Of a stretch of 64,000 nt of DNA, positions 1-64,000 are shown in pieces (position 1 is the stretch's first letter; the number at the start of each line of letters is the position of its first letter). The stretch spans positions 1-64,000 of the forward strand of contig NZ_QQVY01000008.1 in NCBI RefSeq assembly GCF_003590715.1, in the 5' to 3' direction. Position numbers and translations under genes: made by a program. A model generated the notes under the pieces. That model ran no database searches, was not told the origin of the DNA, and saw nothing but the letters and a program-made list of their open reading frames with translations. The stretch comes from Paracoccus sp. JM45. GTDB lineage: Bacteria > Pseudomonadota > Alphaproteobacteria > Rhodobacterales > Rhodobacteraceae.

Positions 1-187
1 CGTGCGCGGTCGAGATCGTGATGCCGCGTGCCTTTTCTTCGGGCGCGCCGTCGATCTGGTCATAGGCGCGGAAATCGCCGAAGTACTTCGTGATCGCTGC
101 CGTCAGAGTTGTCTTGCCGTGGTCAACGTGACCGATGGTCCCGATGTTGACGTGCGGTTTGTTCCGTTCAAACTTTGCCTTTGCCAT
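1..187 (-). CDS. tuf: Elongation factor Tu, N-terminal part (cut by window edge)
   Basis: GTPase that delivers aminoacyl-tRNA to the ribosome. The 62 visible codons start [20 protein letters not shown] and continue into the P-loop GHVDHGKTT and switch I region up to [10 protein letters not shown], which is diagnostic for EF-Tu. The start at 187 is preceded by a strong AGGAGG ribosome site (about 193-198). The rest lies beyond the left edge, so the C-terminus and neighbours such as fusA or rpsJ cannot be seen. Confidence 0.97.
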
Positions 188-246
188 GTGGGCCTCCTGA
201 TCAGCGGGGCATGGCTGTTCGGCCCCGGATTTGACGTGCGCAGCGA

Positions 247-273
247 TGTATAAGCCGTCGAAAGGAAAATCAA
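247..273 (-). promoter_or_regulatory. Candidate tuf promoter
   Basis: Read on the minus strand, TTGATT (273-268) and TATACA (252-247) lie about 60 bp upstream of the tuf start. The 15-bp spacer is short for sigma-70, so this is a tentative call. The rest of 188-434 shows no gene. Confidence 0.3.
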
Positions 274-434
274 GGGGATCATCAACGATCCCTGCCCTGT
301 CCGGCATGACAACCACAGCCGCTTTTACCCTTTCCTTGCGCATGATCATTGTCGATGCGCCGCAAAGCCCCATATCCTTTGATGAAGATGCCCCGCAGCA
401 TCCTGCGCGGGCGCCAAATCATAAGGGGATTCGC

Positions 435-1256
435 ATGAGCCTGATGAAAAGCCTGACCAAAGTTGCAGCCGGTGTCATGGTGGCCAAGGGGATCGGTGCC
501 GTCATGAACAATCGTCAACAAACCAGCCAGACCCCGACCAGCGGGTCATCCGGTGGTGGCCTGTTGGGCAGCCTTCTGGGAAACAATACCGGGGGCACCG
601 GCGGTGGCATGTCACAAACACTGGGACGCGCCTTGGGTGGCGGTTCGGGCCAGTCGGGTGGTGGCCTTGGCGGGTTGCTGGACAGCCTGTCGGGAAAATC
701 GGGCGGGACCACCGGTTCGGGTGGCGGCATTGGTGGAATGCTGACCGGCCTGCTGGGCGGCGCGGCTGCTGGCGGTGCCGCAACCGGTCTGGCGCAAAAA
801 GGTGCGCAGGAATCAAATAACGCCACCTTTGGCGACCTCTTTAACGATTCGATTGCCAATGGCGGTGAACCCACTGTTGCCCCGACCGTCGAACAGAATG
901 CCGTCGCAGGCCTGATGCTGCGTGCCATGATCCAGGCCGCCAAATCCGATGGCCATATCGATGATGCCGAAAAGCAGCGCCTGTTGGGGCATCTGGGTGA
1001 TGATCTGGACGATGACGAACGCCAGTTCATCCGCGACCAGATGGCCGCCCCCGTCAATGCACAAGGTCTGGCTGCCGAAGTCCCCGAGGGGATGGAATCC
1101 CAGGTCTATCTGATGTCCCTGCTGGCCATCGATTTCGACAGCGAGGCCGAGGCCCGTTATCTGAACGATCTGGCCACAGCGATGAAGCTGGACCGTGCTG
1201 CAGTTAATCAGATCCATGAAAAAGCCGGTGTCATGCCCTTGTACAACCAAGACTGA
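435..1256 (+). CDS. DUF533 / TerB-like protein with glycine-rich linker
   Basis: A 273-residue protein with an N-terminal helical segment (MSLMKSLTKVAAGVMVAKGI), a long Gly/Ser-rich low-complexity region (about residues 35-120), and a C-terminal acidic helical domain (AMIQAAKSDGHIDDAEKQRL) of the DUF533/tellurite-resistance TerB fold (YebE-like). The family is thought to be inner-membrane-associated; its biochemical function is unknown. The start at 435 is chosen because AGGGG lies just upstream and the residues match family N-termini; an upstream in-frame extension has no conserved features. A hairpin follows at 1264-1290. Confidence 0.8.
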   Translation: MSLMKSLTKVAAGVMVAKGIGAVMNNRQQTSQTPTSGSSGGGLLGSLLGNNTGGTGGGMSQTLGRALGGGSGQSGGGLGGLLDSLSGKSGGTTGSGGGIGGMLTGLLGGAAAGGAATGLAQKGAQESNNATFGDLFNDSIANGGEPTVAPTVEQNAVAGLMLRAMIQAAKSDGHIDDAEKQRLLGHLGDDLDDDERQFIRDQMAAPVNAQGLAAEVPEGMESQVYLMSLLAIDFDSEAEARYLNDLATAMKLDRAAVNQIHEKAGVMPLYNQD

Positions 1257-1263
1257 TACCTGC

Positions 1264-1290
1264 GCGGCTGCGTGGACCCCATGCAGCCGC
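1264..1290 (+). terminator. Hairpin downstream of DUF533 gene
   Basis: A 12-bp stem (1264-1275 with 1279-1290, one G-U pair) with a 3-nt loop begins 8 bp after the stop codon. No strong U-run follows, so it may be a stabilising hairpin rather than a classic terminator. Confidence 0.45.
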
Positions 1291-1388
1291 ATAGCATTAT
1301 CGTGATGGTCGATACGCAAGATTGATCAAAAGCGCCTGCTCTGCCACTCTGACATCTTACACCTATGTCCGAACAGCAGGAGCCAGCC

Positions 1389-1838
1389 ATGCGCCAGTCC
1401 ATTCTTGTCGCCTCCCTTTGCCTTATCGGCAGCGCCGCCTTGGCAACCCCCGCCGAAGATGCGCTGGAAGCGCGCCACGGGTTGATGAAAATGATCTCGA
1501 TGGAAATGGGCACCCTTGCAGGGATGGCCAAAGGCGAGGTGGATTACGATGAAACTGCAGCTAGCGCCGCTGCCAAAAACCTGATGGCGCTGGCGCAATA
1601 TGATGCACCAAAGCTGTTTATCGAAGGCACATCCTCGGATGACATGGAGGGCTCGGACGCTTTGCCCGCCATCTGGTCCGACACCGAAGATTTCGCCGCC
1701 AGATACGCCAGCTTTGCCACCGCAACCGACGGCATCGATCAGGAAGTCATGGGCGGTCAAGGCAACCTCGGGCCGGTTCTGCAAAAACTGGGCAGCACCT
1801 GCAGCGAATGCCACAAACCCTATCGCGCAGACCGCTGA
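1389..1838 (+). CDS. Cytochrome c' / c556-type monohaem cytochrome
   Basis: A 149-residue periplasmic cytochrome. It has a Sec signal peptide (MRQSILVASLCLIGSAALA), a four-helix-bundle body (RHGLMKMISMEMGTLAGMAKG resembles the helix carrying the distal haem residue) and a C-terminal CSECH haem c motif close to the end, as in the cytochrome c' / c556 family. AGGAG precedes the ATG at 1389. The stop overlaps the start of the following cytochrome b561 gene, so the two are translationally coupled and probably form one electron-transfer unit. Cytochromes c' bind NO; whether this one does is not shown by sequence. Confidence 0.88.
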   Translation: MRQSILVASLCLIGSAALATPAEDALEARHGLMKMISMEMGTLAGMAKGEVDYDETAASAAAKNLMALAQYDAPKLFIEGTSSDDMEGSDALPAIWSDTEDFAARYASFATATDGIDQEVMGGQGNLGPVLQKLGSTCSECHKPYRADR

Positions 1839-2422
1839 TGCACGCCCGGCAGGCACAAAAGGTCAAGGTTTGGGATCCGGTTCTGCGGATCTTCCACTGG
1901 TCGCTGGCAACCCTGGTGATCGCGAACTGGCTGCTGGGCAAATTCGGTCCGACGGTGAAAACCTATCATTTCTGGATCGGCTATACGATTCTGGGTCTGG
2001 TGATCTTCCGCATCATCTGGGGGATCATCGGGCCTGATCCGGCACGATTCGTGAATTTCCTGCGCGGGCCCAAGGCGACGCTAGCCTATATGCGCCATCT
2101 GCCCCGCCGCCAGCCGAGCCTGTCACCGGGCCACAACCCGATGGGTGCGCTGTCGGTCATTGCGATTTTGCTGGTGCTGTTGTGGCAGGTCGGCAGCGGT
2201 CTGGTCATGGACCCTGACGATTTCATCAACGTCGGTCCTTTGGCGGATCAGGTCAGCCGCGACATCAACCGTTCAGCTGTCGGCTGGCACAGCTTGGGGG
2301 CAGATCTGATTTTTGTCGTGGTCGTCCTGCATATTGCCGCCATTGCCTTCTATCGCATCTGGAAGCACGAGGATCTGGTCCGCCCGATGATCACAGGTTG
2401 GAAGTGGGTTCGCAAAGGTTAA
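1838..2422 (+). CDS. Cytochrome b561, di-haem membrane protein
   Basis: A 194-residue four-helix integral membrane protein of the bacterial cytochrome b561/Ni-hydrogenase b-type family. The first helix carries the haem-ligand context RIFHWSLATLVIANWLLG; further histidines (AVGWHSLGADLIFVVVVLHI) lie near the last helices. It would move electrons from quinol in the inner membrane to a periplasmic acceptor. The ATG at 1838 overlaps the TGA of the cytochrome c' gene, which makes that protein the obvious partner. An earlier in-frame ATG inside the upstream gene is not needed. Confidence 0.88.
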   Translation: MHARQAQKVKVWDPVLRIFHWSLATLVIANWLLGKFGPTVKTYHFWIGYTILGLVIFRIIWGIIGPDPARFVNFLRGPKATLAYMRHLPRRQPSLSPGHNPMGALSVIAILLVLLWQVGSGLVMDPDDFINVGPLADQVSRDINRSAVGWHSLGADLIFVVVVLHIAAIAFYRIWKHEDLVRPMITGWKWVRKG

Positions 2423-2489
2423 CCCGCCTTTGCAGGAACCAAGAACGCGGGACTTTGTTGGCTTCGTGAAACAACCGCACGAGGTTACG

Positions 2490-3398
2490 ATGTCCAGTGA
2501 CAGCATCCAGCCGCCGTTCCGCAGCGGCGCAATTTCCGACCCCACGCTGCATGTTCCGGATTTTCCGGCACAAGAACAGGCCTTCCCCGGTCTGGCCCGC
2601 GAAATGTCCCCCCTGCCCGATCATGGTGAGACGAGCTATCGCGGGACAGGTCGCCTGACGGGCAAACGCGCCCTGATCACCGGCGGCGACAGCGGGATCG
2701 GCGCGGCCACCGCCATCGCCTTTGCCCGTGAAGGGGCCGACGTCGCCATCACCTATCTGCCTGATGAACAGGCCGATGCCGACCGCGTGGTCGCCTCTAT
2801 CCGTGCTGACGGACGGACAGCCGTCGCGATTCCGGGCGATCTGCGCGAAGAAGCTTTCTGTAAAGAGATGGTCGAAAGCGCCACGTCCCAATTGGGTGGA
2901 TTGGACATTCTGGTGAATAACGCCGGACGCCAGCAGTTCTGCAACCATCTGGAGGACCTGACGACCGAAAACTTTGACGCCACGATGAAGACAAACATCT
3001 ATGCGCCTTTCTGGGTAACGCGCGCCGCATTGCCGCATATGTCCAAAGGTGCGTCGATCATCATCACGTCTTCGGTGCAGGCATTTTCACCTTCGGCACA
3101 TCTGTTCGACTATGCCCAATCCAAGGCGGCGAATGTCGCCTATGCCAAGTCACTGGCCAAACAACTGGCCCCGCGCGGCATTCGCGTGAATGCGGTCTGT
3201 CCCGGTCCTTACTGGACGCCGCTGCAAACCAGCGGTGGCCAACCCACTGAAAAAGCGATGGAGCACGGGAAAAGCGCGCCCCTTGGCCGTCCGGGCCAGC
3301 CGGTCGAAATTGCCCCGATCTATGTGCTGCTCGCCTCGGATGAGGGCAGCTATATCACCGGTGAATATTTCGGATCCGTTGGCGGCAGCGGATTGTAA
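2490..3398 (+). CDS. SDR family oxidoreductase, YghA/GsiB-neighbour type
   Basis: A 302-residue NAD(P)-dependent short-chain dehydrogenase with an N-terminal extension of about 50 residues, then the Rossmann glycine motif TGGDSGIGAATA, the NNAG motif, Ser (SSVQAF) and the YAQSK catalytic Tyr-Lys. The extension plus the YITGEYFGSVGGSGL-like end places it with the YghA / general-stress-protein-39 group, whose physiological substrate is not firmly known. The start at 2490 follows GAGG; upstream in-frame codons lack a site. A strong terminator follows. Confidence 0.88.
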   Translation: MSSDSIQPPFRSGAISDPTLHVPDFPAQEQAFPGLAREMSPLPDHGETSYRGTGRLTGKRALITGGDSGIGAATAIAFAREGADVAITYLPDEQADADRVVASIRADGRTAVAIPGDLREEAFCKEMVESATSQLGGLDILVNNAGRQQFCNHLEDLTTENFDATMKTNIYAPFWVTRAALPHMSKGASIIITSSVQAFSPSAHLFDYAQSKAANVAYAKSLAKQLAPRGIRVNAVCPGPYWTPLQTSGGQPTEKAMEHGKSAPLGRPGQPVEIAPIYVLLASDEGSYITGEYFGSVGGSGL

Positions 3399-3403
3399 AA
3401 CAC

Positions 3404-3430
3404 AAAGGGCGGGGAATTTCCCCGCCCTTT
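3404..3430. terminator. Bidirectional intrinsic terminator
   Basis: A perfect 13-bp stem (3404-3416 with 3418-3430), GC-rich with A-rich and T-rich flanks, lies between the convergent SDR gene and parC. It can serve both strands. Confidence 0.85.
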
Positions 3431-3434
3431 CTAT

Positions 3435-5681
3435 TCAGTTTCCGGCAAATTTGTTATCGCGCGGAAAACCCCTTGGCGCCATCCGCCCCGAAGTTCCCCG
3501 TTTGCCGATCCAGTCCGACAGATCGCTTTCGGTGCGGGTTTTGCCCCCGCCCATCGGCCATGACATGCCCTCGGCCAGCGTCAGGGTAATGGCATCGGTC
3601 AGGAATTCATCCTTGAACAGACCGCCCGGCTTCAGTTTCATCAGGCGAACGCCTTTGCCGCGCGACATTTCCGGCAATTCTGTCAAGGAGAAAACCAGCA
3701 TCCGGCGTGTGCCTGCCACTACGGCAACATGGTCACCCGTCACGGGGCGGCACAGCAAAGCCTCTCCGTTCAGGACCTGCTTGCCGGATTTGGTCTGCGC
3801 CATAATATCTGCCGAACTGACGATAAACCCGTTCGCATCCTTGGAGGCGACCAGATATTTCGCACCAGCCTGCCACGGGAACATGGCGATCACCTCAGCC
3901 TCGTTCGGCAGATCGACCATCAGACGCAAAGGCTCGCCCATACCGCGCCCGCCGGGCAGAGTATTGGTTGCCAGCGTATAGAACCGCCCGTTCGAGGCAT
4001 AGACCATCAGCTTGTCGGTCGTTTCCGCATGGACGGCAAAGCCCGGTCCATCGCCATCCTTGAACTTCAGTTCCGCATCAAGCGGTTGATGGCCCTTCAT
4101 CGTACGGATCCAGCCCATCTTCGACAGGATCACCGTCACGGGTTCGCGCTCGATCATCGCGTCCATATCGATGACCAGCGTTTCGCCTTCTTCCTGAATC
4201 CGCGTGCGGCGCTGACCTTCGGGGGTGGATTTGCCAAAGAGGTTGCGCACCTCTTTCAACTCGTCCGAGATTTTGCCCCATTGCAGGGTTTCGCTGTCCA
4301 GCATCGCCTGCAAACCGGCACGTTCGTCCATCAGGGCATCGCGTTCGGCCCGCAGTTCGATTTCTTCCAGCTTGCGCAGGGCGCGCAGACGCATGTTCAG
4401 GATCGCTTCGACCTGAACATCGCTCAGCTTGAATTCGGCGATCATCAGGGCTTTGGGCTCATCCTCGTAGCGGATGATCTCGATCACGCGATCAAGGTTC
4501 AGATAGGCAACTAGATAGCCTTCCAAGACCTCAAGCCGTGCGGCGATCTTTTCCAGACGGAAGTTCGTGCGGCGGACCAGCACCTCGCGGCGGTGGTCAA
4601 GGAAAGCGCGCAGAACCTCTTTCAGGCTGCAGACCTTGGGCACGCGGCCATCGATCAGCACGTTCATGTTCAGGTTGAACTTGATTTCCAGATCACAGGA
4701 CCGGAACAGCGCACCCATCAATTGTTCAGGATCAACCGTGCGGTTCTTGGGTTCCAGAACAATGCGGATGTCTTCGGCGGATTCGTCGCGCACATCACCC
4801 AAGATCGGGATTTTACGTGTGTGGATCAGCTCGGCCAGACGCTCGATCAATTTGGATTTTTGGACCTGATAGGGGATCTGCGTGACAACAATCTGCCACA
4901 ACCCGCGACCCAGATCTTCCTGTTCCCAAGATGCGCGCACGCGGAAGGCACCACGTCCGGTGCGATAGGTTTCCGCGATGGATTCGCGGCTTTCGACGAT
5001 GACGCCGCCTGTCGGGAAGTCCGGCCCCTGAATGATTCCCGCCAGCGTATCGTCGCGGGCTTCGGGGGTTTTGATCAGATGCAGGCAGGCATCGACAACA
5101 TCATGCAGGTTATGTGGCGGAACGTTCGTGGCCATGCCAACCGCAATGCCTGACGACCCGTTGGCCAGCAGGTTCGGGAAGGCGGCGGGCAGGACCACAG
5201 GCTCGGTCAATGTGCCGTCGTAATTGGGGCGGAAATCGACCGAATCTTCCGTCAGGCCGGTCAGCAATGATTCTGATGCCTGCGCCAGACGCGCTTCGGT
5301 GTAACGGGCGGCGGCGGGGTTATCGCCGTCGATATTGCCAAAGTTCCCCTGACCATCGACCAGCGGATAGCGCATGGCAAAATCCTGCGCCAGACGGGCC
5401 ATCGCATCATAGATCGCGGCATCGCCATGCGGGTGATAGTTGCCCATCACATCGCCGGTGATCTTGGCCGATTTACGGAACGGCCCGTTCGGCGCAAGGC
5501 GCAATTCGCGCATCGCATAAAGAATGCGGCGATGCACAGGTTTCAGGCCGTCACGCGCATCGGGCAAGGCGCGATGCATAATCGTGGACAGCGCATAGGT
5601 CAGATACCGTTCGCCAATAGCCCGGCTGAGCGGTTCTGTTTCAAAGCCCTTATCGGGTGCGGGAAGTTGATCATCGGACAT
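3435..5681 (-). CDS. parC: DNA topoisomerase IV subunit A
   Basis: A 748-residue type IIA topoisomerase A subunit that cuts and rejoins DNA during decatenation of daughter chromosomes. The catalytic tyrosine is Tyr127 in [10 protein letters not shown]; the preceding region [15 protein letters not shown] is the quinolone-determining region. The C-terminal domain has only degenerate blades, and the length fits ParC rather than GyrA. The start is placed at 5681 ([10 protein letters not shown]); a longer frame begins 48 bp upstream but adds non-conserved residues. The position equivalent to E. coli Ser80 is Ala, and that of Glu84 is Asp. It converges on the SDR gene. Confidence 0.95.
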
Positions 5682-5798
5682 GCGTCTTGGATAGGCTGCG
5701 TGGCCCTGACGGTCCAGACGGAAATGCATGCCATCCGGTTGGCCTTATGTCCTCATTTGGTTTAATGGTGCCTGAAACGCGTTGCGAAGGGCTGCAGG

Positions 5799-6299
5799 AT
5801 GATCAGACTTGGATTGCTGATGCTGGCAACATTGCTGGGGCTTTTTGTGGCGTTGCAGACCTTCGGGACCGGTGATCTGCGCAGCCGCCAGCACCCCCCG
5901 CGCCCCGAAAAACCGGTCAGCGCGGCGCAGGATGCAGGCCGCGACCCCTTGGCGCAGACGGCCCCCATCCAGCCGGTTGTGCAGGCCGAAGCACAGACAC
6001 CCGAAAAAAAGATCGAATATCCGGGACCGGAGCTTGTCCCTTCGCCCGAATATGCGGGGCGCACGCCAGCGGCCCCTGCGGTGGTTCTGGGCGAAGATGG
6101 TGAGATCATGTATGTGACGGCATCACGGGTAAATATGCGGTCGGGTCCGGGCACGCAGAATTCGGTCGTCGACAGTCTGGCGCGCGGCACCGCGGTCGAG
6201 GCTGTGGCCAGCGCCGACGGCGATTGGGTGCAGATCCGCACCGCACAGGACCAGTTGGGCTATGTATCGGGGCAGTTCCTGTCGCCTGACGCACCATGA
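5799..6299 (+). CDS. SH3 domain-containing exported protein
   Basis: A 166-residue protein with an N-terminal membrane/signal helix (MIRLGLLMLATLLGLFVALQ), a proline-rich linker, and a C-terminal bacterial SH3 domain (about residues 105-164, VNMRSGPGTQNSVVDSL). Such domains bind peptidoglycan or peptide ligands in the periplasm. The function is otherwise unknown. The start follows AAGG. The stop overlaps the start of the next SDR gene by 4 bp (ATGA), indicating translational coupling. Confidence 0.85.
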   Translation: MIRLGLLMLATLLGLFVALQTFGTGDLRSRQHPPRPEKPVSAAQDAGRDPLAQTAPIQPVVQAEAQTPEKKIEYPGPELVPSPEYAGRTPAAPAVVLGEDGEIMYVTASRVNMRSGPGTQNSVVDSLARGTAVEAVASADGDWVQIRTAQDQLGYVSGQFLSPDAP

Positions 6300-7120
6300 T
6301 AAAGCCTCGCGTTCTGATCACCGGCTGTTCGTCAGGCATCGGCCTTGATGCGGCGCGTCACTTGCAGGCGAATGGCTGGGATGTCATCGCAACCTGTCGC
6401 AAACCTGAAAACATCGCCGCCCGTCAGGCAGAAGGGATGGAATGCCTGCATCTGGAACTGTCAGACGAAGACAGCGTCGCGGCCTGTGTCGCGCAGGCAT
6501 TGGCGGGCGGCCCGATCGATGCGCTGGTCAATAACGCTGCCTTCGCCCTGCCCGGCGCGGTCGAAGATATGCCGCGCGGTGCGATGCGCGCCATTCTGGA
6601 AACCAACCTGCTGGGCACCCATGATCTGACCACGCGCCTGATTCCGCATTTCCGCCAACGGGGCGCGGGACGGATCGTGACCATCAGCTCGGTCCTCGGG
6701 CTGGTCGGCATTCCTTGGCGCGGCCCCTATGTCACCAGCAAATTCGCGCTTGAGGGGCTGACCGATGTCCTGCGGCTGGAAATGCACGGCACGCCCGTCA
6801 AGATTGTGCTAATCGAACCCGGCCCCATCACCAGCCGCATCCGTGAAAATGCCATTCCGCATTTCGAAAAATGGGTCGATTGGCAGGCCAGCCCGCGTGT
6901 CGAACAATATCGTGCCAGCCTGCTGAAGCGGCTTTACGAACCTTCGGGCAAGGACCGGTTCGAATTACCACCATCTGCTGTCAGCGCACGTATCCTGACT
7001 GCTTTGACAGTGCCGGACCCCAAAGCGCGTTACTATGTCACAGCGCCGACGCGCATATCGGCGGTGGCGCGGCGGGTTCTGCCGGGGCGCGCTCTGGACT
7101 GGTTTGCGCGGCGCAGTTAA
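6296..7120 (+). CDS. Short-chain dehydrogenase/reductase
   Basis: A 274-residue SDR. The Rossmann motif TGCSSGIGLDAA is at the N-terminus, NNAAFALPG in the middle, Ser in ISSVLG, and the catalytic Tyr/Lys in YVTSKFALEG. It is of the classical, retinol-dehydrogenase-like group common in Rhodobacterales; the substrate cannot be predicted. The ATG overlaps the stop of the SH3 gene by 4 bp. Confidence 0.85.
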   Translation: MIKPRVLITGCSSGIGLDAARHLQANGWDVIATCRKPENIAARQAEGMECLHLELSDEDSVAACVAQALAGGPIDALVNNAAFALPGAVEDMPRGAMRAILETNLLGTHDLTTRLIPHFRQRGAGRIVTISSVLGLVGIPWRGPYVTSKFALEGLTDVLRLEMHGTPVKIVLIEPGPITSRIRENAIPHFEKWVDWQASPRVEQYRASLLKRLYEPSGKDRFELPPSAVSARILTALTVPDPKARYYVTAPTRISAVARRVLPGRALDWFARRS

Positions 7121-7146
7121 TCTTTGCGCCGAAAGGCGGTGCGCCC

Positions 7147-7344
7147 ATGCAAGATAAATCCCTGTTTGTCGTCTCTGTTCTGGCCATCGGCGTTGTGCTG
7201 GCGGTTCTGATGACCGGTATCGGCGGCTTTGCCCGTGGCGGCGAATTCAACAAGAAACATGGAAACCGGATGATGCGCTGGCGGCTTTATGCACAGGCAG
7301 CCGCAATCGTCATCATGCTGCTTTTCGTCTGGTGGAGGGCCTGA
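7147..7344 (+). CDS. Small twin transmembrane protein (HIG1-like)
   Basis: A 65-residue protein with two hydrophobic helices (about residues 6-27 and 46-62) joined by a basic loop (GGEFNKKHGNRMMRWR). This is the twin-transmembrane, HIG1-related family common in alphaproteobacteria. In mitochondria HIG1 proteins act on respiratory supercomplexes; a similar role here is only inference. The start at 7147 follows AAAGG; a longer frame beginning inside the SDR gene is rejected. It sits 3 bp ahead of the adenosyltransferase gene. Confidence 0.75.
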   Translation: MQDKSLFVVSVLAIGVVLAVLMTGIGGFARGGEFNKKHGNRMMRWRLYAQAAAIVIMLLFVWWRA

Positions 7345-7347
7345 ACC

Positions 7348-7920
7348 ATGGTCGTGCTGAACAAGATCTATACCCGTACCGGCGATAAGGGCGACACCGC
7401 CCTGTCGGACGGCAGCCGTGTGGCCAAACATGATCCGCGTGTCGAAGCCTATGGCACGGTTGATGAACTGAACGCCACGCTTGGCCTGTGCCGCCAACAT
7501 GCCACCGGCGATCTGGCCCGACAAATGGCAGTGATCCAGAACGATCTGTTCGATCTGGGCGCAGACCTGTCACGCCCGAATATGGCGGCTGACGATCAGG
7601 CGGGTTACCCTGTGCTGCGCATCATTGACGCACAGGTGGATCGGCTTGAGGCCGAGATCGACGTGATGAACACCGACCTGCAGCCGCTACGCAGCTTTAT
7701 CCTGCCCGGCGGGACTGCATTGGCTGCGCATCTGCATCTGTCGCGCACTGTCGCGCGCCGCGCCGAACGCCGCGCGACCGAAATGCTGGTGGCTGGTGAC
7801 GTGAACCCTGCGGCCATCCGCTATCTGAACCGGCTGTCCGATTGGCTGTTCGTGGCGGGACGTGTGGCCAATAACGGGGGGACCGATGACATCCTGTGGG
7901 TGCCGGGGGCCAGCCGTTAA
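7348..7920 (+). CDS. Cob(I)alamin adenosyltransferase, PduO/MMAB type
   Basis: A 190-residue ATP:cob(I)alamin adenosyltransferase that makes coenzyme B12. The N-terminal TRTGDKGDTALSDGSRV ATP-binding motif and the RRAERRATE stretch near residue 140 are hallmarks of the PduO/MMAB family. Length is typical for a single-domain enzyme. It is probably co-transcribed with the small membrane protein just upstream; no B12-dependent enzyme is in the window. Confidence 0.93.
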   Translation: MVVLNKIYTRTGDKGDTALSDGSRVAKHDPRVEAYGTVDELNATLGLCRQHATGDLARQMAVIQNDLFDLGADLSRPNMAADDQAGYPVLRIIDAQVDRLEAEIDVMNTDLQPLRSFILPGGTALAAHLHLSRTVARRAERRATEMLVAGDVNPAAIRYLNRLSDWLFVAGRVANNGGTDDILWVPGASR

Positions 7921-8055
7921 CCTATGAAAACAAAGGGGTTCCTGCCGCGATTTTCTGCAAACGCTGCGTCTTTTCGCGTTTTTGCACTGTTATCGCGGCG
8001 TTTCCCTGTCTAACAATTTGCCCGGACAGATGACGCATATAAGGGAGAGAGACCA

Positions 8056-8814
8056 ATGAAGGTGCTCGTGCCAGTCAAGCGCGTGATCGACTATAACGTG
8101 AAGGCCCGTGTCAAAGCGGACGGATCGGGTGTCGATCTGGCCAACGTTAAAATGTCGATGAACCCATTCGACGAAATCGCCGTCGAGGAAGCCATCCGCC
8201 TGAAGGAAAAAGGCGTTGCAACCGAAGTTGTCGCCGTATCCATCGGCGTCAAGCAATCCGCCGAAACGCTGCGTACCGCGCTGGCGATGGGTGCGGACCG
8301 TGCGATCCTTGTGATTGCAGCCGACGACGTCCATCAGGATATCGAACCGCTGGCCGTCGCCAAGATCTTGAAAGCCGTGATCGATGAGGAACAGCCCCGT
8401 CTGGTCATCGCCGGCAAGCAGGCGATCGACAACGACATGAACGCCACCGGCCAGATGCTGTCCGCCCTGCTGGGTTGGAGCCAGGCAACCTTTGCCAGCA
8501 AGCTGGACATCGAAGGCGACGCAGCCAAGGTCACCCGCGAAGTCGACGGCGGCCTGCAGACCATCGAGGTCACGCTGCCCGCGATCATCACTGCAGACCT
8601 GCGCCTGAACGAACCGCGCTATGCGTCCTTGCCAAACATCATGAAGGCGAAGAAAAAGCCCTTGGATGAAAAGACCGCCGCCGATTACGGCGTCGATGTC
8701 ACGCCGCGCCTGACGGTTGTCAGCACGCGCGAACCCGAAGGCCGTCAGGCCGGGATCAAGGTCGGCTCGGTCGATGAACTGGTGTCGAAACTGAAAGAAG
8801 CGGGGGTCGTGTGA
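8056..8814 (+). CDS. etfB: Electron transfer flavoprotein, beta subunit
   Basis: A 252-residue AMP-binding subunit of ETF, the soluble flavoprotein that collects electrons from acyl-CoA dehydrogenases and passes them to ETF-ubiquinone oxidoreductase. The start [20 protein letters not shown] and the ETF-beta signature region ([22 protein letters not shown]) are clear. GGGAGAGAG precedes the start. The stop overlaps the start of etfA. Confidence 0.97.
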
Positions 8815-9740
8815 TGGCTGTTCTACTTCTTGCCGAAGTCACCAATGGTGAACTTAGCCGCGATGCGACGGCCAAAGCCGTTGCCGCAGTCCAGCCTCTG
8901 GGCGATGTGACCCTGCTGTGTGCAGGGGCATCCGCCCGTGCCGCCGCAGACGAAGCCGCCAAGATCGACGGCGTTGCCAAGGTGCTGGTCGCCGAGGATG
9001 CGCGCTATGGCCATCGCTTGGCCGAACCGACTGCCGCGCTGATCGTCAGCCTTGCGGGCGATTACAGCCATATCGTCGCGCCCGCCACGACCGATGCCAA
9101 GAACGTCGTGCCGCGCGTGGCCGCCTTGCTGGACGTGATGGTGATGTCGGATGTGTCCGCCGTTATCGACGCTGACACGTTCGAGCGTCCGGTCTATGCC
9201 GGTAACGCAATCCAGACGGTCAAATCTACCGATGCGACCAAGGTCATGACCATCCGCACCGCCAGCTTTGACGCAGCGGGCGAAGGCGGATCGGCTGCGG
9301 TTTCCGATGCGGCAATTGCCGATGATCCGGCGCTGTCGAAATGGGTCTCGGACGAGGTTGCCGAAAGCGACCGCCCCGAGCTGACCTCGGCGGGTCGTGT
9401 GGTTTCGGGTGGTCGTGCGCTTGGTTCGAAAGAACAATTCGCCATCATCGAGGCGCTGGCCGACAAGATGAATGCAGCCGTCGGTGCATCGCGTGCGGCA
9501 GTTGATTCGGGTTATGCGCCGAACGACTGGCAGGTCGGGCAGACCGGCAAAGTGGTCGCGCCGGACCTGTATGTTGCCATCGGCATTTCAGGTGCAATTC
9601 AGCATCTGGCCGGTATGAAGGACAGCAAAGTCATTGTCGCCATCAACAAGGACGAAGAAGCGCCGATCTTCCAGATTGCCGACTACGGTCTGGTTGGCGA
9701 TCTGTTCACCATCGTGCCGGAACTGACCGAAAAGCTGTAA
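8814..9740 (+). CDS. etfA: Electron transfer flavoprotein, alpha subunit
   Basis: A 308-residue FAD-binding subunit. The C-terminal FAD domain shows GRVVSGGRALGSKEQF, GASRAAVDSGYAPNDWQVGQ and YVAIGISGAIQHLAGM, as in all ETF-alpha proteins. The ATG at 8814 overlaps the etfB stop; a GTG one codon earlier is possible but less likely. A strong terminator follows before hbd. Confidence 0.97.
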   Translation: MAVLLLAEVTNGELSRDATAKAVAAVQPLGDVTLLCAGASARAAADEAAKIDGVAKVLVAEDARYGHRLAEPTAALIVSLAGDYSHIVAPATTDAKNVVPRVAALLDVMVMSDVSAVIDADTFERPVYAGNAIQTVKSTDATKVMTIRTASFDAAGEGGSAAVSDAAIADDPALSKWVSDEVAESDRPELTSAGRVVSGGRALGSKEQFAIIEALADKMNAAVGASRAAVDSGYAPNDWQVGQTGKVVAPDLYVAIGISGAIQHLAGMKDSKVIVAINKDEEAPIFQIADYGLVGDLFTIVPELTEKL

Positions 9741-9761
9741 GGCTTCCGACAATCCGACCTG

Positions 9762-9791
9762 AACCGCCCCCGATATTTTCGGGGGCGGTTT
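9762..9791 (+). terminator. Intrinsic terminator after etfBA
   Basis: A GC-rich stem of about 11-12 bp (from 9762, with the right arm ending at 9791) followed by T-rich sequence, 21 bp after the etfA stop. Its presence suggests that hbd at 9852 has its own promoter. Confidence 0.85.
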
Positions 9792-9851
9792 TGCATTGCA
9801 GCACCTTTCCCCCCGCCCTATCGTCACGTCCAAAGAATATGAGGGTGCAAA

Positions 9852-10727
9852 ATGGCAATTCAGTCGGTTGGCGTGATCGGTGCGGGTCAGATGGGCAACG
9901 GAATTGCCCATGTCTTTGCACTTGCGGGGTTCGACGTTCTGATCAACGACATCAATCAGGATGCGCTTGATAAGGCAGTCTCGCTGATTGATCGTAATCT
10001 GGAACGGCAGGTCAGCCGTGACAAGATCAGCGCCCGGATCAAATCCGATGCCATGGCCCATATTAAAACTACGCTGAAACTGTCCGAATTGGGCCAATGT
10101 GATCTGGTAATCGAGGCTGCGACCGAACGCGAAACGGTCAAACAGGCAATTTTCGAAGATCTTGTTCCGCATCTGAAGCCTGAAACGATCCTGACCTCGA
10201 ACACCTCCTCCATCTCGATCACGCGTTTGGCCAGCCGCACCGACCGGCCAGAAAAATTCATGGGTTTCCACTTTATGAACCCCGTTCCCGTGATGCAGCT
10301 GGTCGAGCTGATCCGCGGAATTGCGACGGATGAACCAACCTATACCGCCTTGCACGAGGTGGTTGAAAAACTGGGCAAGACCTCTGCCACGGCAGAAGAT
10401 TTCCCCGCCTTTATCGTCAATCGCATTCTGATGCCGATGATCAACGAAGCTGTTTATACGCTGTATGAAGGCGTCGGATCGGTCAGTTCGATCGACAGCG
10501 CGATGAAGCTGGGGACCAATCATCCCATGGGACCGCTGGAACTGGCGGATTTCATCGGTCTGGATACCTGTCTTGCGATCATGAATGTCCTGCATGACGG
10601 TCTGGCAGATACGAAATACCGCCCCTGCCCGCTGCTAACCAAATACGTCGAGGCTGGTTGGCTGGGCCGCAAAACCGGTCGCGGCTTTTACGACTATCGC
10701 GGCGAAACGCCGGTTCCGACCCGCTAA
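9852..10727 (+). CDS. hbd: 3-hydroxybutyryl-CoA dehydrogenase
   Basis: A 291-residue NAD(P)-dependent enzyme interconverting acetoacetyl-CoA and 3-hydroxybutyryl-CoA. It has the Rossmann motif GAGQMGNGIAH at the N-terminus and the signature HFMNPVPVMQLVELIRG with the catalytic His, followed by the C-terminal helical domain (DFPAFIVNRILMPMINEA). Single-domain length separates it from FadB-type fusions. The location next to etfBA suggests acyl-CoA or butanoate metabolism. GAGGGTG lies before the ATG. Confidence 0.95.
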   Translation: MAIQSVGVIGAGQMGNGIAHVFALAGFDVLINDINQDALDKAVSLIDRNLERQVSRDKISARIKSDAMAHIKTTLKLSELGQCDLVIEAATERETVKQAIFEDLVPHLKPETILTSNTSSISITRLASRTDRPEKFMGFHFMNPVPVMQLVELIRGIATDEPTYTALHEVVEKLGKTSATAEDFPAFIVNRILMPMINEAVYTLYEGVGSVSSIDSAMKLGTNHPMGPLELADFIGLDTCLAIMNVLHDGLADTKYRPCPLLTKYVEAGWLGRKTGRGFYDYRGETPVPTR

Positions 10728-10743
10728 GGCCCGAAGTCAGGCG

Positions 10744-10766
10744 GCGGGGCCGTTCACCGGCCCCGC
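10744..10766 (+). terminator. Intrinsic terminator after hbd
   Basis: A perfect 9-bp GC stem (10744-10752 with 10758-10766) with a 5-nt loop, between the convergent hbd and DUF2852 genes; only short T-tracts flank it. Confidence 0.65.
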
Positions 10767-10774
10767 TTGTCGCA

Positions 10775-11185
10775 TTACGCTGCGTCTTTGGGTGCGCGGC
10801 TTTCCATGAACTGATCGAATTCGGCTTTATCCTTGGCTTCGCGCAGCTTCTGCAGGAAGCCGATGAATTCGTTATGTTCATCCTCAAGGCGCTTGAGCGT
10901 CTGTTCGCGGTAAGCGTCGAAAGCATGGTTGCCCGTGCTGGGCGCGGCATAGGTGGCGCGGGCCGTATAGCTGCGCTTGTTACATCCGAACATACGTTTG
11001 CTCCAAATCATATAGGTTAATAGGGCCAGACCAACCGGCCAGAAGGCGATGAAGCCAAGGATCATCGCAGCGATCCAAGCGGGTCGCCCCTTGCTGTCCA
11101 GCCAGTCACGACCGCGCGCTAGAAAATCGCTGAAACGCGTCTTGGCGGGATCGGCCGGATAGATTGCCTGAGTGGCGGTGTTCAT
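10775..11185 (-). CDS. DUF2852 membrane protein
   Basis: A 136-residue protein with one strong transmembrane segment (about residues 36-58, WIAAMILGFIAFWPVGLALL) followed by a cytoplasmic, charged, probably coiled-coil C-terminus (AYREQTLKRLEDEHNEFIGF). It matches the alphaproteobacterial DUF2852 family, whose role is unknown. It stands alone between hbd and the tetR end of the PTS operon. Confidence 0.8.
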   Translation of the reverse strand: MNTATQAIYPADPAKTRFSDFLARGRDWLDSKGRPAWIAAMILGFIAFWPVGLALLTYMIWSKRMFGCNKRSYTARATYAAPSTGNHAFDAYREQTLKRLEDEHNEFIGFLQKLREAKDKAEFDQFMESRAPKDAA

Positions 11186-11271
11186 GTGGTGTTACTCCCA
11201 ATGTTAATGTTAATCACATTTACATAGATTGGCATGACAGGGCCATCCGTCAAGGGTTCAAGGATGAAATT

Positions 11272-11886
11272 TCAATCGGGGATCAGGCCAAGCCCGCGCA
11301 GATAGATGATCGCGCCACTTTCCAGCATCTCGGACGGGGCCACGGGACTGCGGCTGCCGGGCTTGCCACGGGAAAACAATTCGACCACGCCGTGACTTAG
11401 CGCCCAGATATGGTTGGCCACCATGCGCGACGGCGGGCGCTTGTCGACAGGCAGGCGGATTGCCAAAGCCTCGGCTGCCGAGATCAAGACACCTTGTGCG
11501 CGATCGGACGCTGCAGAAAGCTCGGCGTTACCTGCGACCGAGATTCCTGATTCAAACATTGCCATATAGAAACCGGGCCGCGCTGCAGCGAAATCAAGAT
11601 AGGCCTGGCCCGTGCGAAGGAAAGCCGTCAAAGGACGGGGACGGCCATCATCGAAGGCGGCCTTCAGCCTGTCGGCAAAATCGACGAACCCTTGGCGGGC
11701 AACCTCTTCCAGCAGGTCTTCACGTCCTTTGAAATGGCGATAGGGCGCGGCAGGGGACACACCTGCACGGCGCGCAGCCTCGGTCAGGGTGAAAGCTTGG
11801 GGGCCGTTTTCTTCAATCAGGGTGGCGGTCGCATCCACCAATGCCTGACGAAGATTGCCGTGATGATAGGATTTCCGGTCGGCCAC
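11272..11886 (-). CDS. TetR/AcrR family transcriptional regulator
   Basis: A 204-residue one-component repressor. The N-terminal helix-turn-helix is evident (FTLTEAARRAGVSPAAPYRHFKG, residues about 27-49), followed by a ligand-binding domain of the TetR_C-type (WHG domain-like). The start codon at 11886 overlaps the stop of ptsH, so it is translated as the last gene of the hprK-rapZ-EIIA-ptsH operon. Its ligand and targets are unknown. Confidence 0.88.
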   Translation of the reverse strand: MADRKSYHHGNLRQALVDATATLIEENGPQAFTLTEAARRAGVSPAAPYRHFKGREDLLEEVARQGFVDFADRLKAAFDDGRPRPLTAFLRTGQAYLDFAAARPGFYMAMFESGISVAGNAELSAASDRAQGVLISAAEALAIRLPVDKRPPSRMVANHIWALSHGVVELFSRGKPGSRSPVAPSEMLESGAIIYLRGLGLIPD

Positions 11887-12164
11887 TACATGCCTTCGCC
11901 GAAGAAATCCTTGACCAGGGCTTCAAGCGCGTCTGCCAGTTCCACAGCTTGCGGACCACTTGTGGTCACGCGGATTTCGCTGCCACGCGGGGCAGTCAGC
12001 ATCAGCAGACCCATAATGGAATCGCCGGACACGCCCTGCCCGTCCTTTTCCACATGCGCCTGTGCATCAAAGCGTTCGACCACATCGACGAATTTCGCAC
12101 TGGCCCGCGCATGCAGGCCTTTGACGTTAATGATTTCGAAGGTGCGCGTCACAGGTCCGGTCAT
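11886..12164 (-). CDS. ptsH: Phosphocarrier protein HPr
   Basis: A 92-residue phosphocarrier. The phosphorylated histidine is in GLHARASAK (about residue 17) and the regulatory serine in GDSIMGLLML, the target of HPr kinase/phosphorylase encoded upstream. No sugar permease accompanies it, so this is a regulatory (PTS-Ntr-like) system as in other alphaproteobacteria. Start and stop overlap the adjoining genes by 1 bp or so. Confidence 0.95.
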   Translation of the reverse strand: MTGPVTRTFEIINVKGLHARASAKFVDVVERFDAQAHVEKDGQGVSGDSIMGLLMLTAPRGSEIRVTTSGPQAVELADALEALVKDFFGEGM

Positions 12165-12583
12165 CAGGCATGGCTTCTTGTAATGATGCCAGCCTCGGGC
12201 GGGACATTGTATGAATTGATATATTTGCGGCCAGCTTCCTTGGCAAAGGACACCGCATCGACAACCGACAGCTTACGCGATTTTGCCAGTTTGACCAGCA
12301 TCGGCAAATTGGCACCGTAAAGGATCGTCCGGTCCTGCACCGCACAAGCGGGCAAAGACAGGTTCGAGGGTGATCCCCCGAACAGATCGGTCACCAGAAT
12401 GACGCCATCGCCGCGATCCACAGCATCGGCGGCGTTTTTGATTTCCGCAGTTTTGGCCGCGCGGTCATGATCGTCTTCGATCGCGACAGCAGCGATACCC
12501 ACCTGCGGGCCCACGACATGTTCAACCGCCGCGAGATATTCTCGCGCCAAGCCGCCATGTGCTACGATGACTATTCCGATCAA
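12164..12583 (-). CDS. PTS EIIA component, mannose/fructose family
   Basis: A 139-residue EIIA-Man-like protein. The active histidine is His9 in MIGIVIVAHGGLAREYL, and the fold signature DLFGGSPSNLS is conserved. No EIIB or EIIC domain is encoded nearby, as in the regulatory PTS of alphaproteobacteria, where it accepts phosphate from HPr. It overlaps ptsH; 31 bp separate it from rapZ. Confidence 0.93.
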   Translation of the reverse strand: MIGIVIVAHGGLAREYLAAVEHVVGPQVGIAAVAIEDDHDRAAKTAEIKNAADAVDRGDGVILVTDLFGGSPSNLSLPACAVQDRTILYGANLPMLVKLAKSRKLSVVDAVSFAKEAGRKYINSYNVPPEAGIITRSHA

Positions 12584-12614
12584 CGCGTCCTACCAAGTTC
12601 AAAAGCCCGCGTCA

Positions 12615-13580
12615 TCATGACGCCTGCCTCTGCGTCGGTTTTGCCTCGCCGTTAGGCGACGCGTCCCCGCCAGAGTGCAACGCCGCATTGCGACGCTCTA
12701 GTTCTCTATGTCTTATTGACACCGGCCAGCCAGCATTCGCAAGCGCCACGGCCATCTTTTCCACCAAAGTGACGGAACGGTGTTGCCCTCCGGTGCAGCC
12801 AAAGCCCACTGCCAGATGGGATTTACCCTCTTGCAGATGTGCGGGCAGCAGAAATTCAACCAGACCTTGGGTCCGGTCAAAGAATTCATCGAATCGCGGA
12901 TCGGCAGTGACATGGTCTTGAACACGAGTGTCGCGACCGTCGAAGGCGCGCAAACAGGGTTCCCAATGCGGGTTCGCCAGAAAGCGGCAATCGAACATCA
13001 CATCGACCCCACGCGGCACACCCCGTTTATAGCTGAAGGAATGCAGTGACACGCTCAGGCTTTTTTCAGGCTTCAGATCGAACCAGCGGGTCAGTTCCGC
13101 CTTCAGATCGTGGGGCGACAGTTCGGACGTATCAAGAAGCACATCGGCACGGGTCCGGATGGCCGCCAGCAGGTCGATTTCGGCCTGCACCCCTGCCATC
13201 GGTTCGCTATCCGGTGTCAGCGGATGGCGACGTCGTGTTTCATTATAACGGCGCACCAGCACATCGGCCTGACAGTCCAGAAACAACACCTCGGGGGAAT
13301 ATTGCGGCAGACGGGTCAGACGGTCGATGAGTTCGATCACGTTGCTTGATGAAAAATCCCGGTTGCGGACATCCAGCCCCAAGGCCAAAGGTTCCGGCCT
13401 CGCCGGACCGTCCAGCAAGCGCGGGATCAGCGACAACGGCAAGTTGTCGATCGCCTCGAATCCCAGATCCTCCAGCACGTTAATGGCGGTCGATCGCCCT
13501 GCCCCCGAGGGTCCGGTCACAAGCACCAGTCGCTGCACCCCTTCGGGCGGGTCTTCGGGGGTCGTGCTGTCGTCGGCCAT
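12615..13580 (-). CDS. rapZ: RNase adapter protein RapZ (YvcJ family)
   Basis: A 321-residue nucleotide-binding protein. The Walker A motif [10 protein letters not shown] is near residue 22 and the C-terminal domain shows the conserved [11 protein letters not shown] block. In enterobacteria RapZ senses glucosamine-6-phosphate and steers RNase E to GlmZ; in alphaproteobacteria it is linked to the PTS by gene order only. The ATG at 13580 follows AAGGAAG. It lies 30 bp after hprK. Confidence 0.95.
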
Positions 13581-13610
13581 CCGTCTTCCTTTATGCGTCA
13601 GGCGGGGCAG

Positions 13611-14024
13611 CTATGCCAAGCGATGTCCCAGCATCAACTGCCGCAACGCAGCATAAAGATGCGACCGATACGGCCCCGATACAAGGGGAACCCTGATCCC
13701 CAGCCATTCCTGATGGCGCAACTGTGGCAAACGATCCTCTTCCATATGTCCCAGATCGCAAGCCTGCGTCACGGGAACAGGGGCGGAAGGGGTGGCCTGC
13801 AAGATGCCGACACCGCGCGCCTCGATCTTGCCCAGCAGCGGATGTGGCGCTTGCGCAATCAATCGCCCTGCTGACAGACGCAGATCGGTGCGGTCATCAG
13901 CCACCAACAACGCACCCACTGCCATCAGCTGCAGCGCCACGGAAGATTTGCCAGATCCCGACGGGCCAAGAATGACCAGCCCTTTGCCGTTGATTGCCAC
14001 AGTCGTTGCGTGAATCTGGATCAT
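13611..14024 (-). CDS. hprK: HPr kinase/phosphorylase, short alphaproteobacterial form
   Basis: A 137-residue kinase that phosphorylates and dephosphorylates the regulatory serine of HPr. Walker A is GPSGSGKSS and the acidic DDRTDL follows, then the conserved GKIEARGVGIL. It lacks the N-terminal domain of the firmicute enzyme (about 310 residues), which is normal for alphaproteobacteria. The start at 14024 (MIQIHATTVAI) is preceded by AGGG; an in-frame GTG at 14057 lacks a site. First gene of the leftward operon; pckA diverges 202 bp away. Confidence 0.92.
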   Translation of the reverse strand: MIQIHATTVAINGKGLVILGPSGSGKSSVALQLMAVGALLVADDRTDLRLSAGRLIAQAPHPLLGKIEARGVGILQATPSAPVPVTQACDLGHMEEDRLPQLRHQEWLGIRVPLVSGPYRSHLYAALRQLMLGHRLA

Positions 14025-14120
14025 GCGAATCACCCTGCCTTCGGTTTTCGGGTTCACAAGCCTGATGGTCCGCCCGAAACTGTCGCAAGACTAGTCTGTT
14101 GGCGATAACATTCAAAGTTT

Positions 14121-14137
14121 GCGCTAACTGTTAGCGC
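14121..14137. promoter_or_regulatory. Palindromic operator candidate between hprK and pckA
   Basis: The inverted repeat GCGCTAA-ctg-TTAGCGC (7-bp arms, 3-bp spacer) lies 90 bp upstream of pckA and about 97 bp upstream of hprK. Its form suits a dimeric regulator such as a LacI/GalR or GntR protein. No regulator gene adjoins it, so the protein that binds is unknown. Confidence 0.45.
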
Positions 14138-14226
14138 TGGCTTCTTTCGCAATAAAAAGCCCGTGCTATAGCCGATTCATCCGCATCACACAGCATTGCG
14201 GACAGCTTACAAAGCAGGAGCTTCAA

Positions 14227-15822
14227 ATGACGACGCGCGTGAACCCCGATTGCCGGCTAGAGGATCAAGGCATTAACGGGCTGGGACAGGTCTATTACAA
14301 CCTGCCAGAGCCTGCCTTGATGACCGAAGCAGTCGCACGCGGCGAAGGCAAATTGGGGCTGGGCGGCGCGTTCCTTGTTTCGACCGGTGCGCATACGGGC
14401 CGATCGCCCAAGGATAAATTTGTCGTCCGCACGCCCTCGGTCGAAGACACGATCTGGTGGGAAAACAACGCGCCCATGTCGCCCGAGGCGTTCGATCTGC
14501 TGCATGCGGATATGCTGGAACATATGAAGGGCCGTGATTACTTTGTGCAGGACCTGTTTGGCGGCGCCGATCCGGCTGAACGTCTGGATGTGCGTGTCGT
14601 CACCGAACTGGCATGGCACGGCTTGTTCATCCGCCACCTTCTGCGCCGCCCCGAAGCCGAAGAGCTGGCAGGTTTCGCCCCGGAATTCACCATCATCAAT
14701 TGCCCGTCTTTCAAGGCGGATCCCGCGCGCCATGGCTGCCGCTCCGAAACCGTCATCACGCTGAACTTCGACAAGAAGCTGATTCTGATTGCGAACACCG
14801 CTTATGCCGGTGAAAACAAGAAATCGGTCTTCTCGCTGCTGAACTATATCCTGCCGTCCAAAGGCATCATGCCGATGCATTGCAGCGCAAACCATGCGCC
14901 GGACAATCCTGATGACAGCGCGATTTTCTTCGGCCTGTCGGGCACGGGCAAGACCACGCTGTCGGCTGACCCGTCGCGTGTGCTGATCGGCGATGACGAA
15001 CACGGCTGGTCCGATGATGGTATCTTCAACTTTGAAGGTGGCTGCTATGCCAAGACCATCAATCTGTCCCCCAAGGCCGAGCCTGAAATCTATGGCACCA
15101 CGACGCGCTTTGGCACCGTGATCGAAAACATGGTCTACGATCAGGACACGCTGGAACTGGATTTCGAGGATAACTCGATCACCGACAATATGCGCTGCGC
15201 CTATCCGCTGGAGGCGATTTCGAACGCATCACCGACCAGCCTTGGCGGTCACCCGAAAAACGTGATCATGCTGACCTGCGATGCCTATGGGGTGCTGCCC
15301 CCGATCGCGCGACTGACACCAGCACAGGCGATGTATCACTTCCTGTCGGGCTTCACTGCCAAGACGCCGGGGACCGAGGTCGGGGTGGTGGAACCGATCC
15401 CGACATTCTCGACCTGTTTCGGCGCGCCCTTCATGCCCCGCCGCCCCGAGGTCTATGGCAAGCTGTTGCAGGAAAAGATTGCCCAGCACGGCGCGTCCTG
15501 CTGGCTGGTGAACACCGGCTGGACCGGTGGTGCGTTCGGAACGGGTTCACGCATGCCGATTGCGGCCACCCGCAACCTGCTGGCCGCAGCATTGGACGGT
15601 AGCCTGAACGAGGTCGAATTCCGCAAAGATCCGAACTTCGGCTTCGAGGTTCCGGTCAGTGTGCCCAATGTCAGCGACATCCTGCTGGACCCGCGTCGCA
15701 CATGGGATGACCCGATGGCCTACGACGTGCAGGCCGCAAAGCTGGTGCAGATGTTCTGTGACAATTTCGCGCAATATCTGGATGCCATCGACGATGAAGT
15801 TCGCAGCGCGGCTATCGGCTGA
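14227..15822 (+). CDS. pckA: Phosphoenolpyruvate carboxykinase (ATP)
   Basis: A 531-residue enzyme converting oxaloacetate and ATP to PEP, CO2 and ADP, the entry step of gluconeogenesis. Visible motifs are [13 protein letters not shown] (substrate), the kinase-1a P-loop [13 protein letters not shown] and kinase-2 [27 protein letters not shown] precedes the ATG. It diverges from the PTS regulatory operon, a conserved alphaproteobacterial arrangement, but without chvI/chvG between them. Confidence 0.98.
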
Positions 15823-15827
15823 CGCAG

Positions 15828-15849
15828 GGGCCGCCGCAGCCGGCGGCCC
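15828..15849 (+). terminator. Hairpin after pckA
   Basis: A 9-bp GC-only stem (15828-15836 with 15841-15849) with a 4-nt loop begins 5 bp after the pckA stop. A T-run is missing; a second hairpin downstream may complete termination. Confidence 0.55.
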
Positions 15850-15881
15850 ATATCATCCTGCTATGGCTAGACAAATAAGAG

Positions 15882-15916
15882 TGCCCCGGAACGGCATGAT
15901 CAAGCGTTCCGGGGCA
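15882..15916. terminator. Bidirectional terminator between pckA and argF
   Basis: A perfect 12-bp stem (15882-15893 with 15905-15916) with an 11-nt loop. It lies 22 bp beyond the argF stop; on the minus strand it is followed by a T-rich run. Confidence 0.75.
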
Positions 15917-15937
15917 TCTTACATATAATGTCGCGGA

Positions 15938-16864
15938 CTAGAGTCCGAGGCAATGGCGCATAACGGCTTTTTGCGCGTGAAGCCTGTTTTCCGCTTCGTC
16001 AAAAATGACCGAATGCGGACCGTCCATCACTTCGCTTGTCGCCTCATCATCGCGGTGTGCGGGCAAACAATGCATAAACAGCGCTTCAGGCTTGGCTTTT
16101 GCCATTAAGGCCGTATTGACCTGATAACCGCGCAATTGATTGTGACGACGCTCTTTTGCGGATTGGGGATCATGCATGCTGACCCATGTGTCCGTGACAA
16201 CCAGATCGGCACCTATAACGGCTTTATGCGGGTCGCGCTCGATCGTTACCGGATAACCTTTGGCGGCTGCGTAATCCAGCCATTCGCGTTCGGGGTCCAG
16301 CGGGGGCGGGCCGGTGAAGGTCAGGTCAAAGCCGAACTGGCCAGCTGCCTGCGCGAAACTTGCAAAGACGTTATTGCCATCGCCCGACCAGACCACCTTT
16401 TTGCCCGCAATCGGACCGCGGTGTTCCTCGAAGGTCATGATATCGGCCATGATCTGGCAAGGGTGGGTACGATTGGTCAGGCCGTTGATCACCGGAACGG
16501 TGGCATGTTCGGCCATTTCCAGCAGGGTTGCTTCCTCGAACGTGCGGATCATGATCAGATCGACATAGCGCGAAAGGACCCGCGCCGTATCGGCAATGGT
16601 TTCGCCGTGACCCAGCTGCATTTCCGATCCCGACAGGATCATCGTCTGCCCGCCCATCTGGCGCACACCCACATCGAAACTGACGCGCGTGCGGGTCGAG
16701 GGCTTTTCGAAAATCAGCGCGACCATATGGCCTGCCAGCGGCGTTTCGTCGTCCGGCGTTCCCTTGGGCTGGCCTTTACGGGCCGTTTTCATCGCTTTGG
16801 CATTGTCGATGATGGACCGCAGGTCCTCGGGGCTGGTCGTGTGGATATCAAGGAAATGGGTCAT
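15938..16864 (-). CDS. argF: Ornithine carbamoyltransferase
   Basis: A 308-residue enzyme making citrulline from ornithine and carbamoyl phosphate in arginine synthesis. The carbamoyl-phosphate site STRTRVSFD, the HPCQIMAD block and the catalytic [11 protein letters not shown] are present. The start at 16864 ([10 protein letters not shown]) matches family N-termini; an in-frame TTG nine codons earlier is not favoured. It lies 166 bp after argD on the same strand. The gap contains small GC hairpins (for instance around 16919-16935) but no gene. Confidence 0.96.
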
Positions 16865-17030
16865 CTGTCTGTCTTTCGGCGATTTTCGCAAGCAAGCCCG
16901 CTTGAGAGGGCGGGGTCAAGGGGGCGTTGCCCCCACCGCGCATTCACGCGGCCCCTTGGAATGTTTTCACACCAATGATGCCCTCATCGAAGGCGTTTTC
17001 GCGATTTACCGGCCAGACACAGCGACATCC

Positions 17031-18203
17031 TTAGGCCGCCAGATCGCTGGCGGCCTGATCCAGACGGTCCACCGCCTCGGCAATATCCGCATCCGAGATA
17101 TTTAGCGGCGGCAACAGGCGCAGGGTGTTGTCGGCGGCAGGTACCGTCAGGATGTGCCGGTCATAACCTGCCCTGACCAGATCGACCGGAGCCACCTTGC
17201 ACTTCAGGCCCAACATCAAGCCCTGACCGCGCACGCCCTTGAAGACATCGGGATGGGCCGCAATCAGCCCTTCCAGCTTTTGCCGGAACAAACCGCCCTT
17301 GCGGTTCACCTCGGCCAGAAACTCCGGCTCGGCCACGATCTCCATCACACGGGATCCGACAGCGCAGGCCAACGGGTTGCCGCCATAGGTCGAACCATGC
17401 GTCCCCGCCACCATTGCAGCCGCCGCTTTTTCCGACGCCAACACCGCCCCCAAGGGGAAGCCGCCGCCGATGCCCTTGGCGATCATCATCACATCCGGCG
17501 TCACGCCGGAATATTCATGGGCGAACAAACGTCCGGTCCGGCCAACACCACATTGAACCTCGTCCAGTACCAGCAGCGCGCCTGTTTCATCGCATAGCTG
17601 GCGAATGGCGCGCAGATCCTCATCCGCGATGGGACGAATGCCGCCTTCGCCCTGCACGGGTTCCAGCATCACAGCAGCAGTCCGGTCCGACATCACGGCC
17701 TTCAGTGCCTCCAGATCACCCCACGGCAGGGTCCGGAAACCGGGCATCAGCGGACCAAAACCCTTAACCATTTTTTCGGCGCCCGATGCGGCGATGGCAC
17801 CAGTGGAACGGCCATGGAAGGCACCTTCAAAGGTCAGAACCTCGATCCGGTCGGGGTCACCGGCGTGATCCCAGTATTTGCGAATCATCTTGATCGCCAG
17901 TTCCGCAGCCTCGGTGCCGGAATTGGTAAAGAAGACCGTATCGGCAAAAGTTGCTTCGACCAGTTGCGAGGCCAGTTTTTCCTGCTGGGCGATCTGGTAC
18001 AGGTTCGACACATGCCAGATCTTACCGGCCTGTTCGGTCAAAGCGGCCACCAGCTCGGGGTTTGCGTGGCCCAGAACATTGACTGCGATGCCCGCGCCCA
18101 GATCCAGATATCGGGTCCCGTCAGCGGTAATCGCCCAAGAGCCTTCGCCCCGTTCGAAAGACAAAGGGGCACGGTTATAGGTCGGCAAGACATGCGAAAT
18201 CAT
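17031..18203 (-). CDS. argD: Acetylornithine aminotransferase
   Basis: A 390-residue class III PLP aminotransferase for N-acetylornithine. The motifs NSGTEAAELAIKMIRKYW, FHGRSTGA, VLDEVQCGVGRTG and the PLP lysine in MMIAKGIGGGFPLGA are clear. GGAG lies before the ATG at 18203. It is the first gene of an argD-argF pair; an Arg-rich short ORF and a pyrimidine-rich stretch lie directly upstream (18204-18320), suggesting feedback at the RNA level. Confidence 0.96.
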   Translation of the reverse strand: MISHVLPTYNRAPLSFERGEGSWAITADGTRYLDLGAGIAVNVLGHANPELVAALTEQAGKIWHVSNLYQIAQQEKLASQLVEATFADTVFFTNSGTEAAELAIKMIRKYWDHAGDPDRIEVLTFEGAFHGRSTGAIAASGAEKMVKGFGPLMPGFRTLPWGDLEALKAVMSDRTAAVMLEPVQGEGGIRPIADEDLRAIRQLCDETGALLVLDEVQCGVGRTGRLFAHEYSGVTPDVMMIAKGIGGGFPLGAVLASEKAAAAMVAGTHGSTYGGNPLACAVGSRVMEIVAEPEFLAEVNRKGGLFRQKLEGLIAAHPDVFKGVRGQGLMLGLKCKVAPVDLVRAGYDRHILTVPAADNTLRLLPPLNISDADIAEAVDRLDQAASDLAA

Positions 18204-18284
18204 GGGAATGCTCCGGCAACGGGATCAAAAGAAGCGGGAAGAAGAAGACAAACGGGGGGCGGGACGCGGCCCGCGGGGGCTGCG

Positions 18285-18320
18285 TCAGCGTCGGTTGATG
18301 CGGGCACGTCGTTTGCTCAT
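18285..18320 (-). CDS. Candidate arginine leader peptide upstream of argD
   Basis: An 11-codon ORF, MSKRRARINRR, ends 81 bp before argD. Five of 11 residues are arginine, using CGA, CGT and CGC codons. GC-rich sequence able to fold follows (gcagccc with gggccgc, about 18267-18284, and gcggg with cccgc), then a pyrimidine-rich U-containing run (about 18230-18252). This is the layout of a ribosome-mediated attenuator. No Shine-Dalgarno site is seen, so it would need leaderless or weak initiation; an in-frame TTG 12 codons upstream gives a longer Arg-rich alternative. Chance in GC-rich DNA is possible. Confidence 0.35.
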   Translation of the reverse strand: MSKRRARINRR

Positions 18321-18374
18321 GCCGGCAAAGATGCGCAGGATGCATCTTCGACGCAAGCGCTATTTGCGCATTTA

Positions 18375-19196
18375 TCAGGGTTTCATGCGATATCCCGATT
18401 TCAGCCAGCGCCACGCGACATAAAGCACAACCACTGCCACAGCCACGCAGATCAGTGCACCACGCAGGGGCGGCGCATCACTGACGCCTGTCACGCCAAA
18501 GCGTGCGCCGTCGATCAGATAAAAGATGGGATTCCAATGCGACAGTGTGTTGAACGGCTGTGGCAAGGTTTGCACGGAATAGAACGTCCCCGACAAAAAG
18601 CTGAGCGGTGTGATAATAAAATTCGTGATCGCAGCCATTTGATCGAATTTCTGAGCCATGATTCCGGCCAGAATGCCCAGACCGCCCAGCAGCACTGCCG
18701 CCAGCAGGACAAAACACAGCGCCCACAAAGGATGGGAAATTCCCCGTCCCGTGACCAGCACCATACCCGTGCCAATGACCGTCGCCACCAGCCCTGCGCG
18801 CACGACCGAACCGGCCAGATAACCGGCCAGCAATTCGCCCGCCGACAAGGGCGGCATCAGCGTGTCGACGATATTCCCCTGCACCTTGGCCGAGGTGATG
18901 CTGCTGGAAGTATTGGCAAAACTGTTCTGGATCACTGTCATCATCAGAATGCCCGGTCCAAGGAAAACCAGATAGGGCAGGCCCATGATTTCACCGCGCC
19001 CCTGCCCCAAAGCCAGCGCGAAAACGACAACGAACAACCCCGCCGTCATCAGGGGGGCAAAAATTGTCTGTTGCCAGACGGCCATGAAACGCATGACCTC
19101 TCGTCGGGCCAAAGTGCGAAGGCCCAGCCAGTTTACACGTCCGAAACGGCGGACGCCCATTGCGGGGCGGTCAGGTATCATCTGCAAGGTCATCAT
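18375..19196 (-). CDS. ABC-2 type transporter permease
   Basis: A 273-residue membrane protein with six predicted helices of the ABC-2 (NodJ/DrrB) family: LARREVMRFMAVWQQTIFAP at the start, the GSFANTSSSITSAKVQGNIVDTL-like region, and SFLSGTFYSVQTLPQPFN near the end. It would pair with an ATPase to export a polysaccharide, lipid or drug; no ATPase gene adjoins it. The start at 19196 (MMTLQMIPDR) follows AAGGA; the longer frame to 19259 lacks a site. Confidence 0.88.
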   Translation of the reverse strand: MMTLQMIPDRPAMGVRRFGRVNWLGLRTLARREVMRFMAVWQQTIFAPLMTAGLFVVVFALALGQGRGEIMGLPYLVFLGPGILMMTVIQNSFANTSSSITSAKVQGNIVDTLMPPLSAGELLAGYLAGSVVRAGLVATVIGTGMVLVTGRGISHPLWALCFVLLAAVLLGGLGILAGIMAQKFDQMAAITNFIITPLSFLSGTFYSVQTLPQPFNTLSHWNPIFYLIDGARFGVTGVSDAPPLRGALICVAVAVVVLYVAWRWLKSGYRMKP

Positions 19197-19310
19197 GCGG
19201 TCCTTGAATTTCTGCGCATCGGCGGCTAAATCTCGGCATCCCGTTTCTGACGGGACCAATCGCAGGTTACAAGATGGGGCGGCAGGTCAGACCCGCCCGG
19301 AAAGGCAGCC

Positions 19311-19931
19311 ATGTCCTGGACGGATGAACGTGTCGAGACGCTGAAGCGCATGTGGTCCGAGGGCCAGTCGGCCAGTGCCATCGCAAAAGAACTGGGGGGC
19401 GTCACCCGGAACGCCGTGATCGGCAAGGTGCACCGCCTTGGCCTGTCCAACCGCACCGAAGAGCCCGAGGCAACGCCTGCACCCGCAGCAGCAGCCCCCG
19501 CGCCCGAAGCTGTGGCACCCAAAAAGCCGGCAGCACCCAAGGCCGCAGCCCCCGCGCCGCAGCCCGCAGCCCCACGCCCCGCACCTGCCGCGGTCGAGCC
19601 CGAGGAAAAGGAAGAACCCGCGCCCCAGCCCGTGTTCACCCCCGTCCCCCGTCGTCCGATCGTGCCCGCAGGTCAGCCCCTGCCGCCGCAGCCTTCTGCA
19701 AACGAGATCAGCCCCGAGGCGCTGGCCTCGGTCCGCGAAGTCGAAAAGAAGGCGTTGAAGCTGTCGTTGATGGAATTGACCGAACGGACCTGCAAATGGC
19801 CGATCGGCGATCCGGCAACGGAGAAATTCTGGTTCTGCGGTCTGCCCAGCCAGCCGGGCAAACCTTACTGCGAGGCCCATGTCGGTGTCGCCTTCCAACC
19901 CATGAGCTCGCGTCGCGACCGTCGTCGCTGA
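19311..19931 (+). CDS. gcrA: GcrA cell cycle regulator
   Basis: A 206-residue alphaproteobacterial transcription factor. The N-terminal DNA-binding part reads MSWTDERVETLKRMWSEGQS and GGVTRNAVIGKVHRLGLSNR; a long Ala/Pro linker (about residues 50-125) separates it from the C-terminal domain CKWPIGDPATEKFWFCG. In Caulobacter GcrA binds sigma-70 RNA polymerase at methylated GANTC promoters. It stands alone between terminators and divergent genes. Confidence 0.96.
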   Translation: MSWTDERVETLKRMWSEGQSASAIAKELGGVTRNAVIGKVHRLGLSNRTEEPEATPAPAAAAPAPEAVAPKKPAAPKAAAPAPQPAAPRPAPAAVEPEEKEEPAPQPVFTPVPRRPIVPAGQPLPPQPSANEISPEALASVREVEKKALKLSLMELTERTCKWPIGDPATEKFWFCGLPSQPGKPYCEAHVGVAFQPMSSRRDRRR

Positions 19932-19954
19932 ATGCCACGCCCATAGAAATCACG

Positions 19955-19980
19955 AAAGGCCGCCTGCATGGGCGGCCTTT
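19955..19980 (+). terminator. Intrinsic terminator after gcrA
   Basis: A perfect 10-bp stem (19955-19964 with 19971-19980), with the T-run beginning in the stem and continuing after it. It can also serve the convergent gene ending at 19987. Confidence 0.85.
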
Positions 19981-19986
19981 TTCATG

Positions 19987-20736
19987 TCAGCCCTTGTTTT
20001 GATGTGCCGAGATCAGGGCGACCACTTGCAGGATCAGGATGGCGGCCACCAGTTCAAGCGCCTCCTCGGCGCGGCCCGCGACTGTATTGGTCCAATCTGA
20101 CAGATTGATCCCCCAAGGCGCCAGTTTGCGACCCAGACCGTCCAGCGTTTTTGCAATGACATGCAGTCCAAGGCAACCAGCAACCAGCCACGCAGCCACA
20201 TCACCTGCCCGCAGTGACATCACCCAAGGTTTGAAATCACGGCGCAGCAAACGCAGCCCCGCCGTCATCAATAAGACCAGAATCACCAGACCGGCCAGCT
20301 TTTGCCCCCAGCCGCTGTCACCTGAATAAAGCCGCAGCGATAAGATCCCGCTGTCGGTAAACGCCTTGTCCCAATCCAGCTCGCGCAACCCGCCAGCAGC
20401 GATCAGCACCACCTGATGCCAGCGTGACAGGTCGGTTATGACACCCAGCCATATGGCTGCGCAGACCAGATAGATTGCCGACAAACGCTCGATCGGGCCG
20501 CTTTCGGCAAAAACATCCTTGGGCGTATGGGCCATCACCAGCCCCGCCATGACAACTGTCAAGGTCGACAGGCAAACAACAGCGAACAGAAGGACAGGAT
20601 CGAAGGGGCGGTTCTGGGCGGAATAGGGCAATGCAGGCTCTGTGACAGTTATGTGAAAGCAGGCCAACTGTCGAAAGTGGCGCGGGGTTGCAATGCCCCG
20701 GCACGCTGACGTTGCGTTAATATGGCCGGCATTCAT
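19987..20736 (-). CDS. Uncharacterised multi-helix membrane protein
   Basis: I do not recognise the family. From about residue 45 the protein shows hydrophobic segments [74 protein letters not shown] and a final [14 protein letters not shown], about five helices. The start is uncertain: ATG at 20736 has only a GGTGG sequence directly before it, while TTG at 20631 would begin just before the first helix. It converges on gcrA and diverges from metG. Confidence 0.6.
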
Positions 20737-20814
20737 TCCACCGAAAATCCAGCCCAGACTTTCAATCGCATCCAACAAGGGCTAGAGATGCGCCGACTGA
20801 AAAGGACGCATTCC

Positions 20815-22533
20815 ATGGCCCGCCATCTCATCACCTCTGCCCTGCCCTATATCAACGGGATCAAGCATCTGGGGAACCTTGTCGGGTCCCAGCTGCCCGC
20901 CGATCTTCTGGCCCGCTATCAGCGCGCAAGGGGGCACGAGGTGATGTTCATCTGCGCCACCGACGAACATGGCACGCCCGCCGAACTGGCCGCCGCCAAG
21001 ACCGGTGAAGCGGTCGAGGATTACTGCGCGCGGATGCATGGCGAACAGGCCGAACTGGCCCGTGGCTTCGGGCTGTCTTTTGACCATTACGGCCGGTCCA
21101 GCAGCCCGCAGAACCGTGCACTGACCCAGCATTTCGCAGGTCAGCTGGCCGATCAGGGCTATATCCGCGAGGTGTCTGAAAAGCAGGTCTATTCCAACGC
21201 CGATGGCCGCTTTCTGCCCGACCGCTATATCGAGGGCACCTGCCCCAATTGCGGTTACGACAAGGCGCGCGGCGACCAATGCGAAAACTGCACCAAGCAG
21301 CTGGACCCCACCGATCTGATCGACCCGCGCAGCGCCATCAGCGGCAGTACCGATCTGGAAGTGCGTGAAACCAAGCATCTGTATCTGCGCCAATCCGCCC
21401 TGAAGGACGAGATTGCCGCATGGATCGACAGCAAAACCGACTGGCCGATCCTGACGACCTCAATTGCCAAGAAATGGCTGACCGATGGCGACGGCTTGCG
21501 TGACCGCGGCATCACGCGCGATCTGGACTGGGGCGTTCCCGTCAAGCATGGCGACAAGGATTGGCCGGGGATGGAGGGCAAGGTCTTCTATGTCTGGTTC
21601 GACGCCCCCATCGAATATATCGCAGCCACCGCCGAATGGGCCGATGCGAACGGTCGTTCCGATGCCGACTGGCGCAGCTGGTGGCGCAAGGATGAGGGCG
21701 CGGATGACGTGACCTATACCCAGTTCATGGGCAAGGATAACGTTCCCTTCCACACGCTGTCCTTCCCGGCGACCCTGATCGGCTCGGGCGAACCGTGGAA
21801 GATGGTCGATTACATCAAGTCGTTCAACTATCTGACCTATGACGGTGGCCAGTTCAGCACCAGTCAGGGACGCGGCGTTTTCATGGACCATGCGCTGTCG
21901 ATCCTGCCCGCCGATTACTGGCGCTGGTGGCTGTTGTCCCACGCCCCCGAATCAGGCGACAGCGAATTCACGTGGGAAAACTTCCAGCAGTCGGTGAACA
22001 AGGATCTGGCCGATGTGCTGGGCAACTTCGTCAGCCGCATCACCAAATTCTGCCGCAGCAAGTTCAGCGAAGCCGTCCCTGAAAGCGCCGATTACGGCCC
22101 CGAGGAACTGGAACTGATCGCCGATCTGACGTCCCGCATCCGCACCTATGAGCGGATGATGAACGATATGGAGGTTCGCAAATCCTCGGCTGAATTGCGC
22201 GGCATCTGGGTTCGTGGCAATGAATACCTGCAAGCCGTAGCCCCATGGACGGCCTTCAAGACCGATCCGGACGAGGCCGCGATGCAGGTCCGTATGGGCC
22301 TGAACCTGATTCGCCTTTATGCGATCCTGTCAGAACCCTTCATCCCCTTTGCCGCCAAATCGACCCTACAGGCGATGAATGTCACCGATGCTGCATGGCC
22401 CGATGATGTCACCGCAGCGTTGCGCGCCCTGCCCGCAGGCCATGTCTTTACTGTCCCCGATGTGCTTTTCGCCAAAATTTCGGATGAAAACCGCGCCGAA
22501 TGGGAAGAACGTTTCAGCGGCGTCCGCAGCTGA
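20815..22533 (+). CDS. metG: Methionyl-tRNA synthetase
   Basis: A 572-residue class I synthetase. The HIGH-like segment is in [20 protein letters not shown]; the zinc domain has [17 protein letters not shown]; the KMSKS-type loop reads [13 protein letters not shown], a variant without the usual lysines. There is no C-terminal EMAP-like dimerisation domain. The start at 20815 ([15 protein letters not shown]) follows AAGGA; an ATG at 20788 with AAGGG is a possible alternative. Confidence 0.95.
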
Positions 22534-22543
22534 CCGTTTGCAC

Positions 22544-22565
22544 CGCCGTGACAACAATCACGGCG
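22544..22565 (+). terminator. Weak hairpin after metG
   Basis: An 8-bp stem (22544-22551 with 22558-22565) with a 6-nt loop and no T-run, 10 bp after metG. It may only partly separate metG from the arginase gene. Confidence 0.35.
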
Positions 22566-22636
22566 TCGCCCCCGAGGTGGACATTCCACCGCCGGACAGG
22601 TCTTATCCGGATCAACCCTGAATAACGGAGATCCGG

Positions 22637-23560
22637 ATGACCCATTGCATCCTTATCGGCGCCCCCGTGGACGAAGGGCAGCGTCGCCCCGGCTGCCTGA
22701 TGGGCCCTGCCGCCTATCGCACCGCAGGTCTTGCCGGCACCCTATCCGCCCTTGGCCACACGATCGAGGATCGCGGCGATGTCGCACCCGCCCCCATCGG
22801 GCAGGAAACCTGCGCCAATCCCGCTGTTCATCACCTGCCTGAAACTATCGCATGGACCAAGGCGCTGGCATCTGCGACCCAAAATGCCCTGCCTGACGGC
22901 ATGCCCATCATTATGGGCGGCGATCATTCACTGGCCTTGGGAACGGTCGCGGGCGTTGCGGCGCATGCTGCGAACATCGGACGCCCGCAGTTCGTGATCT
23001 GGCTGGACGCGCATAGCGATTTCCACACCGTCAATTCAACCACATCGGGGAACCTGCATGGCACGCCGATGGCTTATGCCAATGGTCAGGACGGCTTTGA
23101 CCCCTTCCCGCCTTTTCCAAACCCGATCCCCGGTGACAACATCTGCATGTTCGGTATCCGCAGCGTCGATCCCGCCGAACTGGCACTGATGCAGCCAACC
23201 GATATCACCGTGAACGATATGCGGGTTCTGGATGAACAGGGCATCGTCGCGCCGCTAAGGACCTTCCTCGACCGCGTCTGTGCGGCAAACGGGTTGTTGC
23301 ATGTCAGTCTGGATGTCGACTTCCTTGATCCCTCCATCGCACCAGCTGTCGGCACAACCGTCCCCGGCGGTGCCACTTTCCGCGAGGCGCATCTGGTGAT
23401 GGAGCTGCTGCACGAATCAGAGCTGGTGACATCGCTGGATCTAGTCGAATTGAACCCGTTTTTGGATGAACGCGGCCGGACAGCCAAGCTGATGGTCGAT
23501 CTGGTCGGCAGTCTGATGGGCCGCAAGGTCTTTGACCGTCCGACTCGCAGTTACGGATAA
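22637..23560 (+). CDS. rocF: Arginase
   Basis: A 307-residue manganese enzyme hydrolysing arginine to ornithine and urea. Metal-binding motifs are all present: GGDHSLALG, DAHSDFHT and SLDVDFLDPSIAP. The N-terminus ILIGAPVDEGQRRPGCLMGP is typical of arginases rather than agmatinases. GGAG precedes the ATG. No urease or ornithine enzymes adjoin it. Confidence 0.94.
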   Translation: MTHCILIGAPVDEGQRRPGCLMGPAAYRTAGLAGTLSALGHTIEDRGDVAPAPIGQETCANPAVHHLPETIAWTKALASATQNALPDGMPIIMGGDHSLALGTVAGVAAHAANIGRPQFVIWLDAHSDFHTVNSTTSGNLHGTPMAYANGQDGFDPFPPFPNPIPGDNICMFGIRSVDPAELALMQPTDITVNDMRVLDEQGIVAPLRTFLDRVCAANGLLHVSLDVDFLDPSIAPAVGTTVPGGATFREAHLVMELLHESELVTSLDLVELNPFLDERGRTAKLMVDLVGSLMGRKVFDRPTRSYG

Positions 23561-23586
23561 GGGGCAGCCCCCGACCAAGACAAAAT

Positions 23587-23607
23587 CCGGGGGCATGATG
23601 CCCCCGG
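23587..23607. terminator. Terminator between arginase and catalase
   Basis: A 9-bp GC-rich stem (23587-23595 with 23599-23607) with a 3-nt loop. On the minus strand it is followed by ATTTTG, so it mainly serves the catalase gene ending at 23616. Confidence 0.75.
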
Positions 23608-23615
23608 GATACTGG

Positions 23616-25640
23616 TTACCAAAGCTTGTTTTCGCGGTCATAGAACCGCTTTGACGCGGCTGCCACAAATGCATCTGCATCCAGCGCGGTAACGCCGTCG
23701 TCAGCTTCGACGCCTGCAGCCTTCAGCAGGGGTGCCGCGGCATCATCGGCAGCGATTGCTTTCAGGTGCGCGAAGGCGTCCGATACAAAGTCGATGGCGG
23801 GTTTGTATTTGGCGAATTTTGCCCCGTCATCTTCGCCCAGAACCAATGCAATCGCGTCCAACAGGACCGAAGGCGTGCCTGCCAACTGCGCCTCTGCCTT
23901 GCCGCGTTCCTTTGCGATCATGGTGACCTTGCCACCCTGCGCCTCGACGGCGGCCTTGATGGCATCTGCCTTCGCCGTATCGCCCCCATCGCCGATCAGA
24001 ATGCCGACACTCCGGCCTTTCAGCGTATGCTTGGCATTCTTGACGATCGACAGCGCGTCCGAGACGGGCATGTCGATCGGGTCACGGAAGGGGGTCGCGG
24101 CCTCTGGCAGTTCCTCGGCCAGACCTTCTGCGACCATCTTGGCCAGACCCTCGTCCACGACGCGCAGATGTCCCAGAATGCGCTGAATCACATGACCCAA
24201 GCCGACCTTTGACAATTCGAACGTAATTGCATCCGCAATATGATGCTGTTCAGCCTCGGTCTGGCTGCGATAGAACATGCGGGCCTGACTATAATGGTCA
24301 CCGAACAGCTCCGAACGCACGCGCAGTTTCTGGTCCGGCTCATTCCCCAGATCGGTCATGGATTTGACTGTTTTGAAGCCCTGATCAACGGCGCGGGGGC
24401 CAGTTTCCTCACCCACTTGGCTGAGGCTGTTGGGTTCGTAATTGGCACGGCCTTTGGGCACGGCCATTTGCATCATACCGTCGCGCTGGAAGTTGTGCAT
24501 CGGGCATTTGGGCGCATTGATCGGGATCTGGTGGAAGTTTGCCGTCCCCAGACGGGATTTCTGCGTATCCAGATAGCTGAACAAGCGACCTTGCAGCAGC
24601 GGATCATCGGTGAAATCGATGCCGGGAACGATATTGGCAGGACAGAAGGCGACCTGTTCGGTTTCGGCAAAGAAGTTATCGGGGTTGCGGTCAAGCACCA
24701 TACGACCCACGATGCGGACCGGAATATCCTCCTCGGGGATCAGCTTTGTGGCGTCCAGCACGTCATAGGGCTGCTGTTCGGCCCATTCGGCGTCAAATGT
24801 CTGGATGCCCAGTTCCCATTCGGGGTAATCGCCGCCCTCGATGGCTTCCCACAAATCCTGACGGTGGTAATCCTGATTGGCACCGGCGGTTTTGACAGCC
24901 TCGTTCCAGACCTGACTTTGCAGACCCAGTTTCGGCTTCCAGTGGAATTTGACAAAGGTCGATTTGCCTTCGGCATTCACCAGACGGAATGTATGGACGC
25001 CGAACCCTTCGATCATACGATAGCTGCGTGGAATGCCGCGATCGGACATGGCCCACATGATCATATGCATCGATTCGGGCATCAACGATACGAAGTCCCA
25101 GAAGGTGTCATGGGCACTGGCGGCTTGGGGATAGCCCTTGTCCGCCTCCATCTTGACGGCATGGATCAGGTCGGGAAATTTGATGGCATCCTGAATGAAA
25201 AAGACCGGAATGTCGTTGCCGACCAGATCCCAATTGCCTTCTTCGGTATAGAATTTCACCGAAAATCCGCGAACATCGCGGGGGGTATCCACACTGCCCG
25301 AACCGCCTGCAACGGTCGAGAACCGCGTAAACACCGGAATGCGGGATTTTTTAGTCAGAAAACTGGCCGAGGTCAGCTCGGGAATAGGATCCGTGCATTC
25401 GAAATAACCATGTGCGCCTGACCCGCGGGCGTGGACGATCCGTTCCGGAATACGTTCATGGTCGAAATGGAAAATCTTTTCACGCAGAACAAAATCTTCC
25501 AGCAGAGTTGGCCCCTTGGCCCCTGCTTTCAGGCTGTTCTGGTTGTCTGAAACGGGAATGCCCTGATTGGTGGTCAGCGTTTCGCCGCCCCGCTGGTGCA
25601 ATTCGCCGCCGTTGCCTTGCGTCTCGGTGATATCGGACAT
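23616..25640 (-). CDS. katE: Large-subunit catalase (HPII type)
   Basis: A 674-residue monofunctional haem catalase of the large-subunit clade. Key regions are the active-site His context [19 protein letters not shown], the Asn region [17 protein letters not shown], the proximal Tyr segment [15 protein letters not shown], and a C-terminal flavodoxin/DJ-1-like domain ([20 protein letters not shown]) found only in large catalases. The start at 25640 ([10 protein letters not shown]) follows a strong GGAGG site; the longer frame to 25691 is discarded. An FNR-like box lies 76-89 bp upstream. Confidence 0.96.
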
Positions 25641-25715
25641 GCTGGCCTCCTCTGGTCGCTTGCGCATCTGGGCAAGTAACACGTGCATCAATCACGCAGT
25701 TCCCGATTTCATCGG

Positions 25716-25729
25716 CTGATATACATCAA
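25716..25729. promoter_or_regulatory. FNR/CRP-type half-palindrome upstream of katE
   Basis: CTGAT-ATAC-ATCAA matches the TTGAT-N4-ATCAA consensus of FNR-type regulators at 9 of 10 positions. It sits between katE (leftward) and tRNA-Leu (rightward), at a distance suited to either promoter. Single-site matches of this kind arise by chance fairly often. Confidence 0.4.
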
Positions 25730-25776
25730 CCCGCTTGCCGAAGGCGGCAGCATTTGTCATATGCAGGGACGGTCAC

Positions 25777-26084
25777 GCGGACGTGGCGAAATCGGTAGAC
25801 GCACCAGACTTTAAAATTTGGAGTGCCCGGCGGGAAATCGTCGGAGTAGAACCGCTCAAATTCGGGGAAAGCTGTGGGGGTCAAACCCCGTGCCAATCCC
25901 GAGCCAAGCCCGAGCGATCGGGAAGGTGTAGAGACTAGACGGGCGGCACCTAAGACCCCTTGCGGGGAGATGGTGAAGGGATAGTCCAGACCACGAACGT
26001 CGAAAGACGGCGGCGAAAGTCGAAGTGGTACGAAAATCTGTTTTCCGTAAGGAAGTGCGGGTTCAAGTCCCGCCGTCCGCACCA
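25777..26084 (+). tRNA. tRNA-Leu(UAA), interrupted by a group I intron
   Basis: The 5' exon (25777-25811) holds acceptor GCGGACG, D-arm GCGAAATCGGTAGACGC and the anticodon stem up to ...CTT. The 3' exon (26033-26084) continues AAAATCTG, then a long class II variable arm TTTCCGTAAGGAAG, T-arm GCGGGTTCAAGTCCCGC, acceptor CGTCCGC, A and an encoded CCA. Joined, the anticodon loop is CTTAAAA with anticodon TAA, and the mature tRNA is 87 nt. The split is between positions 34 and 35, the site used in cyanobacterial tRNA-Leu genes. Confidence 0.95.
25812..26032 (+). ncRNA. Group I self-splicing intron (IC3-like), ORF-less
   Basis: The 221-nt intron shows the group I core in order. P1: exon ACUU pairs with intron GAGU at 25822-25824 region, with U-G at the splice site. 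P5-type hairpin GGGG/CCCC (25877-25889). Q-like AATCCCGAGCC (25895-25905). P6 hairpin CCCGA/TCGGG closed by a GCGA loop (25909-25922). R-like segment 25925-25943. P8 CCCC/GGGG (25956-25967). S-like segment 25977-25988, with P7 formed by GACTA (25933-25937) and TAGTC (25982-25986). P9: ACCAC/GTGGT (25990-25994, 26025-26029) enclosing two GAAA-capped hairpins. The last base is G (omega-G). No endonuclease is encoded. Confidence 0.93.
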
Positions 26085-26097
26085 CCACCCCCTTGTT

Positions 26098-27315
26098 TTA
26101 CCGGCGGCCCGCCGCCATTCTGGCGGCCTGCGGCAGCCCCCGCAGGCGCATCATGGCCCATGCACCCATGAAAGGTCCGGGCATCAGGGCCAGAAAAACC
26201 CAACGCCATCCGCCAAGCAGCGTTGCCAATACCGGCATCAGCCAGATTGCCACCACCGTCAGCGCAAAGCCCAAGGCCAGCTGCATCGTCAGCGCCGTAC
26301 CGACAAGGCGCGGGTCGGACAGCTCTGTCAGGGCGGCGGAAAACTGGGCGCTGTCACCGATGATGCTGATCCCCCAGATGATGGCAATCAACGCCACCAC
26401 CCATGCAGGCCCAGCCCATGCCAGACAGATCAGCACGGCACAGGACCCCGAAACAGCCATCATGCCTGCGGTGGTCAGACAACGCCCGACCAGATCGGAC
26501 AAAAAGCCGCCAAGTGCACATCCGATGACCCCCGAGGCGATCACAACAAATGTCAGGACCGAAGCGTTGCCGAACGGCAAATCGCCCGCCTGCCCTGCCG
26601 CAATCGCAAAAGACAGGAACCACGCCCACATCGCATAGAGTTCCCACATATGGCCGAAGTAGCCCAGATTGGCCAAGCGGACCGGACGGTCGCGCAGAAC
26701 GGCCAGCGTCTGGCGGGGATCAAAGCTGGCGCGGGCAAATCCGTGCGGACCCTCACGCACGGTCAGTCCGAAGATACAGGCCGATGTCAGGGCCGCAATG
26801 CTGGCCCCCGCCACGACAAGGCGCCAATCCAGCCCCTGCCCCAAAGCCCGCAACAGATGCGGCATGGCAGACCCCAAGGTCAGCGCCCCGACCAGCAGAC
26901 CCATGGCAAGACCGCGCCCTTTGACGAACCATGTTGCCATCAGCTTCAATGCTGGGGGATAGACACCGGCCAAAGCCACACCTGTCGCCAGCCGTGCCAA
27001 CAGCAGTCCGGCAAAATCCGGTTCCAGCAAAACAGCACCATTGGCCAACGCCGCCAGCGTGGCTGCGATGGTAATCAGCCGCGTCATGGGCATAATATCG
27101 GGCAGGTTCACCGCCGAGGACGCAAGCGCCCCCAGCACGAAACCGATCTGGACCGCATTGGTCAGCCACGCGGATTGCGTATTGCTTAGCCCCCAATGGC
27201 TTACCAGATCGGGACCGATTGCCGTGGTCGAAAACCAGCACGCCATTGCACCGATGACACCGGCACAGATCAGCGCCAACGCTTTCCAGCGTCCGTCCGC
27301 GACCACAGCGGACAT
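26098..27315 (-). CDS. MFS transporter
   Basis: A 405-residue major facilitator with twelve predicted helices. The loop 2-3 region and GVYPPALKLMATWFVKGRGLAMG between helices 4 and 5 resemble cyanate/nitrate-type (CynX/NarK-like) and other small-solute MFS members; substrate cannot be assigned. The start codon overlaps the stop of the NYN gene, so the two are coupled. It ends 14 bp from the tRNA-Leu 3' end, in convergent orientation. Confidence 0.85.
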   Translation of the reverse strand: MSAVVADGRWKALALICAGVIGAMACWFSTTAIGPDLVSHWGLSNTQSAWLTNAVQIGFVLGALASSAVNLPDIMPMTRLITIAATLAALANGAVLLEPDFAGLLLARLATGVALAGVYPPALKLMATWFVKGRGLAMGLLVGALTLGSAMPHLLRALGQGLDWRLVVAGASIAALTSACIFGLTVREGPHGFARASFDPRQTLAVLRDRPVRLANLGYFGHMWELYAMWAWFLSFAIAAGQAGDLPFGNASVLTFVVIASGVIGCALGGFLSDLVGRCLTTAGMMAVSGSCAVLICLAWAGPAWVVALIAIIWGISIIGDSAQFSAALTELSDPRLVGTALTMQLALGFALTVVAIWLMPVLATLLGGWRWVFLALMPGPFMGAWAMMRLRGLPQAARMAAGRR

Positions 27316-27866
27316 CAGGTTTCGACCTGCTGCGGCTCGCGCGGGGGGCGGCCGATGATGTCGCGCAGGGCGTCCAGCTCGATGAAGTTATCCGCCTGAC
27401 GACGCAATTCATCGGAAATCATGGGCGGCTGGCTGCGGATTGTCGAAACGACCGACACCCGCACACCTTGCCGTTGCAATGATTCCACCAAAGGCCGGAA
27501 ATCACCATCGCCCGAAAAGATGACCGCGTGATCCAGCCGCGGGGCCAGTTCCATTGCGTTCACCGCCAGCTCGATGTCCATATTGCCTTTGATTTTACGG
27601 CGTCCGACAGCATCGGTATATTCACGCGCCGGTTTCGACACGACACAAAAGCCGTTGTAATGCAGCCAGTCCACCAAAGGACGAATGGGGGAATATTCGT
27701 CGCCCTCGACAAGGGCGGTATAATAATAGGCGCGCATCAGCTTGCCACGTCGGTCGAATTCCTGACGAAGCAGTTTATAATCGACATCGAACCCAAGCGC
27801 CTTCGCTGCCGCATAGAGGTTCGCACCATCTATAAAAATTGCCAATCTGTCGTCTTTGTAGAACAT
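27315..27866 (-). CDS. NYN domain protein (LabA/DUF88, PIN-like)
   Basis: A 183-residue protein of the LabA/DUF88 NYN family, a PIN-like predicted metal-dependent RNase. Acidic residues at the expected places are visible: LAIFIDGANLYAAAK at the start, NMDIELAVNAMELA in the middle and FSGDGDFRPLVESLQRQG. RNA targets are unknown. It overlaps the MFS gene by 3 bp and diverges from folK. Confidence 0.87.
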   Translation of the reverse strand: MFYKDDRLAIFIDGANLYAAAKALGFDVDYKLLRQEFDRRGKLMRAYYYTALVEGDEYSPIRPLVDWLHYNGFCVVSKPAREYTDAVGRRKIKGNMDIELAVNAMELAPRLDHAVIFSGDGDFRPLVESLQRQGVRVSVVSTIRSQPPMISDELRRQADNFIELDALRDIIGRPPREPQQVET

Positions 27867-27974
27867 TCAATGTTGCCTTTAATGGACTTGAGGATTCAAG
27901 GCGCGTATCAAAACCGGGGTGAGGGACCCGGAAATTGAGGCCCATGGCGTAACCTGTAGGACAAAGCGGAAAGC

Positions 27975-28574
27975 GTGGTTAACCTATCTTTTGGTATCGT
28001 TGCACTTGGTGCGAACCTTCCGGTGTCAGCGCAGAGTCTTTGGGCGACCTTAGGGTCGACCTTGGGCATTCTGCACAAACATGCTGATATTTCAATATGT
28101 TCAGTAAGCCGGTTTTGGAAAACACCGGCCTTCCCTGCGGGCTCTGGCCCTGATTATGCAAATGCTGTGGCACTTGTCTCTACTAAACTTTCCCCTACGG
28201 CACTTTTGACGGAACTGCACAGGATCGAAGCGGGGGCCGGACGCGACAGAACCAACGGGCGCTGGTCCGCACGGGTTTTGGATCTGGATCTGGTTGCTTA
28301 TGACCGGGTGATATTGCCCGATGCAGCGCATGTGGAAAGCTGGATCGACCTGCCTTTGGACCAACAAAAGATCAAGGCCCCCGACCAGCTGATCCTGCCC
28401 CATCCCCGCCTGCAAGATCGCGCATTTGTGTTGGCACCGATGGCGGAAATTGTCCCGAACTGGCGTCATCCGATGACAAGCCGCACCGTGGCGCAGATGC
28501 TGGCCGATCTTCCCCCCGATGCACTGGCCGGAATACAGCCCATGCCAGCCGCTGATTTACCGGCTTTTGCTTGA
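27975..28574 (+). CDS. folK: HPPK, 2-amino-4-hydroxy-6-hydroxymethyldihydropteridine pyrophosphokinase
   Basis: A 199-residue folate-pathway kinase. The N-terminal LGANLP motif, the RDRTNGRWSARVLDLDLVAYD signature region with catalytic Asp residues, and LILPHPRLQDRAFVLAPMAEI are conserved. It begins with GTG at 27975 after a GCGGAAAG site. It heads the folK-rpoZ-rsh cluster but has a gap of 72 bp before rpoZ. Confidence 0.94.
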   Translation: MVNLSFGIVALGANLPVSAQSLWATLGSTLGILHKHADISICSVSRFWKTPAFPAGSGPDYANAVALVSTKLSPTALLTELHRIEAGAGRDRTNGRWSARVLDLDLVAYDRVILPDAAHVESWIDLPLDQQKIKAPDQLILPHPRLQDRAFVLAPMAEIVPNWRHPMTSRTVAQMLADLPPDALAGIQPMPAADLPAFA

Positions 28575-28646
28575 CAAAACCGCCGCATCTGCCCACTAGT
28601 CCTTTTTCGCCCCGAATATTCGATTCGCAACTGCACAGGTGATTCC

Positions 28647-29003
28647 ATGGCCCGCGTAACGGTTGAAGACTGCGTCGACAAAGTTCCCAATCGCTTTGAT
28701 CTGGTGATGCTTGCGTCGCATCGCGCCCGTGAGATCACGGCCGGCTCTGCGCCGACTGTGGATCGTGACAATGATAAAAATCCGGTCGTCGCCCTGCGCG
28801 AGATCGCTGATGAAACCCAGCCCGTCGATGATCTGCGCGAGCGGATGATCGAATCGACCCAGACGCAGATCGAAGTCGATGAACCCGAAGAAGACGCGAT
28901 GGCGCTTTTGCTGGGTGCCGAGGTTGATCGTCCCAAGCCCGCCGATGAAGAATCGGAAGAACGGATGCTGCGGATGATGCTGGAAGCCAACCAGCGCGGC
29001 TGA
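28647..29003 (+). CDS. rpoZ: RNA polymerase omega subunit
   Basis: A 118-residue omega subunit that helps assemble RNA polymerase and forms part of a ppGpp site in many bacteria. The start [20 protein letters not shown] and LASHRAREI are diagnostic. AGGTGAT precedes the start. It is followed 46 bp later by the ppGpp synthetase gene, a common pairing. Confidence 0.96.
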
Positions 29004-29049
29004 TACAAACACGCGAAAGCACAGGGCAGACGAGGTCTTCGACAAAGCT

Positions 29050-31164
29050 ATGATTGACGTCGAGGATCTGCTTGCCCTGGTGCGAAACTATAACCCGCGC
29101 AGCAATGCCGCGCTGATCCGCGACGCTTACGAATATGGCATGCGGATGCATGAGGGGCAGTTCCGGCATTCCGGCGAACCCTATTTTACCCACCCCATTG
29201 CTGTCGCTGCCATCCTGACGGAAATGCGTCTGGATGATGCCACCATCATCACCGCCCTTCTGCATGACACGATCGAGGATACGCGTTCGACCAAGGAAGA
29301 AGTCGCGGGCATGTTCAGCCCCGAGATTGCCGAACTGGTCGATGGCGTCACCAAGCTGACCAATCTGGAACTGTCCAGCACCCAGTCGAAACAGGCCGAA
29401 AACTTTCGCAAACTGTTCATGGCCATGTCGCGCGACATGCGGGTCATTCTGGTCAAACTGGCCGACCGTCTGCACAATATGCGCACCATCCGGTCGATGC
29501 GCCCTGAAAAGCAGGTCAAGAAAGCCCGCGAGACCATGGATATCTATGCCCCCCTTGCGGGCCGCATGGGCATGCAATGGATGCGCGAGGAGCTTGAGGA
29601 TCTGGCCTTCAAGGTCATCAACCCCGAGGCGCGTTCCTCGATCATCCGCCGTTTCGTCAGCCTGCAAAAAGACAGCGGCGATATCATTGGCCAGATCACC
29701 ACGGACATCCGCGCCGAACTGGAACGCGAAGGCATTGATGCCGATGTTTTTGGCCGCGCCAAAAAGCCGTTCAGCGTCTGGCGCAAGATGCAGGAAAAGC
29801 AGCTGGCGTTTTCGCGTCTGTCCGACATCTATGGCTTTCGGATCATCACCCGCTGTGAAATGGACTGCTATCGCACACTTGGTGTGATCCACCATCGCTG
29901 GCGCGCCGTTCCGGGCCGGTTCAAGGATTACATCAGCCAGCCAAAAACCAACGGATATCGGTCCATCCACACGACGGTTTCGGGCCGTGACGGCAAGCGG
30001 GTTGAAATCCAGGTTCGCACCCGCCAGATGCACGAAGTCGCCGAGGCTGGCGTTGCGGCCCATTGGGCTTACCGCGATGGCGTTCGCACGAAGAACCCCT
30101 TTGCTGTCGATCCCGCCGAATGGGTTGCCAGCCTGAATGACCGTTTCGACACCGAGGATCACAACGAATTCCTCGAACATGTCAAAATGGAGATGTATCA
30201 GGATCAGGTCTTCTGCTTCACCCCCAAGGGCGACGTGATGCAGCTGCCGCGTGGTGCAACCCCGATCGACTTTGCCTATGCCATCCATACGCGTCTGGGC
30301 AATTCCTGCGTCGGCGCGAAAATTGACGGCATCCGCGTCCCCTTATGGACACGCCTGAAGAACGGCCAATCGGTGGATATTATCGCCGCGTCCGGCCAGC
30401 GCCCGCAGGCGACATGGCTGGACATCGTCGTTTCGGGCCGCGCCAAAGCCTCTATCCGCCGCAGCTTGCGCGAGGAGGACCGCGACCGCTTTATGCGTCT
30501 GGGTCGCGAATTGGTCCGCGTCAGTTTCGAACATGTGGGCCGCAAGGTCACCGATAAGGCGCTGCGAACCGCTGCTAGACAGATGGGCATCGCCTCGGCC
30601 GAGGATCTGCTGGCCCGCATCGGCAGTGCCGAAAATTCCGCCAAAGAGGTTCTGGGCGTCCTTTATCCTGAACTGGCCGACCGTCAGGATGAAATCGACG
30701 GCAAGCGCCCCTTTTCAGGGTTGGAGGCTGACGCGAATTTCAAACGTGCGCCCTGCTGTAATCCGCTGCCCGGTGAACGCATTGTCGGCATCACCTATCG
30801 GGGTGCGGGTGTGGTGATCCATGCGATCGATTGTCCGGTTCTGGCCGAATTCGAAAGCAGCCCTGATCGTTGGGTCGATCTGCAATGGCGTGACGGGCGC
30901 CATCCTGCCGCTTATTCCAGCGTGTTGAATTTGACGATCCGCCATGATGCCGGCGTGCTGGGACGCATCTGCACCTTGATCGGGGCCCAAGGGGCGAATA
31001 TCTCGAATCTCGAGTTTATCGCACGCAAGCCTGATTTTTACCGGATCGAGGTTGAAATTGAACTGCGTGACCATGAACATCTGCATAATCTGCTGACCGC
31101 ACTGGAAGCAGAGAGTGATGTTGCACAGGTCGAACGGGTCCGTGATCCGGCGCTGAAACCCTAG
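29050..31164 (+). CDS. rsh: Bifunctional (p)ppGpp synthetase/hydrolase
   Basis: A 704-residue RelA/SpoT homologue. Domains in order: HD hydrolase (ALLHDTIEDT, about residue 75), synthetase (YRSIHTTVSGRDGKRVEIQV, about residues 305-325), TGS (FCFTPKGDVMQLPRGATPID), conserved-cysteine region (RAPCCNPLPG) and a C-terminal ACT domain. Both catalytic sites look intact. It controls the stringent response. The name spoT/relA is used interchangeably in this group. Confidence 0.96.
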   Translation: MIDVEDLLALVRNYNPRSNAALIRDAYEYGMRMHEGQFRHSGEPYFTHPIAVAAILTEMRLDDATIITALLHDTIEDTRSTKEEVAGMFSPEIAELVDGVTKLTNLELSSTQSKQAENFRKLFMAMSRDMRVILVKLADRLHNMRTIRSMRPEKQVKKARETMDIYAPLAGRMGMQWMREELEDLAFKVINPEARSSIIRRFVSLQKDSGDIIGQITTDIRAELEREGIDADVFGRAKKPFSVWRKMQEKQLAFSRLSDIYGFRIITRCEMDCYRTLGVIHHRWRAVPGRFKDYISQPKTNGYRSIHTTVSGRDGKRVEIQVRTRQMHEVAEAGVAAHWAYRDGVRTKNPFAVDPAEWVASLNDRFDTEDHNEFLEHVKMEMYQDQVFCFTPKGDVMQLPRGATPIDFAYAIHTRLGNSCVGAKIDGIRVPLWTRLKNGQSVDIIAASGQRPQATWLDIVVSGRAKASIRRSLREEDRDRFMRLGRELVRVSFEHVGRKVTDKALRTAARQMGIASAEDLLARIGSAENSAKEVLGVLYPELADRQDEIDGKRPFSGLEADANFKRAPCCNPLPGERIVGITYRGAGVVIHAIDCPVLAEFESSPDRWVDLQWRDGRHPAAYSSVLNLTIRHDAGVLGRICTLIGAQGANISNLEFIARKPDFYRIEVEIELRDHEHLHNLLTALEAESDVAQVERVRDPALKP

Positions 31165-31167
31165 GGC

Positions 31168-31893
31168 ATGTCGGGCCAAAAGGCCCGCATCCCCCATTTA
31201 TCGGGTGCCATTTTGTTTAAACGACGCAAGCCGCGCAGCTATGGGCAGATCGCCAGCGAGATGATCTATCCCCGCGGGGGGTGGCGACGTGCCACACGAT
31301 ACGTGATGTATCGCCTGCGCCGCCTGCCCGACCAGCCGCATCGCATTGCCCGAGGGGTGGCTGCGGGGGTGTTTGTGTCCTTTACGCCGCTTTTCGGGTT
31401 TCACTTTCTGTCAGCGGCGGCTGTGGCATGGATCATCCGCGGCAATATCCTTGCCGCGCTATTGGCGACATTCGTCGGCAATCCGGTAACGCTGCCCTTT
31501 ATCGCCTTCGCCTCGACCGGCGTGGGGCGGCATATTCTTGGCCTGCGGGGTGATCTGTCGCCGCATTTCATCTTTCGCGAATTTTCCCGTGCCACAGGGG
31601 AAATCTGGCACAATATCCATTCGATGTTCGGCCCCAAGGTCGCGCATTGGAATATGCTGCACGATTTTTTCTTCCAGATTTTCTGGCCCTATGTGGTCGG
31701 CGGGACAATCCTCGGGCTGCTGATATCGGTGGGGGTGCATTATCTGACGGTGCCGGTCTTTCGCGCCTATCAAAGACGGCGCGAAAAGAAGATGGCGGAC
31801 CGGATCGAACGCGCCTCGCAGCGGGCCATCGCGCTGGCGGCCCAACGTGCAGCCGCCCTGTCCAAGGCCGAAGCTGACAAGGATCTTCCCTAA
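31168..31893 (+). CDS. DUF2062 membrane protein
   Basis: A protein of up to 241 residues of the DUF2062 family, with paired helices (GVAAGVFVSFTPLFGFHFLS, GNILAALLATFVGNPVTLPF) and a C-terminal basic tail. Function unknown. It is 3 bp after rsh. The ATG at 31168 lacks a clear ribosome site; an in-frame TTG at 31213, giving (M)FKRRKPRSYGQ, fits related proteins equally well. Its stop overlaps that of ghrA on the other strand. Confidence 0.8.
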   Translation: MSGQKARIPHLSGAILFKRRKPRSYGQIASEMIYPRGGWRRATRYVMYRLRRLPDQPHRIARGVAAGVFVSFTPLFGFHFLSAAAVAWIIRGNILAALLATFVGNPVTLPFIAFASTGVGRHILGLRGDLSPHFIFREFSRATGEIWHNIHSMFGPKVAHWNMLHDFFFQIFWPYVVGGTILGLLISVGVHYLTVPVFRAYQRRREKKMADRIERASQRAIALAAQRAAALSKAEADKDLP

Positions 31894-32798
31894 TACCCTT
31901 TGTTGCGGTCGACCAGGTTCCTCACGGGCTGCCCGTTCATGGCGCGCGAAATATTTTCGACCGCCACCTTGGCCGCCGTTTGCGCCCGCGTATCGGCGGC
32001 AATATGCGGGGTGACGGTGATCGCCGGATGGCCCCAGAACGGATGGTCCTTTGGCAAAGGCTCGGTCCGGAAGACGTCCAGAACCGCATGGGCGGGTCTG
32101 CCGCTTTCCAGCCCTGTCAGCAGGGCCTCGTCGTCAATCAGCGTCCCGCGCCCCGGATTGATCACCCATGCCCCTTGGGGTAACAGGGCCAGCCTGCGGG
32201 CATCCAGCAGGTTCCGCGTCTGCGGCGTATCGGGCAGCAGGCAGATCAGGATCTGCGAGCTGGTCAACACATCATCCAACTGCGCCAATGATCGGACATC
32301 GATACCATCAACCGGACGCCCCGACGCGCTGACCCCCGTCACAGGAAAACCGACCGCTGACAGCATTGCGGCGGTGGCGCGTCCCAATTCCCCGACACCA
32401 AGGATCGTAACGGGGCGTTCGGATGCCAAAGGGGGCACCGTGCTGTTGCGCCATGTCCCGTCCTGCGCATAACCGTCCATCCCCAGATGCGCGCGCATGG
32501 TCCAGCCGGTGCAATATTCGGCCATGCCCTGCGCCAGTCCCGGATCGACCATACGGGCCAGCGGCTGGGTCAGCGTCTTGTTCGTGACGATCTTTTCGAC
32601 CCCAGCCCATAGGCTCTGGATCAGGCGTACATTCACATAGGGGGTGAAATCCGTAATATCGCCGTTCGGGGCATAGATGATCGCATCAAAGCTGGCCGGA
32701 TCGCCGTCCTGATGCAGCGACAGGTCGGAATCGGCGGCGCGCAGGGCCGGTGCCCATTCTTCCCAAGAGGCGGCAGAAGCGGAAAAACGGACTTTCAT
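31890..32798 (-). CDS. ghrA: Glyoxylate/hydroxypyruvate reductase A
   Basis: A 302-residue D-2-hydroxyacid dehydrogenase of the GhrA type. The NAD(P) motif is GVGELGRATAAMLSAVGFPV; the catalytic Arg lies in INPGRGTLIDDEAL, Glu in FRTEPLPKDHPFWGHPAI, and His in TPHIAADT. It reduces glyoxylate and hydroxypyruvate. The start at 32798 (MKVRFSASAAS) follows AAGGTGAT. Confidence 0.92.
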   Translation of the reverse strand: MKVRFSASAASWEEWAPALRAADSDLSLHQDGDPASFDAIIYAPNGDITDFTPYVNVRLIQSLWAGVEKIVTNKTLTQPLARMVDPGLAQGMAEYCTGWTMRAHLGMDGYAQDGTWRNSTVPPLASERPVTILGVGELGRATAAMLSAVGFPVTGVSASGRPVDGIDVRSLAQLDDVLTSSQILICLLPDTPQTRNLLDARRLALLPQGAWVINPGRGTLIDDEALLTGLESGRPAHAVLDVFRTEPLPKDHPFWGHPAITVTPHIAADTRAQTAAKVAVENISRAMNGQPVRNLVDRNKGY

Positions 32799-32802
32799 AG
32801 GA

Positions 32803-33942
32803 TCACCTTGGTCTGTGGACGTGGGCTGACTGCACCAGACCAAAGCCCAGCATCAGGATCATCAAGGATGTTCCCCCATAGCTGACCAATGGCAAAGGCG
32901 AGCCCTTGGCGGGCAGCAGCCCCATCACTGTGGCCATGTTGATCGCGAAATACAAAAAGAACGTGGCACTGATGCCGATTGTAATCAGGCTGGCAAAGCG
33001 GTCCTTGTTCGAAAGCGCGGAATACAGGCAAAATCCGATGATCAACATATACAGCGACAACAGGGAAAACGCGCCGATAAAGCCGAATTCCTCGGAAAGG
33101 ACGGTAAAGATAAAGTCCGTGTGCTTTTCAGGCAGGAAGTTCAGGCGGGACTGCGTGCCCTGCATAAAGCCGCGGCCCGACCAGCCCCCCGATCCAAGCG
33201 CGATCTGGCTTTGGATGATGTTATAGCCCGCGCCCAAAGGGTCGGCTGTGGGGTCCAGAAAAGTGTCGATCCGCCGGAACTGGTAATCCTTCAACAGCTG
33301 CCAATCGGTCCCGCGCGAATGCAGCACTGCATAGACAGCCCCCACCGCCGCACCGATCACCGCCGCAAAATACCACAGCGAAACCCCTGCAACGAACATC
33401 ACGATCCCGCCGCCCGTGATCAGCATGATCGAGGTGCCAAGGTCAGGCTGCATCAACACCAAAGCCGTCGGTGCCAGAATGATGATCACGGGGATCAGCA
33501 CCCAAAGCGGGCGCGACACCTTCTTCAGGTCCAGCCAGTCGTAATAAGCCGCCAGCAGCAGCACTTGCGCGATCTTCATCAGCTCGGACGGTTGGACGCG
33601 GATGGGGCCGATGTCGATCCAGCGCTGTGCGCCCATGCCGATGGCACCGAACAGATCAACCGCGATCAGCAGCAAAAAGCAGACCACATAGGCCGACACC
33701 GAAATGCCGCGCCAGAACCACATCGGCACGAACGCCAGCCCAAGCATGATCACCATGCCCACGGCAAAGCGGTACATCTGCGGTTCGGCCCATGTTTCGA
33801 TCTTTCCGCCCGCGACGGAATACAGCATCAGAAAACCGATGCAGGATACGGCGGTGATCAGCAGGACCAAGGGCCAGTTGATAAAAAAGACCTTGCGCAG
33901 TCCGGTGGGGACCTGCGCGACCTTGTAATTCAGATATGACAT
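32803..33942 (-). CDS. mrdB: Rod shape-determining protein RodA
   Basis: A 379-residue SEDS-family glycosyltransferase with ten helices that polymerises glycan strands for lateral wall growth with PBP2. Family signatures are GAQRWIDIGPIRVQPSELMK and the QSQIALGSGGWSGRGFMQGTQ region, plus PLVSYGGTSLM near the end. It is the last gene of the mreBCD-mrdAB operon, 7 bp after mrdA. Confidence 0.96.
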   Translation of the reverse strand: MSYLNYKVAQVPTGLRKVFFINWPLVLLITAVSCIGFLMLYSVAGGKIETWAEPQMYRFAVGMVIMLGLAFVPMWFWRGISVSAYVVCFLLLIAVDLFGAIGMGAQRWIDIGPIRVQPSELMKIAQVLLLAAYYDWLDLKKVSRPLWVLIPVIIILAPTALVLMQPDLGTSIMLITGGGIVMFVAGVSLWYFAAVIGAAVGAVYAVLHSRGTDWQLLKDYQFRRIDTFLDPTADPLGAGYNIIQSQIALGSGGWSGRGFMQGTQSRLNFLPEKHTDFIFTVLSEEFGFIGAFSLLSLYMLIIGFCLYSALSNKDRFASLITIGISATFFLYFAINMATVMGLLPAKGSPLPLVSYGGTSLMILMLGFGLVQSAHVHRPR

Positions 33943-33949
33943 CTATCCC

Positions 33950-35896
33950 TCAGGCGCGGCTGCGACCGGGGCGCGGGGCCTCGGGGGTGTAAAGCTGCAT
34001 GGCGTTATGGCGTTCTTCCATCTCTGCCCGCTGGTTGGAAGGCACGGCGTCCAGCGGTGGCAGTCCCCCGTTCAGGGCGAACAGCATGATATCGCGGGCA
34101 ATCGGCGCGGCCACGGTCGATCCGCCACCGCCATGTTCCACAACGACCGACACCGCATAGCGCGGCGCGTCATAGGGGGCATAGCAGACAAACAGCGCAT
34201 GGTCGCGGCGTTCCCAAGGCAGCTGGTCGTTGGAAATGACGCCACGCGCGCGTTCTGCGGCGGTAATGTTTCGGACCTGACTGGTGCCGGTCTTGCCGAC
34301 CATGCGCCATTCCTCACGCTCGATCCGGGCTTTGCGGGCTGTGCCGCGGGCGCTGTTCATCACCGCATCCATTCCCGCGCGCGCCACCTTCAACGAGGCT
34401 TCGCTGATATCCAGCGGGGGGAAATCCTCGGGCAGTTTCTTGACGCCGTCGATGGACCGGATCAGCTGCGGGTCGATCTGGCGACCAGAGGATATCCGCG
34501 CCGTCATCACCGCCAGCTGCAAGGGCGAGGCCAGCACATATCCCTGCCCGATCGAGGCGTTCAGGCTGTCGCCGATCTGCCATGCCTGACCATAACGCGC
34601 CTCTTTCCACGCGCGGTCGGGGGCGATGCCTTCTGAAACCGCCGACATCGGCAGGTCATGTTTGACCCCGATGCCCAGCTTGCGGGCCATAATCGCCATG
34701 CGGTCAATGCCGACGCGCTGCGCCAGTTCGTAAAAATAGACGTCGCAGCTTTCCTGCAGGCTTTTGACCGCATCGACGGACCCGTGGCCACCGCGGCTCC
34801 AGCAATGGAAACGACGACCACCCAATTCGGTATAGCCGGGACAGAAAAAGCGACTGCCGGAATTGATGACACCGGCTTCCAACCCCGCCAGCAGGGTCAC
34901 CATCTTGAAAGTAGACCCCGGGGGATAGACCCCCTGAACGGTCTTATCGGCCAAGGGACGATGGTCGTGATCCATCAGCCCGCGGTAATCCTTGGTGGAA
35001 ATCCCGCGCACGAATTTATTAGGGTCAAAACTGGGCGATGAACAGATCGAGACCAATTCCCCTGTCCGGCAATCAATGACGACAGCAGCGGCACTTTCCT
35101 GCCCCAGACGTTGGGCTGCATAATTCTGCAGGGCGGCATCAACGGTCAGTTGCACCGTCGCCCCCTGTTCACCTTCCTGACGCGACAGCTGGCGCATTTC
35201 GCGGCCCATGCTGTTCACTTCGACCCGACGGGCACCGGCTTTGCCGCGCAAAACCTCCTCCAACCGGCCCTCGACACCGATCTTGCCAAGCTGGAAATCC
35301 GGCAGGCGCAGAACGGGATCGGGGTCCTCGATACGCGACAGATCATAATCCGAAACAGGCCCGACATAGCCCATGACATGCGCCAGATCGCCCGCCCGCG
35401 GATAGGCCCGCGACAGCGCCGATTCCGGCGTCACACCCGGAAGCGAGGGCGCATTGACCGCAATTGTGCTGAATTCTTCCCACGTTAGGCGGTCAGCCAG
35501 CACAATCGTGGTGATCGCGCTGCGCTTGGAAAATTCGTCGCGCAATTCGGTCATCCGCGCATCGCTGATCGGGATCAGCTGGGCCAGACGCTGCAACACG
35601 GGTTCGACATCACCGCCCGCTTCTTCGCGGGTCAGGGTAACGCGGTAATTCTGCTCGTTTCCGGCCACGATCAGGCCGGTGCGGTCAAGGATCAGCCCGC
35701 GTGACGGTGGCAGCAGACGGATCTTGATCGAATTGCCGTCCGCCAGCGTCCGGTATTCCTCGGCGTGATCCAGCTGCATTGACCGCATTTTCAGCGCCAA
35801 TGTCGTCACGGTGCCGATCTGGATCCCCGCCAGCAGCAGACCACGACGCGTGATCTTGCGATTGCTGTCCACGATTTCGCGTTGAGACTTTTTCAT
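33950..35896 (-). CDS. mrdA: Penicillin-binding protein 2
   Basis: A 648-residue class B PBP, the transpeptidase partner of RodA. It has an N-terminal membrane helix, a dimerisation domain with RGLILDRTGLIVAGN, and the transpeptidase motifs SxxK (PPGSTFKM), SCD (QESCDVYF) and KTGTSQ. The start at 35896 (MKKSQREIVDS) follows an AAAGGG site and does not overlap mreD; an upstream in-frame ATG at 35926 would. Confidence 0.96.
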   Translation of the reverse strand: MKKSQREIVDSNRKITRRGLLLAGIQIGTVTTLALKMRSMQLDHAEEYRTLADGNSIKIRLLPPSRGLILDRTGLIVAGNEQNYRVTLTREEAGGDVEPVLQRLAQLIPISDARMTELRDEFSKRSAITTIVLADRLTWEEFSTIAVNAPSLPGVTPESALSRAYPRAGDLAHVMGYVGPVSDYDLSRIEDPDPVLRLPDFQLGKIGVEGRLEEVLRGKAGARRVEVNSMGREMRQLSRQEGEQGATVQLTVDAALQNYAAQRLGQESAAAVVIDCRTGELVSICSSPSFDPNKFVRGISTKDYRGLMDHDHRPLADKTVQGVYPPGSTFKMVTLLAGLEAGVINSGSRFFCPGYTELGGRRFHCWSRGGHGSVDAVKSLQESCDVYFYELAQRVGIDRMAIMARKLGIGVKHDLPMSAVSEGIAPDRAWKEARYGQAWQIGDSLNASIGQGYVLASPLQLAVMTARISSGRQIDPQLIRSIDGVKKLPEDFPPLDISEASLKVARAGMDAVMNSARGTARKARIEREEWRMVGKTGTSQVRNITAAERARGVISNDQLPWERRDHALFVCYAPYDAPRYAVSVVVEHGGGGSTVAAPIARDIMLFALNGGLPPLDAVPSNQRAEMEERHNAMQLYTPEAPRPGRSRA

Positions 35897-35909
35897 TCGC
35901 GGTCCCTTT

Positions 35910-36431
35910 TTACGTCCCCTCGCCATGCCCCACGCGGCGCAGGCCAATCAGCAAGCGCGCCACGAAGATGACAAGCGGATAGACCAGCACTGTCGCCAGA
36001 TATTGCAGGATCACCTGACCAAGTGCCGGCACCGGCAGTATGAACAGGATCTGGACCAGACGGCTGCCCAGCAGCATCAAACCGATCAGGATGGTCACCC
36101 GCAGCCATTCAACCATAAATGGCTGGTCCCGCCAACGGTGCTCTCGAACTCGTGCGGCCTCGCTGCCCATCAGGACAAAGACGGCCCACAGACCAAGCGG
36201 ACGCATCAGCAAGACATCCTCGACCAGAACGGCCAGAACGATGACGGGGGCAGACAGCTGGTCGGGGCGACGCAGCACCCATGCAAGGATCAGGGCCAGC
36301 AGCATATCAGGGCCGGGCCAGCCCATAATACCGCCCTTCAGTGGCAAAAGCCGCAGGAACAGCAACAGGGCTGCCGACAACAGAAAAACGAATGTGCCGG
36401 TCAGAAAGCTGCGGCTGGGCAATTGGATCAT
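35910..36431 (-). CDS. mreD: Rod shape-determining protein MreD
   Basis: A 173-residue inner-membrane protein with five to six helices (LLLFLRLLPLKGGIMGWPGP, MLLALILAWVLRRPDQLSAP). The sequence is weakly conserved but position between mreC and mrdA and topology make the call safe. Its start overlaps the mreC stop by 4 bp. Confidence 0.9.
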   Translation of the reverse strand: MIQLPSRSFLTGTFVFLLSAALLLFLRLLPLKGGIMGWPGPDMLLALILAWVLRRPDQLSAPVIVLAVLVEDVLLMRPLGLWAVFVLMGSEAARVREHRWRDQPFMVEWLRVTILIGLMLLGSRLVQILFILPVPALGQVILQYLATVLVYPLVIFVARLLIGLRRVGHGEGT

Positions 36432-37366
36432 GGCGTGGTGCCGGGGTCCAGTGGATCGGTCGCCGATGCGGCGTCCACAGGACTTTCGGGCAGCATCGGC
36501 CCGATGAACCCTTCGGGACCACGGCGGATGACGGCACTGGTATCAACCACCGATTCTGCCGGATGGGACCGCAGAACGCGCAGGAATTCCAGCCGGCCAT
36601 AATCAGCCGCCATACGCAGACGCATCCGGCCATCGGCACTCTGTGCCACCTGCCCGACCAGCAGGCCCGGCGGAAAGACCCCGCCATCCCCCGAGGTGAC
36701 AATCCGGTCACCCGGACGGACGTTATCCCCTGATTCGATAAATTCCAGCACCGGCAGCGGGGTATTGTCCCCCGTGGCCAGTGCACGTTCACCAGTTGGC
36801 TGAACCACCACCGGAATGCGCGACGACGGATCTGTCAGCAGGATGACGCGGCTGGTGCGCTGCCCGACCCCTGCAATGCGGCCCACAAGCCCCAACCCGT
36901 CCATCGTAGCCCAACCTTCGATGATGCCATCGCGTGCACCGACATTCAGCAACACCGATTGGCGAAACGCCGAGCCGCTGTCCATGGTGACAACGCCCGT
37001 CACGCTGGTCAGCGCGGGATCAATGCGGACATTGTTCTGCGCCAACAGCTTGCTGTTTTCCTGTTCCAGCTGGACGGCGGCTTCTTTCCATGCGGACATG
37101 CGCTGCAATTCGCGGCGCAATTCCTGATTCTGTTCGTAAAGCCGCGAATAGCTTTGGAAACCCGCGACCATTTCGGACAAGCGGGTCACCGGCACCAGGG
37201 CCCATTCGAAACGCGGCACGATGCGGTCAATCATCGCGGTGCGCATCTGTTCGGCACGTGGACTGTCGATGCGCCAGAACAGGAACAACGCCAACAGCGC
37301 AAGCGCCATCAGCGTTATCAGGACGCGCCGGACCGGCGTCGCGAAATCTGGTCCCTTGCGGGCCAT
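36428..37366 (-). CDS. mreC: Rod shape-determining protein MreC
   Basis: A 312-residue protein with an N-terminal membrane helix, a periplasmic coiled coil (LYEQNQELRRELQRMSAWKEA) and two beta-barrel domains (VTGVVTMDSGSAFRQSVLLN, GDRIVTSGDGGVFPPGLLVG). It links the cytoplasmic MreB filament to PBP2. It is 6 bp after mreB and overlaps mreD. Confidence 0.95.
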   Translation of the reverse strand: MARKGPDFATPVRRVLITLMALALLALFLFWRIDSPRAEQMRTAMIDRIVPRFEWALVPVTRLSEMVAGFQSYSRLYEQNQELRRELQRMSAWKEAAVQLEQENSKLLAQNNVRIDPALTSVTGVVTMDSGSAFRQSVLLNVGARDGIIEGWATMDGLGLVGRIAGVGQRTSRVILLTDPSSRIPVVVQPTGERALATGDNTPLPVLEFIESGDNVRPGDRIVTSGDGGVFPPGLLVGQVAQSADGRMRLRMAADYGRLEFLRVLRSHPAESVVDTSAVIRRGPEGFIGPMLPESPVDAASATDPLDPGTTP

Positions 37367-37372
37367 TCAGGA

Positions 37373-38455
<1,083 letters not shown>

Positions 38456-38586
38456 TCAGTCTTTCGGACTTATAATGCCCTGAATCGCCCCTGCAGGCGT
38501 GGCCCCGTATAGAACCCAGACCCGCAGGCGAAAAGCCCCGATACACGCAAAACGAGGTAATGGCGGCTTCTTGCGCGTGATGTGAT

Positions 38587-38613
38587 GGTCCGGACCCGCA
38601 ATAGGTCCGGACC
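38587..38613. terminator. Terminator downstream of leuA
   Basis: Two copies of the self-complementary 10-mer GGTCCGGACC (38587-38596 and 38604-38613) can form a perfect 10-bp stem with a 7-nt loop, 7 bp beyond the leuA stop. A T-run is absent. Confidence 0.6.
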
Positions 38614-38619
38614 GGTTAA

Positions 38620-40182
38620 TCAATGTGAATACATGCTGATCTGCTTGGCGTCGCTGCCCTGCGCGGTCATCGCACGGCGAAGGATCAGGCGGTTCAGCGC
38701 GCCGACATAGGCTTTGACAGACGCCAGAATCGTGTCCGTATCGGCGGCCTGACCGGTGACGATGCGGCCCTCTTCCTCCATCCGGACGCTGACGGTGGCC
38801 TGCGCGTCTGTGCCTTCGGTCACAGCATGCACCTGATACAGCTGCAGCCGCGCGTCATGCGGAAAGATCTGCTGGACGGCCTTGAAGCAGGCATCGACCG
38901 GACCGTCACCGCTTGTTTCGGCCTGTTTTTCAACACCATCGACCACCATCGTCAGCTGGGCGGACTGCCCGTCGCTGCCGCAGATGACGCGCAGATGCTT
39001 GACCTGAAGATGGTCATCCTGGGTGTTGGCAGCCGCATCCAGAACCAGCGCAATGATGTCTTCGTCAAAGACCTCTTTCTTGCGGTCGGCCAGCGCCTTG
39101 AAGCGGACGAAAATATCCTTCAGCTGGTTGTCGCCAACCTCGTATCCCAGATCCGCCAGCTTGGCGCGCAGGGCGGCGCGGCCCGAATGCTTGCCCATGG
39201 CGATGTTGTTTTCGTTCAGACCGATATCGGCGGGGCGCATGATTTCAAACGTCTCGACGTTTTTCAGCACGCCATCCTGATGGATGCCCGATTCGTGCAG
39301 AAACGCGTTCTTGCCGACGATCGCCTTGTTGAACTGCACCGGAAACCCGGAAACCGAGGCCACGCGCCGCGAGATTCCCATGATTTTCGTTGTATCGATG
39401 CCTGTCTGGAAGGGCATGATGTCGTTGCGCACCCGCATCGCCATCACCACCTCTTCCAGTGCCGTATTACCGGCGCGTTCGCCCAGACCGTTGATGGTGC
39501 ATTCGATCTGGCGGGCGCCCGCCTCGACCGCGGCCAGCGAATTCGCGGTCGCCATGCCAAGATCGTTGTGACAATGCGTGGCGAAGATGATGTCGTCCGC
39601 GCCGGGAACGCGTTCCAGCAGCATACGGATCAGCTCGGCGCTTTCACGCGGGGCGGTATAGCCGACGGTGTCGGGGATGTTGATCGTCGTGGCACCTGCC
39701 TTGATGGCAATTTCGACAACGCGGCACAGATAGTCATGTTCGGTGCGCGTGGCATCCATCGGTGACCATTGCACATCCTCGCACAGGTTGCGGGCGTGGC
39801 TGACGGTCTGATGGATGCGGTCTGCCATCTGGTCCATGTCCAGATTGGGAATGGCGCGGTGCAGCGGCGAGGTGCCGATAAACGTGTGGATACGCGGGCG
39901 TTTGGCGTGCTTCACAGCTTCCCAGCAGCGGTCGATGTCGGGCAGCTGGGCGCGGGCGAGGCCGCAGATCACGGATGTCTTGGCCTGCGCCGAAATCGCG
40001 GAAACAGCGGCGAAATCACCTTCAGAAGCAATGGGGAAGCCGGCCTCGATCACATCGACGCCCATTTCATCCAGCATGCCCGCGATTTCCAGCTTTTCGG
40101 CATGGGACATTGTGGCACCGGGTGACTGTTCGCCGTCACGCAGGGTGGTGTCGAAAATCACGACGCGGTTTTTATCGGTCAT
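38620..40182 (-). CDS. leuA: 2-isopropylmalate synthase
   Basis: A 520-residue enzyme that condenses acetyl-CoA with 2-oxoisovalerate, the committed step to leucine. N-terminal TIM barrel: FDTTLRDGEQSPGATM, the GxGERAGN substrate loop and HCHNDLGMATANSLAA metal site. The C-terminal LeuA allosteric domain (about residues 390-500) carries leucine feedback. A Leu-rich leader ORF lies about 97 bp upstream. No other leu gene adjoins it. Confidence 0.97.
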   Translation of the reverse strand: MTDKNRVVIFDTTLRDGEQSPGATMSHAEKLEIAGMLDEMGVDVIEAGFPIASEGDFAAVSAISAQAKTSVICGLARAQLPDIDRCWEAVKHAKRPRIHTFIGTSPLHRAIPNLDMDQMADRIHQTVSHARNLCEDVQWSPMDATRTEHDYLCRVVEIAIKAGATTINIPDTVGYTAPRESAELIRMLLERVPGADDIIFATHCHNDLGMATANSLAAVEAGARQIECTINGLGERAGNTALEEVVMAMRVRNDIMPFQTGIDTTKIMGISRRVASVSGFPVQFNKAIVGKNAFLHESGIHQDGVLKNVETFEIMRPADIGLNENNIAMGKHSGRAALRAKLADLGYEVGDNQLKDIFVRFKALADRKKEVFDEDIIALVLDAAANTQDDHLQVKHLRVICGSDGQSAQLTMVVDGVEKQAETSGDGPVDACFKAVQQIFPHDARLQLYQVHAVTEGTDAQATVSVRMEEEGRIVTGQAADTDTILASVKAYVGALNRLILRRAMTAQGSDAKQISMYSH

Positions 40183-40253
40183 TTGTTCTGTCTTTCTTAC
40201 GGCCCGTATCGGGCTTCATGCGTGTCTTGGGATAAACCCGGACCATGACCTGA

Positions 40254-40282
40254 CTGAGCGGCGGCCCGGACGACCCGCTCAG
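40254..40282 (-). promoter_or_regulatory. Hairpin at the end of the putative leuA leader
   Basis: Arms CTGAGCGG and CCGCTCAG (8 bp) enclose a 13-nt GC-rich loop. The first arm, as read in the leuA direction, overlaps the leader stop codon, so a ribosome there would block it. A second small hairpin GCCCG-ATA-CGGGC lies at 40202-40214. Neither has a following U-run, so a terminator is not proven. Confidence 0.4.
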
Positions 40283-40377
40283 CGCAGCGTAAGACGCAAC
40301 AAACCACGGAGATTCACGGCCGACAGCGCCCCGTAGGGCGTTGAAATTGCAGTGGCGATATGGCGCATCCGTGTCAT
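40279..40377 (-). CDS. Candidate leucine leader peptide of leuA
   Basis: A 32-codon ORF whose last 11 residues are NLRGLLRLTLR: five leucines encoded by CTC, TTG, TTG, CTT and CTG. It ends 96 bp before leuA. An internal GTG (V21) would give a 12-residue version with ACGGGG upstream. Its stop lies inside a stable hairpin, as expected for ribosome-controlled attenuation. It is too short for conservation to be judged by eye. The remaining 40378-40589 holds divergent promoters and no gene. Confidence 0.45.
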   Translation of the reverse strand: MTRMRHIATAISTPYGALSAVNLRGLLRLTLR

Positions 40378-40463
40378 GGGCCGAATATGCAGCCCCTGCC
40401 CCCGGTTGAAAAGTCAAAAATTCGCCAATCGACCGGAAACCCGCGAAAAACCCTGCCCATCAC

Positions 40464-40480
40464 ACGGGCAGAATGCCCGT
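40464..40480. promoter_or_regulatory. Hairpin/dyad upstream of the universal stress gene
   Basis: A 7-bp inverted repeat (40464-40470 with 40474-40480; 3-nt loop) and a second dyad ATGTA-tcgc-TACAT (40498-40511) lie 80-125 bp before the universal stress protein start. They may be operators for an unidentified regulator. Confidence 0.3.
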
Positions 40481-40589
40481 CACGAATGCGCCACAATATG
40501 TATCGCTACATTTTCTCTGGCCCAAACACAAAGCTGTGCCTATCCTTTCAGCACCAATACAAAAAACAAAACCAACAGATGAGGGTAAG

Positions 40590-41024
40590 ATGTCACGCAA
40601 ATTAGTCGTCGGTTTCGACGGCAGCGATGCCTCCCTGCGGGCGCTGGATTTCGCCATTACCCGGGCCCAGACCCAAAGCGACAGCCTGCTGATCGCCCAT
40701 GTCCTTGAATGGTCACCCTATAGCTTTTTGACCCCGAGCGAACTGGAAGACCGTCACCGTCGCCGCAAGGAAGAACTGCAGCGTGCGGAAACCTCGGTGA
40801 TGGGGCCCGTGATGAAACGGATGGAGATCGCCAATATCCCGTTCGAAACCACCATGCGTTACGGCCATATCGCCGAAACCCTGTGTCGCGTCGCAAAAGA
40901 GGAGGTCGCCGCCATGATCTTTATCGGGCGGATGGGCAATTCCGGTTTCGCCAGCCGCATTTTCGGCTCGGTCGCGGCAACTCTGGCGCAGGTCGCACCT
41001 GTGCCGGTCGTCATTGTTCCCTGA
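40590..41024 (+). CDS. Universal stress protein (UspA family)
   Basis: A 144-residue single-domain Usp. The N-terminal KLVVGFDGSDASLRALDFA and the C-terminal ATP-loop-like IFIGRMGNSGFASRIFGSVA (G-2x-G-9x-G-S pattern) indicate the ATP-binding subgroup. The start at 40590 follows GAGGGTAAG; a longer frame from 40473 is rejected. The alanine symporter gene follows 35 bp later, so they may be co-transcribed. Confidence 0.9.
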   Translation: MSRKLVVGFDGSDASLRALDFAITRAQTQSDSLLIAHVLEWSPYSFLTPSELEDRHRRRKEELQRAETSVMGPVMKRMEIANIPFETTMRYGHIAETLCRVAKEEVAAMIFIGRMGNSGFASRIFGSVAATLAQVAPVPVVIVP

Positions 41025-41059
41025 ACCTCAGCGCGCGTAAGCAATAAGGACTGAAGATT

Positions 41060-42604
41060 ATGAAGACATCGACACAAGCGCTGATGTCGGCAGCCACGGG
41101 GGCCATGTTGGCCACAGGGCCAGCCGCAGCGCAGGGCATCGACGAAACCATCAATACCGTTTTTGCCAATTCGACGGGCTGGTTCGTCAGCCTGATCTTT
41201 GCCAACTTCCCGGGAACGACCTTCCCGTGGATCGTCGGCTGGCTGGTGATCGGAGCGATCATTTTCACCATCTATTTCGGCTTTGTTCAGTTCCGCGCCT
41301 TCGGTCATTCGATCGCATTAGTGCGCGGCGATTATTCCGACCCTAATGACGCGGGCGAGGTCAGCCATTTTCAGGCACTGACCACCGCATTGTCGGGCAC
41401 TGTCGGTCTGGGCAATATCGCAGGCGTTGCCGTTGCCATCGGCATCGGCGGGCCGGGCGCAACCTTCTGGATGATCCTTGCAGGTCTTCTGGGAATGGCG
41501 ACCAAATTCACCGAATGTACGCTTGGCGTGAAATACCGCAACGAATACGCGGATGGCACGGTTTCCGGCGGACCGATGTATTACATGACCAAAGGGTTCG
41601 CGGAACGCAGCCTGCCGGGGGGAAAATTCCTTGCTGTTCTATTCGCGATCTTCTGTATTCTCGGGTCGTTCGGCGGCGGGAATATGTTCCAGTCCAATCA
41701 GGCACATGCGCAGATCATCAACGTCGTTGGTGACTATCCGGGCTGGATTACCGGTGTCGTCATGGCGGTCATCGTGTTTCTGGTCATCGTCGGCGGTCTG
41801 AAATCCATCGCCAGCGTGACCGAGAAAATCGTCCCCTTTATGGCCGCGCTTTACGTTGGCACGGCGTTGATCATCATTTTGATGAACTTCAACATGATCG
41901 GCACGGCCTTCGGCCAGATCTTTGCCGGTGCATTCACCAATGACGGTGTCGTCGGCGGTGCTATCGGCGCGTTGATCCAGGGCTTCCGCCGCGCTGCGTT
42001 CTCGAACGAGGCTGGCGTCGGTTCGGCCGCCATCGCGCATAGTGCGGTCCGCACCAAGGAACCTGTCACCGAAGGCTTTGTATCGCTGTTGGAACCCTTT
42101 ATCGATACGGTCGTCATCTGCACCATGACGGCTTTGGTAATCATCATCACCGGACAGCTGGTCACCGACCCTGCAACCGGAATGTTCTTGTTGAACGAGG
42201 CGGGCGACGCAATCCAGACCGTGGATGGCAATTCCGGCGTGGCACTGACCTCGGCTGCGTTCAGCAGTTCTTTTGGCTGGTTCCGCTATATTCTGGTGGT
42301 TGCGGTGGTTCTGTTCGCCTTCTCAACCATGATCTCGTGGAGCTATTATGGCCTGAAGGCGTGGACCTTCCTGTTTGGCGAAGGCCAGACCAAAGAGCTG
42401 GTCTTCAAGATCATCTTCTGCCTGTTTGTCGTCATCGGCGCGTCCGCCGGTCTGGGTCCGGTCATCGACTTTTCCGATGCGGCGATCTTTGCCATGGCAG
42501 TCGTGAACATCCTTGCGCTGTATATGCTGATGCCCGTCGTGAAGGCCGAGATGACCCGCTATCTGGAGCGTTTGAAAACCGGCAAGATCCGCAAGTTCGA
42601 ATAG
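41060..42604 (+). CDS. Sodium:alanine/glycine symporter (AGCS family)
   Basis: A 514-residue secondary transporter with an N-terminal signal-like helix and about eleven helices. Family signatures include FQALTTALSGTVGLGNIAGV, the GAxFWMILAGLLGMATKFTE-like segment and RRAAFSNEAGVGSAAIAHS. It imports alanine or glycine with Na+. A strong terminator follows. Confidence 0.94.
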   Translation: MKTSTQALMSAATGAMLATGPAAAQGIDETINTVFANSTGWFVSLIFANFPGTTFPWIVGWLVIGAIIFTIYFGFVQFRAFGHSIALVRGDYSDPNDAGEVSHFQALTTALSGTVGLGNIAGVAVAIGIGGPGATFWMILAGLLGMATKFTECTLGVKYRNEYADGTVSGGPMYYMTKGFAERSLPGGKFLAVLFAIFCILGSFGGGNMFQSNQAHAQIINVVGDYPGWITGVVMAVIVFLVIVGGLKSIASVTEKIVPFMAALYVGTALIIILMNFNMIGTAFGQIFAGAFTNDGVVGGAIGALIQGFRRAAFSNEAGVGSAAIAHSAVRTKEPVTEGFVSLLEPFIDTVVICTMTALVIIITGQLVTDPATGMFLLNEAGDAIQTVDGNSGVALTSAAFSSSFGWFRYILVVAVVLFAFSTMISWSYYGLKAWTFLFGEGQTKELVFKIIFCLFVVIGASAGLGPVIDFSDAAIFAMAVVNILALYMLMPVVKAEMTRYLERLKTGKIRKFE

Positions 42605-42633
42605 GCCATTGGGTCTTTTGCCATAAGCCGCCG

Positions 42634-42662
42634 AAGGGCGGGCGCATCACGCGCCTGCCCTT
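42634..42662 (+). terminator. Intrinsic terminator after the AGCS symporter
   Basis: A 12-bp stem (42634-42645 with 42651-42662, one G-U pair), 5-nt loop, followed by a T-run. Confidence 0.85.
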
Positions 42663-42691
42663 TTTCCATTCCGCCGGACCGTCGCGCACAT

Positions 42692-42720
42692 AAAAATGGC
42701 CCGATCAGGGATCGGGCCAT
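42692..42720 (-). terminator. Intrinsic terminator after pcs
   Basis: On the minus strand a perfect 10-bp stem (42696-42705 with 42711-42720) is followed by TTTTTA. It lies 29 bp beyond the pcs stop. Confidence 0.85.
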
Positions 42721-42748
42721 CGCGCCATATCTTGGTAAAAACAGGCTG

Positions 42749-43441
42749 TCAGTCTTTGCGGGGGATCAACTGTTGCACCGCCCCTGCCAGCAGTAACCAG
42801 ACCGATGTCGCAACCAGCCCCCAGATCGCCCAGCTTGAGGGATGAAATCCGACCCAGGCCGCACGTCCTGCGAACAGCACCCAAAGGATGGCGACAGGCA
42901 ATGAAATCGCACGCCAGCGTTCGGTCCGTACCGGGTGGATGAATTTGATGTTGGTGAACATCGCGATGCTCAGGATCAGAACGATGGCCAGACTGACGGT
43001 CCAATGTGGCTGGACCGCGAATAGCACCAGCACCACCATGTTCCAGCAACCCGGAAAACCGGCAAACGAATTGTCTTTGGTCTTCATCCGCGTATCCGCG
43101 AAATAGACCACACTGCCGAAAACAATCACGATATTGGCGACCCAGCCCATCCAGCCCGCCAGCAGCCCCGATTGGAACAGCGCGAAGGCAGGAATGAACA
43201 CATAGGTCAGATAGTCGATAATCAGATCCATCAGGACGCCATCATAGGCGGCCCAATTCTTCTTGACGTCATAACGACGTGCCAATGGCCCGTCGATTCC
43301 GTCGACAACAAAGGCGGCCACCAGCCATAAAAACATGATGGCCCAATCGGCATTGGCCGCCGCCAGCATCGCCAGCATGGACAGGACAGCGCCGGTGGCG
43401 GTCAAAAGATGGACGGACAAAGCTTTGTGTTCAATCTGCAT
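42749..43441 (-). CDS. pcs: Phosphatidylcholine synthase
   Basis: A 230-residue CDP-alcohol phosphotransferase that joins CDP-diacylglycerol and choline. The family motif reads DGIDGPLARR, then AYDGVLMDLIIDYLTYVF with the expected aspartates; about eight hydrophobic helices follow. This motif variant is specific to bacterial Pcs. Start at 43441 (MQIEHKALSVHLL) is preferred over a 30-residue longer frame that would run into the neighbouring SseB-like gene. Confidence 0.93.
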   Translation of the reverse strand: MQIEHKALSVHLLTATGAVLSMLAMLAAANADWAIMFLWLVAAFVVDGIDGPLARRYDVKKNWAAYDGVLMDLIIDYLTYVFIPAFALFQSGLLAGWMGWVANIVIVFGSVVYFADTRMKTKDNSFAGFPGCWNMVVLVLFAVQPHWTVSLAIVLILSIAMFTNIKFIHPVRTERWRAISLPVAILWVLFAGRAAWVGFHPSSWAIWGLVATSVWLLLAGAVQQLIPRKD

Positions 43442-43490
43442 CCGCAGGTTCTCGCAGGTTGATGCAATCCGTGCAACCGAGGAAGAATCA

Positions 43491-44231
43491 TCAGCGCAGG
43501 ATCGGTGGTCCCTTGGGCTTGGGTGGCACAATAACCGGTTCCGGCGGCGTTAGATCGAAAATCAGTGCACCAGAGGGGGTTACCGCCTCAGCAAAGGTAA
43601 TATCGACGCCACCGGGTTGGGGCGGCAGGAAGGCAAGCGCCTCGGACAGGGCTTTTGCGATGGCGGGCTGACGTTCGACCGGTGCCCCCGAAATCAGCAG
43701 AAGATGCGCCGCAGGGCCGTTTTCACCTGCAACCCCCACCAGCGCCGCACCTGCAATCAACCCGCGCATATCGGCCAGCCGGTCGGCAAGTGCAGGGGCC
43801 AGTTCGTCAACCACCGCCGCATCCGGTGTCACAAGACGCATCCGCGCCTCATCCTGTTCGGGGCTGTTTTCCAAGGCACCCGTCAGCCAGTCCAGCATCG
43901 ACGCATCCAGCATCATTTCGGATGGCGCACCGGGATTGACCAGCACTCCGGCCCCGTCAGCTTTCAGCAAGGATGCCAGCACCCGTCCGGGCAAGGCGGC
44001 ATAGGCAACGGCATGGCCAAAGAAATCGGCCAGACGGTCTTCGGAATCACAGGCCAGTGCCATGCGGGCGCCCTCCAGATCGAACAGCTTCAGTTCGACT
44101 TGATCGTGCAGAGGTTCTTTCACCAAGGCGACAGAAAGTTCGGTATCAGCCAGACGCGACAGCATGCGGGCGCGTTGCGGCGCATCGGCGTCGTGGAACG
44201 GAACAATAGCTAGATCATCCAAAGCGGTCAT
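43491..44231 (-). CDS. SseB-like protein
   Basis: A 246-residue soluble protein with an N-terminal SseB-type domain (LFDLEGARMALACDSEDRLADF and YAALPGRVLASLL-like strand-helix pattern, residues about 40-110) and a C-terminal SseB_C-like region (LLLISGAPVERQPAIAKALSE). The E. coli SseB 'enhanced serine sensitivity' protein has no known activity. It is 49 bp before pcs on the same strand and may be co-transcribed with it. Confidence 0.78.
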   Translation of the reverse strand: MTALDDLAIVPFHDADAPQRARMLSRLADTELSVALVKEPLHDQVELKLFDLEGARMALACDSEDRLADFFGHAVAYAALPGRVLASLLKADGAGVLVNPGAPSEMMLDASMLDWLTGALENSPEQDEARMRLVTPDAAVVDELAPALADRLADMRGLIAGAALVGVAGENGPAAHLLLISGAPVERQPAIAKALSEALAFLPPQPGGVDITFAEAVTPSGALIFDLTPPEPVIVPPKPKGPPILR

Positions 44232-44349
44232 GTTGCGGCCTTTATGAATGCGGGTTGCCCTGCCCTAATCGCAGCGACGCGACGGGACAAGCCCATGACA
44301 CTGTCATAGGCGATTGCGTCTTCGGCGAAAATTCGCCCATATTGTGCAG

Positions 44350-45360
44350 ATGAAACGTCGCGACCTGATCATGACCGCCGCCCTTGCCCCGCTTCTGGCC
44401 GCACCCCGTGTGGCGCAGGCAGGACTTCTGCCCATTATCGAGGAAGCCGCCAGCCTTGACCCGCTGCGTAGCGTTGCCATGTGGTGTGACGACGAAAGCG
44501 GCGGGCAAGAGATCGCAGCACAGGGTTTTCATGGCGCGACACCCGACACGCCAACGAATATCAAATCGGCATCGAAATCCATCATCTCGGCGATGGTCGG
44601 CATTGCGATCGGACACGGCCTGCTGGAAGGGACCGATCAACCCATTGCCCCCTTGCTGCGCCCCGACCTGCCCGCAGATCCCGACCCGCGCCTGATGCAG
44701 ATCACCCTTGGCCAGTTGCTGTCGATGCAGGCAGGGCTGGAACGCCAGTCGGGCCCGAACTATGGCCGTTGGGTCAGCAGTGGCAATTGGGTCAAAGCGG
44801 CATTGGCGGCACCCTTCACCCAGGACCCCGGCGGCACGATGCAATATTCGACCGCATCGTCCCATCTGGTGGCAGCGATCCTGACCCGCGTGACGGGCAG
44901 ACCCTTGCTGGATGTGGCGCGCGACTGGCTGGGACAGATACCGGGGTTCCGCATCACCGGCTGGGACCGCGACCCGCAAGGCATCTATATGGGCGGGAAC
45001 CAGATGGCGATGACCACACGGTCACTTTTGGCCTTTGGCGCGACCTATGCCCGTCAGGGGCAGGCGGCAGGCCGTCAGGTCATTCCGAAATCATGGATCC
45101 ACGACAGCTGGCAAAGACAGACCACATCGGTCTTTACCGGTCAGGCATATGGTTATGGCTGGTTTCTGGGGCGAATCGGTGGACGTCCAATGCGCTGCGG
45201 CTGGGGATATGGCGGGCAGATGATCTATGTCTTCCCCGCAACCTTCACCCATCCGGCCATGGCCATCGCAATTACATCCAATCCGGACCAGCCTTCATCC
45301 CATAACGGATACAGGATCGAATTGAACCGGCTTGCCGACAGGATGGTGCGCGCCGTCTGA
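44350..45360 (+). CDS. Serine hydrolase, class C beta-lactamase family
   Basis: A 336-residue exported hydrolase. The N-terminus MKRRDLIMTAALAPLLAAP looks like a Tat-type signal with paired arginines. The catalytic SxxK is SASK in TNIKSASKSI (about residue 78), and a Tyr motif is in MQYSTASSHLVAA. Members are DD-peptidases, esterases or amidases; substrate unknown. The start at 44350 is chosen over 44314 because the signal begins there. Confidence 0.85.
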   Translation: MKRRDLIMTAALAPLLAAPRVAQAGLLPIIEEAASLDPLRSVAMWCDDESGGQEIAAQGFHGATPDTPTNIKSASKSIISAMVGIAIGHGLLEGTDQPIAPLLRPDLPADPDPRLMQITLGQLLSMQAGLERQSGPNYGRWVSSGNWVKAALAAPFTQDPGGTMQYSTASSHLVAAILTRVTGRPLLDVARDWLGQIPGFRITGWDRDPQGIYMGGNQMAMTTRSLLAFGATYARQGQAAGRQVIPKSWIHDSWQRQTTSVFTGQAYGYGWFLGRIGGRPMRCGWGYGGQMIYVFPATFTHPAMAIAITSNPDQPSSHNGYRIELNRLADRMVRAV

Positions 45361-45377
45361 TCCGGCGCGCCACCCGT

Positions 45378-45827
45378 TTAGTCGATAAAGTCGCCAGCCT
45401 GGAAGTTTCCAAGGTTGCCCAGCAGCTGTCCGATCAGCGACACCTCGATCACGCTGCCTTCTGTCACACGGCGCGACAGCGACACGACACGACCGCGTTC
45501 CAGTCCGAAACGTTCGACATTGCTGACAACACCCGTCGGCGTGAAAGAGATGGCAACAACCTGCCGCTCGATCTCTTTCGAGGGGGCGGGACCGTAACGC
45601 CGCCAGCGCGATCCGACGTAATACCAACCCGATCCCGTCAGCAGACCCTGCGCCGAGGGGCGCCCGATCAGGGTGGACAGATCATCCATCGTCGTCTGGC
45701 CGACAACAATTTGTGCCAGATCGATATCGGGCGGGACATAGCCGTGGTTGCGATAGACCGGGGCACAGGCTGCAAGCCCGAGAATGGCAATGAACGCCAG
45801 TGTCATCAGACTTCTGATGGCAGTCAT
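45378..45827 (-). CDS. bamE: Outer membrane assembly lipoprotein BamE (SmpA/OmlA)
   Basis: A 149-residue lipoprotein. The signal ends in the lipobox LAAC (MTAIRSLMTLAFIAILGLAAC). The mature domain has the SmpA/OmlA pattern IVVGQTTMDDLSTLIGRPSAQ and GWYYVGSRWRR. It is part of the BAM complex. It diverges from yceD, a pairing conserved in alphaproteobacteria. Confidence 0.92.
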   Translation of the reverse strand: MTAIRSLMTLAFIAILGLAACAPVYRNHGYVPPDIDLAQIVVGQTTMDDLSTLIGRPSAQGLLTGSGWYYVGSRWRRYGPAPSKEIERQVVAISFTPTGVVSNVERFGLERGRVVSLSRRVTEGSVIEVSLIGQLLGNLGNFQAGDFID

Positions 45828-45983
45828 GGGCAAGGTTCCCTTCCTGGGGCGGTTGACGCGGCCCGCCCTGCCTAGCAAACTCGGGCACCCTGCTCAAGAA
45901 TATCAATCGGCTGGCGGGTTCAGGACAATCCGATGTCCGCCTCTGCCATCCGCCGCATCCGCACACGAACCCCCGAGGCCCCT

Positions 45984-46523
45984 ATGATCGCCCCCGAATC
46001 GCATCCGCAGCGCCTGCGCGTCGCGCATCTGAACCCGAACGCGGCAAACCCTTTTCACCTGAAGCCTGGTGAACAGCCCCGTCTGGATATCGCGGACGAA
46101 CTGGGACTGGACGGCCTGACGCGGCTGGACTTTCAGGGCAATATTCGTGGCGAAGGCCGCGATGGCTGGGTTTTGATCGCAAAATTGCAGGCGCGTGTGA
46201 CGCAGCCCTGCGTTGTTTCATTGAAACCCGTGCGTACGGATATCGCCGAAGATGTCCGCATCCGCTTTACGCCCCACATGCCGAAGGTCGAAAGCGAAGA
46301 GACCGAAATGCTGGATGAGACGTTAGAGCCTTTGGGCAGTTTCATCGACCTGACCGCCCTGATGGTCGAGGCGCTCAGCCTTGCCCTGCCCGAATATCCG
46401 CGGGCCGAAGGGGCGCAGTTGACGACGGGCGCACAAGATAGTGATGACGCACCCGCATCCGACACACGCCGCCCCTTTGCAGGACTAGAGGGCCTTTTGC
46501 GCGACAGCAAACGCGAATCCTGA
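45984..46523 (+). CDS. yceD: YceD family (DUF177) protein
   Basis: A 179-residue protein of the DUF177 family. It has the LQARVTQPCVVSLKPVRTDI core, where a cysteine follows the conserved V-T-Q, and the acidic ETLEPLGSFIDLTALMVEAL segment. It is thought to be involved in 23S rRNA or ribosome assembly because of its link with rpmF. The start at 45984 follows GAGG; an in-frame ATG at 45933 with AGGA is possible. rpmF is 233 bp away, further than usual. Confidence 0.85.
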   Translation: MIAPESHPQRLRVAHLNPNAANPFHLKPGEQPRLDIADELGLDGLTRLDFQGNIRGEGRDGWVLIAKLQARVTQPCVVSLKPVRTDIAEDVRIRFTPHMPKVESEETEMLDETLEPLGSFIDLTALMVEALSLALPEYPRAEGAQLTTGAQDSDDAPASDTRRPFAGLEGLLRDSKRES

Positions 46524-46756
46524 CACCTATAGCCCGGCGCGATACCTGTGAATCGGTCTTATCATGGTGCCTGTTTGCAGCATCGCGCCGAATATCGGGT
46601 CATTTCGCCCGCAAATACGCCCAATTCGGCCTTGCCAGTGACCACGAGGGCTTGCGGGCAGGGCTTTGATGCCGTATCTGCGCGGTTCATTTACGAATTC
46701 AAATCCACGGTGTACGCGCGTTTCGACGCAACACCCTGACAACTCGAGGTGGTGAC

Positions 46757-46963
46757 ATGGCTGTCCCTCAGAATCGCGTAACCCGCTCGAAGCGTAACAT
46801 GCGCCGCGCGCATGATGCCCTGGTTGCGGGCAACCCGAACGAATGCACTAACTGCGGCGAACTGAAGCGCCCGCACCACGTTTGCCCGTCCTGCGGTCAT
46901 TACGCGGACCGCGAAGTGATCGCGCAGGCGAACGAGATCGATCTGGACGACGACGCAGCCTGA
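46757..46963 (+). CDS. rpmF: 50S ribosomal protein L32
   Basis: A 68-residue protein beginning [20 protein letters not shown], with a zinc ribbon [18 protein letters not shown] (four cysteines intact, so the C+ form). GAGGTGGTG precedes the ATG. It is 22 bp ahead of plsX, as in most proteobacteria. The 46524-46756 stretch before it holds no gene. Confidence 0.98.
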
Positions 46964-46985
46964 TAAGGGCCAGCGTCGCATCTAA

Positions 46986-48095
46986 ATGATCGTCGATTCA
47001 GCGACCACAGCGTCACCACGTCCTTCAGAAGACGAAGGCACCGTGGTGATATCGGTTGACGCCATGGGCGGCGACCGCGGCCCTTCGGTCGTGGTGGCTG
47101 GCATGGCGCAAAGCGCCGAAAAGAATCCTGAAATTCGCTTCATCGTCCATGGCGATGAAGTTGAATTGCGTGGTTTGATCGCCCGTAAGAAATCACTGGT
47201 TGGTCGTTGTGACATCCGTCACACCGAATCAGTCGTGACGATGGACGACAAACCAAGCCAGATCGTCCGCAAGGGCGCGGGCACCTCGATGTGGTCCACA
47301 ATCGAATCGGTCAAACAGGGCGAAGCTCAGGTCGCTGTGTCCTGCGGCAACACCGGCGCGCTGATGGCGTTGTCGATGCTGCGGCTGCGCAAACTGCCGG
47401 GCGTCAACCGCCCCGCCATCGCCTGCCTTTGGCCGTCGCGGAACCCGCAAGGGTTCAACATCATGCTGGACGTTGGTGCCGATATCCGCGCCGACGCGCA
47501 TGACCTTTTGCAATATGCGCTGATGGGCACCTCTTATGCCCGCAACGGCCTTGGGCTGACCTGCCCGCGTGTCGGTCTGTTGAATGTCGGCACCGAAGAA
47601 CACAAAGGTCGCCCCGAACTGAAGCAAGCCCATGACATGATCGAAGCCGCCGCCAAAACCGGTAACTTCGAATACATCGGCTTCGTCGAGGGGGGGGATC
47701 TACCTTCGGCACGCGTGGATGTGATTGTCACGGACGGCTTTACCGGCAACGTCGCCTTGAAGACCGGCGAAGGCACCGCCAAGTTGGTTGGTGCGTTTCT
47801 GAAAGACGCGTTCTCGAATTCACTGATGTCGAAATTCGCGGCCCTCGTTGCAATGACGTCATTGAAACGATTGCAAAAACGTATCGATCCCCGTCGGGTC
47901 AACGGCGGGATATTCCTTGGCCTGAACGGAACGGTCGTGAAATCGCACGGCTCTTCTGACGCGACGGGTGTCTCCGCCGCGATCAAGCTGGCCTTCACAT
48001 TGGCCAAGTCGGGCTTTCAGGACCGGCTGGCCGCCCGAGTCGCCTTGGGTGCAGCAGCCTCGGCCGACACGGCCGAGACAGGAGCATCGTCTTGA
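46986..48095 (+). CDS. plsX: Phosphate acyltransferase PlsX
   Basis: A 369-residue enzyme that makes acyl-phosphate from acyl-ACP for phospholipid synthesis. Signature: VISVDAMGGDRGP near the N-terminus, SCGNTGALMALSM, and the C-terminal LGLNGTVVKSHGSSDATGVS. The start at 46986 has no clear ribosome site; an in-frame GTG at 47043 with GAAGG would begin right before the VISVDAMGGD segment and may be the true start. Followed by fabH with overlap. Confidence 0.95.
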   Translation: MIVDSATTASPRPSEDEGTVVISVDAMGGDRGPSVVVAGMAQSAEKNPEIRFIVHGDEVELRGLIARKKSLVGRCDIRHTESVVTMDDKPSQIVRKGAGTSMWSTIESVKQGEAQVAVSCGNTGALMALSMLRLRKLPGVNRPAIACLWPSRNPQGFNIMLDVGADIRADAHDLLQYALMGTSYARNGLGLTCPRVGLLNVGTEEHKGRPELKQAHDMIEAAAKTGNFEYIGFVEGGDLPSARVDVIVTDGFTGNVALKTGEGTAKLVGAFLKDAFSNSLMSKFAALVAMTSLKRLQKRIDPRRVNGGIFLGLNGTVVKSHGSSDATGVSAAIKLAFTLAKSGFQDRLAARVALGAAASADTAETGASS

Positions 48096-49066
48096 TTCGA
48101 CGTTCGGTCATCCGGGGCAGCGGACATTACCTGCCAGAACGCATCGTAGAAAACAGCTGGTTCGAAGAACGGCTTGAGACGACTGACGAATGGATCCGGT
48201 CCCGCACCGGCATCGAGCGTCGCCATTTCGCCGCCGAAGGTCAGACCACCAGTGATCTGGGTATCCGTGCTGCCCGCGTGGCGCTGGATCGCGCTAGTAT
48301 GACGGCGGCTGATATCGACGGCATCGTTCTGGCAACCTCGACCCCCGACCTGACCTTTCCTGCCGTTGCGACGATGGTGCAGGCAGGTCTGGGCATGAAA
48401 CGCGGCTTTGCCTATGACGTGCAGGCCGTCTGCGCGGGCTTTGTCTTTGCGTTGGCAAATGCCGATGCGATGATCCGCGCTGGTCTTGCCGATCGGGTGC
48501 TGGTCATCGGGGCCGAAACTTTTTCGCGCATTATGGATTGGACCGACCGTGGCACCTGTGTGCTGTTCGGTGACGGCGCCGGCGCGGTTGTTCTTGAAGC
48601 GCAGGATGGAAACGGGACCAGCGATGATCGCGGTATCCTTTCAGCCGACCTGAACAGCGACGGGACCTATCGCGATCTGCTTTATGTCGACGGCGGCGTT
48701 TCCTCGACCGGATCGGCAGGACAGTTGCGCATGCAGGGCAATCTTGTCTTCCGCCACGCGGTGGAAAAATTGTCCAAAACTGCTGCCGCCTGTTTGGCCA
48801 AAGCCAACCTGACCGATCAGGATGTCGATTGGCTGGTGCCGCATCAGGCCAATTTGCGGATCATCACCGCAACCGCGCAAAAGATGGGTCTGCCACTGGA
48901 CAAGGTTGTCCTGACAGTTGCAGATCACGGCAACACCTCGGCGGCTTCGATTCCGCTGGCGCTGTCGGTTGCCGATCAGGAAGGTCGCTTCAAACCCGGC
49001 CAGTTGCTGGTTACCGAGGCGATCGGTGGCGGTCTTAGCTGGGGGTCGGTGGTTCTGCGCTGGTAA
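48092..49066 (+). CDS. fabH: Beta-ketoacyl-ACP synthase III
   Basis: A 324-residue enzyme starting fatty acid elongation from acetyl-CoA and malonyl-ACP. The catalytic triad is visible: Cys in AVCAGFVFALANAD, His in PHQANLRII and Asn in DHGNTSAASIPLA. It uses TTG at 48092, which overlaps the plsX stop, with AGGAG just upstream. Confidence 0.97.
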   Translation: MIRRSVIRGSGHYLPERIVENSWFEERLETTDEWIRSRTGIERRHFAAEGQTTSDLGIRAARVALDRASMTAADIDGIVLATSTPDLTFPAVATMVQAGLGMKRGFAYDVQAVCAGFVFALANADAMIRAGLADRVLVIGAETFSRIMDWTDRGTCVLFGDGAGAVVLEAQDGNGTSDDRGILSADLNSDGTYRDLLYVDGGVSSTGSAGQLRMQGNLVFRHAVEKLSKTAAACLAKANLTDQDVDWLVPHQANLRIITATAQKMGLPLDKVVLTVADHGNTSAASIPLALSVADQEGRFKPGQLLVTEAIGGGLSWGSVVLRW

Positions 49067-49079
49067 CCAGCGCGGACCG

Positions 49080-49358
49080 TTACTTCAGCAAGGCATCCTT
49101 GCTGGCACGCCTGTTTATCCCGCCAAATTGCCGATGCGACCTGTCTTGGCCGCTTTGGCATGACACACACAGCTTGACCCCCGGCACGGCCTGACGGCGC
49201 GCCTGCGGGATCGGCTCATCGCAATCCGCACAAAATTCCGCACTGTTCCCACGTGCTGTCTGTCGGGCAGCGTTTTGACGTGCGCGGGCGACAGCCTCGG
49301 CTGTGTTGATGTCGATCTAGTCGTTTACCGCGCCGTCGCGGGCCCATCCTCCGGCCAT
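49080..49358 (-). pseudogene. DksA/TraR-type C4 zinc-finger gene with in-frame amber codon
   Basis: Reading from ATG 49358 with an AAAGGA site, the protein begins MAGGWARDGAVND, then meets TAG at 49317-49319, and continues in the same frame for 78 residues (IDINTAEAVARARQN, FCADCDEPIPQARRQAV, KLCVSCQ) to TAA at 49080. This matches the TraR/YbiI small DksA-like family, in which the position is usually Gln (CAG to TAG is one change). The four zinc cysteines are intact. Either a recent nonsense mutation, a sequencing error, or suppression. Confidence 0.75.
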
Positions 49359-49369
49359 GACAGTCCTTT

Positions 49370-49407
49370 CTGTTACCTGTCCTTTCAGATGGGGATTGCG
49401 GTAACAG
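49370..49407. promoter_or_regulatory. Inverted repeat upstream of the TRAP operon
   Basis: CTGTTACC (49370-49377) and GGTAACAG (49400-49407) are perfect 8-bp inverted arms with a 22-bp spacer, just upstream of the predicted promoter. Possible operator; no regulator gene adjoins it. Confidence 0.35.
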
Positions 49408-49429
49408 GATGCAAATCCGGTCAGCACGG

Positions 49430-49458
49430 TTGACACAAGGGCAACCATTGGGAACACT
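49430..49458 (+). promoter_or_regulatory. Candidate promoter of the dctQMP operon
   Basis: A perfect -35 TTGACA (49430-49435), a 17-bp spacer and a weak -10 AACACT (49453-49458), about 50 bp before the dctQ start. Confidence 0.4.
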
Positions 49459-49510
49459 TTGATGTGCAGGTGCAGAAAAAAGCCCTGCAACTCTGGGGAG
49501 GGTTCACAAT

Positions 49511-50023
49511 TTGCCGATTATCCGTCTTATCGACGGCATAAACGAGGCCGTCGGGCGAATCGTTTCGGTCGTCGCGCTCGTTTTTGCCGCTATGATTATC
49601 TATGACGTTTTCATGCGCTATGTCTTGGGTCAGCCGACCCGCTGGGCCTTTGATGTCACCAAGCAGCTGTACGGATTTTATTTTGTTATGCTGGGCGGTT
49701 ACGCGCTGCGCCATCAGGCCCATGTGCGTGTTGATCTGGTCACATCCCATCTGACCGGCCTGCCCCGCCGTCTGGTCGAGATTGCCGGTTACATCATCTT
49801 TTTCTTCCCCTTTGCATGGGTCTTTGCCACCCGCAGCTGGTCCTTTGCCATCACATCGTGGCGGCAGGGCGAACTGACCTATGGTGCGGTGCAACTACCC
49901 GTCTATCCGCTGAAAATGGCCATGTTCGTGGCCGCCGTCCTGCTGTTGATCCAAGGCATCAGCGAGGTTCTGAAACTGGCCCTGAACAAGGCCGACCATC
50001 TGGAGCCGCATGATGTCGGGTGA
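49511..50023 (+). CDS. dctQ: TRAP transporter small permease
   Basis: A 170-residue four-helix membrane protein of the DctQ family. The characteristic SVVALVFAAMIIYDVFMRYVLGQPTRWAFD segment and the RHQAHVRVDLV motif are present. It begins with TTG at 49511 preceded by GGGAGGG. It overlaps dctM by about 10 bp. Confidence 0.92.
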   Translation: MPIIRLIDGINEAVGRIVSVVALVFAAMIIYDVFMRYVLGQPTRWAFDVTKQLYGFYFVMLGGYALRHQAHVRVDLVTSHLTGLPRRLVEIAGYIIFFFPFAWVFATRSWSFAITSWRQGELTYGAVQLPVYPLKMAMFVAAVLLLIQGISEVLKLALNKADHLEPHDVG

Positions 50024-51335
50024 AACGATTGCACTGATCATGTCGGGCCTGCTGCTTCTGGGCCTGTTCATGGGACATCCGCTGGCGATGGTTCTGGGCG
50101 GCACCGCCGTTCTGGGTGCGCTGATCGCGGGCAAACCGATGGTGCTGGGCATCGTCATCAACCGCATCTTCGGCGACGTTCTGGACAATTATGTCCTGAT
50201 CGCCATTCCGCTGTTCGTGCTGATGGCGCGGTTCCTGTCCGACAGCGGCGTCACCGACCGCATGTTCGAGGCACTGCGCCACCTGATGTCCCGCGTCACC
50301 GGCGGGTTGGGGTTGGCGGTCGTATTCATATCCATCCTGCTGGCCGCAACGACGGGGATTATCGGCGCATCCATCACCGTGATGGGCATGATGGCCCTGC
50401 GGCCGATGCTGCAATACGGCTATGACAAGCGGCTGGCGACGGGGCTGATCGCGGCCTCGGGCTGTCTGGGCATCCTGATCCCGCCGTCGATCATGCTGAT
50501 CCTTATGGCATCCTATGCCCCCGGTCTGTCGGTTGGACAGCTGTTTGCAGGGGCGATGGTGCCGGGCATGCTGCTGGGGGTCATGTATGCGATCTATGTC
50601 GCCTTCATCGCATGGCTGCGTCCCGAATGGGCACCAAAGGTCGCGGACGCCGATAAGATCAGCCGCGGTGCCATGTGGCGCATGCTGATCGTCGAGGCTG
50701 TGCCGCCGCTGATCCTGATTCTTGGCATCCTTGGATCACTGCTGGCCGGTATTGCGACGGCGACCGAGGCCAGCGCCATTGGCGCGGTTCTTGCGCTGCT
50801 GATCGTCATCATGCGCGGGCGCTTCGAGTGGAAAACCTTCTATTCGGCGCTGCTGGAAACCGGACGCACATCGGCGATGATCCTGTTCATCGTCATCGGG
50901 GCCACGGCCTTTACCGGCGTTTTCAACATTACCGGCGGTCTGCGTGCCAGTCAGGACCTGATTCGCGGCTTGGCAGATGATCCCTATACGCTGGTGGCCG
51001 TCATGCTGCTGGTCGTGTTTATCCTTGGCATGTTTCTGGACTGGACGGGCATCGTGCTGCTGTCCTTCCCGATCTTTCTGCCCTTGGTCAGCGAAATGGG
51101 CATCAACCCGCTATGGTTCGTGGTCCTGATGGCGGTCGTGTTGCAGACCAGCTTCCTGTCGCCGCCCTTCGGCTATGCGCTGTTCTATATGCGCGCCATC
51201 GCCCCGCCCGAAATCAGGACAGCCGATATCATCATGGGCGTGCTGCCCTTTATCGGGCTGGTGCTGTTCATGTGCCTGATGATGATCCTGTTTCCGGCGC
51301 TGGTCACATGGCTGCCCGCCGTTCTGTACGGCTGA
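50013..51335 (+). CDS. dctM: TRAP transporter large permease
   Basis: A 440-residue permease of the DctM/SiaM family with about twelve helices. ASGCLGILIPPSIMLILMA, the GxxxDWTGIVLLSFPIF-like segment and TSFLSPPFGYALFYMR are family hallmarks. GGAG at 50002-50005 gives the best spacing for ATG 50013; ATG at 50010 is also possible. Works with dctQ and the binding protein downstream. Confidence 0.94.
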   Translation: MSGETIALIMSGLLLLGLFMGHPLAMVLGGTAVLGALIAGKPMVLGIVINRIFGDVLDNYVLIAIPLFVLMARFLSDSGVTDRMFEALRHLMSRVTGGLGLAVVFISILLAATTGIIGASITVMGMMALRPMLQYGYDKRLATGLIAASGCLGILIPPSIMLILMASYAPGLSVGQLFAGAMVPGMLLGVMYAIYVAFIAWLRPEWAPKVADADKISRGAMWRMLIVEAVPPLILILGILGSLLAGIATATEASAIGAVLALLIVIMRGRFEWKTFYSALLETGRTSAMILFIVIGATAFTGVFNITGGLRASQDLIRGLADDPYTLVAVMLLVVFILGMFLDWTGIVLLSFPIFLPLVSEMGINPLWFVVLMAVVLQTSFLSPPFGYALFYMRAIAPPEIRTADIIMGVLPFIGLVLFMCLMMILFPALVTWLPAVLYG

Positions 51336-51359
51336 TATTTTCACCCTGAGGAGGATAAT

Positions 51360-52445
51360 ATGAAACATCTGCTGACCACAGCCGCCCTTGCGTTGACCGT
51401 CGCCACCCCCGCCCTGTCCGAAAACTGGACGATGACCACGACGTGGCCCTCCAGCCTCGAACTGATCGAGCTGGACAAGCATTGGGTCGAACTGGCCAAC
51501 AAGCTGGTTGATGACGACAAGCTAACCATCGAATTCTTTGACGGCGGCAGCCTTGTCCCCGCGGGCGAGGTTTTCGGCGCCGTCGAATCAGGCACCATTC
51601 AGGCCGGTGCCGACTGGCCGGGCTACTGGGCAGGCCGCGACAGTGCCTTTTCACCATTGGCCACCACCACCAGCCTGTTCAACGCTGTTGATTACGTGAA
51701 CTGGATTCAGGAATGGGGCGGCAAGGATATCTATAATGAAGTTTATGGCAAATTCGGCATGGTCTATCTGCCCTATGGTGTGACCAACAACGAATCAGGC
51801 TTCCGCACCGTCAGCCAGCCGATCAGCACTCTGGAGGATCTTCAGGGCCTGCGTCTGCGGCTTTCTGGTCTGGAACAGGGTAAGTTGCTGGAAAAGCTGG
51901 GCGGCAATCAGGTCAGCATGGCGGGTGGCGAAATCTATCAGTCGCTGGAGCGCGGCGTGATTGACGGGGCCGAATTTTCCACGCCGAATGTCGATTTTTC
52001 GGGCGGCTTCCAGCAGGTGACAAAATACTGGTCGACGCCCGGCTGGCACCAGTCGTCTTCGGTCTTCGGGGTCATGATCAACAAGGGCGCGTGGGACGCG
52101 CTGGATGACGAAACCCGCGAACGTCTGGAAATCGCGGCCGAGGCGACGATGCTGTGGTCGCTGTCCTTTACGGAAAAGCGCGCGACCGAAGCCTATGGGC
52201 AGTTTCAGGAAGCGGGCACCGAAATTACCCGTTTGGACGATGCGGCACTCACGCGCGTGCAGGAACTGGCCAATGAAACCATCACCGAGGTTGCCTGCGA
52301 AAACCCGTTGTCGGCCAAGGTCTATGCCAGCCAGCTAAGCTATCTTCAGGATTACAGCAGCTGGCGCGAAGCTTCGGCGCCATTCAACCTTGGACGGACG
52401 CCGAATGGTCCTGATCTGGCTGAAATTCAGGCCTGCGCCGAATAA
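51360..52445 (+). CDS. dctP: TRAP transporter substrate-binding protein, TakP-like
   Basis: A 361-residue periplasmic binding protein with a signal peptide ([20 protein letters not shown]). The DctP-family core includes [18 protein letters not shown] (conserved Arg) and [19 protein letters not shown], followed by [12 protein letters not shown], the pattern of the TakP group that binds 2-oxoacids with a cation. Specific ligand is inference. It is last in the operon (Q-M-P), with GAGGA before its ATG. Confidence 0.92.
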
Positions 52446-52473
52446 TACGACATTAAACTTACAGCCAAGTATC

Positions 52474-52497
52474 GGGCGGGGAACAGTTTCCCCGCCC
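52474..52497 (+). terminator. Intrinsic terminator after dctP
   Basis: A perfect 10-bp stem (52474-52483 with 52488-52497), 4-nt loop, followed by TTCTCGTT. Confidence 0.8.
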
Positions 52498-52557
52498 TTC
52501 TCGTTGACAGGGGACGCAAACACACCCATCCTTGATCCCAATCCAAGAGGACTGACC

Positions 52558-52860
52558 ATGGGCTATAAGACTCTGACCCGAATGGACTTGGCCGAAGCGG
52601 TGTTCCGCGAAGTCGGCTTGTCACGTCACGAATCGGCACAGCTTGTCGAAAGCGTTCTGGATCATGTCTCGGACGCGCTTGTGCGCGGCGAACAGGTCAA
52701 GATATCGTCTTTCGGCACATTTTCCGTTCGCGACAAGAATGAACGAATCGGACGCAATCCCAAGACCGGGGAAGAGGTTCCGATCACCCCCCGTCGCGTC
52801 CTGTCTTTCCGCCCCTCGCATCTAATGAAAGATCGCGTGGCGGAAGGAAACAAGCGATAG
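52558..52860 (+). CDS. ihfA: Integration host factor subunit alpha
   Basis: A 100-residue DNA-bending protein. [19 protein letters not shown] at the start, the [20 protein letters not shown] arm, and the [20 protein letters not shown] end are typical. The start at 52558 ([10 protein letters not shown]) follows AGAGG. It is 15 bp before the MerR gene, a common alphaproteobacterial pairing. Confidence 0.97.
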
Positions 52861-52875
52861 GATCTGACTGACAGC

Positions 52876-53337
52876 ATGGCCAAAAGCGCAGAGGCATTCC
52901 GATCCATCGGCGAGGTCGCCAAACTGATCGGGGTGGCACCCCATGTCCTGCGCTATTGGGAAACGCAGTTTACCTTGCTGCGTCCGATGAAACGCGGTGA
53001 CGGCAGGCGGTATTACCGGCCTGCCGATGTCGCATTGATTGCTGGCCTTTGCGAATTACTACGCGATCAAGGTCTGACGATTCGCGGCGCCCGCAAGATA
53101 TTGGCCGAAGATAAGGGCGCATCCGTACGCCATTTAGGCAATGAACGCTTGTCCCGCGATAACGCCGGAGCGTCTGGCACCACCGACCCGTTACCGCCCC
53201 TGCCCCGGACCGACTGGTTACTGCAGTTGCATGATCTTGGCCGCAGATTGCGCCATCTGGGGCCACGCGACCCACGCTGGCAGGCAGCAAGACCTGTTGC
53301 CATACGTCTGGGTCGGCTGCTGAACGCCGTTTTGTGA
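52876..53337 (+). CDS. MerR family transcriptional regulator
   Basis: A 153-residue regulator with an N-terminal winged helix ([42 protein letters not shown]) and a short C-terminus with no metal-binding cysteines. This is the group always found next to ihfA; it resembles the ResR/RacA-like 'MerR domain' set. Targets unknown. Confidence 0.92.
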
Positions 53338-53416
53338 CAGGTCATTGCAATTTGGCAAAGAATTCCGCCTCTCAGCCCTTGTGCCCGCTTAGGAAATCGC
53401 ACTATACGGTGCGCGT

Positions 53417-53494
53417 CGGGCCGTGGCGCAGCCTGGTTAGCGCGTCCGTCTGGGGGACGGAAGGCCGCGAGTTCGAATCTCGCCGGCCCGACCA
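53417..53494 (+). tRNA. tRNA-Pro(GGG)
   Basis: Acceptor CGGGCCG pairs with CGGCCCG; the anticodon stem TCCGT/ACGGA encloses loop CTGGGGG, anticodon GGG; the T-arm is CGCGAGTTCGAATCTCGC-like; the CCA end is encoded (53492-53494). Confidence 0.95.
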
Positions 53495-53500
53495 TTCCGA

Positions 53501-53532
53501 AAACGCCCATTCTCATCCGAGAATGGGCGTTT
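53501..53532 (+). terminator. Intrinsic terminator after tRNA-Pro
   Basis: A perfect 14-bp stem (53501-53514 with 53519-53532) with a 4-nt loop, followed by CCCCTTTTTAA. Confidence 0.9.
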
Positions 53533-53566
53533 CCCCTTTTTAAGACCACGATCAGGAGAGATCTGG

Positions 53567-54637
53567 ATGAACGGTGTCCTGTCCGACAGTGAAATCCGCA
53601 ACCTGATCAGCACTGGCGTTATCCGTGCCGATGCCCCGATTATCCCCGAACAGATCCAGCCAGCCTCGCTTGACCTTCGCTTGGGCCAGACCGCCTATCG
53701 TCTGCGCGCCAGCTTTCTGGCCGGTAAAGGCAAACGGATTGCCGACCGGATGGACGATCTGCAAATGCACCAGATGGACCTGTCTGGCGGCGCAGTTCTG
53801 GAACGCGGCTGCGTCTACTTGGTCCCGCTGCAGGAACGCATCACCCTGCCCCACGGGCTGACGGCGGTGGCCAACGCCAAATCATCGACCGGACGTCTGG
53901 ACCTGCTGACGCGGCTTGTGACCGACGACGGCACGGAATTCGACCGCCTGCCCGAAGGTTATGACGGTCCACTTTATGCCGAGATTTGCCCGCGCAGCTT
54001 CTCGGTCCTTGTCCGCCCCGGCATGCGCCTGAACCAGCTGCGCCTGCGCCGTGGGCAGGCTGTTCTGAACGACGACCAGCTGCGCGATCTGCATGCCGAC
54101 CAGCCCCTTGTCGGGGGCGGCGAACCGCTGATTGATCAAGGTTTGGGATTCTCTGTCGATCTGCGGCCCGAAACCGGCGATCTGGTCGGCTATCGTGCCC
54201 GCCCGCACAGCGGTGTCATTGATCTGGACCGGATCGGCAAATACCCCGCGTCGGAATTCTGGGACGAATTGCACAGCACCGAAGGTCGCCTGATTCTGGA
54301 CCCCGGCGCGTTCTATATCCTTGTCAGCCGCGAATCAGTGGCCATCCCTGCCGATTACGCCGCTGAAATGGCCCCCTATCTGGCAATGGTCGGTGAATTC
54401 CGCGTCCATTATGCGGGTTTTTTCGATCCGGGTTTTGGCATCGGCGACACAGGCAACGGCGCGCGCGGCGTGCTGGAGGTTCGCTGCCACGAGGCGCCCT
54501 TTGTGCTGGAACACGGGCAGGTCGTCGGACGGCTTGTCTATGAACGCATGGCGACCCGCCCCGAACGCCTTTACGGCGAAGGGATCAAGTCGAATTATCA
54601 GGGTCAGGGCCTGAAGCTGGCCAAACAGTTCCGCTAA
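53567..54637 (+). CDS. dcd: dCTP deaminase, double-domain form
   Basis: A 356-residue protein with two trimeric-dUTPase-fold repeats. The first has GVLSDSEIRNLISTGVI and IQPASLDLRLGQTAY; the second carries GAFYILVSRESVAIP and the end block. This is the alphaproteobacterial 2'-deoxycytidine 5'-triphosphate deaminase family (about 360 residues), roughly twice the E. coli Dcd length. It supplies dUTP for thymidylate synthesis. It meets the methyltransferase gene tail to tail with a 4-bp overlap. Confidence 0.92.
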   Translation: MNGVLSDSEIRNLISTGVIRADAPIIPEQIQPASLDLRLGQTAYRLRASFLAGKGKRIADRMDDLQMHQMDLSGGAVLERGCVYLVPLQERITLPHGLTAVANAKSSTGRLDLLTRLVTDDGTEFDRLPEGYDGPLYAEICPRSFSVLVRPGMRLNQLRLRRGQAVLNDDQLRDLHADQPLVGGGEPLIDQGLGFSVDLRPETGDLVGYRARPHSGVIDLDRIGKYPASEFWDELHSTEGRLILDPGAFYILVSRESVAIPADYAAEMAPYLAMVGEFRVHYAGFFDPGFGIGDTGNGARGVLEVRCHEAPFVLEHGQVVGRLVYERMATRPERLYGEGIKSNYQGQGLKLAKQFR

Positions 54638-55740
54638 AGCGCCGCTGTCTGCCACAAACGAACCTTCAGCCCGCCATGCGCCACGATCGGGCCTGCGGGC
54701 TTGAAGGGCAGGCCGGTCGCCTTGGCCAGCCCCGCCTCGCTGGTAACGATGCCGATGCGCCAGCCTTGGAAGCGGGTGCGGAACACTTCGCCCATATTGC
54801 CATGCAAGCCGAACAGCGGGCCTTTGTTGCCGATCCTCGCGCCATAGGGCGGGTTCAGGATGACGATCCCCGGTTCGCAATCGGGGCGCTGCAAATCGGC
54901 AATCTGGCAGGCGTCAAATGTGATCAGATCCTCAACACCGGACCGTTCGGCGTTTGCGCGGCTCATCCGGATGGCACCGGGGTCGCGGTCACTGCCAAAA
55001 AACGGCGTCGAAACCGGGCGGCGCTGGACCTGCGCCTTCATCTGGTCCCATGCTGCAGGATTGTGGTTGGCCAGACGTTCAAAGGCAAATTCACGGCTGC
55101 GTCCGGGGGCAAGGCCCGCTGCCATTTCAGCAGCTTCCAATAGAAACGTCCCCGAACCGCACATCGGGTCCAAGACAGCTTGCGTGCCGTCATACCCCAT
55201 TTCGGCCAGAAACATCGCGGCCATGGTTTCGCGCATCGGCGCTTTGGCCACCGCAACCTTGTGACCGCGTTTATGCAGCGATTCGCCCGTGGTATCGATG
55301 CTGAAAGTGACCAGATCATCCTCGATTCGGGTCTTGATGGTCATCGGCGCATCGGCGGCGATGGGCGCGCCCAGTTCTTCGGTGATCGCACGTTCGATCC
55401 GCTGCGTCGCCGCCCCCGCGTGATAGATTTTCGAGGCTTTGCACACCGCCTCGACCTTGACGGGCAGATCGGGGCGCAGGATGTCGCCCCATGCAAATTT
55501 ACGCGAACGCTTGTCCAGCTGCGCCAGATGCATGGCACGAAAGCTGCCGATGCGGGCCAGAACGCGGGTCGCGCCGCGCAACATCAGGTTGGCGCGGCGA
55601 ACATCTGTCCAGCCGCCCTGAATGGTTACGCCGCCCGGCTGGATCACCGGTTGCCAGCCCAAAGCAGCAGCCTCGGCTGCCAAAGGGGCTTCAAGACCCG
55701 GTGTTGCCACCAGAAAAATTTCGAAATGATTGTCGCTCAT
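54634..55740 (-). CDS. THUMP-domain RNA methyltransferase (RlmL N-terminal type)
   Basis: A 368-residue SAM-dependent methyltransferase with an N-terminal THUMP domain and an UPF0020 catalytic domain. DPMCGSGTFLLEAAEMA is the SAM motif and VILNPPYGARIG the NPPY catalytic motif. It corresponds to the first half of E. coli RlmL (m2G2445 of 23S rRNA), without the RlmK half; the exact target base is inference. Confidence 0.92.
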   Translation of the reverse strand: MSDNHFEIFLVATPGLEAPLAAEAAALGWQPVIQPGGVTIQGGWTDVRRANLMLRGATRVLARIGSFRAMHLAQLDKRSRKFAWGDILRPDLPVKVEAVCKASKIYHAGAATQRIERAITEELGAPIAADAPMTIKTRIEDDLVTFSIDTTGESLHKRGHKVAVAKAPMRETMAAMFLAEMGYDGTQAVLDPMCGSGTFLLEAAEMAAGLAPGRSREFAFERLANHNPAAWDQMKAQVQRRPVSTPFFGSDRDPGAIRMSRANAERSGVEDLITFDACQIADLQRPDCEPGIVILNPPYGARIGNKGPLFGLHGNMGEVFRTRFQGWRIGIVTSEAGLAKATGLPFKPAGPIVAHGGLKVRLWQTAAL

Positions 55741-55778
55741 ATCGCAGCCCTAGCGCGGGTTGCGCGAAAAGCAAAGCC

Positions 55779-55985
55779 TCAGCGGCGCGTCATGCGGTTC
55801 AGGTTCTTAATCCGCTTGGCAACATCTTGCGTTTGCTGGTTCGGACGTTGCTTTTTCCCCGCGATCTGGTCATCGGGTTGGTCGCCCTTGCGCGCAAAAG
55901 AGTTCACGCCCTTGTTGATCCCCCAGTTCATCGCCTTTCGGGCGATCAGCTTGGTAAACATATTGATCAGCATGTTCATATTCAT
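55779..55985 (-). CDS. Small hypothetical protein between scpB and the methyltransferase
   Basis: A 68-residue basic protein. It starts MNMNMLINMFTKLIARKAMN with an amphipathic helix and ends in a polar, Gln/Lys/Arg-rich tail. I do not recognise it. It is 11 bp after scpB on the same strand, so it is probably in the nagZ-scpA-scpB operon. Confidence 0.6.
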   Translation of the reverse strand: MNMNMLINMFTKLIARKAMNWGINKGVNSFARKGDQPDDQIAGKKQRPNQQTQDVAKRIKNLNRMTRR

Positions 55986-55996
55986 TGGCCTGCCCC

Positions 55997-56641
55997 TTAC
56001 GTGTCCTTGAACAGATCCTCGGGGGGATCCACATGTTCAATATCGTCATCCTCACCCCGTCCGGCAAGGGGCATGGCCAATCCTTCTGCCGGTGGACGCG
56101 AATCCAGCAACCCTGCCGCGCGTAATTCTGACAAACCGGGCAAATCGCGCGAGGTTTCCAGACCGAAATGATCCAGAAATCCGTCGGTTACCACAAAGGT
56201 CGCGGGGCGGCCGGGCGACATCCGGCGACGGCCCATGCGGACCCACTCCATCTCGATCAGTTGATCCAAAGTGCCGCGGCTGACGGCGACGCCGCGAATC
56301 TCCTCGATCTCGGCGCGGGTGACGGGCTGGTGATAGGCAATGATCGCTAGCGTTTCGATGGCCGCACGCGACAGGCGGCGTGATTCGACGGTCTGTTCCT
56401 GCATCAGGAAGGCCAGATCGGGGGCCGTGCGAAAGGCATAACCGTCACCAAGATGTTCGACCGTTACACCGCGCCCGTCATATCGGCGGCGCAGGGCGGC
56501 CAAAGCCTCGGCGGGGTCACAGCCATCGGGCATCCTTGCGGTCAGATCACGCATGGTGACAGGCACCGCAGAGGCGAACAGGATCGCCTCGACCATGCGT
56601 TCCTGCTGGTCCAGCGAGGGGGGCGGAAAATCATGGCTCAT
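55997..56641 (-). CDS. scpB: Segregation and condensation protein B
   Basis: A 214-residue winged-helix protein that binds ScpA and the SMC complex. LSRAAIETLAIIAYHQPVTRAEIEEIRG and VSRGTLDQLIEMEWVRMGRRR are the core motifs. The C-terminus is long and acidic. The start at 56641 (MSHDFPPPSLDQ) overlaps the scpA end by 11 bp; the longer frame to 56821 is antisense-like noise. Confidence 0.93.
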   Translation of the reverse strand: MSHDFPPPSLDQQERMVEAILFASAVPVTMRDLTARMPDGCDPAEALAALRRRYDGRGVTVEHLGDGYAFRTAPDLAFLMQEQTVESRRLSRAAIETLAIIAYHQPVTRAEIEEIRGVAVSRGTLDQLIEMEWVRMGRRRMSPGRPATFVVTDGFLDHFGLETSRDLPGLSELRAAGLLDSRPPAEGLAMPLAGRGEDDDIEHVDPPEDLFKDT

Positions 56642-57434
56642 GCGTGGTCTGCCGATAACTGATGGGGGAAAAACTTTCGCCCTGCCGTATCTCCAGCCGC
56701 CCCTGTCGCGCAAGCTCCAACGAGGCGGCAAAGGTGGCGGCGGTCGCGCTGCGGCGGCGCTGGCCGTCAGCCTCCCACCCTTGGGGAAGAAAGACAGAAA
56801 GGTCGGTCCATTCGCCCGCAAAGCCGATCATCTTACGTAGTCGGTCCAGCGCCTGCTCCATCGTGAAGACATCCTTGCGATCAAAGGCATAGGGGCGGAA
56901 TTCATCGCGGGTCTTCAGTCGGGCATAGGCGCGCATCAGGTCGATCAGGCCGGCCTTATATTCGGTGCGACGACTGCGGGCGATGGTGTCAGGTGCCCCG
57001 CGTGCAAAGCGGTCGATGCCCAGCCGGTCCCGCGCCATCAATTGCGCCGCCGCTTGGCGCATGGCCGACAGGCGTTCCAGCTGGAACGCCAGATGTCCGG
57101 CCATGTCTTCGGCAGTGGGACCATCGGCTTCGGGGTCGGGTGGCAACAACAGGCGCGATTTCAGAAAGGCCAGCCATGCCGCCATCACCAGATAGTCCGC
57201 CGCCAGTTCGATCCGCAGTTTGCGGGCCTTTTCGACAAAGCGCAGATATTGTTCGGCAAGTTCCAGAACCGAGATGGTCATCAGATCGACCTTCTGCGAC
57301 CTCGCCATCGTCAACAGCAGATCCAGTGGCCCTTCATAGCCTTCGACATCGACGATCAACGCCTCATCCGCGCGGCGCTGCGCGACGTCCTCTGCCGCGT
57401 CGAAATCGGGCATATCTGCGGAAGACTGGGGCAC
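56631..57434 (-). CDS. scpA: Segregation and condensation protein A
   Basis: A 267-residue kleisin that closes the SMC ring for chromosome compaction. VEGYEGPLDLLLTMARSQKVDLM and the helical C-terminus (SLELARQGRLEIRQGESFSPI) are typical. GTG at 57434 sits 4 bp after a strong AGGAGG; ATG at 57413 would be 25 bp away. It follows nagZ and overlaps scpB. Confidence 0.93.
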   Translation of the reverse strand: MPQSSADMPDFDAAEDVAQRRADEALIVDVEGYEGPLDLLLTMARSQKVDLMTISVLELAEQYLRFVEKARKLRIELAADYLVMAAWLAFLKSRLLLPPDPEADGPTAEDMAGHLAFQLERLSAMRQAAAQLMARDRLGIDRFARGAPDTIARSRRTEYKAGLIDLMRAYARLKTRDEFRPYAFDRKDVFTMEQALDRLRKMIGFAGEWTDLSVFLPQGWEADGQRRRSATAATFAASLELARQGRLEIRQGESFSPISYRQTTHEP

Positions 57435-57476
57435 GCGGCCTCCTGTTCGGGGGATCACCGGAGGGTTCGGGTCAGA

Positions 57477-58466
57477 TTATGCCGGATTGCCGGTCAGTTC
57501 ACGCCACTCAGCCATCAGACCGGCGATATCGGCGTCTTGCGGCGCATGGCGGCGTGCAATGGCAGCGTCCGCACGGCGTATGGCATCAGGCGACATGGCC
57601 CCTGCGGCCTGCACCACGGGCTGCATATCGGCAACGCTGCCATTGCAATGCAGGACCAGATCGCAGCCTGCCGCAATGGATGCCGCAGCCCGTTCGGCTT
57701 GCGTGCCTGACAGCGCATTCATTGTGATGTCATCGGTCATCAGCAGGCCATCGAACCCGATCAGATCGCGAATCAGTCCGATCATCCGCGCCGAGGCGGT
57801 TGCGGGGGCATCGTCCAGTTCCGTGAAACGGATATGCGCCGTCATCCCCATCGGCAGGTCCGCCAAGGCATGGAAGGGCGCGAAATCCAGCGCCTCCAGC
57901 GCGGTCTGCGATGCGGTTACGGTCGGCAAGCCATGGTGGCTGTCCGCGATGGCGCGTCCGTGTCCCGGCATATGTTTGACGACGGGCAGCACACCTGCTG
58001 CCAGCAAACCATCCGCCGCTGCACGCCCCAGTTCGGCCACATGCGCCGGATCGGTGCCAAAGCAGCGGTTGCGAAGGAAGGGGTGGGTGTCCGCCTGCGC
58101 GACATCCAGCGTGGGCGCACAGTTGGAATCGATGCCGACGGCGCGCAATTCCTGCCCGATCAGGTGATAACGCAGCCACATGGCGCGCAATCCGGCCTGT
58201 GCCTGATCCAGCGGGGCGGGCCAGTCGATCCATTGCGGACCGCGCAGACGTTGCACGCGCCCGCCTTCCTGATCGACCGTGATCACGGCGTCACGACCCA
58301 CGGCGTCGCGCAGATCGCCGGTCAGGCGGCGCAATTGTTCGGGGCTTTTGACGTTCCGCCCGAACAGGATAAAACCCCACGGGTCGGCGTTACGGAAAAA
58401 GGCAGCCTCGTCGGGGGTCAAAGACGTACCGGCGATGCCGCCCAATATGGTCGCATTCTGGGTCAT
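57477..58466 (-). CDS. nagZ: Beta-N-acetylhexosaminidase NagZ
   Basis: A 329-residue family GH3 enzyme that removes N-acetylglucosamine from muropeptides during wall recycling. KHMPGHGRAIADSHHGLP contains the acid/base histidine loop and LMTDDITMNAL the nucleophile Asp. It lies in the SPOR-nagZ-scpA-scpB order conserved in Rhodobacterales. Confidence 0.95.
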   Translation of the reverse strand: MTQNATILGGIAGTSLTPDEAAFFRNADPWGFILFGRNVKSPEQLRRLTGDLRDAVGRDAVITVDQEGGRVQRLRGPQWIDWPAPLDQAQAGLRAMWLRYHLIGQELRAVGIDSNCAPTLDVAQADTHPFLRNRCFGTDPAHVAELGRAAADGLLAAGVLPVVKHMPGHGRAIADSHHGLPTVTASQTALEALDFAPFHALADLPMGMTAHIRFTELDDAPATASARMIGLIRDLIGFDGLLMTDDITMNALSGTQAERAAASIAAGCDLVLHCNGSVADMQPVVQAAGAMSPDAIRRADAAIARRHAPQDADIAGLMAEWRELTGNPA

Positions 58467-58476
58467 AGGGATGGGA

Positions 58477-59592
58477 TCAACCGCCCAATGCCAGACAATC
58501 GGTCCCCGACGTTTTCAGTGCCGAACAGAACTGCCGCGCCTCGCTAAGGGACCCAAAACCGGCGACCCGCAAACGCCAGAAACTGCGCCCGTTGGAATCA
58601 TGCTGCTGGATCACAGGTGATTTCCCCGAGAAAAGCGACGAATTTTTGCCCGACAGGCGCGCCCATTGGTTCTGGGCAATCGCACTGCTGTCAAAGGCAC
58701 CGACCTGCACAACAGGCCCATTGGCCGAGCTGGCAACAACTGCCGGCTTATCCGCAGGCTTTTCGGCCACCGCAGCAGCGGGGGCCACAACGGGCGCGGC
58801 GGCGGCCACTTGGGTCACGCGCGGACGGCGCGTCGGACGCGAGGATGCAACCAGCACGCCGGGGTTTGCTTCGGCTTGGGCTTGGGCCAGCGCCTCGGTG
58901 ATGGCGGCGGCTTGGGTGGGGACACCGTTTTCATCGGTCACGACACCGGTCACGGTACCCTCGCTTGCGGGGGCATCGATGATCGCGGCTTCTGCCACAG
59001 CCTGATCGGCCAGCGCGCGTTCAGCGTCGGCGGCGGCTTTGGCAGCCGCTTCGCTGTCGGACATTGGCACGATCGGTTCACCGGCAAAGGTCAGTGGCGT
59101 TTCGGACGGGTTCATCGGTTCGCGCGCTGTGGCACCCAATTGGCCCATCGCAACATCCTCGTCCGAAAGCTCGGTCGCGGCGGGGGCAATGGCCACCTGC
59201 TGGGCAGGGGATGCGGTATCGCCACCGGCAACTGTGTTCACCGCTAAACCGGTGTGATTGGTCAACTGGCCACCGGGATCATCGGCGGTAGTGCGGGCTT
59301 CGCCCTGAACCGCGCGGATGACCGGAACGCCCGACACATCGCGTGACACCAGCTGCCAGCCCCAAGCCAGCAGACCGACCATCAACCCGACCGAGGCGAC
59401 AGCACCGACATAATGGGTCAGACGCCCCAAACGGGCCTGCAGACCATCCCCGTCAACGGCTGCGCCGTATCGGGGTTCTGCCTGCCCCTGGGCTTGGGTT
59501 TCATCCCATCCCTGCTGGTCATACGAGAATTCGCGCTTCACCTTGTGACGCGAGAACACATAGCCGCCTTCGCGGAAATCCATCACTGCCAT
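58477..59592 (-). CDS. SPOR domain membrane protein
   Basis: A 371-residue bitopic protein: cytoplasmic N-terminus, one membrane helix (THYVGAVASVGLMVGLLAWGWQ, about residues 59-81), a long Ala-rich periplasmic linker, and a C-terminal SPOR domain (VVQVGAFDSSAIAQNQWARL to SEARQFCSALKTSG). SPOR domains bind denuded glycan at the septum. It stands 77 bp after argS on the same strand and 10 bp before nagZ. Confidence 0.9.
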   Translation of the reverse strand: MAVMDFREGGYVFSRHKVKREFSYDQQGWDETQAQGQAEPRYGAAVDGDGLQARLGRLTHYVGAVASVGLMVGLLAWGWQLVSRDVSGVPVIRAVQGEARTTADDPGGQLTNHTGLAVNTVAGGDTASPAQQVAIAPAATELSDEDVAMGQLGATAREPMNPSETPLTFAGEPIVPMSDSEAAAKAAADAERALADQAVAEAAIIDAPASEGTVTGVVTDENGVPTQAAAITEALAQAQAEANPGVLVASSRPTRRPRVTQVAAAAPVVAPAAAVAEKPADKPAVVASSANGPVVQVGAFDSSAIAQNQWARLSGKNSSLFSGKSPVIQQHDSNGRSFWRLRVAGFGSLSEARQFCSALKTSGTDCLALGG

Positions 59593-59668
59593 GTCTGTCT
59601 GCCTGCCCGCCGGTTGTTCCGGATTAACGTTGTGACTGCTCTAGCATGTCCTGCAGCGGCACTGTTGA

Positions 59669-61411
59669 TCAGCGCATTTCTTCTGCAGGTGCGACGCCAA
59701 GAATACCCAGACCACATGAAATAACAACGCCAACCGCCCGAACCAGTGCAATTTTTCCCTGGCTGGTTGCCGCGTCGCCATCTTGCACAAAGCGCAAGGA
59801 ATGGTCTTCATTCCCACGATTCCAAAGGGAATGCAGGTCCGAGGCGATGTCATAAAGGAAGAAAGCGATGCGATGCGGCTCGTGTGAACGGGCTGCATTT
59901 TCGACCAAACGGGGCCATTCCGCGATCTTGCGGGCCAGTTCCAGTTCGGCCGGATGGCCCAAAACGGACAGATCGGCAGCCGCCAAGGCAGAATCGCTGA
60001 CGTCGATACCGGCTTCTGTTGCCCGGCGCAGGATCGAATGGACCCGCGCGCTGGCGTATTGGACATACCAGACCGGATTGTCCTTGGACTGTTCCAGAAC
60101 CTTGGCAAAGTCGAAATCCAGCGAGGCGTCGTTCTTGCGGGTCAGCATGATGAAACGTGTCACATCCGCGCCCGCTTCCTCGACCACGTCGCGCAGGGTG
60201 ACGAAGGTCCCTGCCCGCTTGGACATCTTGAAGGGCTCGCCGTTCTTATACAGCTTGACCAGCTGGATCAGCTTGACGTCCAGCGGCACGCGACCGTTGG
60301 ACAGCGCCTTGACCGCGGCGTTCATCCGCTTGACGTAACCGCCATGGTCAGCGCCGAAGACGTCGATCAATTGGTCAAAGCCACGGTCGATCTTATCCCA
60401 GTGATAGGCGATATCAGGCGCGAAATAGGTCCATGCACCGTCCGATTTCTGGATTGGACGGTCCACGTCATCGCCATGTGCTGACGACCGGAACAACAGC
60501 TGTTCGCGGGCTTCCCAATCCTCTGGCAGTTTGCCTTTCGGTGGTTCCAGCACGCCGCGATAGATCAGGCCCTGACTTTCCAGCCGCGCAATGGCGGATT
60601 CGATGCGACCCGTGCCGTAAAGCGCCTTTTCGCTGGAAAAGACGTCCATCTGCACGCCCAAAGCGGCCAGATCGCCACGGATTTCTTCCATCATCGCCTT
60701 TGTGGCGAATTCACGGATATCTTCCAGCCAGTCTTCTTCGGGGCGGTCCAGAAGGCTGTCGCCATACTTTTCCTTCAACGCCTCGCCGACAGGGATCAGG
60801 TAATCGCCGGGATAAAGGCCTTCACGGATCTCGGGCTCCAGCCCGTTCGCCTCGCGATAGCGTTCAAAGGCCGAACGTGCCAGCACATCGACCTGCGCGC
60901 CGCCGTCGTTGACGTAATATTCACGCGTCACATCATGACCGGAAAAGTCAAGCAGCCGCGCCAGCGCATCCCCGAAGACCGCGCCACGTACATGGCCGAC
61001 ATGCATCGGGCCGGTCGGGTTCGCGCTGACGAACTCGACGTTGACCTTCAGCTGCGCGCCCATATCCGAACGACCAAAGTCTGCACCTTTGGTCAGGGCC
61101 GCGGCAACCACGCCCTGCCAGACTGTGGGGGACAAACGCAGGTTCAGGAAGCCCGGCCCCGCAACCTCGGCTGCGGTGATGCGCGGGTCGGTCAGGCGGG
61201 CGGCCAGTTTGTCCGCAATGTCGCGCGGCTTCATTCCGGCAGGCTTGGCCAGCACCATTGCAGCATTGGTTGCCATGTCGCCATGCGCCGTATCGCGCGG
61301 CGGCTCGACCGTGACGTTGCCGTAATCCAGACCGGCGGGCAGTTCGCCCGCGGCAGTCATTTGGTCAAGCGCCTCGACGACGACGCCGCGAAGATCGGTG
61401 AATAGGTTCAT
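59669..61411 (-). CDS. argS: Arginyl-tRNA synthetase
   Basis: A 580-residue class I synthetase. The HIGH motif is [17 protein letters not shown], the KMSKS motif [11 protein letters not shown], and the C-terminal DALR anticodon domain has [14 protein letters not shown]. The ATG at 61411 (MNLFTDLR) is best spaced after AGGAAG; the ATG one codon earlier is possible. Confidence 0.97.
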
Positions 61412-61489
61412 CATTAGCTTCCTGATTGATGCTTGCGGGTTAACGCCACAGGTCGGGCAAGGTCAACACTTAGCCCCGAAACCGCGCCC

Positions 61490-63379
61490 TCAGGTGCCAC
61501 TTTCCTTCTTGTTGCGCTGTTCTTCGGCCACGTCCTTGGCATCCTCCGCCAAGGCACGGGCGGCAGCATCACGCGCCGCCGCAAGTTCGGGCGGAAGGAA
61601 GGCCGTGATCCAGTCGCCGGAATTAGCCGCAACCGGCTGATCCGGCCCCAGAAAGCGCAAATCGCCGCCCTTTGTGACCACGACGAAAGGTTCGGCCCCC
61701 GGACGTTCGCTTTCCCATGTCTCAAGGTCGTATTCATCGGTCAGACGGGTGCTGCGCAGACCCCATCCTTCGGCCAGACGCTGGTTCACATCCTCGAATG
61801 TCATTTTTCCGACAACACGCTGTCCACCCAGCTGTGCGGGCAGGGCATGGCGGGAATTGTCCTTGACGCGGCTAAGTTGCCAGATCGCCTCGCGTCCCAT
61901 TTCCGGCCCCAGATCGGTGGCGACCAGCGTATTATAGGCATCATTATCCGACGCCGTCAGAACCGAGGGGTAGGCGATGAATTCCACCTGGTGCTCGGCA
62001 GCCTCACCCAGAATATCGCCATAGAAGGTCGCAATGCCGGCATGGCGGGCCTTCGTCAGATGCTGGCGGTTGGTATCGGCAATCAGCGAATTGACCCCCG
62101 CCTTGTCCAGCGCCTGCGACAGGGCCACGGCAAAGGGCGAACCGCCGACAATCAGCAGGCCGGGGTTTTCCGCGCCCGACAGTTCCAGCCGTCGCGCCAA
62201 AGGCGCAAGGGTAAAGCCGTGGATAATGACCGTTGCCAGCACGATGATGAATGACAAAGGCGCAAGTGCTGCGCCATCCTCGATTCCGACGCTGACCAGC
62301 TGTTGCCCGAACAACCCTGAAATCGCCACCATCACCACACCGCGCGGTCCGGTCAGGGCAATCAACACACGTTCCTTCATCGGAAGCTTCGTTCCGATCA
62401 GTGGCAACAACACTTGCAATGGACGAACGACAGCCACCGTCAGCACGACGAACAGGGCAGCGCGCCATGTCAGCTGTGTCAGGGTCGCAAAATCAAGCGA
62501 TGCTGCCATCAGGACGAAAACACCCGACACCAGCAGAATAGTAGCATGTTCCTTGAAACGGTGCAGTTCGGTATAGGAAGAGAGGTTGGCATTCGCCAGA
62601 ACCATCCCCATCACCGTCACCGCCAGCAGACCGGATTCATGCAGGACCGTATCGGTCAGTGCAAAAATTGCGATCACAACTACAAATAGAACCGGCACCT
62701 TCATATATTCCGGCACCCAAGCGCGGCGGAAGGCAATTTCCAGCCCCTTGCCCGCAGCCAGCCCCGCCAGCAGGGCAAAACCGATCCCCGTTCCCAGCAG
62801 CATGACCGCATCGCCCGCCGAAAGGCCGGTTTCGATGACCAGAACCACCTCCAGCACAAGAACCGCGATCAATGCCCCCAAGGGGTCGTTCACAATCGCC
62901 TCCCATTGCAGGATCTGGGCGGGGCGGGCACGCAATTTGGCCTGCCGCAGCATGGGTGCGATAACTGTCGGGCCAGTGACGACCATAACGCCGCCAAAGA
63001 CCGCTGCCGATTGCCATGACAGTCCGACGGCCAGCCACAGGACCAATGTCGACAGGGCCCACCCAAGCGGCGCACCAAGATAGACCAAACGTCGCACCGG
63101 ACCTTTGGCATCACGCAGACGCTGGTATTCAAGGGTCAGGCCGCCCTCGAACAGAATAATGGCGACGGCCACGCTGATCAGGGGTTTATAGATCGGGCCA
63201 AGATCGCGGTCGGGCAGAAACAGCCCCATCACCGGACCGACCAACAGGCCGATGCCCAGCATCAGCACAATTGCGGGCAAGCGGAAACGCCATGCCAGCC
63301 ATTGCGCACCCACGCCCAGCACGCCAACCAGCGCCACCACCTGCACGGGGCTAAGCGCCTGCATCACACCATCATCCAT
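61490..63379 (-). CDS. Cation:proton antiporter with C-terminal TrkA-like domain
   Basis: A 629-residue CPA-type antiporter. About twelve to thirteen helices (LFEGGLTLEYQRLRDAKG and MLGIGLLVGPVMGLFLPD in the membrane part) precede a Rossmann TrkA-N-like region (IVGGSPFAVALSQALDKAG). NhaP/KefB-like; exchange of K+ or Na+ for H+ is likely. The start at 63379 (MDDGVMQALSPV) follows a GGCAGGA site; the upstream in-frame codons are not needed. Confidence 0.88.
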   Translation of the reverse strand: MDDGVMQALSPVQVVALVGVLGVGAQWLAWRFRLPAIVLMLGIGLLVGPVMGLFLPDRDLGPIYKPLISVAVAIILFEGGLTLEYQRLRDAKGPVRRLVYLGAPLGWALSTLVLWLAVGLSWQSAAVFGGVMVVTGPTVIAPMLRQAKLRARPAQILQWEAIVNDPLGALIAVLVLEVVLVIETGLSAGDAVMLLGTGIGFALLAGLAAGKGLEIAFRRAWVPEYMKVPVLFVVVIAIFALTDTVLHESGLLAVTVMGMVLANANLSSYTELHRFKEHATILLVSGVFVLMAASLDFATLTQLTWRAALFVVLTVAVVRPLQVLLPLIGTKLPMKERVLIALTGPRGVVMVAISGLFGQQLVSVGIEDGAALAPLSFIIVLATVIIHGFTLAPLARRLELSGAENPGLLIVGGSPFAVALSQALDKAGVNSLIADTNRQHLTKARHAGIATFYGDILGEAAEHQVEFIAYPSVLTASDNDAYNTLVATDLGPEMGREAIWQLSRVKDNSRHALPAQLGGQRVVGKMTFEDVNQRLAEGWGLRSTRLTDEYDLETWESERPGAEPFVVVTKGGDLRFLGPDQPVAANSGDWITAFLPPELAAARDAAARALAEDAKDVAEEQRNKKESGT

Positions 63380-63622
63380 TCCTGCCCCTTCGCATCCTTG
63401 TCGTTCCAAAGCCCTAACTAACAGCTTGGGTTCCGCCCGTCTGCCATGACGCGGAAGATTGACGCGGCAGGCAGTTTGGTCTAGGCGATGCTGGCTTGCA
63501 TCCGGCAGGCAAGAAGGCGGGGCGTCCGTAATTGCGTCCCAACTTTGTCGCGATTGCGCCGATCGGCGCGCGGCATGGAACGCATTCGCGCCGCAGACGG
63601 CGTGGCTAATGGAAAGCCCCCT

Positions 63623-64000
63623 ATGATAAAGTTCTCTGATCTGAAGCTTGATCCCAAAGTGCTAAAGGCCATAACCGAAGCCGGTTATGAAAGCCCGACG
63701 CCCATCCAGCAAGGCGCGATCCCGCCCGCACTGGAAGGCCGCGACGTGCTGGGGATCGCGCAGACGGGAACCGGCAAGACCGCCAGCTTTACCCTGCCGA
63801 TGATTACCCTGCTGGGCCGTGGCCGTGCACGTGCGCGTATGCCGCGCAGTCTTGTGCTGTGCCCGACGCGCGAACTGGCCGCACAGGTCGCGGAAAACTT
63901 TGACACCTATGCCAAGCACACCCGCCTGACCAAGGCCCTGTTGATCGGCGGCGTCAGCTTCAACGAACAGGACAAGCTGATCGACCGAGGCGTAGATGTG
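63623..64000 (+). CDS. DEAD-box RNA helicase, N-terminal part (cut by window edge)
   Basis: The first 126 residues of a RhlE/DeaD-type helicase. The Q motif (YESPTPIQQGAIPPAL), motif I AQTGTGKTASF and motif Ia PTRELAAQ are present; DEAD and SAT lie beyond the window. The start follows GGAAAG. The 243-bp gap before it has no gene. Confidence 0.93.
   Translation, partial: MIKFSDLKLDPKVLKAITEAGYESPTPIQQGAIPPALEGRDVLGIAQTGTGKTASFTLPMITLLGRGRARARMPRSLVLCPTRELAAQVAENFDTYAKHTRLTKALLIGGVSFNEQDKLIDRGVDV

Follow-up and report, generated by a model that had tools for sequence, protein, structure and literature searches.

A group I intron divides tRNA-Leu(UAA) in a Paracoccus genome, and the gene probably spreads whole by replacement, with a relative on enterobacterial resistance plasmids

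The tRNA-Leu introns of cyanobacteria and plastids are compact, lie between U34 and A35 and are of the IC3 type, a subgroup label that we assume also fits the Paracoccus intron described here. Transfer of the intron-bearing tRNA-Leu gene as a whole locus was reportedly found by Rudi et al., and a 2002 study is said to have placed an intron in the same tRNA gene of a proteobacterial host. Reinhold-Hurek and Shub in 1992 and Tanner and Cech in 1996 reportedly described group I introns in the tRNA-Arg and tRNA-Ile genes of proteobacteria. Two papers describe, for cyanobacteria and plastids, a group I intron whose position within tRNA-Leu(UAA) is fixed (PMC4033280, PMC4476775). The Paracoccus locus resembles these in having a group I intron in the same tRNA gene, but its host is alphaproteobacterial, and the gene appears to replace native alleles and to travel on resistance plasmids. 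With the case of Rudi et al. it shares apparent whole-locus transfer; it differs in involving Paracoccus and other Alphaproteobacteria and in the remnant half of a replaced gene. The tRNA-Arg and tRNA-Ile introns are, like this one, small group I introns of the anticodon loop (and tRNA-Arg(CCU) cases were met here), but they occupy a different tRNA and insertion point. In the open literature, which leaves most subscription journals outside, we found no report of tRNA-Leu introns in proteobacteria, of a Paracoccus origin of aac(3)-IId or of a group I intron on resistance plasmids.

We analysed a 64,000-nucleotide stretch of the Paracoccus sp. JM45 genome (the window, meaning the whole of this stretch). 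Our joint reading, with a probability of about 85%, is that a group I intron splits its tRNA-Leu(UAA) gene, that the gene spreads whole by replacement and that a relative resides on enterobacterial plasmids. Read from the sequence, positions 25777-26084 hold a gene for tRNA-Leu(UAA), interrupted in the anticodon loop between U34 and A35 (Table 1). The intron begins with TAAAATTTGG and ends with TACG, its terminal G at 26032; the 3′ exon opens with AAAATCTG and closes with GCACCA. By eye, P1 runs across the 5′ splice site of the window copy as ACUU followed by UAAAAUUUGGAGU, with a U·G pair, and an initial annotation had named both this pair and the terminal G. The covariance search suggested there matched Rfam RF00028 to the intron at 50.4 bits (E 7.5e-10, full model covered), 0.4 bits above the gathering score of 50. 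The genome (3.60 Mb, 81 contigs) contains no other RF00028 match at E ≤ 0.001. The window gene is absent from the output of ARAGORN in ordinary mode; joined exons gave tRNA-Leu(UAA) by ARAGORN at 54 of 54 relatives' loci. These 54 share the U34/A35 insertion site, with intron boundaries fixed at extraction to GACTT and G/AAAA, so that the terminal G, an extraction condition in the relatives, offers no independent test there. Ribozyme helices occupy most of the 221 nt of the window intron, which encodes no homing endonuclease, and the introns of the 54 relatives, at 201-281 nt, leave no room for an endonuclease gene, as the initial annotation had anticipated from the missing reading frame. The exon and intron reading, the Rfam match and the covariation described below agree with its main proposal of a compact group I intron at U34/A35. 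The window intron belongs, as a new member, to a known family of introns.

The fold was assessed on an alignment of 44 of 56 tRNA-Leu introns from relatives, excised where the joined exons gave a tRNA; the others were left out by choice (L011, L018, L019, L022, L023, L039, L047, L060, L062, L063, L069 and L074). Over 57 named pairs in these 44 introns, 94.3% of 2423 cells were paired, compared with 86.1% in shuffles, and 189 cells held both-side changes, compared with 68.3. None of 500 shuffles (0/500) matched the observed pairing or both-side changes. Sliding the partners by 1-3 columns left only 32-45% paired, although drawing the structure on the window sequence in itself favours the named version over slid ones. 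The same pairs and introns contain the core helices P3-P8 with the P3/P7 pseudoknot. Pairing is weakest in P2 (87% of cells), the P5 extension (92% and 59%) and the P8 extension (75%); P1 and P10 were assigned by eye. The GACTA/TAGTC strands of P7, presumably the guanosine-binding helix, the GCGA loop of P6a and the GAAA loops of P9a and P9b, all previously read from the sequence, are present on the named structure, and free folding of the window copy gave a z score of -2.8. Covariation across 44 relatives supports the predicted group I fold.

Table 1. Features of the split tRNA gene, its predicted helices and its neighbours (window coordinates)
Feature	Coordinates	Strand	Evidence
Arginase gene rocF, upstream neighbour	22637..23560	+	TIGR01229 282.6 bits, cut-off 227.6; synteny
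Catalase HPII-like gene, between rocF and tRNA	23616..25691	-	NF008422 897 bits, below cut-off 1102; synteny
tRNA-Leu(UAA) 5′ exon, up to U34	25777..25811	+	Ends CAGACTT
Group I intron, 221 nt, endonuclease ORF absent	25812..26032	+	RF00028 50.4 bits; 44-intron alignment
P3 5′ strand, partner 25941-25946	25852..25857	+	100% of cells paired
P4 5′ strand, partner 25898-25902	25862..25866	+	Invariant
P6/P6a, GCGA loop	25903..25927	+	Named structure and alignment
P7 5′ strand, partner 25982-25986	25933..25937	+	100% paired; both-side changes in 2/5 pairs
P8 (25947-25950 with 25972-25975) and extension	25947..25975	+	Named structure and alignment
P9 with P9a and P9b, each GAAA-capped	25990..26029	+	Named structure and alignment
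tRNA-Leu(UAA) 3′ exon, A35 to encoded CCA	26033..26084	+	Sequence
Probable major-facilitator transporter, downstream	26098..27315	-	TIGR00893 35 bits, far below cut-off 395

We then considered how widely the split gene occurs. A full-length match to the intron-bearing gene was found in at least 25 of 125 Paracoccus genomes, its own included, a lower bound set by scoring two candidates per genome. A pattern for the intronless tRNA-Leu(UAA) matched 34 of the 125, with no overlap with the 25. Hidden diverged introns in the other 66 genus genomes were considered and rejected for the 20 sampled: at loci taken around a known 3′ exon match, ARAGORN recovered an intact intronless tRNA-Leu(UAA) in 20 of 20, 18 with the loop CTTAAAC that the intronless pattern misses, bringing the intronless total to at least 54 of 125; the remaining 46 were assigned to neither group. 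Across the class, 17 of 385 sampled genomes, the own one among them, matched gene plus intron essentially end to end (307-308 of 308 bases), and these fall under 16 family codes. With the intron alone as query, 41 of 394 family genomes matched, some copies lying in tRNA-Arg(CCU) and others, and 54 of 77 loci were tRNA-Leu(UAA) after exon joining. The idea that the intron is an oddity in its group does not survive these counts from class and genus. At six loci of the same genus (L081, L082, L377 and L379-L381) the intron-bearing tRNA-Leu(UAA)-like gene is of another kind, its acceptor being CCTCACG, and in L081 and L082 it lacks an encoded CCA; at L375 and L376, another odd intron-bearing tRNA-Leu(UAA)-like gene lies about 0.6 kb or less from tRNA-Thr(CGU).

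The surroundings of the gene suggested how it reaches a genome. rocF also adjoins tRNA-Leu(UAA) alleles in several relatives, and at locus L154 an intronless allele is flanked by katE and the major-facilitator gene as in the window. In three Paracoccus genomes (G780, G784 and G819; loci L079, L076 and L077), the native intronless gene beside rocF is broken in the anticodon loop: homology to native loci spans rocF and ends at tRNA nucleotides 35-38, and 149-160 bp after the break stands a complete intron-bearing tRNA-Leu with different exons. Some 0.7 kb further downstream in G784, the sequence is again homologous to the native locus L156. Among the three genomes the 35-nt native half is 97-100% identical, the upstream 100 bp 79-82% and the spacer 78-89% (gaps omitted). 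At L079:1305-1360 the truncated native half meets an inverted partial copy of itself, and the two make up a fold-back hairpin that includes a T-run (RNA fold z -2.7); a similar hairpin was seen by eye at L076 and L077.

A relative of the gene is also carried on plasmids. Queried with the window gene, 1277 of 72,556 plasmid records matched, 1266 of them over at least 80% of the query; identity was 80-90% in 1260 and 60-80% in 17. The plasmid copy used as query found 1293 plasmid records, 1272 at 99% identity or more. Among 5426 complete E. coli genomes, 626 matched the window gene and 625 the 213-nt plasmid intron, the latter at 656 places (577 plasmid, 79 chromosome). No annotated feature lay under the match in the E. 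coli rows listed (20 for the window gene, 5 for the plasmid intron); RNA genes are not annotated in the plasmid collection, which makes its empty rows uninformative. Against RF00028, the plasmid copy (L002:6036-6248) scored 36.8 bits (E 2.4e-6) and the L079 intron 34.7 bits (E 1e-5), both 13-15 bits under gathering and hence missed by cut-off-based annotation. In both plasmids that we opened, the tRNA gene lies 93 bp from a gene labelled 'AAA family ATPase', followed by aac(3)-IId, whose product matches NCBIfam AAC_3_II at 541.5 bits (cut-off 480). We call the ATPase gene tmrB-like after plasmid papers that pair tmrB with aacC2; no NCBIfam match above cut-off was found for it. The tRNA is present at 5 of 5 named-genome loci with an identical AAC(3) (L093-L097) and at L125, where AAC(3) matches in pieces only, and is absent from L098 and L099, which carry a 97% AAC(3) variant. 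Of the plasmid records, 2340 contain aac(3)-II itself, and in 1550 of these the match is 99% or better.

The similarity of the plasmid tRNA gene to the three broken loci (G780 95.7%, G784 94.7%, G819 92.4%), together with homology upstream, points to a Paracoccus-like donor of the plasmid segment, a source that we favour somewhat. The upstream homology of the plasmid locus runs at 85% over 466 bp from base 5834 for G780 and G819 and starts from base 5947 for G784; no other genome of the 125 in the genus, and no other locus then compared, has much of this upstream sequence in common with it. It is appreciably less probable, although a serious contender, that the tRNA segment and tmrB-aac(3)-IId had separate donors and became linked only after capture. 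Two donors would fit L098 and L099, which hold the shared stretch (96-97%) without the tRNA and whose homology ends just past or inside tmrB, and none of the genomes and loci scanned had tRNA-Leu and tmrB-aac(3) linked on a chromosome. Set against this, a tmrB-like gene and aac(3) stand in the same order on Paracoccus chromosomes (L087-L089, L111, L113 and L116), though also in Microvirga and Azospirillum. AAC(3)-II relatives occur on Paracoccus chromosomes (16/102 genomes with any match; ten near-full-length, at 62-75% identity), and a protein tree of AAC(3) did not place the plasmid gene in Paracoccus. Outside plasmid-borne and clinical forms, a two-peptide-pattern scan found the best AAC(3) in Pleomorphomonas (77%), with Paracoccus at 75-76%; given this and the missing joined chromosome, the call of a Paracoccus-like donor rests on the tRNA half.

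The distribution could instead reflect an intron-bearing gene ancestral in the Rhodobacteraceae or Alphaproteobacteria, later replaced by intronless genes, so that the pattern is mostly one of loss. We consider this unlikely, even though many intron-bearing Paracoccus genes occupy the conserved rocF/katE locus and such genes occur under 16 family codes of the class: full-length matches reach only the 25 of 125 genus genomes, and in the three genomes with a broken gene it is the native intronless one that is broken and the intron-bearing one that is complete, the reverse of loss. A gene tree also bears on this point; its 59 rows include G869 twice and leave out six bacterial and three phage rows, and its bootstrap is unsettled. 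It groups the window with G842 and G880 (99/99). The plasmid clusters with G780 and G784 (an unstarred branch, 93/88) inside a 97/91 group that unites a second Paracoccus type of four rows, the plasmid and five rows from other genera or families. The Paracoccus rows need six changes, two forced by starred branches, a count that speaks against ancestry, although the two forced changes could be one gain and one transfer out. Repeated acquisition of the gene by Paracoccus, or exchange in both directions, is probable.

The Paracoccus-like stretch of the plasmid starts at GGACTTAAAAAGTC, the anticodon-loop point of the chromosomal break. On the strength of this coincidence one can picture an integrating element that would enter the resident tRNA-Leu(UAA) at its anticodon loop, break the gene and supply an intron-bearing spare, the intron removing the element's target and blocking re-entry and aac(3)-IId having moved out of Paracoccus as its cargo; we regard this as quite doubtful. 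The native 3′ half was not found in about 38 kb downstream in G780, G784 and G819 or about 18 kb in G876, where, apart from matches at chance level, the search returned just the intron-bearing gene's own 3′ exon, and by eye there was no integrase-like frame among the listed G780 and G784 frames (130-150 aa or longer). The missing half and integrase argue against such an element, or for its decay. We also asked whether the left neighbours on the plasmid, two small ORFs and a DUF3883 gene, might be the element's right end, and rejected this, the DUF3883 relatives in Paracoccus being 39-46% identical over the longer matches.

Independently of any element, the intron might have homed, by reverse splicing or with an endonuclease since lost, into resident Paracoccus tRNA-Leu genes. 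Homing would account for the same U34/A35 site in 54 tRNA-Leu loci, though extraction fixed those boundaries, and it predicts exons of local type. We compared the mature tRNAs of the window and L064-L080 with 35 intron-bearing tRNAs from other genera and 13 distinct intronless tRNAs (CTTAAAC type excluded). All 18 of the 18 intron-bearing Paracoccus genes were 93-98% identical (median 95%) to the best other-genus intron-bearing tRNA and 78-84% (median 81%) to the best intronless Paracoccus tRNA. With exons of a local allele in 0 of 18, and 54 introns too short for an endonuclease gene, we judge homing very improbable. By sequence, exons and intron travel together in the 18 of 18 tested, apparently without invasion of a resident gene. 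The initial annotation had left a choice between ancient inheritance and transfer; the exon comparison and the broken native halves in three genomes come down on the side of transfer. It had also held mobility to be unlikely now, which stands for the intron, as it lacks an endonuclease, but not for the whole gene, which appears to have replaced native alleles and rides resistance plasmids.

Finally, we asked whether the genome holds another tRNA-Leu(UAA). RF00005 gave 43 tRNA matches, 41 typed by ARAGORN, with Leu anticodons UAG, CAG, GAG and CAA. No UAA anticodon occurred among the 41 typed of 43, and the two untyped matches (L178 and L199), at 74 and 63 nt, are too short for tRNA-Leu. tRNA-Tyr, tRNA-Ile(GAU) and tRNA-Ala(UGC) were also not among the 43, so this list is incomplete. 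Neither of two patterns for an intronless tRNA-Leu(UAA) matched anywhere in the genome, though the CTTAAAC loop type falls outside both. The intact second gene that would have made this copy dispensable was thus not found in the gapped list, and for that reason splicing of the apparently needed split tRNA is probably required. That the window copy is a decayed intron or tRNA pseudogene, as its Rfam score just above gathering might suggest, is scarcely credible given standard pairs in all named helices, joined exons identical to those of G842 and, with no other UAA gene found, UUA nonetheless serving as 6 of 352 Leu codons in ten window genes around the intron.

Related introns occur in phages as well. 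According to passages of a 2014 review, phage introns observed to date sit in protein-coding genes (PMC3984707). The intron core pattern was present in at least 120 viral contigs. Typing the viral host genes through all splice sites with ARAGORN proved far too permissive and was rejected in favour of a strict tRNA-Leu exon rule, under which 7 of 80 sampled viral loci (L235-L314) had the intron in tRNA-Leu(UAA) and 73 failed. All 7 of these 7 gave tRNA-Leu(UAA) after joining, the tRNAs of L253/L296 and L287/L295 being identical. The isolated Agrobacterium phage Atu_ph07 (L390, record 112374-113946) has such a gene as well: its tRNA-Leu(UAA), split at U34/A35 by a group I intron of 278 nt, is unannotated. 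The intron-bearing gene could plausibly be carried by phages. In Gordonia phage Daredevil (L391), the same intron core lies in a gene that by eye resembles tRNA-Lys(UUU), about 0.6 kb from an integrase gene.

From established group I chemistry we infer self-splicing. The precursor would fold, with P1 pairing exon ACUU with intron GGAGU and placing U34 opposite G; an outside guanosine bound in P7 would cleave after U34, and the freed U34 would attack behind the terminal G and be ligated to A35, giving a tRNA that reads UUA. Homing by the intron itself seems absent. The whole gene would spread by displacing the native intronless allele, in Paracoccus probably on more than one occasion, and a relative of the second Paracoccus type, with its upstream stretch, now adjoins tmrB-aac(3)-IId on enterobacterial resistance plasmids. 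The window intron is ordinary in kind; the lead on the origin of a resistance gene, which lies outside the window, is unexpected and testable. An ordinary tRNA caller misses a tRNA gene that seems to be needed, and the half gene beside the newcomer offers what appears to be a snapshot of tRNA gene replacement. Used as a fingerprint, the intron allows the chromosomal source of the gentamicin-resistance gene aac(3)-IId to be tested directly.
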